Positions 1 through 38,698 of a stretch of DNA of 38,698 nucleotides are shown in pieces. Origin of the DNA: Herbinix sp. (GTDB taxonomy: Bacteria > Bacillota > Clostridia > Lachnospirales > Lachnospiraceae); NCBI GenBank assembly GCA_029239365.1, contig JAQZBA010000002.1:1-38698 (forward strand), read 5' to 3'. The notes under the pieces are model-generated. The model did not search any database, was not told where the DNA came from, and saw only the letters and a list, made by a program, of their open reading frames with translations. The position numbers and the translations under genes were made by a program. Each line of letters begins with the position of its first letter. Within the stretch, counting starts at the first letter, position 1.

Positions 1-2
1 AA

Positions 3-101
3 ATAGTCGGATTTGATAACTATATAAAACATCCAGATGCTCCAATCGTAGAATTGTCGGATGGGAAAAAATACAATCTATTAACCATGGAGAACATGTA
101 A
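3..101 (+). CDS. C-terminal fragment of an unidentified protein (IVGFDNYIKHPDAPIVELSDGKKYNLLTMENM*)
   Basis: Open frame from the window edge to TAA at 99-101; truncated by the window start. Confidence 0.45.
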   Translation: MVGFDNYIKHPDAPIVELSDGKKYNLLTMENM

Positions 102-304
102 GTGAGCATTCAGCTATTAAGATAATTGTTAATAGATTACTGTGATAAAAGAATGAGAACAATGATATGTACCAGTATTATCTATGATTATATGCAAATG
201 CAATAAGGACCACCAAATTGGCTCATGATGACCTGTGCTAATCTCGGATTTCTCTCTGTGATACATACTGGGTGCTGTAATCTCTTCTCATAACTCCACA
301 TACT

Positions 305-562
305 CTAGCGCCCTCCTTCCCAAGGCCAAGGCTCATCCACCCAGGTCCAACGATTATCCACTTCCACACGATATGCTTCAATCGGTCCATAGCATTTCGT
401 ATATTCATGCACTGCTTCATTTCTTACCTTTGATACCTTAGTCCAATAATCCAAAGCGGCTCTGTCTGTCGGATGAGTGTCCAGAAATAATCTAAGTTCA
501 TCGCAGACAAAGCTGGTAGCTTCTATACATGCAAATAATTTTTCTCTGTTATTTCCGTCCAT
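305..562 (-). CDS. cotJB: Spore coat protein CotJB
   Basis: CotJB-like protein (CDELRLFLDTHPTDRAALDYW...YGPIEAYRVEVDNRWTWVDEPWPWEGG); start moved to MDGNNREK, directly after the CotJA-like gene. Confidence 0.85.
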   Translation of the reverse strand: MDGNNREKLFACIEATSFVCDELRLFLDTHPTDRAALDYWTKVSKVRNEAVHEYTKCYGPIEAYRVEVDNRWTWVDEPWPWEGGR

Positions 563-563
563 C

Positions 564-857
564 CTATTTACAACCCCTTCCATACCAGTCTAAATCAAGC
601 TCCTTAAACAGTGTCCCTTGCGCTAAGGCTTGGAATTCATTTTCATATAAGTTTCTGAAGCGTTGCCAGGGTACATAGCACATACCAATAGGGAAATGTT
701 CCATATCGTCATCAAAGCAGTCTCTTTCGTACATATGATCCGGTGCATATCCGCCTACAACATCACCGCAAACAGGTTCCATCGGCCTGTGAGTCGAACC
801 ACTACGGTTATAGCCGTTGTTGTTTCCCATCATGCCGCGATACATCCGTCTATCCAT
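564..857 (-). CDS. cotJA: Spore coat associated protein CotJA
   Basis: C-terminus CYVPWQRFRNLYENEFQALAQGTLFKELDLDWYG matches the CotJA family; likely start MDRRMYRG with an AAAGGAG RBS upstream, so the ORF-track start at 965 is too long. Confidence 0.8.
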   Translation of the reverse strand: MDRRMYRGMMGNNNGYNRSGSTHRPMEPVCGDVVGGYAPDHMYERDCFDDDMEHFPIGMCYVPWQRFRNLYENEFQALAQGTLFKELDLDWYGRGCK

Positions 858-1093
858 AAAACTAGACTCTCCTTTCAAATTCTTTGATTTAACGAGCAAC
901 ATGCTATTAGATTTTGTTGTTCTATACATATTATGAAGAAGGGACAATTCTGTGCCTGTATCCAATGCATTATCATCCTAAGAAAAGCACAGAGAATACC
1001 GCCAGAAACCGGAAGAGGTGCGCTTTGTGAGCTTCTTTGATGCCTGGTTACAGTCGTTATTCATACATACGCGTGCGCATAGTTGCAAACGAA

Positions 1094-1136
1094 AAAGGCA
1101 AATACAATTGCATTTTCCACAATTGTATTTGCCTTT
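1094..1136 (-). terminator. Rho-independent terminator of the LysM/GH18 gene
   Basis: Perfect 17-bp stem AAAGGCAAATACAATTG / CAATTGTATTTGCCTTT with 9-nt loop; T-tract on the minus strand; just downstream of the stop at 1148. Confidence 0.85.
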
Positions 1137-1147
1137 ATGAATTAAGG

Positions 1148-2449
1148 TTAATTGATTAATTTTATAATCTCAAATTCTGAATTAATTGAGGTCCACAATT
1201 GAGGATAATAGAACATTAGGTTCCATATACCACTACCGTATAATGAATAATCTTTCACCACATCATTTAATGCATTGATTGTTCTTACATCGATGAACCA
1301 TACGATATGATCCACCGGAATACCAATGATCTGACTATAATAAAAGAAAGGCGTTAATGAGATCTCATCAAATTGTATCACCGCATTATTGTCATAAGCT
1401 AATTCATAAACTGAATTTACCGTCATTGATGTTGCGCTTGTTCGGTCCGGTATAAAAGGTAACGGCCAATCATAGCCTAGAATCGGACTACCTACTGTTA
1501 TTTTTTCCGGTGGTGAAGTTTTTGTAATATCATTAACTAACACTCTCATCTGATTGATATTACTGATGGGAGCAGGAGGGTCATAATTTGTCCCCCACAC
1601 CACCTTAAGGAATATCATACCATCCACATAGGAACTGAGTGTACCATAATCAATCCCTCCCAGCATCGCAATACCATCGCTAGATTGCAATGAATAATTA
1701 ATTGTAATGAAGAATAATAAGCCCTCCTGCTGTAAACGCTCCGATATCTTCCTCACAAAATTAATATATAATGTTTGGCTGCTTTGACTCAGATAATTGA
1801 ATACCAAATTTACACCATAATAACCTTTACTTTTCGCTATCTCTACAAATTGATTAATGTTTCTATCTTGAAATTCTTCATTCAATAGGATATTAAATGA
1901 AGTCTCTATATTCGGCTCACCGGAAGCTGTCAATGTGGATAACATCAGAAGAGGCACTACACCATATTCCAAGGCTGATTGTATTATTTGCTGATCCTCA
2001 CGGTATTGTAAAACTTCTCCTGACTCTGTAGTTCTATAATTAAAAATCGAAAGATAAGTTAAATTAGGCAATATTTTTATTAATGTCGCTTGGCTAATAA
2101 ATGCAAATATATAACCATTTGTGGTTATGCTTCCCACGGTATTATAGCTAATGACTAACGTTTCACCGGGATATAAATATTCTCGGTCTGCCAGAAACGA
2201 ATTATTTCTTAATACCTGAAAATACGACACCTGATACATATCTGCAATACTCTGCAAGGTATCCCCTTCCTGTACCGTGTGAGTCTGCTTTGGAAATGCA
2301 ATAATAATTGCTTGCCCCAATATCAACCGATAGGGAAATTCAAGTCCATTATCATAAGCCAGTCTATCAACAGGAACTCCAAATCTATTTGCTATCGTAT
2401 TAATATTATCTCCGACTTGAACTATATAAATCTCCATAAGCATCCTCAA
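1148..2449 (-). CDS. LysM-domain glycoside hydrolase family 18 protein (spore cortex/germination hydrolase type, SleL/YaaH-like)
   Basis: Two N-terminal LysM repeats (IYIVQVGDNINTIANRFGV; THTVQEGDTLQSIADMYQV) followed by a GH18-like domain. Confidence 0.85.
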   Translation of the reverse strand: MRMLMEIYIVQVGDNINTIANRFGVPVDRLAYDNGLEFPYRLILGQAIIIAFPKQTHTVQEGDTLQSIADMYQVSYFQVLRNNSFLADREYLYPGETLVISYNTVGSITTNGYIFAFISQATLIKILPNLTYLSIFNYRTTESGEVLQYREDQQIIQSALEYGVVPLLMLSTLTASGEPNIETSFNILLNEEFQDRNINQFVEIAKSKGYYGVNLVFNYLSQSSQTLYINFVRKISERLQQEGLLFFITINYSLQSSDGIAMLGGIDYGTLSSYVDGMIFLKVVWGTNYDPPAPISNINQMRVLVNDITKTSPPEKITVGSPILGYDWPLPFIPDRTSATSMTVNSVYELAYDNNAVIQFDEISLTPFFYYSQIIGIPVDHIVWFIDVRTINALNDVVKDYSLYGSGIWNLMFYYPQLWTSINSEFEIIKLIN

Positions 2450-2733
2450 TCATAACTGTAATAATACTATTATTATATGTGGGTAGAAACAAAATAATTA
2501 TTATTTGCTAGAATAATACAGTCCTGATTCTACTTATGCTAAAGTAAACCTCCTCTATTCTCTTCCACGTATTATAGATTTATCGTCAAATTAGTTTGAT
2601 ATTTGTGATAATTTTTACTCTTTATGTTGAATTAACTTATTTCGAGACTTCAAAACATTGACAATGCCACTTTTTTACTATATATTTTAGATATAACTAG
2701 CATAACTAGGTTCAGAACAGAGGAGCATTTTGC

Positions 2734-3660
2734 ATGCATTATTTCATAATTAATCCAAAATCCAGTTCAGGTAGAGGTATCCGCTTTTGGTGGGTAGTAA
2801 AGGACGAACTTGACAAACAGAAAATAGAATATAACGCAGTCTTCACGAAGCATCAAGGGCATGCTACTGATCTTGCGCGACAAATCTGCAACGAGAATGT
2901 AGGGATTAAGAACATCGTCATAATAGGTGGCGATGGGACCGTGAATGAAGTAATCAATGGTATCGATAATTATAATGAGGTTCTTCTTGGTTATATCCCC
3001 TCAGGCTCCAGCAACGATCTGGCTAGAAGCCTGCAGATCCCAAAGGATCCACTAGAAGCCTTATCCCATATATTAAAGCCTACAAAGTTCAAATATCTCG
3101 ACCATGGCCAGATAACTTTTCTTGATAAAGAGCAGGCACCTCGCAAATTTTCCTGTTCCAGTGGTATGGGTTATGATGCTGCTGTCTGTATTGAAGTACA
3201 GGAATCACCGCTCAAGAAGAGCCTTAACCGATTTGGTGCAGGTAAGTTTGTGTATATTGCCATCGCCATCAAGCAGGTTCTTACCGCACCGCAGATGAAT
3301 GCTACAGTTATTGTAGACGGTGTGCAAAAAGGTCCTTTTCAAAAGGTCCTTCTGATTTCTAGTATGATTCATAAGTATGAAGGCGGAGGGCTTCTTATGG
3401 CACCTAGTGCTGATCCTACTGACGGAAAGCTTACCGTGACACTGGTTCATGGTCTAAGTAAGCTGAAGGTATTTGTGCTATTGCCAACGATTTTTACAGG
3501 GAAACACATCAACTATAAAGGAGTAGAGACCTACCTCTGTTCAGAAATTGAGATAAAGACAGATATTAATACAGCAGTGCATACCGATGGAGAGGTACCT
3601 TCTGTATGCTCCCACATCAAGGTTAACTGCATTCACGAGCAAATACGAATGATTCTATAA
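2734..3660 (+). CDS. Diacylglycerol kinase family lipid kinase (YegS/BmrU-like)
   Basis: IINPKSSSGRG, VIIGGDGTVNEVINGI and GYIPSGSSNDLARSL motifs. Confidence 0.9.
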   Translation: MHYFIINPKSSSGRGIRFWWVVKDELDKQKIEYNAVFTKHQGHATDLARQICNENVGIKNIVIIGGDGTVNEVINGIDNYNEVLLGYIPSGSSNDLARSLQIPKDPLEALSHILKPTKFKYLDHGQITFLDKEQAPRKFSCSSGMGYDAAVCIEVQESPLKKSLNRFGAGKFVYIAIAIKQVLTAPQMNATVIVDGVQKGPFQKVLLISSMIHKYEGGGLLMAPSADPTDGKLTVTLVHGLSKLKVFVLLPTIFTGKHINYKGVETYLCSEIEIKTDINTAVHTDGEVPSVCSHIKVNCIHEQIRMIL

Positions 3661-4559
3661 TGAAAGTAGGCATTAAGATGCAACGACGAACCAATATTCA
3701 AGTTTCATCCTTAATAATTCTCTTAAGCATTATTACGATATTAGTTCAATTTGTAATATATTATTTTTTTGCGGCTTTTTACGTAATCTGGGGTGTAGCT
3801 GTCATCATTACTTTACTCTGCAGCCATATCCTACTGGAGCATACCTCGACTTATGAGGTATGCTTTAATTATTCTTCTCTGATCCTATTCATGAGCTTAA
3901 TGATCATAGTCTTATCCTATCTGGGCAACGATCAGGCCTTCCTTCCTTATACCGGCACCATGTTGGGAATAGCAATCATCAATTGGCTTATACCCTGCCT
4001 CTATTGCTTCCTGCGCAATATGCTGGATTATGGAACACGCTTTGAAGACTATAATAGCTTCTATCGTAATCATAGCCTTCTTTTCTTCATCCTCTATATT
4101 GCTGTTCTTCTGTATGGTTTATATGCAGCAAGCGCTTTCCCCCTCGCATATCGTGGGACTCTGGACGTAGCTAATATTATTCCCTTTGAAGCAATTACAA
4201 TTTTAATAGAAGATTATCTTTATGGAATTATCCCTTTTGGTGATATCCTGGTCTATCTACTGGTTCGTATTCTAGCGTTTTTACCCTATGGCTTCCAACT
4301 GACATTGGTACTTCGAAGACAATCACGGCTTCCCAGGTTCATAGCATTACTCCTTCTCCCCATAGTTCTCGAGATTGCACAGTTCTTTATCATCCCCTAT
4401 CGTTGTGATATCGACGATGTGATTTATGCCTTCATAGGAGGTATTCTGGGATCCATCCTATTTTACCTATGCAATATAATCTTCCGAGCATTTACCGGTA
4501 GGGACTTCCTGGCGAAGGAAACAGATTATCCTTTTGCAAATAGCGGATTACATTTTTAA
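3660..4559 (+). CDS. VanZ-like family membrane protein
   Basis: Multi-TM protein with the VanZ-type NIIPF...PYGFQLTLVLR...EIAQFF...DIDDVIYAFIGGILG pattern; start overlaps the previous stop (TAATG). Confidence 0.75.
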   Translation: MKVGIKMQRRTNIQVSSLIILLSIITILVQFVIYYFFAAFYVIWGVAVIITLLCSHILLEHTSTYEVCFNYSSLILFMSLMIIVLSYLGNDQAFLPYTGTMLGIAIINWLIPCLYCFLRNMLDYGTRFEDYNSFYRNHSLLFFILYIAVLLYGLYAASAFPLAYRGTLDVANIIPFEAITILIEDYLYGIIPFGDILVYLLVRILAFLPYGFQLTLVLRRQSRLPRFIALLLLPIVLEIAQFFIIPYRCDIDDVIYAFIGGILGSILFYLCNIIFRAFTGRDFLAKETDYPFANSGLHF

Positions 4560-7030
4560 GAGGAAATCTCTTCCAGCCAGAACTTTGTAAGCATGCCCTT
4601 CATGGTACTACTAGTTACCGTTACATTAGGAAACCATTCTCTGGGGAATAGATTATAATACTGCTTCTGGGTAAACCGTTCATCCAATAGAAGGATCGCC
4701 CCTCGGTCCTCCTTCGTACGAATCACTCTTCCGGCAGATTGAAGTACCTTATTCATCCCGGAATAGAGGTAAGCATAATCAAAGCCACTATGATTCTTTT
4801 CATCGAAATATCCGCGGAACAATTCTCGTTCATTACATACCATAGGCAATCCTGGTCCGACAATAATCGCTCCGATAAGACGGTTATTCTTTAAGTCTAT
4901 TCCCTCGCTGAAGATTCCTCCCATAACACAAAAGCCAATGCGACTGTTCACCGGGTTATCTACGAACTCCTCCAGAAACAATTCCTTTTCTGCCTCGGTC
5001 ATATTACTGCTTTGTACTACCAGACCCTCCAGTTCCTCACCGGCCATATCCGCAACGGTCTGTAACAATTGGTAGGAGGGGAAGAAAACCATGTAATTAC
5101 CGATTCTAGCCCCTGTAAAATCCTTAATATAATCAAGAATTCTTTGATACTCCTTCTCATTTCTTCTTGTATACTTCGTACTGACATCCGTACCAATCAT
5201 GATAAGACGATTCTCCGGTAGAAAGGAGGAAGGTGCGTATACTGCATAATCATCCTTCTGACCTCCAAGCTGCTCCATATAATAGTTGATTGGAAGTAGT
5301 GTTGCAGAGAACATCACTGCACTTCTTCCTCGTTCCATGCAGGTTGATAGGTTCTTCGAGGGATCCATACATTGCAGCTTAATGCGGAAGCGGTCCTCCT
5401 CATAATCGGTATAGATGGTATAATGATCGTCATGAATCTCATACATACTGAGAAAATGTCTGATGTCCATAAATAATCCGAGTATCTCGTCTTTTCCGTC
5501 TGTAATAAATCCTTCCTGAAGAAATATCTCATATTCTGTCATCAAACTAATCAGATGCATTACAAAACCATCTACATTATTAAGTACCTCGAAATCATCA
5601 CAGTCTCTGCGCAGCTTCAGCAGATCATTGTTACAATGATCGATCAGCTTAGTAAGCTTAGCACTTTTATCTTTAATCAGACGCTTGACTTCAAGAAAAT
5701 CGTCCTTATATAAGACAGCGCTATACATCTCTCTTGCACGATCTACGAGATTATGCGCCTCATCAATCAGAAATACATAATCAGATGGCTTCTCATTCAT
5801 GAAGAAGCGTCTGAGGTAGACATTTGGGTCAAAGGCATAATTATAATCGCAGATAATCGCATCCGACCACAGAGTAACATCCAGTCCCATCTCAAAAGGG
5901 CAGACACAGTGCTTCTCAGCATAAGAGGCAATATCATCTCTGGTGATATCGTTTACATGGTTCAACAGATCATAGACCGCATCATTGACGCGATCAAAAT
6001 AACCCTTTGCTCTCGGGCAGGCTCCTGGGTTGCAATCTGGTTTATCCAGAATGCAGACCTTCTCCTTCGCTGTTATGGTCACTACCTTCAGATGAAGTCC
6101 ATGGTCGGATAGTATTCGGAAGGTATCCTCTGCTACCGTTCTGGTTATCGTCTTGGCCGTCAGATAGAATATCTTCTCAACGAAACCCTCTCCCATCGCC
6201 TTAACTGTGGGAAATATGGTCGATATCGTCTTACCTACCCCGGTGGGGGCTTCAATAAAGAGCTTCTTCTTCCTTAAGATAGTCTTATAGACACCTGTAA
6301 CCAGATCCTTCTGCCCATCTCGATACAAGAAAGGGAAATCCATCGCTTTGATTGCAGAATTTCTGTTCAGAGTCCATTTAATCTGCCATGCAGCCCATTT
6401 GGTATATTCCTCAACGAGGTTGGTAAACCACGCGCTCAGCTCCGCATAGGTTAAGGTTTCTTCAAAATAACGAACATTCTCGGTCTCTAGATTGCAGTAG
6501 GTTAATCGTATCCCGATATAGCTATGCTCATACTTGGTTGCATAGATATAGGCATAACACATCACCTGCGCACGATGCACACCGATAGGCTCTGTCAGAT
6601 GGGACAGCTCCATGTAGACACCTTTAATCTCATCTATGATAATTTCAGGAGGCTTAGCTTCCTCTTCTTCAAAGATTAGAAGAGAAAAATCCTCCATGAT
6701 CGAATTGCTGTTATTAATGATTCCGTCCGCTCTTCCTTCAATGGTCAATTCAAAGGTGATATCCTCTCGGGTAACCGGTACGGTGATGCTTAGCGGAACC
6801 TCTGCAGTATAATTAGCCCCCATCTGCTTCTGAAGCTTACGGTGAATTCTACCTCCTGCCTGCATCGCATCCACTTCATTTCTTCCCCTTGTATTATCGA
6901 GATCTCCGGAGCAGAGGATGAATTCTACGAGATTACGTACTGATATCTTAATATTTCTTACTTCTTCCATCCTCCAACTGTCCCCTTCCATCCTTCTTAA
7001 ACTGTCTAACAATGTACTAAGAGTATGCAC
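4556..7030 (-). CDS. DinG/XPD-type superfamily 2 Fe-S DNA helicase with N-terminal PD-(D/E)XK (RecB/Cas4-like) nuclease domain
   Basis: Walker A EAPTGVGKT, DEAH box, VMFSATL, QSAGRVIR; four cysteines (VCILDKPDCNPGAC...CVCPF) in the XPD Fe-S position; N-terminal GRADGI, DEIKG and QVMCYAY fit PD-(D/E)XK motifs. Start uncertain (GTG 7030 or ATG 6970). Confidence 0.85.
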   Translation of the reverse strand: MHTLSTLLDSLRRMEGDSWRMEEVRNIKISVRNLVEFILCSGDLDNTRGRNEVDAMQAGGRIHRKLQKQMGANYTAEVPLSITVPVTREDITFELTIEGRADGIINNSNSIMEDFSLLIFEEEEAKPPEIIIDEIKGVYMELSHLTEPIGVHRAQVMCYAYIYATKYEHSYIGIRLTYCNLETENVRYFEETLTYAELSAWFTNLVEEYTKWAAWQIKWTLNRNSAIKAMDFPFLYRDGQKDLVTGVYKTILRKKKLFIEAPTGVGKTISTIFPTVKAMGEGFVEKIFYLTAKTITRTVAEDTFRILSDHGLHLKVVTITAKEKVCILDKPDCNPGACPRAKGYFDRVNDAVYDLLNHVNDITRDDIASYAEKHCVCPFEMGLDVTLWSDAIICDYNYAFDPNVYLRRFFMNEKPSDYVFLIDEAHNLVDRAREMYSAVLYKDDFLEVKRLIKDKSAKLTKLIDHCNNDLLKLRRDCDDFEVLNNVDGFVMHLISLMTEYEIFLQEGFITDGKDEILGLFMDIRHFLSMYEIHDDHYTIYTDYEEDRFRIKLQCMDPSKNLSTCMERGRSAVMFSATLLPINYYMEQLGGQKDDYAVYAPSSFLPENRLIMIGTDVSTKYTRRNEKEYQRILDYIKDFTGARIGNYMVFFPSYQLLQTVADMAGEELEGLVVQSSNMTEAEKELFLEEFVDNPVNSRIGFCVMGGIFSEGIDLKNNRLIGAIIVGPGLPMVCNERELFRGYFDEKNHSGFDYAYLYSGMNKVLQSAGRVIRTKEDRGAILLLDERFTQKQYYNLFPREWFPNVTVTSSTMKGMLTKFWLEEISS

Positions 7031-7043
7031 CCATAGCGTAGCA

Positions 7044-7118
7044 TTTTATATCGTTTGGGACGAACTTTCCTAGACGATATAAAAGCATCTTAAAAGGATA
7101 GTCTCATTTTAAGATGCT
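7044..7118 (-). repeat. Two adjacent hairpins in the leader of the nuclease-helicase gene
   Basis: TTTTATATCGT(7044-7054)/ACGATATAAAA(7074-7084) and AGCATCTTAAAA(7084-7095)/TTTTAAGATGCT(7107-7118). Confidence 0.6.
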
Positions 7119-7438
7119 TATCATAGTAACATTATATCACACTGTCATTATACTGCCAAGCAAAAACAAAACATCTGTTTGATTAGGAGTCAATTCGCAT
7201 AACCCATGGCCCAATCCTTGACTGCACTTTTAGAACTCCTCGTCCTGCGCTTTCGTTACTACTCTAATTTGTATTGGTTATTTATTAATTATAGTTTTTG
7301 TGCTTGCATTTTTTACCTCAATCTGGTACATTCTACTTATATTCCTATTCTGTTTTGTGAGGAATTACCAAGATGAATTAATTACAAAGGAATAATCGTT
7401 AGGATTCAAATGTAATATAATTCACTTGACAGAAACAA

Positions 7439-7464
7439 ACAAACGAAACAGTTTTTTCGTTTGT
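7439..7464 (+). promoter_or_regulatory. Hairpin in the 5' leader of the DUF1292 gene
   Basis: ACAAACGAAA-cagttt-TTTCGTTTGT, 10-bp perfect stem between a TTGACA-like hexamer and the likely start at 7492. Confidence 0.45.
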
Positions 7465-7491
7465 CATAAACTTAAAAAGCGAGGTAGTATT

Positions 7492-7848
7492 ATGGGTGAG
7501 CATAATCACGGAAGCGACTGCGATTGCGGTCACGATCACGAGCACGATTCAATCACATTATCTTTAGATGACGGTACGGAGATTAATTGCATCGTATTAG
7601 AGATTTTCACTGTAGATGAAAAGGAGTACATTGCATTACAGCCTGAGGAAGGCGAAGAAGAAGACGATAATGTATTCTTATATCGTTTTATCCAGGAAGG
7701 TGATGACGAGCCTCAACTCCTTAACATTGATGATGATGAAGAATTTGAAGCCGTAGCAGATGCTTTTGAGGAAATATTAGATTCCGAAGAATACGACGAT
7801 ATGTTTGATGAGGAAGAAGAAGATTCCGAAGCACCAGAGGAAGAATAA
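7492..7848 (+). CDS. DUF1292 domain-containing protein with His/Asp/Cys-rich N-terminus
   Basis: MGEHNHGSDCDCGHDHEHDSITLSLDDGTEINCIVLEIFTVDEKEYIALQP..., DUF1292-like, acidic C-terminus; internal start preferred over 7426. Confidence 0.8.
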   Translation: MGEHNHGSDCDCGHDHEHDSITLSLDDGTEINCIVLEIFTVDEKEYIALQPEEGEEEDDNVFLYRFIQEGDDEPQLLNIDDDEEFEAVADAFEEILDSEEYDDMFDEEEEDSEAPEEE

Positions 7849-7870
7849 TTAATCCTTCCGCGAATACTTA

Positions 7871-7947
7871 GAGGCTGTTGACGAAGTGCAGCTCCCTAGT
7901 TATTTATATAAACTAGGAACACACTTCATTAACAGCCTCTTTTTTGA
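7871..7947 (+). terminator. Long rho-independent terminator after the DUF1292 gene
   Basis: GAGGCTGTTGACGAAGTG(7871-7888)/CACTTCATTAACAGCCTC(7924-7941) with inner CTAGTT/AACTAG stem, followed by TTTTTT. Confidence 0.85.
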
Positions 7948-7971
7948 AATATGACTTTTCTTCTATTATAC

Positions 7972-8125
7972 TTGTCTTTTCTTCTGAATATACTTATCTT
8001 GTCTTCTGGTTATACCTGTCTTTTATTCTGAATATACTTATCTTGTCTTCTGGTCATACCAGTCATTTATTCCAGATATACTTGTCTTATTTTCTGGTCA
8101 TACCAATCATTTATTCTAAATGTGC
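7972..8125. repeat. Degenerate 22-bp tandem array (7 units) organised as 44-bp alternating dimers
   Basis: Seven gap-free 22-bp units starting at 7972, 7994, 8016, 8038, 8060, 8082 and 8104; odd units end CTGAATAT-like, even units end CTGGTCAT-like. Confidence 0.9.
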
Positions 8126-10009
8126 CTATCTATTCCCCTGCTTATCATTGTGGGCTTTCTTTTTCTCCTCAGTTTCGTTGATTTCATCGATGAAGCGTGA
8201 TGACTGGGAGGATTTATTATAACGCTCCTTCGCACTGAATATATAGAGATGCTCTCTGGCTCTGGTCATCGCAACATAGAACAAGCGACGTTCTTCCTCC
8301 AGATCAGCCTCCAAGACTGCCTTCTTATGAGGCGTGATACCTTCATTTGCATCAATGATGTAGACCACCTGAAATTCAAGCCCTTTGGAGCTATGCATTG
8401 TAGCAATCGTAACGCTGTCCGTTCTATGCTTCTGGCTCTCTGCCGCTTGCCTCTTTAACTCCTCACGATAAGCCTCCATATGTCCAAACCATGCGTCATA
8501 ATTCTTAAAGCCTCTTGCACTTTCTTGTAATTCATCTAAAATATCATAAAGCTCCTCCGCTTTGATCTTACGATACTCCGCGTATTCCTTCAGATAGTCC
8601 TCATAGCCAATCCCTCTCCGGATATAATTAACGGCGGCATAGGGATTCATGCCATCCAGAATACCAAGGTCATATTCAAACTGGGTGAGTCTCTCCAATA
8701 TCCAATTTTTATCTTCATAATAATCCTTTACATCGTCAAAATTAACCTCAGGACTATCAAAGCAATCACGGTTCACATATCTCTTAGGCCTGTTAATAAT
8801 CTGCAGATACAGACTCCGGTCCGTCCGTCCCATAGCAATTCTGATATAGGCGATGATATCTGAGGCAATCCAATGGTCGAACAGATTAGGTAGACTATCC
8901 TTCATCGTAAAGGGAATATTGTATTCCATCAATTTATGGATGAGAGCCCCGGAACCAAGGCTGGTACGGAGTAATATCGCCATCCCGGACAGAGCTATAC
9001 CTTGTTGGTTTAAACTCAGGATTTCCTGGGCCAAGCCTTGGTTTTCCTCCGAGAGTGTATTAAAATGTTTGATTATAATCTCATTGCCATCTTGTTTGAC
9101 CGGACTAATCTGCTTAGTAAAACGATGCTCATTATGATGGATGAGCTTACCCGCCGCCTTAATAATTGCCGGTGCGCTACGATAATTCTTATCCAGATAA
9201 ACTCTCTTGCAATCCGGATAATCCAGAGGAAAATTCAGCATAATCTCCGGCTTCGCACCACGAAAACGATAAATGGATTGATCATCATCACCAACAATAA
9301 ACAGATTATTCTGAGGCAAAGCCAGCATCCTAATAATATCGTACTGAACCATATTAATATCCTGGAATTCATCAATCAGGATGTAACAGAATTTATCCTG
9401 CCATAGCTTCAGAATATCCTTTCTCTTGGATAATAGCTCATAACTCAACAATAACATATCATCAAAATCAATCAGCTTTGATTTGGATAGGCTACTGTTA
9501 TAGTCCGCATAAATGTTACGAAACACCTCATCCGCACAGCTTATGGAATAATAGTTGGTAAGATCCATTCTGCTCCCTTTCACCAAGCTGATTTCCGAGA
9601 ACAGATCCGAGATGAATTCCTTCTCATCATCATATTCCAAGCCATAATGATGGATGATCTCCTTCATACAATGATACCTGACATCTTCCCTTGCAATATT
9701 GCTTGCATTCAGATGATATGCATAACGCAGCATTGTAAAAAAGATCGCATGAAATGTACCAAAGTTAACCTTTGTCTGCTTTGCTCCAATCATCCGGAGG
9801 AAGCGTTCCTTCATCTCGGTTGCTGCTGCTTTCGTAAAGGTAATCACCAGAATCTGATCCTCCGGTATGTTCTCCCGTTCTATGAGATTCATAGTCCGCT
9901 CTGTGATTACCAGGGTCTTTCCTGATCCGGGACCGGCAAGAACCAGCATTGGTCCATCCTTATGAAGCACCGCCTGCTGCTGTGCCTGATTAATCTGTAT
10001 TTTCATCAT
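8126..10009 (-). CDS. UvrD/Rep/PcrA-like superfamily 1 ATP-dependent DNA helicase
   Basis: AGPGSGKT Walker A, LIDEFQDIN, VGDDDQSIYRFRGA, TMHSSKGLEFQVV and EERRLFYVAMTRARE motifs. Confidence 0.95.
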   Translation of the reverse strand: MMKIQINQAQQQAVLHKDGPMLVLAGPGSGKTLVITERTMNLIERENIPEDQILVITFTKAAATEMKERFLRMIGAKQTKVNFGTFHAIFFTMLRYAYHLNASNIAREDVRYHCMKEIIHHYGLEYDDEKEFISDLFSEISLVKGSRMDLTNYYSISCADEVFRNIYADYNSSLSKSKLIDFDDMLLLSYELLSKRKDILKLWQDKFCYILIDEFQDINMVQYDIIRMLALPQNNLFIVGDDDQSIYRFRGAKPEIMLNFPLDYPDCKRVYLDKNYRSAPAIIKAAGKLIHHNEHRFTKQISPVKQDGNEIIIKHFNTLSEENQGLAQEILSLNQQGIALSGMAILLRTSLGSGALIHKLMEYNIPFTMKDSLPNLFDHWIASDIIAYIRIAMGRTDRSLYLQIINRPKRYVNRDCFDSPEVNFDDVKDYYEDKNWILERLTQFEYDLGILDGMNPYAAVNYIRRGIGYEDYLKEYAEYRKIKAEELYDILDELQESARGFKNYDAWFGHMEAYREELKRQAAESQKHRTDSVTIATMHSSKGLEFQVVYIIDANEGITPHKKAVLEADLEEERRLFYVAMTRAREHLYIFSAKERYNKSSQSSRFIDEINETEEKKKAHNDKQGNR

Positions 10010-10114
10010 GTGCCTTTCATTATTGGGAAATGTGGATTATATAGAAACAGAATGAAGATTTACTTAGATGGTAGGAAGAAGCGATTGATCAACTCTCCTC
10101 AATCATGTACTAAG

Positions 10115-10159
10115 CCATATAGAATATAATGACTGAGATAGCCAATATATTCTATATGG
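10115..10159. repeat. Inverted repeat (14-bp perfect arms)
   Basis: CCATATAGAATATA (10115-10128) / TATATTCTATATGG (10146-10159); lies between the gltX 3' end and the uvrD-like start; no strong T-tract. Confidence 0.6.
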
Positions 10160-10281
10160 GAAGGGTGAATCATGTGGTTTTTCAATTGTACACAGGATGA
10201 ACTCATTGCTCGTCCAAGTTCTCCGCTGGCTAAAAGATGCAGCATGGGATTGTATGATATAAACTCAACGTTATTCTTACT

Positions 10282-11772
10282 TTATAAATTAGTACTTAGC
10301 AGATCAATCGCTTTTCTAATTCTTCGGAGACTTTCCTCTTTGCCGAGAATGTTCATAATCTCATATGCTCCACCCGGAGTAGACTGCTTGCCGGATACCG
10401 CAGTTCTTACCGGCCATAAACCCTGGCCATTCTTAATCCCCTGCTCTGCAATATAAGTCATGATAATATTCTCAATTGCTGCCTCACTATAATCCTCCAA
10501 CGCTTCGAACTTCGGAAGAAGCTCCTGTAATACCACAAGAGAACTCTGAGTATCTGTCTTCATCTTCTTATGTGTATACATCAGGTAATCATACTCCGGA
10601 AGCTCTTCAAAGAAATCGATGATATCCTTGATATCAACCAAAGTCTCAATTCGGGTCTTAACCAGCGCTGCAATCTTTCTATAATCCAAGTCCTTCTTCA
10701 CAACCTCTTTGATATAAGGGAGTGCCAGTCCATAGTATGTCTCAAACTCCATATTCTTCAGATATTCACCGTTCATCCAACGAAGCTTCACAATATCAAA
10801 TACTGCAGGAGCCTTGTTGATGTGAGTATAATCGAATTCGCTGATTAATTCCTCTAAGGACATAATCTCTGTATTATTTGCTGAACTCCACCCAAGAAGT
10901 GCTACAAAGTTAATAATTGCTTCGGATACAAATCCCTGCTCTAAGAGATCCTCATAGGAGGAATGTCCGCTACGTTTACTTAACTTTTTATGCTCCTCAT
11001 TCGTAATGAGAGGAAGATGCACATAGATTGGCTCCTCCCAACCAAAATCCTGATAAAGTCTGGTATATTTCGGTGTTGAGGATAGATACTCGTTACCTCT
11101 GACAACATGAGTAATTTTCATCATGTGGTCATCAATCACATTCGCAAAATTATAAGTAGGGAAGCCATCGGATTTGATTAAAACCATATCATCCAGCTCA
11201 TCATTATCAACGGTAATATTGCCAAAGATTGCATCTTGGAAGGTTGTAGAACCTTCAGTTGGGTTATTCTGACGGATTACATAAGGAAGCCCTGCTGCAA
11301 GCTTTGTCTCAATCTCCTCTTTGGATAGATGAAGGCAATGCTTATCATACTTTATAATCTCCTTCACTTCCTTCGCTTCCTCTTCCTCCTCGTCTGCATT
11401 ACCTACTGCAGTCTTCAGGGAAGCAAGACGCTCTTTGGTGCAGAAGCAATAATAAGCTGCACCCTTCTCCACCAACTGCTTTGCATACTCTAGATAAATG
11501 CCACTGGCTTGACGCTCGCTCTGAACATAAGGTCCATAGCCGCCATCCTTATCCGGACCCTAATCATGAATCAAGCCGGTTCCTTGGATTGTTCGATAAA
11601 TAATATCTACTGCACCCTCTACAAGACGCTCCTGATCGGTGTCCTCTATTCTTAGAATGAAGGTACCGCCTTCATGCTTTGCAATCAAATACTCGTATAA
11701 TGCTGTTCTAAGATTACCCACATGCATCCTGCCGGTCGGGCTGGGAGCAAATCTGGTTCTAATTCTGTTCAT
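10282..11772 (-). pseudogene. gltX: Glutamyl-tRNA synthetase reading frame interrupted by a single in-frame amber codon (TAG, 11560-11562)
   Basis: [25 protein letters not shown] (HIGH region) in 11560-11772; KKLSKRSG (KMSKS region) in 10282-11475. Both are in one frame: [41 protein letters not shown]. Whether it is truly a pseudogene is unknown. Confidence 0.85.
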
Positions 11773-11799
11773 CTTTCTCTTCCTCTCATCTCAATTAAT

Positions 11800-12309
11800 T
11801 TATTGCACGCCATTTTTGATACTCTCATAATAGCTATTAAAATCAAAAGTTCCATTCATCATCTGTTGTGCCATTGGCAGATAGAATACGAAGAAGAAAA
11901 ATACCAGAAAAATCCCTAGTATACCAACAAAGATCAATGTCCCCCTTGCCCAGTTCTTCTTCGTTGCTGGGGTAGTATTACTAAATGCCCATACAAATAA
12001 CATAACAATAAATACTAACCATCCAACATAAGGTATGAAAATTAATGCATAAGAACCTAACCAGTTGATAAAACTGATCGGTTTCTCCGGTGCACCAGAT
12101 GGCAATGCTCCAGTCATTGGATTAGCCATATTCATTGGATTTGCCATATTCATCGGAGTAGGTCCCTGTTGCATATTCGGTATATTATAAAACGGTTGTC
12201 CCGCCTCAGGCCTCGCCGCCTGTGTTTGTTCTCGGAAGGAAGCTCCGCAATACTCACAAAAATTAGCTGCTTCATTCTGTATCTGTCTTCCACAGTTGTT
12301 ACATCTCAT
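11800..12309 (-). CDS. Zinc-ribbon domain membrane protein
   Basis: MRCNNCGRQIQNEAANFCEYCGASF zinc ribbon, MNMANPMNMANPM repeats, two hydrophobic segments. Confidence 0.75.
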   Translation of the reverse strand: MRCNNCGRQIQNEAANFCEYCGASFREQTQAARPEAGQPFYNIPNMQQGPTPMNMANPMNMANPMTGALPSGAPEKPISFINWLGSYALIFIPYVGWLVFIVMLFVWAFSNTTPATKKNWARGTLIFVGILGIFLVFFFFVFYLPMAQQMMNGTFDFNSYYESIKNGVQ

Positions 12310-12373
12310 TGGCTTTCACCTCATTTTGCATTGTTTTTCTATTATAACACATTTATCTTAAAAATCAATTATT

Positions 12374-12440
12374 CATTACCTTGGTTGTTCACTTACAACA
12401 TTACCTTGGCTGTTCACTTGCATTACCTTGGCTGTTCACT
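12374..12440. repeat. Three direct copies of a 20-bp unit CATTACCTTGGYTGTTCACT
   Basis: Copies at 12374-12393, 12399-12418 and 12421-12440 (start spacing 25 and 22 bp), upstream of the zinc-ribbon gene. Confidence 0.9.
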
Positions 12441-12483
12441 AGTAGCATCATGAATATTAATCCTCCCCTATTATAAAATATAG

Positions 12484-12525
12484 AAGCAGGCGCCGATAAT
12501 GATTTACTCATCTCGGCACCTGCTT
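12484..12525 (-). terminator. Terminator of the ABC/CARDB operon
   Basis: AAGCAGGCGCCGA (12484-12496) / TCGGCACCTGCTT (12513-12525), one G-T wobble on the minus strand; downstream of the permease stop. Confidence 0.75.
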
Positions 12526-12566
12526 GGGGGGTCTTTGTTGTATATGAATGACGTATCAGCTTAGAA

Positions 12567-13895
12567 TTAACCCTCTGTCTTCATCGCTTCTATTGCACTA
12601 ATCTTAGTCGCACGTCTTGCCGGGAAATATCCCGATGCCAGACCGACTGCGATCGAAATTGCTAATGCCGCGAGGGGAAGATAAATTGGTATAATTGAGA
12701 ACTTAGTATTTTCCATATCATACATATAATTCCCAGACATCAAAGAACCAAATACCGGCGCACCAAATTTATTAATTGCCCAGGAGGCCATATAACCGAG
12801 TGCGATACCCATTAATCCACCGAACAATCCAATAATCGCAGCTTCGAGTAAAAACAGCTTACGAATATCTGTAACAATACAGCCAAGTACTTTCATGATA
12901 CCGATTTCCTTGGTACGCTCATAGATGGACATAACCATGGTGTTTGCAATACTGATTGCGGATACTACCATCGCCACGGCACCTAAAGCACCCAGCACCA
13001 TCTGAAGTGTTTCAGAAGCCTTTTGCAAAGGCTCCAGATATTGCATCATACTAAAAGATTGAAAGCCCAACTTTTCAATAGCATCCTGTACCTCGATAAC
13101 ATTATCAATATTATCCACATTCAACTTGATCTGCTGATATTCACTCAATGTCTTCATTGCCTTCTTACGATCTTCAAGGGATAGTGTATTACAATACTTT
13201 CGATAGATTTCTTTAAAATAATCAATATCCATGTAGCTATTATAATCATATTCACCATCGGTCTTTTCCATCTTAGCGATATTCTTAAGTGGCAGACTAA
13301 AGGCTTTTTTCTTCTCATTCACTGGATATTCGTCGAATTTTAATACCACCTTATCCTTTTGCATGTCTACTTGAACCGGATTATAACCTCTGGAGCTCGG
13401 ATCATAGAAATCTTGAGGCATATTCGCTCCGAACACGATTGATGTGTTATCTTCCTCTGTAGGATAGGCGCCATAAGCCAGCGCAGGAAAATCAAACGCT
13501 TCAAAGGTCTCCAGTTCCATGGCAGTGATGTAGATCCATCCCATGTACTTTCCACTATTCAGAGAGGCATTCTTCTGAATAACCGGAGAAACTGCCTTCA
13601 CATGCTCAATCTGGCGTATCTGTTCAACCAGATTATCATCCAGCGTCTGCTCCTTCATATCAATATAATTGCCTTCTTCATCGATGATGTCTGCATAGGT
13701 ATTCACTGTAATCGTAGTTAAACCACCCTGCTGCATAACCTGTGACTCAAAGTTATTCTCCATACCATAACCAATGGATCTCATAATGATGATGGATAAG
13801 GAGCCAATGACAACACCTAAGACGGTCAATATTGTTCTTGCTTTTCTACGGGATAGATTTCTCAGTCCCATTTTAAACAAATCACTAATCCTCAT
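12567..13895 (-). CDS. ABC transporter permease, FtsX/MacB family
   Basis: MGLRNLSRRKARTILTVLGVVIGS N-terminus, large extracytoplasmic region, C-terminal TMs with IYERTKEIGIMKVLGC; start MRISDLFK overlaps the previous stop. Confidence 0.88.
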   Translation of the reverse strand: MRISDLFKMGLRNLSRRKARTILTVLGVVIGSLSIIIMRSIGYGMENNFESQVMQQGGLTTITVNTYADIIDEEGNYIDMKEQTLDDNLVEQIRQIEHVKAVSPVIQKNASLNSGKYMGWIYITAMELETFEAFDFPALAYGAYPTEEDNTSIVFGANMPQDFYDPSSRGYNPVQVDMQKDKVVLKFDEYPVNEKKKAFSLPLKNIAKMEKTDGEYDYNSYMDIDYFKEIYRKYCNTLSLEDRKKAMKTLSEYQQIKLNVDNIDNVIEVQDAIEKLGFQSFSMMQYLEPLQKASETLQMVLGALGAVAMVVSAISIANTMVMSIYERTKEIGIMKVLGCIVTDIRKLFLLEAAIIGLFGGLMGIALGYMASWAINKFGAPVFGSLMSGNYMYDMENTKFSIIPIYLPLAALAISIAVGLASGYFPARRATKISAIEAMKTEG

Positions 13896-14163
13896 ATAAC
13901 TCAATTCCTTTTTTAATCTTTCTCTTCGCTAAGAGAACACCTAGGGCTACACTGACTGCAAGTACCGCAGTAGAGATACCGATCACAAATGGCCAAGAGG
14001 ATAATATTGGGTCCTTCACCTCTGTACCCATTGCATCAACAGGTATTCCTTCCTCTGTTATCATGCCCTCATCAAATACGGGTTCACTGATAGCTACATC
14101 TGATTTCGCTAACAAAATTCCTTTGCTTGAATATATATCCATATTAATCTCCATCCTCCTCAA
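13885..14163 (-). CDS. Small single-pass membrane protein in the ABC/CARDB operon
   Basis: One hydrophobic segment (WPFVIGISTAVLAVSVALGVLLA) then basic residues; overlaps the permease start by 11 nt. Confidence 0.6.
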   Translation of the reverse strand: MRRMEINMDIYSSKGILLAKSDVAISEPVFDEGMITEEGIPVDAMGTEVKDPILSSWPFVIGISTAVLAVSVALGVLLAKRKIKKGIELYED

Positions 14164-14175
14164 AACCTGCCCCGG

Positions 14176-16644
14176 TTAGTTTTCTATCTGATTTTGTTTA
14201 CGAAGCTTAGCCTTATATAAGCTGATAATAACCTTTCTTGTAACAGGAATAAATACGGCTACAATCACTATCTGTATAATAATAAATAGCCATACAGGTA
14301 AGATAGCTGCTTTTGCTACGGGCACATCAGGGTTAAACACATCAACCGAACCACCATTTTCCATCCCAGGATCAAAGACAGTCGCCGGCATTACCTCGGT
14401 TGTAAATTCTTTCGTAAACTCTATTTTGTCTCCATTACTATCTTCAAAGGAAACTCTTAGAACACCGTTTGCTGTTCCTTCGAGATTCGGTAAAACATCA
14501 AATTCAGCAAAAGTGGAACTGCCCTCTGCAACATTACCGAGGAAGTACATAGCACCGTCCGCCTTCGAAAAATCTCCCTCTACGGTTGCAATTACATTAT
14601 TGAGCGGGGATCTTCCCATGTTATAAAACTCAAAGGATAAGGTCGCAGGATTACCTACAACAACATTACCATCCCATGAATATACATTCACATAATCTAC
14701 TACCGGTCTCGAATTCTCTACCGCTTGAAGATTAAGTTCTGCCGCAATCTTTTCACCTACAACACCGGTCTCCGGATTGGGCTGCATTCCATCGTATTCA
14801 TATTCAATAGTTAACTTTAACGGATATGTCTTGGTGCTAGCGTCTGACTTAACCTTAAGCTCAACCGATTGCTGTACTGTCTCTCCGGCTGCAATCTTAC
14901 TGATAAAGAAGCTGTTACTTCCCTGGGTCACCGAGAAGATATTGTCCGCCTGAGTTATCGTAACTGTAATATTCTTTGCTGCGATAGAGGAGTGAGTATT
15001 ATAAATGTCAAAGGTAAAATTAAATGTTGTGCCTGCACGTAACTCCTCTACGTCTGTAATATATTTGCTGATGATCAGCTTTGGTTTACTGTTTTTGCCC
15101 ATATCATTCTGAACATTGCGGATCGGGATGATTACCGGATCAATTGCGGTATTACCGGCATAGCTATATTTGACGGATAGATTGTTCAACCCCTCAGGAA
15201 TAGAATCAGACACCTTCAAAGGGATCGATATCTTCTTCGACTTGCCGGCCTCAATCTTATCTACAAGAATATAAGGCTCAGAATTCGTCGGAATAAAAGT
15301 AGTCCCATCCAGTCCCTGCAAGGATACCTTAACCTCCGTAATATCGGATTGGCTTTTATTCTGAAGATCGAAGGATACCTGCATATTATCGCCTGCAATC
15401 GGTTGTTCCGGAATCTGTTTCACATTATTAATAACCAGACCGGAGTTAGTCGAGGAGCTTCCGCCAATAATCTCCGGATAGATGGTGATTGTAGAGGTAT
15501 ACTTATTACCATTGCCATCCTCATAGCCTAATATCAAATTAACCTTCTTATTACCACCGGTTGCCTGGCTACTAACGGTCAAAGGAAGCTTTGCTTCAAT
15601 TTTAGCATCCACTTTAACGCCACCTACATAAACACTGTCCTTAAAATAATTCTTATAAAAGGCATCAGCTCCTGTCGTTGCATCATCAATCTTAATGGTG
15701 ACATTATCTGCTTTTACCTCGCCATAATTTCTCACTACTGCCTTAACAATAATATCAGCACCCGGTTTTAGCTCTCCTTCATAGGTCACACTATCAATCA
15801 GAAGTTCCGGTGCATCCTCATTCTTTTTCACATCGACATAGACCTGATGAGAATCCGTTCCTTTGGTTCCGTCTGAATCCTTATATTCAAAGGTTGCTGT
15901 CAGAGTCTTTAAGCCTGCCTCTGCATTCGATAGAATCCCAATGGGAAGCGTTACATATTTTACATCACCAGGTGCAAGATCGCCTACCTTGATGTTTGGT
16001 GTCTCATATTTTGGTACAATATTCGTTGTTCCATAATCAATATGGTAATATGTATTTCTTGCTGTGATCCCACCGTCATTCTTAAGAGTAAAGGTGATCT
16101 CAGCCTGACTGCCGATTATTGCATTACCGACCTTTAAGTCGCTCATGATCAGCTGAGCCGGTGTCAGCTCTTCAAGTACATGAACCTCTATGATCAGGGA
16201 TTGAGAATTCGTACCGCCTTCTTCAGGACTGGAAACCTTTATTGTAATAGGATAGGATCCTATTTTAGCCGTTTCTTTTACATTGATATCAAAATCAACA
16301 TAGGTGGTACCATAATCATAAAGTATGGTTGTGGTTGTCTGATCCGGTCTGGTCAATCTAGCCGGGGACAAGCTAAAGGGCGCATTACTTGCTGACACAG
16401 ACACCATCGCATCCAACATACCACCACCTGCAGATTTAATGGGAACTCTCATATGCTTCACTTCTCCAGGTGTCAGCACCAGTTCTGAGTTCTCCATTGT
16501 ATCACTTAACGTAATGGAATGAGCTCCCGCATACGCATAAGATATATTGCCGACAAGATTCAACATTACCAATACTAACGCTACCATCATTACTTTTATC
16601 TTTTTATACTTTCCTTTCATTCCCTTTCCCTCTTCTTCCTTCAT
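14176..16644 (-). CDS. Secreted, membrane-anchored multi-domain protein with COG1361/CARDB/NEW3-type Ig-like repeats
   Basis: Signal peptide (KVMMVALVLVMLNLVGNISYAYA), repeated Ig-like CARDB segments (e.g. LKVGNAIIGSQAEITFTLKNDGGITARNTYYHI), C-terminal TM with basic tail. Confidence 0.8.
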   Translation of the reverse strand: MKEEEGKGMKGKYKKIKVMMVALVLVMLNLVGNISYAYAGAHSITLSDTMENSELVLTPGEVKHMRVPIKSAGGGMLDAMVSVSASNAPFSLSPARLTRPDQTTTTILYDYGTTYVDFDINVKETAKIGSYPITIKVSSPEEGGTNSQSLIIEVHVLEELTPAQLIMSDLKVGNAIIGSQAEITFTLKNDGGITARNTYYHIDYGTTNIVPKYETPNIKVGDLAPGDVKYVTLPIGILSNAEAGLKTLTATFEYKDSDGTKGTDSHQVYVDVKKNEDAPELLIDSVTYEGELKPGADIIVKAVVRNYGEVKADNVTIKIDDATTGADAFYKNYFKDSVYVGGVKVDAKIEAKLPLTVSSQATGGNKKVNLILGYEDGNGNKYTSTITIYPEIIGGSSSTNSGLVINNVKQIPEQPIAGDNMQVSFDLQNKSQSDITEVKVSLQGLDGTTFIPTNSEPYILVDKIEAGKSKKISIPLKVSDSIPEGLNNLSVKYSYAGNTAIDPVIIPIRNVQNDMGKNSKPKLIISKYITDVEELRAGTTFNFTFDIYNTHSSIAAKNITVTITQADNIFSVTQGSNSFFISKIAAGETVQQSVELKVKSDASTKTYPLKLTIEYEYDGMQPNPETGVVGEKIAAELNLQAVENSRPVVDYVNVYSWDGNVVVGNPATLSFEFYNMGRSPLNNVIATVEGDFSKADGAMYFLGNVAEGSSTFAEFDVLPNLEGTANGVLRVSFEDSNGDKIEFTKEFTTEVMPATVFDPGMENGGSVDVFNPDVPVAKAAILPVWLFIIIQIVIVAVFIPVTRKVIISLYKAKLRKQNQIEN

Positions 16645-16686
16645 TGATGTTATTCCTGCCTCGCTTATGAAACTAACCTTAACCAG

Positions 16687-17487
16687 CTATGCAGTAACCG
16701 GCTGATCAAGAATCCCAACTACCCCACTCTCAGTCATCGAAACCTCCTGACCTAAGGTATTCGTCTCAGTTTCTACCGGATTGTGTTCCTTTATCTCAAT
16801 ATTCTCGACCTTGCCATCGAATATGTGAATGATCTTATCTGCATATTCGGCCAGTCTGCGATCATGAGTAACCATTACGATGGTCTGATGGTTCGTTTTT
16901 GCCATCTCTCTAATCAGGTCCATTACTTCCTTCGAGGTCTTTGAATCCAGATTACCGGTAGGCTCATCAGCAAATACGATCTCAGGATTACTGACAAAGG
17001 CTCTGGCAATGCCAACTCTCTGCTGCTGTCCACCACTCATTTCCTTAGGTTTATGCTTTAATCTGGGACCAAGACCAACCTTGACCAGCATATCCTTTGC
17101 CATCTTCTTTCGCTTCTTTGCACCGATACGTTTAAATACTAATGGGAGCTCCACATTCTCTAATGCAGTCATAGCATTCATCAGGTTATAGGATTGGAAT
17201 ACAAAGCCTAGATTATCCTGACGGAATTTAGCTAAGCCCTTCTCCCCCATTTTATGTATATTCTTACCCTTAATCGTGATTTGTCCGGAGGTAAGCTTTT
17301 CAATTCCTGCCATCAGATTTAACAGTGTAGATTTACCGGAACCGGAGACACCATACAAACAACAGAATTCCCCTCGCTTAATAGTAAAGCTGACGTCATC
17401 GATGGCACTGATTCGTTCTTTCCCCATTCTGTAAATCTTCTTAACATTTTTAACCTCTATGATATATTCGTCTTTGTTGTTGTACAT
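16687..17487 (-). CDS. ABC transporter ATP-binding protein (LolD/MacB type)
   Basis: Walker A GVSGSGKST, signature MSGGQQQRVGIARAF, VFADEPTGNLDS; start MYNNKDEY with an AGGAAGG RBS. Confidence 0.95.
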   Translation of the reverse strand: MYNNKDEYIIEVKNVKKIYRMGKERISAIDDVSFTIKRGEFCCLYGVSGSGKSTLLNLMAGIEKLTSGQITIKGKNIHKMGEKGLAKFRQDNLGFVFQSYNLMNAMTALENVELPLVFKRIGAKKRKKMAKDMLVKVGLGPRLKHKPKEMSGGQQQRVGIARAFVSNPEIVFADEPTGNLDSKTSKEVMDLIREMAKTNHQTIVMVTHDRRLAEYADKIIHIFDGKVENIEIKEHNPVETETNTLGQEVSMTESGVVGILDQPVTA

Positions 17488-17738
17488 TGAGCACCTTCCT
17501 AACTTATTGGTCAACACCAACTTGCCATAGTAATTTTACACCAAATTTATTAAATAATGACTATCTAATTTCTTAATTTTTCCTTACGATTTAATTAAAA
17601 ACATTATAATTTAGATGCCAAAAGTCGAACAATGACGAATCCATGAAAATTATGTATGGTTCAGGCGTCATATGTCCTCTACGATATAGAAAGTGACTAT
17701 ACGTGCTTGTGTACACATAATCACCATCTATATGCTTT

Positions 17739-18923
17739 TTAGTTCATTTCTTGCTTCTTATGAATTCGGTGATCAATAAACCGGGTAAAGACCAGCTTAA
17801 GATAAGCTCCGATCGGGACTGCCAAAAGCATACCCAGGAAACCACCTAAAGCACTACCGAAGATAATTGAAACCATGATGATCAACGGGTGAATCTTAAT
17901 TGAGCTACTCAACAGCTTGGGACCAATCAGATTGCCGTCCACTGCCTGTATCAGGAACAATAAAATCATGGATACCACCCAGGTTCGAACATCCTGATTG
18001 ATCAGGCAGACTAAGGAAGTACTGATATAAGCAACGATCGGACCAAAGTAAGGAATCAAGTTCCCGATTCCTGCCAAAATACCTATCACAATTGCAAACT
18101 TTACTCCTGTAATCGATAAGACAATGCTGATAAGAAACATCATAACAAAAGCATCAATTAGTTGGCCTCGGATATAACCGGAGAACACCCGGTCCAGATC
18201 GTTAACCATTTTCTTGAAGCCCTCATTCAGTTTATCCGGAAACAGTGCTTTGCATATCTTGCGACTGTAGGACATGAACATTCTTCCGTCAATCATAAAA
18301 TAGATGCCAATAATAAAACTAAGGATAAAGGTCGTCATATATCTTGTAATATTAGTGATTGAGGATAATGTCCCTTTCACTAATCCTAGAACAGAACCAA
18401 CGATGTAAGCAGTCGCATCCGTAACATATTGTTCTAACTCCTGAGACCTTATATCAAGCTTCTCCATGCTTTTAAAAATAGCATTAGTTAAGGAGTCTAA
18501 GCTTGCCATATACTCCTGTCCAAGTTCAACCACATCATCCAGAGTAACCAGCCTAATTTGGTTTGTTATCGTAAAAACGAGTAAAGAAATCAGACCCAAT
18601 ACTGCTATTACCAAAAGTAGTACTGAGGTCACTGCTGCCCAGGTCCGAGGCATAACAATCCGCTTAAAAAACCTGGCTGTTTTCAGCTTTCGATACCTGC
18701 TCTCGAACATACCAACAACAGGGTCCATAAGATAAGCAAAAACAAAACCAAGTATAACCGGCTTACTTACCTGGAGTAACCAAAGGCAGCGCTTCATTAC
18801 ATCCTTCACAATCATGGGTGCACTCTTGACAACCAAACTTAGCGCATAGATAATGACCACTGTGATAATCACATACATTGATATCTGCAGGTATTGTCTG
18901 TTTATTTTATCCTTCCATTTCAT
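17739..18923 (-). CDS. AI-2E family transporter (PerM-like)
   Basis: Polytopic protein with GILAGIGNLIPYFGPIVAYI and a C-terminal GSALGGFLGMLLAVPIGAYLK. Confidence 0.85.
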   Translation of the reverse strand: MKWKDKINRQYLQISMYVIITVVIIYALSLVVKSAPMIVKDVMKRCLWLLQVSKPVILGFVFAYLMDPVVGMFESRYRKLKTARFFKRIVMPRTWAAVTSVLLLVIAVLGLISLLVFTITNQIRLVTLDDVVELGQEYMASLDSLTNAIFKSMEKLDIRSQELEQYVTDATAYIVGSVLGLVKGTLSSITNITRYMTTFILSFIIGIYFMIDGRMFMSYSRKICKALFPDKLNEGFKKMVNDLDRVFSGYIRGQLIDAFVMMFLISIVLSITGVKFAIVIGILAGIGNLIPYFGPIVAYISTSLVCLINQDVRTWVVSMILLFLIQAVDGNLIGPKLLSSSIKIHPLIIMVSIIFGSALGGFLGMLLAVPIGAYLKLVFTRFIDHRIHKKQEMN

Positions 18924-19555
18924 TTAGTAAACCCCTGCTCCCTATCCCCGCACTTGAGGTAATTCAAAATACATTCTACCGCATTGTCTACACCCACATA
19001 ATCGCTTCGAATAGAAAGATGATAATTCTCTGCCTTACCCCACTTCTCACTGGCATGATAGTTATAATAATTCGCTCTCCGCCTATCTGTTCTGAGAATC
19101 TCCTCTTCAGCCTTGTTTGCTTTGAGATTATACTGCTCTATCGCCCGCTTTTTCCGTGCTTCAATATCAGCCCAGATGAAGATATTCACTACATTATTAA
19201 AGTCTCTGAGTACATAATCTGCACACCGCCCCACAACAACACAGGGACCCTCCTCCGCAACCTTTCGAATCACGTTGGACTGAGCCAGATATAATTGGTC
19301 ATCGAGAGACAAATGGGTATAGCCGATATCCTGATTGCCATAAGCATTCATTCCCATCGCCAAGGAATACAGTAGGCTGTTACTTGCCTTCTTCTCTGCA
19401 TTCTCAAAGGCGGCTTCTGCAAAGCCGCTTTCCTTTGCCGCTCTCGAAATCAGTTCTTTATCATAAAATGGAATTCCTAACTTACCCGCCAGCTTCTCTC
19501 CAATAACCCGGCCTCCACTGCCATACTGCCTACTGATCGTAATTATTTGATTCAT
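18920..19555 (-). CDS. Cytidylate kinase-like family protein
   Basis: ITISRQYGSGGRVIGEKLAGKLGIPFYDKELI and CVVVGRCADYVL motifs; 4-nt overlap with the AI-2E gene. Confidence 0.85.
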   Translation of the reverse strand: MNQIITISRQYGSGGRVIGEKLAGKLGIPFYDKELISRAAKESGFAEAAFENAEKKASNSLLYSLAMGMNAYGNQDIGYTHLSLDDQLYLAQSNVIRKVAEEGPCVVVGRCADYVLRDFNNVVNIFIWADIEARKKRAIEQYNLKANKAEEEILRTDRRRANYYNYHASEKWGKAENYHLSIRSDYVGVDNAVECILNYLKCGDREQGFTK

Positions 19556-19727
19556 AAGATCACTCCTATTCTAAAATTTATACATAACATGAAAATTCGC
19601 GAAACGTGTTTTCTTATGTTTACACTATAAGTATACCATATTTAGCCTACTCATAGAAGCTATTTTTCTGATCATACGAACAGAACCTGCCTGCCAAATG
19701 CTTCATCAACACCCGCTTCACAAGAAG

Positions 19728-22277
19728 CTAGACCAAAAGAATGAATTTTAAGTAAATTCTCTTAGGAATTGGCAAGTCCTTCTTAAGCTTAAGATACAAA
19801 GTATCACGATACTCACGAACTTGCTCCAGCTCTTGATTACTTATTCGTCCTTTACTAAAGCGGGCTTTGCGGACAATCACCATCAGTCTCTCTAAGCTCT
19901 CCTCCTCTACATAATCGAAATGTTCCTTGACAAAGGCTTCACTCTCCTCCAGCAGCGCGCTCTTATTCGGCAGACCGTTACAGACTCTGATCATTCTCTC
20001 CACCTCACCAAAGAGAAAGATTGCCCGATTATTATGATTAGGTGAATATCGAGCCTTTCTAGTTTTATTCATCCGATAAAGCAGCCTTAGGAGTATAACC
20101 AGAAACAGCAATCCAAATATTATCCATAAGTAGATCATATCTGCCTGATTTGAGGAATGGTTCGCCGCTCCCTGTTCCATCTCCTCCAGCTCATTATTTA
20201 CCGGTAGCTGTGGCGTTGGAATGTTCAGAACAGGAGTGGGTATCGTGCTGCTCTCCTCAAGACTTCTCTGAATATTACCATCCTCGATGTTATCGCTGAA
20301 CTCCTCCATATCTGCTACAACAGAATTATTATAGTTGACGGTAGAACCCGGAGTGAATTCCACAGGAACCCATCCACAATTATCAAAATACACCTCCACC
20401 CAAGCATGGGCATTATAATCCATGACATTAATCTCATACTGAGTAACCATATTGGATCTGTCACCCACATTCGTATACCTGGTTGTCTCCTGGGAGCCGG
20501 CACTTCTGTAGATTGCTTCCTCTCCAACCGCATACCCTTCCACATATCTTGCGGGAACACCTAAGGTACGAAGCATCAGGGTCGCAGCTGATGCATAATG
20601 AGCGCAGTAACCCAATTTATTCTGATAAACGAAATATTCTACAAAATCCTCCCCCTCCGGTAATCTGCCGGGTGTAAGTGAGTATTCTGTATTTTGTTCC
20701 AAATACTTTTTAATATATTCAATCTTCTCTGAGATACTTCCCGTTTTTGTCTTGACGCGGTCCGGAGCAAAATCACGTTTGATATTAATCAGTCCCTCTG
20801 TCGGAAGGGTTGTATATGCCTGATAGACATACTTGCGATAGAGTTTCTCGTATTCAGTATAGTCACTAAGCTTTTCTAATAAATCCTCATAAAAAGTCGG
20901 AGAATCCAATAGGGATATACTAAAATAATAATCATATTGGTAGCTGTCTTCTCGAATAGCCGGAGAAGCATATAAATCCTGCTCATACAAAATATTACTT
21001 AGAACACTGTAATCAGTAAAATAGGGAGCATATAGATACTTCTTATTTGCGCCCTTATATTCAATCGTAAGCGAACCCTGATCCAGACTATATTCATGCC
21101 AGCCGGTATCCACTTCTGTCTCCTCTTCGTCAGAAACTATAAAGTGCTTTAAAAAAATACTCATCTGATTGACCGGCGGGAAAAGCTTCAGGGGCAACCG
21201 CTGCAATAATTTCTCATATTGCTCCTGCATCTCGTCCGAGTGTTCTTCCCATTGATCTCCGGTGTATTCACTTCCCACATAACCCTTGAGGTAGATTCCC
21301 TCGGAAATCGATTGGATCGGTGCAGTGATAGTCAGGTGCTTTGTATTCAGATATTGAACCTGACCAGTCTTCCCCAACTCTCCGCCATTTAAGCCCGTTG
21401 AAGATACCTTCCTTGCAAATAACCTTATCTCCGAAAATGTTTCGGAGATATCCTCTAAAGAAAAATCGTTCATCGCTGATTGAAGCTCAACCTTCATTTC
21501 TGTAATTTGAGTCAGGTTATCATAATCCTCCCTAGTAATAAAAAGTTTCATAAGGAAAAAGATGATCAGACCGGCTAGGCTAAGCCAAATAGCTGACCGG
21601 CTGCTAATTCGGTGTAATAAGGTCTTCTGCTGCCGATCTGTGCTGTGATCATGATGATACCCGGAGCGGGTCAGATAAAGAAGGCATACTGCAAAGGTAA
21701 TCAAATAATGTTCCGAAGGGATAATACCTATTGCAAAGCAGGCGCTTACCGGAAGAAACATAATTAATCCTCCGATACTCACCAGATAATTACGTACCAC
21801 TGCCAAGGAGAGCAATCCGATGATAGGGAATAGTATCATAATAACAAATATGGTCGAATCGGCTTCAGCTGTTGTATAATCCGCTACAAATTCTATACCT
21901 GCTACCCCATAGTAAGCCGATATCCGCTTTAATACCAAATTCTCGATAATAAAAAAACCGTTTTGAATTCTCCCGATCCTGCTATAAAAGAATAACCCAT
22001 AAATTACTATACTAAAGAACAATTTCACTAATCCGTAAGGAAGATGAACACAAAAGGCATAAAGAAGTGCTGAGAATAGTAATATCGCACCATTGACCTG
22101 GAGTATATTGCTAGGGATGCCGATACTCTCCACAAGCATAGAGATACCACTCCAGCACCCGATGGCAATAACCAGAAATTGAAAGATTCTGGTCGCTATG
22201 GGAAAGCCGGTTTTCTTCTCATCTATAATCAACACGGTATTATCCATTATGATACCGTCAACATAATCCTGGTACAT
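19728..22277 (-). CDS. Transglutaminase-like membrane protein (TgpA/DUF3488 type)
   Basis: N-terminal multi-TM region, GYCAHYASAATLMLRTLGVPARYVEGY and HAWVEVYFDNCGWVPVEFTPG transglutaminase motifs, late TM. Confidence 0.9.
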   Translation of the reverse strand: MYQDYVDGIIMDNTVLIIDEKKTGFPIATRIFQFLVIAIGCWSGISMLVESIGIPSNILQVNGAILLFSALLYAFCVHLPYGLVKLFFSIVIYGLFFYSRIGRIQNGFFIIENLVLKRISAYYGVAGIEFVADYTTAEADSTIFVIMILFPIIGLLSLAVVRNYLVSIGGLIMFLPVSACFAIGIIPSEHYLITFAVCLLYLTRSGYHHDHSTDRQQKTLLHRISSRSAIWLSLAGLIIFFLMKLFITREDYDNLTQITEMKVELQSAMNDFSLEDISETFSEIRLFARKVSSTGLNGGELGKTGQVQYLNTKHLTITAPIQSISEGIYLKGYVGSEYTGDQWEEHSDEMQEQYEKLLQRLPLKLFPPVNQMSIFLKHFIVSDEEETEVDTGWHEYSLDQGSLTIEYKGANKKYLYAPYFTDYSVLSNILYEQDLYASPAIREDSYQYDYYFSISLLDSPTFYEDLLEKLSDYTEYEKLYRKYVYQAYTTLPTEGLINIKRDFAPDRVKTKTGSISEKIEYIKKYLEQNTEYSLTPGRLPEGEDFVEYFVYQNKLGYCAHYASAATLMLRTLGVPARYVEGYAVGEEAIYRSAGSQETTRYTNVGDRSNMVTQYEINVMDYNAHAWVEVYFDNCGWVPVEFTPGSTVNYNNSVVADMEEFSDNIEDGNIQRSLEESSTIPTPVLNIPTPQLPVNNELEEMEQGAANHSSNQADMIYLWIIFGLLFLVILLRLLYRMNKTRKARYSPNHNNRAIFLFGEVERMIRVCNGLPNKSALLEESEAFVKEHFDYVEEESLERLMVIVRKARFSKGRISNQELEQVREYRDTLYLKLKKDLPIPKRIYLKFILLV

Positions 22278-22292
22278 GTAATCACAACCTTT

Positions 22293-23510
22293 CTAATCCA
22301 GTCTCAATTGCTCCATATCACGTTGAACATGATTTGTATCCACTGAGGTTAAGGTAACACCGGTATCGCTCAAACGCCTAATTACCTCGTTCGGGAAATA
22401 CTTTGTTCCCGGCTGATTATCGATATCACCAAGGTAAATCACCTGTCTGGTCATCGCCTTAAGTAATGACAATGCCTCAGTACGCCTTCTCGGTTGTTCT
22501 CCTGTGATAAAAATCAGATTCGAATATTGCTCCTTCGGATACTCTGCCTGATATGCCGATAACGCATCGATAGAGGAAGAATACGGAGCTACATGAAGTA
22601 AGCCATCCACCGCCTCGAACAGATCCTTCTCCTGATCAATTCGAATTCTCCTTGAGGCTCCATGCTTTTCATCATACCAGGTGAAGTAATGTAACTGTCC
22701 TGCTAAGAGAAAAGAATAGGATAAAGACAAGGCACACTCCAAGATAGAGTCCATAAATAGCATTCGATTAATACCATCCGGAATGCTAAGATCTACAAAA
22801 AGAAGCACCGAACAATTCAAGGGGTCGCTAAAATCTTTGATCATAAGCTGATCCAGCTTCCGGCTAAGCTTCCAATGAATTCGTGTCTGCCTGTCTCCTT
22901 CTCGATACTCTCTGATGGCGAACACCTCTGACGGATCATCCCCACTTTTCACAGAAGAATAGTAGTCGCTTTCCACAATGTTGGAATGAAGATATGCAAA
23001 CTGATTCTGAGGCAATTCATAATAGATAGGGAGAATAGCAACCGCCAGCTCCGCCTTCTTCTGCTTCTTCAATGAGAAAATTCTCATATAATCATAAATT
23101 CGGATACTATTTAAGGTTATCTCCAGGTTACCGGCATACTCTGAATATAGATTACAGATGACGGAAGCCTTCGTATTCGCATCGACTGATACTATGAAAT
23201 TCTTCTTATATTTCTCAGAAGAATAAGAATTCTTATAGGTTAAATATAATTTGATATGAGATACCGGAAATATGGTTGGATTATCTATCTGTACTGAGAT
23301 TGGTACTACTTCGCCTTTCTTTGCCACATGGATTATTGAAACCAACTCCACCTTAATTCTCCCATACAGATAGCTGAGCAGGGCAAACAAAAAGAACGGG
23401 ATTGCCGCCAAAGTCAAAAAGATAATCCCCATATAATAGGTGTTATATAAGATCGATAATAATCCAACAGCAGCAAGTGCCACCAGATATTTGATTAAAT
23501 TGCGCAGCAT
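22293..23510 (-). CDS. DUF58 domain-containing protein
   Basis: VFAIREYREGDRQTRIHWKLSRKLDQLMIKDF matches DUF58; in the typical moxR-DUF58-transglutaminase order. ORF extends to 23636; start MLRNLIKYL preferred. Confidence 0.85.
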   Translation of the reverse strand: MLRNLIKYLVALAAVGLLSILYNTYYMGIIFLTLAAIPFFLFALLSYLYGRIKVELVSIIHVAKKGEVVPISVQIDNPTIFPVSHIKLYLTYKNSYSSEKYKKNFIVSVDANTKASVICNLYSEYAGNLEITLNSIRIYDYMRIFSLKKQKKAELAVAILPIYYELPQNQFAYLHSNIVESDYYSSVKSGDDPSEVFAIREYREGDRQTRIHWKLSRKLDQLMIKDFSDPLNCSVLLFVDLSIPDGINRMLFMDSILECALSLSYSFLLAGQLHYFTWYDEKHGASRRIRIDQEKDLFEAVDGLLHVAPYSSSIDALSAYQAEYPKEQYSNLIFITGEQPRRRTEALSLLKAMTRQVIYLGDIDNQPGTKYFPNEVIRRLSDTGVTLTSVDTNHVQRDMEQLRLD

Positions 23511-23649
23511 GAAATTACCTGTGCCTTTCTTCATCCGGATGAAATGTCCTAAGCATTTAATGAAGCATAGCTGCTTTTGCCGCAAATACTTCATCAATAC
23601 CTGATAATATAATAATGAACTTCCAATGGAATTCATTATTATATTATTT

Positions 23650-23798
23650 AAGAATTCAGCTTGCTGAATTCTTTATTCACACTAACTTACATGCTGCATC
23701 TTTGATGCAGCTCAAACAGCCCGGAAGAACTAGGAATGAGCACCTCTGTGCGAATTTCACGGTTCTTCCTGTGTGAAGATGTTTTTTCTTCACACTAA
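23650..23798 (-). repeat. Cluster of hairpins between moxR and DUF58, bounded on the moxR side by TTCACACTAA with a second copy internally
   Basis: Hairpins 23650-23673, 23693-23711, 23723-23769 and 23771-23795; direct repeat TTCACACTAA at 23676-23685 and 23789-23798. Confidence 0.75.
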
Positions 23799-24748
23799 GA
23801 CTCCTTGGTGATAATCCTTGGCGCCTTAACAATACGTAGAATATCCTCCAGAAGGTTGTCCACTGTAACATTGTTCACACGCGCCTTCGGCTTCAGTATC
23901 ATACGATGGGCTGCTACATCCTTGAAGATATTCTGTACATCCGAGGGGATTACATAATCTCTTCGATTTAGGAATGCCATTGCCTTCACCATATTCATCA
24001 TAGCAAGAGATCCTCTTGGACTGACTCCAAGATCAATCAAAGGATTCTCTCTGGTCTGCTCAACTAAAAGGGTAATATAATCATAGATGGAATCGTGGAT
24101 GAAGACTTCCTCCACCAGATTTTGCATCGTTAAAATATCTTCTTTCTCTACCACTTTCACAACTTTATCCAATGGATTAGAATTCTGACGTTCCTTCAAG
24201 ATGCCAATCTCACTCTTCCTGTCCGGATAACCCATGGATAGACGGATCATAAAGCGGTCCAGCTGTGATTCCGGCAGCATCTGTGTGCCAACAGATCCGA
24301 TAGGGTTCTGGGTAGCCATAACGACAAAGGGCTTGGGAACCTCTCTGGTCACACTGTCCACTGTTACCTTTCCTTCCTCCATTACCTCCAAAAGAGCGGA
24401 TTGTGTCTTAGATGAGGTTCGATTAATCTCATCCGCAAGAAACAGATTACACATAATTGCTCCTGGCTTATATTGATAACCGTCGCCATCCTTATTCAGT
24501 AAATGAAAGCCTACGACATCCGTCGGCAGTACATCCGGTGTAAATTGAAGCCGATGATGCTCCAACGCCATCGCTTTCGAGAAGGCTAATGCCAGAGTAG
24601 TCTTTCCTACTCCCGGATAATCCTCCAATAGAATATGGCCTTTCGCTAAAATCGCGGTTAGTACCTTCTCTATAATTACTCGTTTACCGATGACTACCTT
24701 GTTCACCTCATCCATAATTTCTATCGCTTTGCCATAATACGGGACCAT
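23795..24748 (-). CDS. MoxR-family AAA+ ATPase
   Basis: LLEDYPGVGKTTLALAFSKAM, FLADEINRTSSKTQSALLEVMEE, VMATQNPIGSVGTQMLPESQLDRFM. Confidence 0.95.
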   Translation of the reverse strand: MVPYYGKAIEIMDEVNKVVIGKRVIIEKVLTAILAKGHILLEDYPGVGKTTLALAFSKAMALEHHRLQFTPDVLPTDVVGFHLLNKDGDGYQYKPGAIMCNLFLADEINRTSSKTQSALLEVMEEGKVTVDSVTREVPKPFVVMATQNPIGSVGTQMLPESQLDRFMIRLSMGYPDRKSEIGILKERQNSNPLDKVVKVVEKEDILTMQNLVEEVFIHDSIYDYITLLVEQTRENPLIDLGVSPRGSLAMMNMVKAMAFLNRRDYVIPSDVQNIFKDVAAHRMILKPKARVNNVTVDNLLEDILRIVKAPRIITKES

Positions 24749-24888
24749 AATTTGCTCTCTCCTCCCAATCCGTTGTGATTAATGTCAATCTTTTCTGAAA
24801 TGTGGTAATTTCTCGTTCATTATAACATATATTTACAAGATTTCAATTAAGTAAAGCAATATTCCCGATATAATTCTTTCTTTCCTAT

Positions 24889-24917
24889 TTGGGTATATAC
24901 CACCCTTCGCATTTAAT
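24889..24917 (+). promoter_or_regulatory. Weak candidate promoter for the structured element
   Basis: TTGGGT (24889-24894), 17-bp spacer, TTTAAT (24912-24917). Confidence 0.3.
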
Positions 24918-24933
24918 AGTGACGGGTTGGAAG

Positions 24934-25135
24934 TGTTACAGTTCAGCCTTCAAAGACTAAGCATGCGACTAGGGAGAAATGATTCCCATGGTGAGTATTT
25001 GCATTCGTCGGTACTTAGGTTCTGTAATCTAGAACCTTATGTACCGCTACGTAATGCAATTAAGTGGGAACGGCTCATCCATGGGAACATTTCCTTCCTA
25101 GTCGTATTGATTTCCTAATAGGCTGAACTATTACA
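24934..25135 (+). ncRNA. Candidate ~200-nt long-hairpin structured RNA (6S-RNA-like architecture) or MITE-like palindromic element
   Basis: Outer stem 24934-24949/25120-25135 (AGTTCAGCCT perfect), 16/15-nt internal loop, long stem 24966-24991/25079-25104, 11-nt 3' bulge, apical stem TTGCATT...GGTAC..AGGTTCT/AGAACCT..GTACC...AATGCAA. Strand not proven. Confidence 0.5.
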
Positions 25136-25173
25136 TGAAATTCGCAATATTTTGTGAACTGGTGGCTTTTGTA

Positions 25174-25201
25174 TTGACTTATCCCACAAATCGTATAAAA
25201 T
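25174..25201 (+). promoter_or_regulatory. Sigma-A-like promoter for the PpiC/SurA-like gene
   Basis: TTGACT (25174-25179), 16-bp spacer, TAAAAT (25196-25201). Confidence 0.5.
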
Positions 25202-25210
25202 TATCTTCAT

Positions 25211-26335
25211 ATGAATACTATGGAGGTAGCAAAGGTGAACAAATCAAAAAAAATTAAAAGAGCCGCAGTAGAAACCGGTTTACACGACAAAAAAAAGGAC
25301 AAAATTGTCAGCTCAAAAGTCTTAACAATCGCGTCAATCGTGTTTGTTATCATTCTTGTAGGAGCCTTAGTTTTTGATCAGTTTTATGAGAGCACATACT
25401 TGAAGGTTGATGGTAAGAATTATCATTTGAAAGATTTATCCTATTACATCTATTCTGTAGAGTATCAGTATGATTATTATGATCAGATGTTTGGCGGTAA
25501 TGGAACCTATTGGAATATGTCCGCAGATGAAAGCGGCGCTACCATGCGTGATATAGCGAAGGAAGAGGCTATTGAAACCGCTCTTTACAATGAAGTGCTT
25601 TACAATGAAGCGATAGCGGAAGGTTATTCCTTAACCGATGAGGAGAAAGCGACCATTGATACCAACGCCGACAAAATGATGGAATCTTTGACTGATGCAA
25701 TTATCGATCAGAGTAATTTTACGAAGGAATATCTGTCCGATGTTCTTGGTAAGACAGCCTTAGTAACCAGATATCGTCAGGATAAGGTTGATGCATTGGA
25801 TATTGATGACGAAGGAATTACAGCCGGTATCTCCCGCGATGAGTTCAGACAGTATGATATCGAATATCTCTTCGCATCTAAGAAGACAACCGATGCAGAA
25901 GGTAAATCCGTAGATAAGACTGAGGATGAGAAAACGAAAGCAAAAGATGCCTTAAACACTTATTATGAACAGGCAAAAACTACAGAAGACTGGTCAAAAA
26001 TTATCCCTGCAGATGATGAAACCGTGTCCTACACTACAGATAATTTCATAGCATCCGATACTACCTTTGATGATGAATTCGAGGCACAGATCATGGCAAT
26101 GGAGAATGGTGCCATAGGCGAAGTTCAGGAAACAGAGAGTGGATATTATGCAATCCGCATGATTGATAATGATTCCTCCGAAAGCTATGATAAAGCAGTT
26201 GAGGATGCGATCACCGCTGCTGAGAATGAAGGCTTTACTGCAGTATATGAAGAAATCCTTGCTAAGCATGAATATAAGATAAACCAGACAGCATTGAATT
26301 CCTTATCTATGGGAAGCATTACCTTAGCCAAATAA
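25211..26335 (+). CDS. Membrane-anchored SurA/PpiC-like peptidyl-prolyl isomerase / foldase-type protein
   Basis: N-terminal TM, SurA-N-like helical region, FDDEFEAQIMAMENGAIGEVQETESGYYAIRMID rotamase-like segment. Confidence 0.7.
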   Translation: MNTMEVAKVNKSKKIKRAAVETGLHDKKKDKIVSSKVLTIASIVFVIILVGALVFDQFYESTYLKVDGKNYHLKDLSYYIYSVEYQYDYYDQMFGGNGTYWNMSADESGATMRDIAKEEAIETALYNEVLYNEAIAEGYSLTDEEKATIDTNADKMMESLTDAIIDQSNFTKEYLSDVLGKTALVTRYRQDKVDALDIDDEGITAGISRDEFRQYDIEYLFASKKTTDAEGKSVDKTEDEKTKAKDALNTYYEQAKTTEDWSKIIPADDETVSYTTDNFIASDTTFDDEFEAQIMAMENGAIGEVQETESGYYAIRMIDNDSSESYDKAVEDAITAAENEGFTAVYEEILAKHEYKINQTALNSLSMGSITLAK

Positions 26336-26361
26336 TTGTTGTAATTATTTTATTAATTCTG

Positions 26362-26391
26362 AATAATATTTTCCTTTCTAGTTATAATATA
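26362..26391 (+). promoter_or_regulatory. Sigma-G-like promoter for the 53-aa ORF
   Basis: TGAATA, 17-bp spacer (ATATTTTCCTTTCTAGT), TATAATA; resembles a late-forespore sigma-G promoter. Confidence 0.4.
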
Positions 26392-26418
26392 GTTGATTAT
26401 TTTAGAAAGGAGATAGCT

Positions 26419-26580
26419 ATGGCAAAGAATAAGAATAATAGCTTCAAGAATAATGCTAGTACTTCCGTTAAGAATGATACTGGCAATTCGAGTAAGAATC
26501 AGTCCGGCGGCTCCATGAAGGATACCAATACCCAAATGCCGGATAATCGCCCTGCACGTAGTGGTCCAGGCGGAGCATAA
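26419..26580 (+). CDS. 53-aa small hydrophilic protein, candidate spore-associated small protein
   Basis: RBS AGAAAGGAG and ATG; MAKNKNNSFKNNASTSVKNDTGNSSKNQSGGSMKDTNTQMPDNRPARSGPGGA*; followed by a terminator. Below the ORF-track length cutoff. Confidence 0.7.
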   Translation: MAKNKNNSFKNNASTSVKNDTGNSSKNQSGGSMKDTNTQMPDNRPARSGPGGA

Positions 26581-26626
26581 TCCTGAATCGCTCTAATGAA
26601 TTTTACAATTTGATGTGTTACAGAAG

Positions 26627-26660
26627 AAGAGTAGTGTGCGAAAACATACTACTCTTTTTT
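26627..26660 (+). terminator. Rho-independent terminator after the 53-aa ORF
   Basis: AAGAGTAGTGTG-cgaaaa-CATACTACTCTT followed by TTTT. Confidence 0.9.
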
Positions 26661-26776
26661 GAATCCAAAATCTCTGAAATCACTGCCTTTTCAAGAAAAT
26701 GGGACCTAGTAGTATTTTTATTAGAATGTGTTATAATGGAATATAATACAAAAAATGCAAAGGAGCATTATTAAGC

Positions 26777-28132
26777 ATGAGAATACTTATTATCGGCTGC
26801 GGTAAAGTAGGTACAGCCTTAGCCGAGCAGCTGGATCGTGAGGGGCATGATATCATTGTTATAGATAATAAAGCATCCGCTATACATAATGTAATTGATA
26901 CCCTTGATGTCCTGGGAGTAGTAGGAAACGGTGCAAGCTACCATGTTCTTCAAGAGGCAGGGATTGAAACCACCGATATCCTGATTGCAGTAACAAATTC
27001 TGATGAGTTGAACATGTTATGCTGTTTAATAGCAAAGAAGGCAAGTAAGTGCCATACAATAGCCCGTATCCGTAACCCCCAATATAACGAAGAAATTGAT
27101 TTTATCAAGGAAGAGCTTGGCATCTCTATGACCATCAATCCGGAGTTGGAATCCGCCCTGGAGATGGCCCGTTTAATTCGTCTTCCTTCTGCCATAAAGA
27201 TTGAAACCTTTGCAAAAGGGAAGGTTGAACTATTAAAATGTCAGATCCCTAAGGATTCTATCCTAAACAATATGCAAATTAAGAATATTGCTACAAAGAC
27301 ACATTGCAAGGTATTAGTCTGCGCCGTGGAACGCGGTGATGACATCTTTATCCCCGCCGGTGATTTCTTATTGCAATCCTCCGACAAGATATCGATCATT
27401 GCAATGCAAAAACATGCTCCGGAATTCTTTACGAAAATTGGACTGCCACCCTCTCATATCAAGGATATTATGATTGTTGGAGGAGGCATGATAGCCAGCT
27501 ATATAGGAAGTCGTTTTGCCGGTACCGATGTTACGGTAAAAATAATCGAACAGAATAAAGAACGCTGTGAGGAGTTAAGCTCCCATTTACCTGACAGTCT
27601 GATTATCCATGCGAACGGCACCGATAATAATGTATTAATTGAAGAGGGTATCGATACCACGGATGCCTTTGCCTCCTTGACGAATCTGGACGAAGAGAAC
27701 ATTCTTCTCTCCTTGTATGCGCAGAAAAGATGCAAAGCAAAGATATTTACCAAGATAACCAGACTTACCTTTGATGATATCATACGAGATATGAATCTTG
27801 GCGTTATCCTGAATCCCAAACTCTTAACAGCAGACCGAATTATCCGGTATGTCCGCGCCAAGCAAAACTCCTTAGGCAGTAATGTTGAGACGCTATATAA
27901 GTTGGTAGGTAACAAGGTGGAGGCTATGGAATTCCGTGTTAAGAGTAATGCCAGTTTTGTGGGTATCCCTTTGCAGCAGCTTAGAACAAAGGAAAACACG
28001 CTGGTTGGTTGTATCAATCGTAATGGTAAGATTATTATTCCGAATGGTCAAGATACCATCCAGGTAGGTGACACGGTAATCATTGTGACCACTTCCTTCG
28101 GATTAGATGACCTACGCGATATTTTCGAATAG
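26777..28132 (+). CDS. trkA: Trk system potassium uptake protein TrkA (NAD-binding regulatory subunit)
   Basis: Two Rossmann/RCK halves (MRILIIGCGKVGTALAEQL; IMIVGGGMIASYIGSRF), TrkA-C domains. Confidence 0.93.
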   Translation: MRILIIGCGKVGTALAEQLDREGHDIIVIDNKASAIHNVIDTLDVLGVVGNGASYHVLQEAGIETTDILIAVTNSDELNMLCCLIAKKASKCHTIARIRNPQYNEEIDFIKEELGISMTINPELESALEMARLIRLPSAIKIETFAKGKVELLKCQIPKDSILNNMQIKNIATKTHCKVLVCAVERGDDIFIPAGDFLLQSSDKISIIAMQKHAPEFFTKIGLPPSHIKDIMIVGGGMIASYIGSRFAGTDVTVKIIEQNKERCEELSSHLPDSLIIHANGTDNNVLIEEGIDTTDAFASLTNLDEENILLSLYAQKRCKAKIFTKITRLTFDDIIRDMNLGVILNPKLLTADRIIRYVRAKQNSLGSNVETLYKLVGNKVEAMEFRVKSNASFVGIPLQQLRTKENTLVGCINRNGKIIIPNGQDTIQVGDTVIIVTTSFGLDDLRDIFE

Positions 28133-28142
28133 AGGAGCCCTT

Positions 28143-29576
28143 ATGAATAAATCAATTATTTTACATGTTATTGGCTGGATCCTCACGATTGAGGCCTTGT
28201 TTATGGCCCTTCCCGGTATCGTAGCCATGATTTACCAGGAAAAAAGCGGTTATTCTTTCCTAATCACAATGATGGTCTGCTTACTCATCGGCGTTCCACT
28301 CATCATTATGAAACCGAAAAGCCACATCTTTTTCGCTAAGGAAGGTTTTATTTCTGTAGCCTTAGGTTGGATAGTACTTAGTATCATGGGGGCTATGCCC
28401 TTCTATCTCAGTGGTGAGATCCCAAGCTATGTGGATGCATTATTTGAAGTAATCTCAGGCTTTACTACTACGGGTTCCAGTATCTTAAGTGATGTTGAAG
28501 CGCTCTCTTATTGTATGCTCTTCTGGCGTAGCTTTACCCACTGGATCGGTGGCATGGGAATACTTGTGTTCATCCTGGCAATTATGCCTATGGCCGGCGG
28601 AGAAACTATGCATATCATGCGAGCAGAGAGTCCTGGCCCGTCAGTAGAGAAAATCGTTCCTAGAATGCGTTCCACCGCCTCCCTGCTTTATATTATCTAT
28701 TTCGCAATGACCGTAATCCAGATAATCCTTCTGCTAGCCGGCGGTATGCCGTTGTTCGACTCTCTTACCATAACCTTTGGCACTGCAGGCACCGGTGGTT
28801 TTGCGATTAAGAATTCCAGTCTGGCCGATTACACTAGTTATCAACAAAATGTTACTACTATATTTATGTTTCTGTTCGGAGTCAACTTCAATATTTATTA
28901 CCTTATCCTGTTTAAGAAAGCGAAGGTTGCCTTTAAAAGTGAGGAGCTGAGAGCATATTTCCTCATTGTAATAACAGCAATCATATTGATTGCCTTGAAT
29001 CTTGGAGGTATTAAGAACTTCTTCCCTTCGATTCATCATGCTGCATTTCAGGTGTCATCCATTATAACTACAACAGGATATGCTACCGTTGATTTTAATC
29101 ATTGGCCCACCTTTTCGAAAACAATACTTGTATGGATCATGTTCATTGGCGCTTGCGCAGGTAGTACCGGCGGTGGTCTTAAGGTTTCCCGTATTGTTAT
29201 TCTGTTTAAAACCATATGTAAAGAAATGTCCTATCTGGTACATAAACGAAGCATAAAGATTATTAAGTTTGACGGCAAAAAAATAGAGCACGAAACCATG
29301 CGCTCCATCAATGTATTTTTTGTTTCTTATATTTTGATCTTTGCAGTATCAGTTCTAATTGTCAGTCTTGATAATTTTGATTTTACATCCAGTTTTACAG
29401 CTGTAGCCGCTACGATCAATAATGTTGGTCCCGGCCTTGAGGTAGTAGGTCCGATCGGTAATTTTGGTGGATTTTCAATTTTATCGAAATTTGTAATGAT
29501 GTTTGATATGCTTTGCGGACGACTGGAAGTATTTCCTATGTTATTGTTATTCAACCCTAAGAACTGGAAGAAGTAG
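28143..29576 (+). CDS. trkH: Trk/Ktr-type potassium uptake membrane protein TrkH
   Basis: Polytopic; selectivity filter-like segments SGFTTTGSS, GTAGTGGF, TTTGYAT, NNVGPGL; follows trkA. Confidence 0.93.
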   Translation: MNKSIILHVIGWILTIEALFMALPGIVAMIYQEKSGYSFLITMMVCLLIGVPLIIMKPKSHIFFAKEGFISVALGWIVLSIMGAMPFYLSGEIPSYVDALFEVISGFTTTGSSILSDVEALSYCMLFWRSFTHWIGGMGILVFILAIMPMAGGETMHIMRAESPGPSVEKIVPRMRSTASLLYIIYFAMTVIQIILLLAGGMPLFDSLTITFGTAGTGGFAIKNSSLADYTSYQQNVTTIFMFLFGVNFNIYYLILFKKAKVAFKSEELRAYFLIVITAIILIALNLGGIKNFFPSIHHAAFQVSSIITTTGYATVDFNHWPTFSKTILVWIMFIGACAGSTGGGLKVSRIVILFKTICKEMSYLVHKRSIKIIKFDGKKIEHETMRSINVFFVSYILIFAVSVLIVSLDNFDFTSSFTAVAATINNVGPGLEVVGPIGNFGGFSILSKFVMMFDMLCGRLEVFPMLLLFNPKNWKK

Positions 29577-29762
29577 TTAGTATATCCTCCTGCTTCTGTA
29601 CTATTTAAAGAAAATGGTTCAAGTATTAAAAGTCAGAGTCCCCATGAAATACCCAGATATGAATTATCACACGTCAATTTACAGAATGCCTATTCATGCA
29701 TGAATATTCACTTTGTTCTCTTATTACAACTTTTAACGCTTGAACCAATATTAATATACTAA
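29577..29762. repeat. Structured intergenic element with nested inverted repeats downstream of trkH
   Basis: TTAGTATAT (29577-29585)/ATATACTAA (29754-29762); GGTTCAAGtaTTAAAAGT (29616-29633)/ACTTTTAAcgCTTGAACC (29729-29746); inner 16-bp palindrome TATTCATGCATGAATA (29691-29706). Confidence 0.75.
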
Positions 29763-29775
29763 GACTTTCTTATCC

Positions 29776-30459
29776 TCAGCACTTTGGCATAGAAGCACCG
29801 CCCGGCCCATAGGGAATAACAAAGGTTGGAATGCCTGCCGCATAAGGCGCGATATCATATTGTTGAAAATAGATGACAAGCCCCTCTTTACTTAAGTAAA
29901 AGTTATTTGTCTTAAAATTCTCTTTCACCAATTTCTCATAATCTTCAAAGTACATTGCATTTTCCTTCGTTAGCTCATCCTCTATCTGCTTATTGATGGT
30001 CTGTATCAAGAAGTCTTTGTAATTACTGCGATGAGGGAAAAAGTCCCCCAACTCCATTCGCTTGCTCTTAGTCAAATTCCAGGTATCAGAATATCTTACT
30101 GTTAATCCGTGCGCCCCACCTGCATATTCATACTGGTCAAAATAAAGACTAATCATACAGTTCTGATTATAGGTAACCACAAAATCCACAAAGGCTTCAA
30201 ATTCTCTGATAGGATAATTATTAGCAACAGAATATTCATATTCCACCATAGCCATCTGATATAAATTCATGATATTTGATCTTTCGTACATCACAGCTTT
30301 TGTTCTGTATAATGAATTAAGCTTAGCAAGCAGTGTCTGATATGAATCTGAGATGAATTGAGGATACTTTATCGTATACCGCATGATGTTCACGTTTTTA
30401 TAATACATGTCCTGCTGTAATGTCTTCTCTCTTACCAGGACCCGGTCTCCAACTGTCAA
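29776..30459 (-). CDS. DUF3298 (RsiV-like C-terminal) domain-containing protein
   Basis: YEYAGGAHGLTVRYSDTWNLTKSKRMELGDFF...FYLSKEGLVIYFQQYDIAPYAAGIPTFVIPY; TTG start with AAGGAGGGG RBS. Confidence 0.75.
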   Translation of the reverse strand: MTVGDRVLVREKTLQQDMYYKNVNIMRYTIKYPQFISDSYQTLLAKLNSLYRTKAVMYERSNIMNLYQMAMVEYEYSVANNYPIREFEAFVDFVVTYNQNCMISLYFDQYEYAGGAHGLTVRYSDTWNLTKSKRMELGDFFPHRSNYKDFLIQTINKQIEDELTKENAMYFEDYEKLVKENFKTNNFYLSKEGLVIYFQQYDIAPYAAGIPTFVIPYGPGGASMPKC

Positions 30460-30547
30460 ACAGATCCCCTCCTTAACAGGTTATCCTTTAGCATATCATA
30501 TGCGACTGCATTGCTTGATATTCTTGTCTATTAAACTATGACAAAAC

Positions 30548-30576
30548 AAAGGGATTTGCACGATGCAAATCCCTTT
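30548..30576 (-). terminator. Terminator hairpin downstream of putP
   Basis: AAAGGGATTTGCA-cga-TGCAAATCCCTTT, perfect 13-bp stem. Confidence 0.8.
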
Positions 30577-30624
30577 TCAATCTCCATATGTTATGGTTCG
30601 ATTCATTATTTAATTCTAGTCTAA

Positions 30625-32181
30625 TTAATCCTTATATACTTTTGCCTGCTCAAATTCTGCCTTCATCTCAGCACTTGGTTCCTTAGATAACAAGGAAATT
30701 ACTACGATTACGAGACAGGAGAAAAGGAATGCCGGTAGTAGTTCATAGATATTCCAGACACCTCCTAAGGGTCTGATTACGTACTTCCAGAAGAAAACCA
30801 TGATACCACCTGCTAACATTCCGCCAATGGCTCCCTCTCTCGTCGTTCTCTTCCAGAACAGGGAGAATAGCATGATTGGACCAAAAGTTGCACCGAAGCC
30901 AGCCCAAGCAAAGGCAACTACAGTAAAAATTACACTATTACTATCTAAAGCGATTAAGATACCCACAATGGCAATCGCAAGTAGAACAATTCTGGATATT
31001 CGCATCACCTGTTTATCAGTAGCATTTTTCTTAAATAATCCCTGATAAATATTCTTAGATATTGCTGATGAAGCAATCAGCAGGTAGGAATCTGAGGAAC
31101 TGATGGTAGCCGCAAGAATTCCTGCCATTGCCATTCCCGCAAGTACTGTCGGTAATAGATTCGTTGACATTGTAATGAATATCTTCTCCGCATCGCCCGC
31201 GGTTAGATGCTCCGTGGGGAAAGCCACACGGCCTATGATACCGATAAACACTGCAGCAAATAAGGAAATCGCGCACCAGGTCGTAGCAATACGTCTTGAT
31301 TTTGATATCTCGCGATGAGATCTGATCGCCATGAAACGAAGTAATACCTGAGGCATACCAAAGTATCCGAGACCCCAGGATAAGGTAGAGATGATAGTGA
31401 CAAACCCATATGTTCCGGCCTTACCGAACAACGGTGCTCCGCTTTCGGATATCTGCTGTATTCCATCCTTCATATCCGGAGTTGCAATACCGAAGAAGTC
31501 CAAAAATCCGGGCACATTCTTCAGATTATCAAAAACCGCAACAGGACCTCCTGCATAGATCACACCGGTAATCAATATAACTAGCAGTGCAACAATCATA
31601 ACAATTGACTGCATAAAGTCGGAAGCACTCTCAGCCAAAAAGCCTCCTAGGAAGGTGTAAACGATAACAAAAATTGCTCCTGCTATCATCATATATTGAT
31701 AAGGAATACCAAATAAGGTATTGAAAAGCTTACCTACACTAACAAAGCAGCTTGAGGCATAGACAGTAAAGAAAACCATGATAAACAAAGCTGCAATTGA
31801 CATAATTATCTTTTTACTTTCCTTAAATCGATGACTGAAAAAGTCCGGGATTGTTATTGAGTCATTAGCAATAATAGAATATGCATGTAATCTCTTCGCT
31901 ACAATCAGCCAGTTGATATAAGTTCCTGCCAATAATCCAATAGCAGTCCATGCGGCATCACTAAAACCATAGAAGTATGCTACCCCGGGAAGACCCATCA
32001 GCAACCAACCACTCATATCGGAAGCCTCGGCACTCATTGCCGCAATCCAAGGTCCCAGAGAACGTCCTCCAAGGAAATAATTGTCCGAGCTTTCGTTCGC
32101 ACGTTTAGAAAAAAACAAACCGATTCCGATTACTAATGCCATATAGACGCACATGACAATAAGTATTTGCACATTATCCAT
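30625..32181 (-). CDS. putP: Sodium/proline symporter
   Basis: SSS-family protein (SSDNYFLGGRSLGPWIAAMSAEASDMSGWLLMGLPG...; GFLAESASDFMQSIVM); start MDNVQILIV with GGGAGGG RBS. Confidence 0.92.
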   Translation of the reverse strand: MDNVQILIVMCVYMALVIGIGLFFSKRANESSDNYFLGGRSLGPWIAAMSAEASDMSGWLLMGLPGVAYFYGFSDAAWTAIGLLAGTYINWLIVAKRLHAYSIIANDSITIPDFFSHRFKESKKIIMSIAALFIMVFFTVYASSCFVSVGKLFNTLFGIPYQYMMIAGAIFVIVYTFLGGFLAESASDFMQSIVMIVALLVILITGVIYAGGPVAVFDNLKNVPGFLDFFGIATPDMKDGIQQISESGAPLFGKAGTYGFVTIISTLSWGLGYFGMPQVLLRFMAIRSHREISKSRRIATTWCAISLFAAVFIGIIGRVAFPTEHLTAGDAEKIFITMSTNLLPTVLAGMAMAGILAATISSSDSYLLIASSAISKNIYQGLFKKNATDKQVMRISRIVLLAIAIVGILIALDSNSVIFTVVAFAWAGFGATFGPIMLFSLFWKRTTREGAIGGMLAGGIMVFFWKYVIRPLGGVWNIYELLPAFLFSCLVIVVISLLSKEPSAEMKAEFEQAKVYKD

Positions 32182-32221
32182 AAATACCCTCCCGTTAATA
32201 TTTAATACAAATTTACGTATA

Positions 32222-32250
32222 ATTATACCAGAGATGCAGTAAGGATACAA
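32222..32250 (-). promoter_or_regulatory. Promoter of putP (extended -10)
   Basis: Minus strand: TTGTAT (32245-32250), 17-bp spacer, TGG-TATAAT (-10 at 32222-32227). Confidence 0.6.
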
Positions 32251-32387
32251 GTTGCTATTTCAGAAATATGAATTATGAACCGGATAATGAACATTGTTCC
32301 CAAAGTGATTAAGCCAAAAGTAAAACAGTGAATACATGTGCATCTATATTCAGATGGAGCAGACCAACTGATAATCCTTTTTAAGTA

Positions 32388-34475
32388 TTAACGAATGGGG
32401 CAGGCTCCTGTCTCGCACTCCTTATCAAGAATCTCGCGCTCTTCTGCATCCTCCATCGAAGCCAACAGCTCATAATCAATAGGCTTTACCTTCTTCATCC
32501 TCTCCTCATAATCCTCCTTAGTCGTACATTCATAGGGAAGCAGTGGATAGGTCTCCTCCATCAGTGGAAGGAACGTGATTCCGACAGTATATTCAAAGTT
32601 ATCATATAACCATTGGGCGACCTCTTCCCATTCATGCTCTCTGACATGAACCGTAATCGATGTATTGTGATCAGACCAGTGAAGCATGGAAAGCTTATAG
32701 AGCTCCAGCTGCTCGATGGCTCCGACCTCATACTTTGTTCTGCCTTTCGGTGCTTTGATAGGGAACTCAATTACCTTAACCTGGCAATCCTCATCACTCT
32801 GTCCATTCTCGTTATAGATAGGATAGCTACTCTGGGCTTCGATCATCTTATACAGAGGGTCGGAGGCGGAGATGCGAATTCTTCTGATATAGTAGTTCGA
32901 ATGAGCGTAATGAATTCCTGAGCTGACGCAGGGAAGGGTTGATAGGCTTCCTTCCGGTTTAACCGTTGTCATCAGCTTAGGAGGGATAATCCCTAGTTCC
33001 TCACAATACCGTTTGCCCTCAGTATGAACAACTTCCCTTAGCTCCTCCAACAATATTGCTAATTCCTCATAACTCATCTTCGTCTTATTCACCATGTCCA
33101 TCATCCCGGTTAGTGAGACACCGATAATGCGATCCTCCTGCATCACCCTATTCCACTCGGGAAGCTCCACCTCGACTAAGGTCATCCGTACCGCAACTCT
33201 CGTAGATAGCTCAATTACCTTCTTTAACGCATCCATATCAAGCTTTTTATCCTTAACAAAAGCCATCAGGTTATTGGTTGTCAGATTACAGCACTGCTTC
33301 GACCTTAGCAGAATCTCCCCACAGGGATTACTTCCACGGAAGGATGGCTTCCTTCGAAGTGCTTCAGAGGCGTTGATAAAGCCCGGCTCCCCATTTATTT
33401 TAATTGAATTGATAATCTCCTTAATGCGTTCCAAGGATGGTCTATGACTATAAAGAATTGAATTATTACTCATCTTGCGATGTGAAATCTCCGGATCCTC
33501 CAGCCACTTTCCGTCAACCACCTGATAGATATTACGCTTTGCCCTGATTACTTCGTCATCATCCTCATCGCAGATTACCATCATAGCACTACGTCTGACA
33601 CCGCCGGATACAACGTTTTCGCTGATGATGGTAGCAACATCCAGAATGTCGATTGCTCTTAACCGATCTTCCTGTCTGCCATAGAAGACGCGGTTCATCT
33701 TCTCAAACATTCTCTTAATGGATTTATGTCCGGAAGCCCTTCCGCCAAATCGCTTCAGCCGTTCGCCCTCAGGTCTTACATAGCTATAATCAATGATCAA
33801 CTTAGTAATGTGATTGTATTGGTCCGCAGTGACAAGCTTGAAATAAGTATCCAGAGCCTCACACCAGCCTTCTTTACTGTCTCCAACCTTCAGAACCGCA
33901 GTCGTATCTTCACTTAGTTGGATAACCAAACTGGAATGCTCCATCTCGGCCTTCGGCGTAGAGAGCCGTACATTAATGTCATAGCTGCTCTCCAGCTCAA
34001 TATGGCGTACCAGAGGCAACCTTGCGACGTGATCTTTATCAATTCTAAGTCCGACACCGCTTCCTACCATCAATAGATAGAATACATCTACCAGGTCTCT
34101 CATGGTCTCAATATTAGTAAAAGCACAGTTGTAATTAGATAAGGGATATTGCTTTACTACTTCGCTTCCGCCCATATACAAGGTTCTTCCTGAGGTAAAG
34201 GTACGCAGATAATAAAGGTTGTCATAAAGAAGCTCTGCTTCTTTTATTTCCTCCTGCAGATTCACTGCTATGTTATGCTTTCGTTTATATTCCATACCTA
34301 GTTCGACATTGTACTGTGTTGTCCTTAGCACAGTCTCGTACCAGTTCTCTCTTCTCCTCTTATCTTCCAGATATCTGGAGTAGGTTCGTAGGTACACGAA
34401 TTCTCCGATATGACTCAGAGGAGATTTCTGATCTCTATATCGATCGACAAATTCTTTCGACAATAATCTCTCCAT
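32388..34475 (-). CDS. Adenosylcobalamin-dependent (class II) ribonucleoside-triphosphate reductase
   Basis: YNCAFTNIE, SGVGLRID, SNPCGEILL, monomeric RTPR-like length and C-terminal Cys motif (ECETGACPIR); start MERLLSKEF with AAGGAGGG RBS. Confidence 0.9.
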   Translation of the reverse strand: MERLLSKEFVDRYRDQKSPLSHIGEFVYLRTYSRYLEDKRRRENWYETVLRTTQYNVELGMEYKRKHNIAVNLQEEIKEAELLYDNLYYLRTFTSGRTLYMGGSEVVKQYPLSNYNCAFTNIETMRDLVDVFYLLMVGSGVGLRIDKDHVARLPLVRHIELESSYDINVRLSTPKAEMEHSSLVIQLSEDTTAVLKVGDSKEGWCEALDTYFKLVTADQYNHITKLIIDYSYVRPEGERLKRFGGRASGHKSIKRMFEKMNRVFYGRQEDRLRAIDILDVATIISENVVSGGVRRSAMMVICDEDDDEVIRAKRNIYQVVDGKWLEDPEISHRKMSNNSILYSHRPSLERIKEIINSIKINGEPGFINASEALRRKPSFRGSNPCGEILLRSKQCCNLTTNNLMAFVKDKKLDMDALKKVIELSTRVAVRMTLVEVELPEWNRVMQEDRIIGVSLTGMMDMVNKTKMSYEELAILLEELREVVHTEGKRYCEELGIIPPKLMTTVKPEGSLSTLPCVSSGIHYAHSNYYIRRIRISASDPLYKMIEAQSSYPIYNENGQSDEDCQVKVIEFPIKAPKGRTKYEVGAIEQLELYKLSMLHWSDHNTSITVHVREHEWEEVAQWLYDNFEYTVGITFLPLMEETYPLLPYECTTKEDYEERMKKVKPIDYELLASMEDAEEREILDKECETGACPIR

Positions 34476-34540
34476 AAAGCCCTCCTTACTCCTCATGAAC
34501 ATAGGTTATCATGAAGTCTTTCTCTAATGCAAAATGAAAT

Positions 34541-34590
34541 ACACAATATATTGTATTAGTATTATATCCCAGACACAATATATATGTCAA
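34541..34590 (-). promoter_or_regulatory. Consensus promoter overlapped by two NrdR-box-like palindromes
   Basis: ACACAATATATTGTAT (34541-34556) and ACACAATATATATGTC (34573-34588), start-to-start 32 bp; minus-strand TTGACA (34585-34590), 18-bp spacer, TATAAT (34561-34566). Confidence 0.8.
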
Positions 34591-34722
34591 TCATCCATTT
34601 GATCCTCTCCTTATCTTCATAAGATTTCCTTATTTTATGTCAAATATACTGTAACTTATGTCACTAACAAATCAATGTCAGCATATATAAATAGTGAATA
34701 ATTTGTAAAGGAGTGTATTATT

Positions 34723-35073
34723 TTGAGAGAAAATATCACGCTTTTCAGTTGTTTACTTTTCACTCCCCTAAGTACTCAGTTATTACCGATTACCAGTGAG
34801 AATTTTTATCTATTCTTTATCGCTTTCATTGTTACCTTCTTCTTATTAGGTATCATTATCGGATATGTATTAAATCCGCGGAGAAAACTACGTAAGAAGA
34901 ATGAGAAACCTCTTATTGAATCTTCCAAGGTAACGATGGAGGAACCAAAAGATCTCGGACAAGATAGGCCGCTCAATGGAGCCGGTCAACCCCGTGGTCC
35001 TGGTAACAGGGATCCGAGAAACGGTAATTACAATAACTATTGGGGTTATTACAACAACCAAACCAGACGTTAA
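34723..35073 (+). CDS. Small membrane protein with Pro/Gly/Asn/Tyr-rich C-terminal tail
   Basis: TTG start with AAAGGAG RBS; two hydrophobic segments, then RPLNGAGQPRGPGNRDPRNGNYNNYWGYYNNQTRR. Confidence 0.65.
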   Translation: MRENITLFSCLLFTPLSTQLLPITSENFYLFFIAFIVTFFLLGIIIGYVLNPRRKLRKKNEKPLIESSKVTMEEPKDLGQDRPLNGAGQPRGPGNRDPRNGNYNNYWGYYNNQTRR

Positions 35074-35109
35074 TAAGCCACTACTCCTTCAATCCTTATG
35101 ATTAAATGT

Positions 35110-35149
35110 AAGGTGGTCTGTGTCAAGCTAACTTAACATAGACCACCTT
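35110..35149. terminator. Bidirectional terminator between convergent genes
   Basis: AAGGTGGTCTGTGT (35110-35123) / ACATAGACCACCTT (35136-35149). Confidence 0.85.
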
Positions 35150-35157
35150 TCTTATGA

Positions 35158-35682
35158 CTATTCTATTTTCTCAACTCGTCTTCTCGCCACCTTATACATT
35201 CGGACTATAGAAAAGATAATTGTTCCAAATACGACAACAATTACAACCCCTAGAAAGCTACTCGCCAGCGCCTGTAGATGCAGAATCATATATTCCAGAT
35301 AGGCAAATATTACGATTATCTCAAGCTTCATTAGAACCAACATACTTTTGGTGCATTGATATACTCTGATCCGGTTCTCTCTAGTCACTGTTACCGGTAT
35401 ATTCCAGGTAGAAGGATAGGCAGAGACCAGTGTCATTAGTCCATACATAAGAACGCCTATCACCGGCATGATAATTAATTCCAACTTGCTCCCCCAGCGG
35501 TCAATCTCACCCAAGGCGTTATAGTGCATTGGAAGCTTAGCCGGTAAGGTTCCCCATACTATAATCGGATAGATCACCATGGTCATGAGTATCACCAGTG
35601 TCGTGATTTCTATCACCTTATGGAACCTTGTGCTTGGAAGCTTATCCTTTCTATCTAGGTTACGTGACTCTTGCTCTGTCAT
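35158..35682 (-). CDS. DUF1648 domain-containing membrane protein (SdpI-like)
   Basis: LPAKLPMHYNALGEIDRWGSK DUF1648-like motif, multiple TMs. Confidence 0.8.
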   Translation of the reverse strand: MTEQESRNLDRKDKLPSTRFHKVIEITTLVILMTMVIYPIIVWGTLPAKLPMHYNALGEIDRWGSKLELIIMPVIGVLMYGLMTLVSAYPSTWNIPVTVTRENRIRVYQCTKSMLVLMKLEIIVIFAYLEYMILHLQALASSFLGVVIVVVFGTIIFSIVRMYKVARRRVEKIE

Positions 35683-35747
35683 ATGAAACCCTCTTTCATC
35701 TTCTCAACTTAATAGGATCGTACCGAAATTATGTAACAGCTTATATA

Positions 35748-36650
35748 TTAATTCTTAGTAATATTCGAATCGGATTTGTACGGAACTCTTCCTGCGGGAA
35801 TCTCAGTAGAAGCCGGCCTTACATGGGTATCCTGATCATCAAAGAAGATATGGGCATTAAAGGATTTAAGAATTGCCTTCTTCTCTACGCCTCCCAGAAA
35901 GAATGCTTCATCAATATTGACTCCCCATTGACGCAGGGTTAATATCACTCTTTTATGAGCCGGATTATTACGGGCGGTGATAATTGCAATCCTCAGCTTA
36001 TTTGGGTATTTCTCTTTTATTGTTGATAGCGTCCGAAGAAGCTTCGCAAAAGGTCCATCCGGCAATGCCTTCTCCGCATTCGCCTTCTCATGTTCTAAAA
36101 ATGCCTCTAAGCCCTGCTTCTGATAGATTTCTTCCGATTCCTCAGAGAAGATAACAGCATCACCATCAAAAGCAATACGAATCTCATTATCATCCGGCGT
36201 ATAATCCTTGGGAACATCATAAATTAAGGCAGCAGCAAATCCTGCATCAATTGCCTCCTGCACATCCTGTTCATTCTTGGATAGGAACAGATCCACATCA
36301 AAGGCAGACAGATATTTAGCGATTTCTTCACCTCCGGTAAAACAAGCCCTCTCGATTAAAAGCTCCAGCTTTTCTATAGAATTAAAGATACGAAGACCGG
36401 TCTCTGGGCTGTTCCTGGACATTACTATCACTTCGATTATGCTTTTATTAAATTTACTATTCAGATTAAGTAATGCCTTAATCAAGGAATAGGCAGTCCC
36501 AGGCTTTAACAGCTCATCTTCATGCTCGATTTCATACCGGATATATTCCTCGAGACCCTTCTCCATATAGATTTTATTCTCATACTCCAGATCAAATAAG
36601 GCTCTTGAGGATATTCCGACTACTAATTTATCATTTAATTGGTATGGCAT
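35748..36650 (-). CDS. 5'-nucleotidase, cytosolic 5'-nucleotidase I (cN-I) family
   Basis: VVGISSRALFDLE, IEVIVMSRNSPETGLRIFNSI, IAFDGDAVIFSEESE, FFDDQDTHV; start MPYQLNDK with AGGAGG RBS. Confidence 0.85.
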   Translation of the reverse strand: MPYQLNDKLVVGISSRALFDLEYENKIYMEKGLEEYIRYEIEHEDELLKPGTAYSLIKALLNLNSKFNKSIIEVIVMSRNSPETGLRIFNSIEKLELLIERACFTGGEEIAKYLSAFDVDLFLSKNEQDVQEAIDAGFAAALIYDVPKDYTPDDNEIRIAFDGDAVIFSEESEEIYQKQGLEAFLEHEKANAEKALPDGPFAKLLRTLSTIKEKYPNKLRIAIITARNNPAHKRVILTLRQWGVNIDEAFFLGGVEKKAILKSFNAHIFFDDQDTHVRPASTEIPAGRVPYKSDSNITKN

Positions 36651-36904
36651 AGTTAACCTCCTATTCTTTCTTGACAGTTTTTTATTACCTACCCATATTA
36701 TAAACGAGGGTAACGTCATCCTATGACATACACTCGAGCCAAATCTCCAACTTAAAAATAATCATAGCATAACCCTTACTTCAATGACAGATGTTCTATA
36801 AAAATTTAATACATCTTTAATCTCTTTAATCTCAGCAATTGTATTTCTTCTATAATCTGCTATACTAAGCATGTAATTGGCTTAAAACAGACAGGGGGGA
36901 AACT

Positions 36905-37876
36905 ATGTCAATCACATTACAGAAACACAATATTCGTATTCTGGAATACATCTCACAGACAGATTTTGACCAGATCAACAAGCTTATGGAGCAATGCATA
37001 AGTCAGGATCAGATTAACCTGAAGCTGGAACACGATTATAAGCTTCATCTCAGTAATCTTGCCGCAAAGGATGAAACAAAGGTATCCGGGAAGGCAAATG
37101 AATTTCTTTATTATTATAATGATGAGCTCGTCGCTTATCTGGGTATCTCCTGCTTTGACGGAGTAACCGGTGAGCTTTGCGGAATGACTCATCCGATGCA
37201 TCGTAACAAAGGCTTTTTCCATCGTCTTCTTTCACTTGCCTCAAATGAATGCCGTCATTCCAACTACAGTAAACTCCTGATCTTAGCTGACGGTAAATCC
37301 GAATCCGGCATGAGTTTCCTTAAAACTAACGGAAGTAGTTATGCACACTCAGAGTATCGTATGAAGCGTTTATCCACCATTGCTTCCTCTGATGTGGATA
37401 AAGAGCTTACTAAGGAAGTATTCTCAAGTAACGAACCCGCAATAACAACTTCTGAACTAGAGATCCGCAGCGCCGTCAAAGCAGATGAGAAAGTAATCGC
37501 TAGGCAGAACGCAATCTATTTCGGTGAGGAAGAGATCGTGGAGGAGACCGGAGAATATAAGATAACTCCACTGGAGGATAATCCGGAGAATTACAAAACC
37601 TATATGATTGACCTGGAAGGAATCTCGATCGGTAAAATCAATGTAGACTATTCAGATGGCTACGCGTTTATCTGTGGCTTTGGAATATTACCGGAGTATC
37701 GAAGACGGGGCTTTGGCCGCCAGGCAATGCTTAAAACGATTCATTTGATTGAAGCTCAGGGCATCAACACCATAGAACTTGATGTAGTATGTACCAATCA
37801 GAACGCACTAGGCTTATATCAATCCTGTGGTTTCGAGGAACAATCCGTCATGAATTATTATCATCTGACTGTATAA
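36905..37876 (+). CDS. GNAT-family N-acetyltransferase with two tandem GNAT domains
   Basis: HRNKGFFHRLLSLA (N-terminal domain) and GFGILPEYRRRGFGRQAMLKTI...NALGLYQSCGFEEQSVMNYY (C-terminal domain). Confidence 0.9.
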   Translation: MSITLQKHNIRILEYISQTDFDQINKLMEQCISQDQINLKLEHDYKLHLSNLAAKDETKVSGKANEFLYYYNDELVAYLGISCFDGVTGELCGMTHPMHRNKGFFHRLLSLASNECRHSNYSKLLILADGKSESGMSFLKTNGSSYAHSEYRMKRLSTIASSDVDKELTKEVFSSNEPAITTSELEIRSAVKADEKVIARQNAIYFGEEEIVEETGEYKITPLEDNPENYKTYMIDLEGISIGKINVDYSDGYAFICGFGILPEYRRRGFGRQAMLKTIHLIEAQGINTIELDVVCTNQNALGLYQSCGFEEQSVMNYYHLTV

Positions 37877-37951
37877 GAGGTATTACAAAAGCATCCATCT
37901 CATCGTTATTTTATATCAAGATTCTGATTAATGCTATTTATTCAAATAGTT

Positions 37952-38004
37952 AGAGCTCTGTGAACTGCAAATCCCAGAAAAGGAATTGTAGCTCACAGAG
38001 CTCT
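37952..38004 (+). terminator. Long hairpin / terminator after the GNAT gene
   Basis: AGAGCTCTGTGA...CAGAAAA...TCACAGAGCTCT with imperfect inner pairing. Confidence 0.65.
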
Positions 38005-38130
38005 CTTATTTAAAAGGGGATGTTCCAAAACAAGTTAGCTCAATCATTGTGGGAGTATCATTTTCCCCATGAATGATTTATTGTTGAAATTTGCACCTGA
38101 CGACAGTTGCCTGTACATGCAGTAGGCAAT

Positions 38131-38698
38131 TTAATCAATTCCTGCTACCGTTACATCCTTAAGCAGCACCATTGCAGGACCTTCAAAGTTGTTGTCCTTC
38201 TGGCGCTCTTTGGATAGATACATCTCCTTCTGAAGCTCACTGATATTACCGGTGATTGAGCCCCCTGTTACCGGTATGATTGTCTTACCATCATAGTACC
38301 ATGCCAAGCGAATCTCTCCACAGAAATCACCGGTCATCGTATCCACTGTAAAATCAGAAAAGGCTGCCGTTAGTAGGTATGGCCCTTGTTTCAACTCACT
38401 GATCGTCTTGGTTCCGCTTTCAACCACAATATTTCTTATATTACCTGTCGGCTCCACCTCAAGATAATAAGCGTATCTGGTATCTGCTGCATAGGTCATA
38501 AGTTCACCGTGATCAATGATCTTCACCGCTTTCAACGGAAAGCCCTCGGCATCAAAGCCTTCTGAATCGGTAGAATTATTCATAAACGGATCAAGCGTTA
38601 AGGTGATTCGGTCACCTGTTACCTCCTCGCCCTGAACATGATCCCCTACCTTCCAAGTAGAGGCTTGATTATACACGGACGCCGCATTGCTCTTGGAA
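38131..38698 (-). CDS. TldD/PmbA-family metalloprotease-like protein, C-terminal part (truncated by window end)
   Basis: GFDAEGFPLKAVKIIDHGELMTYAADTRYAYYL...GDFCGEIRLAWYYDGKTIIPVTGGSITGN, PmbA/TldE-like; frame open to the window edge. Confidence 0.75.
   Translation of the reverse strand, partial: SKSNAASVYNQASTWKVGDHVQGEEVTGDRITLTLDPFMNNSTDSEGFDAEGFPLKAVKIIDHGELMTYAADTRYAYYLEVEPTGNIRNIVVESGTKTISELKQGPYLLTAAFSDFTVDTMTGDFCGEIRLAWYYDGKTIIPVTGGSITGNISELQKEMYLSKERQKDNNFEGPAMVLLKDVTVAGID

Follow-up and report, generated by a model that had tools for sequence, protein, structure and literature searches.

An in-frame amber codon at a conserved glutamate of glutamyl-tRNA synthetase in a draft Herbinix genome

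Bacteria need glutamyl-tRNA synthetase (GluRS), and its gene, gltX, is normally essential. The bacterial form of the enzyme is described by the family model TIGR00464 and by solved structures such as 1j09 and 4gri. The gene discussed here lies in a window of 38,698 nucleotides, the whole stretch of DNA that was analysed. It has much in common with these described enzymes: a full-length family match, the D-E-G-P context, HIGH-type and KLSKR motifs, and a gene neighbourhood that is conserved in the genus. It differs in that a single TAG stands in frame at a glutamate that is invariant elsewhere.

Two other known situations resemble this one. The first is amber recoding, whether by the Pyl system, a suppressor tRNA or reassignment of TAG, and what the locus shares with it is an open frame running past the TAG. 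The second is the single-base consensus error, or the minority-strain base, of draft genomes. Here the likeness, which we draw from the consensus sequence alone, consists of a lone substitution, a gene that bears no further trace, and a fragmented and incomplete assembly. A literature search returned nothing directly relevant. We believe the second resemblance is the better guide, and that the TAG is probably a one-base discrepancy, either a base called wrongly or one from a minority strain that entered the consensus.

The gltX gene and its surroundings

The gene occupies 10282..11772 on the minus strand (496 codons plus a terminal TAA) and reads in a single frame with one interruption. Read across the stop it scores 490 bits to NCBIfam gltX_bact (TIGR00464), where the cut-off is 290, and the match covers positions 2-465 of 470. 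It also matches solved GluRS chains, 4gri and 1j09 among them. A bacterial GluRS has an uninterrupted frame; this one has a TAG at codon 71 (11560..11562, minus strand), in the context GAT TAG GGT. Translation of 10282-11772 gives exactly one internal stop and a protein that ends in LSTNL followed by the terminal stop, and it confirms the position and reading of the TAG in the initial annotation. That annotation had also claimed that the HIGH and KMSKS-region halves of the enzyme lie in one frame with no second lesion. This holds, since the HIGH-type motif and a KLSKR motif are both found in the same frame and codon 71 is its sole internal stop. The D-E-G-P segment, said to be conserved at this site in bacterial GluRS, is indeed common to the solved structures, 1j09 for example. 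The proposed origin of the TAG from GAG stands in part. One base change does separate the two codons and GAG is the likely direct ancestor, but this is unproven because the two closest gltX copies carry GAA and GAG.

If the TAG terminates translation, the product would be the 5' part of the protein, 70 codons that include the HIGH-type motif (11563..11772, minus strand). Most of the enzyme would be missing, and such a product is unlikely to function. The earliest restart codon, a TTG at 11475, falls 3' of the HIGH-type motif. The longest possible restart product would run from codon 100 onward (10282..11475, minus strand), and it would probably be inactive as a class I synthetase because it would lack that motif and about 100 N-terminal residues.

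Directly 5' of the ATG, in the leader at 11773..11799 on the minus strand, is a purine-rich, ribosome-binding-like stretch, GAGAGGAAGAGAAAG. Upstream of gltX lies an open gene for a zinc-ribbon membrane protein (11800..12309, minus strand), which adjoins gltX in several relatives too. Downstream is an open gene for a UvrD/Rep-like helicase (8126..10009, minus strand), which likewise adjoins gltX in relatives. Between roughly 3 and 24 kb in the window, gene order agrees with four relatives (G024, G004, G006 and G012), and the neighbouring genes are open. The surroundings of gltX are chromosomal, going by this gene order, and no relatives of this gltX were found in plasmid and viral collections.

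The same region contains several repeats. Between gltX and the helicase gene is a 20-nt inverted repeat with a 5-nt loop (10115-10159), possibly a terminator-like hairpin. About eight 22-nt units, in diverged alternating copies, lie in the gap after the UvrD-like gene and slightly enter its 3' end (7966-8141). Upstream of the zinc-ribbon gene, at 12374-12440, a 20-nt repeat occurs three times with spacings of 22 and 25 (AGTGAACAGCCAAGGTAATG, minus strand); it was not found elsewhere in the assembly when up to one mismatch was allowed. An Rfam gathering scan of the window gave no match.

Conservation among relatives

Our alignment set holds 111 gltX relatives. The genome set supplied relatives at the level of genus and order, and named genomes supplied another 80 loci, which take in Herbinix sp., Mobilitalea sibirica and many Lachnospiraceae. 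The initial annotation had placed the stop at a conserved glutamate. The relatives bear this out: the column at codon 71 is Glu in 111 of 111 relatives (GAA in 63, GAG in 48). None of them has an internal stop, and none has TAG at this codon, which is one point against the idea that the codon is read through.

The rest of the gene can be judged at the 186 columns where at least 97% of the other sequences agree. Here the window's gltX deviates once, from E71 to the stop. Most genus members deviate at 0 to 2 of these columns, so the remainder of the gene looks fully constrained. We found no further lesion, no sign of relaxed constraint, and no other private change at the 186 sites. This bears directly on the argument that gltX is an old pseudogene that has been replaced by another GluRS. 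The stop does sit early in the gene, as that argument would have it, but there is no second lesion and the assembly holds no replacement gene. The lack of decay at conserved sites makes an old pseudogene extremely improbable, and we regard the idea as close to refuted.

A wider search covered 397 genomes of the family, using a query trimmed so as to avoid the terminal stop, and gave 368 matches in all. Among the matches listed, the window's gltX is the only copy that bears a stop. Flags for TAA, TAG or TGA in the gltX genes of relatives had hinted that interruption recurs. We reject this; the flags appeared because the alignments ran over the terminal stop, and the copies that were fetched have no internal stop.

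TAG in the genetic code of this genome

Readthrough would mean that the TAG at codon 71 is decoded, as Glu, Gln or another residue, and that the cell depends on this for its GluRS. The frame stays open and fully conserved for 425 codons past the stop, as such a scenario would predict. The tRNA set is incomplete, so a suppressor tRNA might lie in the unassembled part. Both points leave room for readthrough; nothing speaks positively in its favour.

TAG is an ordinary terminator in this genome. Codon usage was scanned in 297 kb sampled from it, where 138 long ORFs end in TAA 99 times, in TAG 27 times and in TGA 12 times. RF1 is present (534 bits) with an open frame. Full reassignment should leave TAG depleted as a terminator or RF1 lost, and neither is seen. 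The scan also gave four candidate interruptions, of which only gltX is a true one. The three others were rejected when their sequences read as ordinary boundaries of neighbouring genes, and the 297 kb contain no other interrupted coding frame.

The machinery for recoding was sought in the same draft. A profile search for PylS in the 81%-complete assembly gave only matches below the cut-off, at 27-29 bits versus 178. Matches also appear in 13 of 14 control genomes, 12 of the 13 being below the cut-off. No tRNA with a CUA anticodon is among the tRNAs found, a partial set from a genome that is 81% complete. The CUA anticodon-loop pattern matches 87 times, fewer than the 179 matches in the reversed control, so we see no signal of a CUA tRNA. 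The sole match that falls inside a tRNA, on that tRNA's own strand, reads Arg TCT rather than CUA. A separate tRNA-like locus, L063 (G000 C390:8670-8749, minus strand), scores 45.7 bits and has no ARAGORN call; its anticodon-arm loop is oversized, and it is possibly a decayed or unusual tRNA.

The locus differs from described amber recoding in that RF1 is kept, TAG terminates normally, PylS is absent above the cut-off, no CUA tRNA was found in the assembled part, and no second gene in the sample is affected. Amber suppression or readthrough, which the initial annotation had offered as an option, is disfavoured on these grounds and we consider it very improbable. We give even less credence to its specific form, in which the sole GluRS could be made only if one TAG, at an invariant Glu, were decoded by means of a suppressor tRNA or of strong near-cognate misreading, either of them encoded in sequence that is missing from the assembly.

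A consensus error or a recent mutation

The draft assembly comprises 433 contigs with a total of 3.8 Mb and is 81% complete. Its contig count and its relatives indicate that it is probably metagenome-derived (a MAG). Another proposal of the initial annotation was that a nonsense mutation is tolerated thanks to a second gltX paralog. Protein and profile searches of this 81%-complete assembly found no second gltX, and the other GluRS-family match in the genome is an intact GlnRS-like protein of 584 residues. With only one gltX assembled and the other match being GlnRS-like, the paralog proposal is unsupported. It is important to realize that a paralog, or a suppressor tRNA, could still exist because the draft is so fragmented and incomplete. 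Most genus members have one gltX. Two GluRS genes are present in G012, which may be a mixed bin. Another member of the genus, G016, is 98% complete and yet gives no match to gltX at E 1e-20, so drafts in this genus can miss gltX.

A genuine and very recent nonsense mutation in gltX would look identical in sequence to an error, with the same single lesion and the same lack of decay. Its lineage would be dying or slow, or would be rescued by a second gltX or something else in the unassembled 19%, or by low-level near-cognate misreading. The incompleteness of the assembly and the two GluRS genes of G012 are compatible with such a rescue. However, neither the protein nor the profile search found a second gltX, and most of the genus has only one. 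A null allele should also not persist, because the gene is essential, and this much is established knowledge. We judge a recent mutation to be rather unlikely, but a serious contender.

The one-base discrepancy is the explanation we prefer. The lesion is single and private, no other decay accompanies it, and the code is standard. A random change of one base in gltX creates a stop in about 4.8% of cases. On the assumption that the consensus is wrong at a rate of 1e-5 per base, a genome this large should contain about 1.5 false nonsense codons; the interruption in gltX was the only one seen in the 297 kb sample. Glu codon 71 would have become TAG through a miscalled base, or because the consensus settled on the base of a minority strain, and the living population would keep an intact, ordinary GluRS. 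Error and fresh mutation were both among the options first raised, and the data fit them, with one private change and otherwise full conservation.

A one-base error or a brand-new mutation is thus most likely what we see in gltX, and we do not favour a novel use of the genetic code. The practical value of the case is as a reminder that reads should be checked before recoding is called from a draft genome. Were the TAG both real and read as an amino acid, the making of an essential synthetase would hinge on the readthrough of a stop codon, and this would be a striking regulatory loop.
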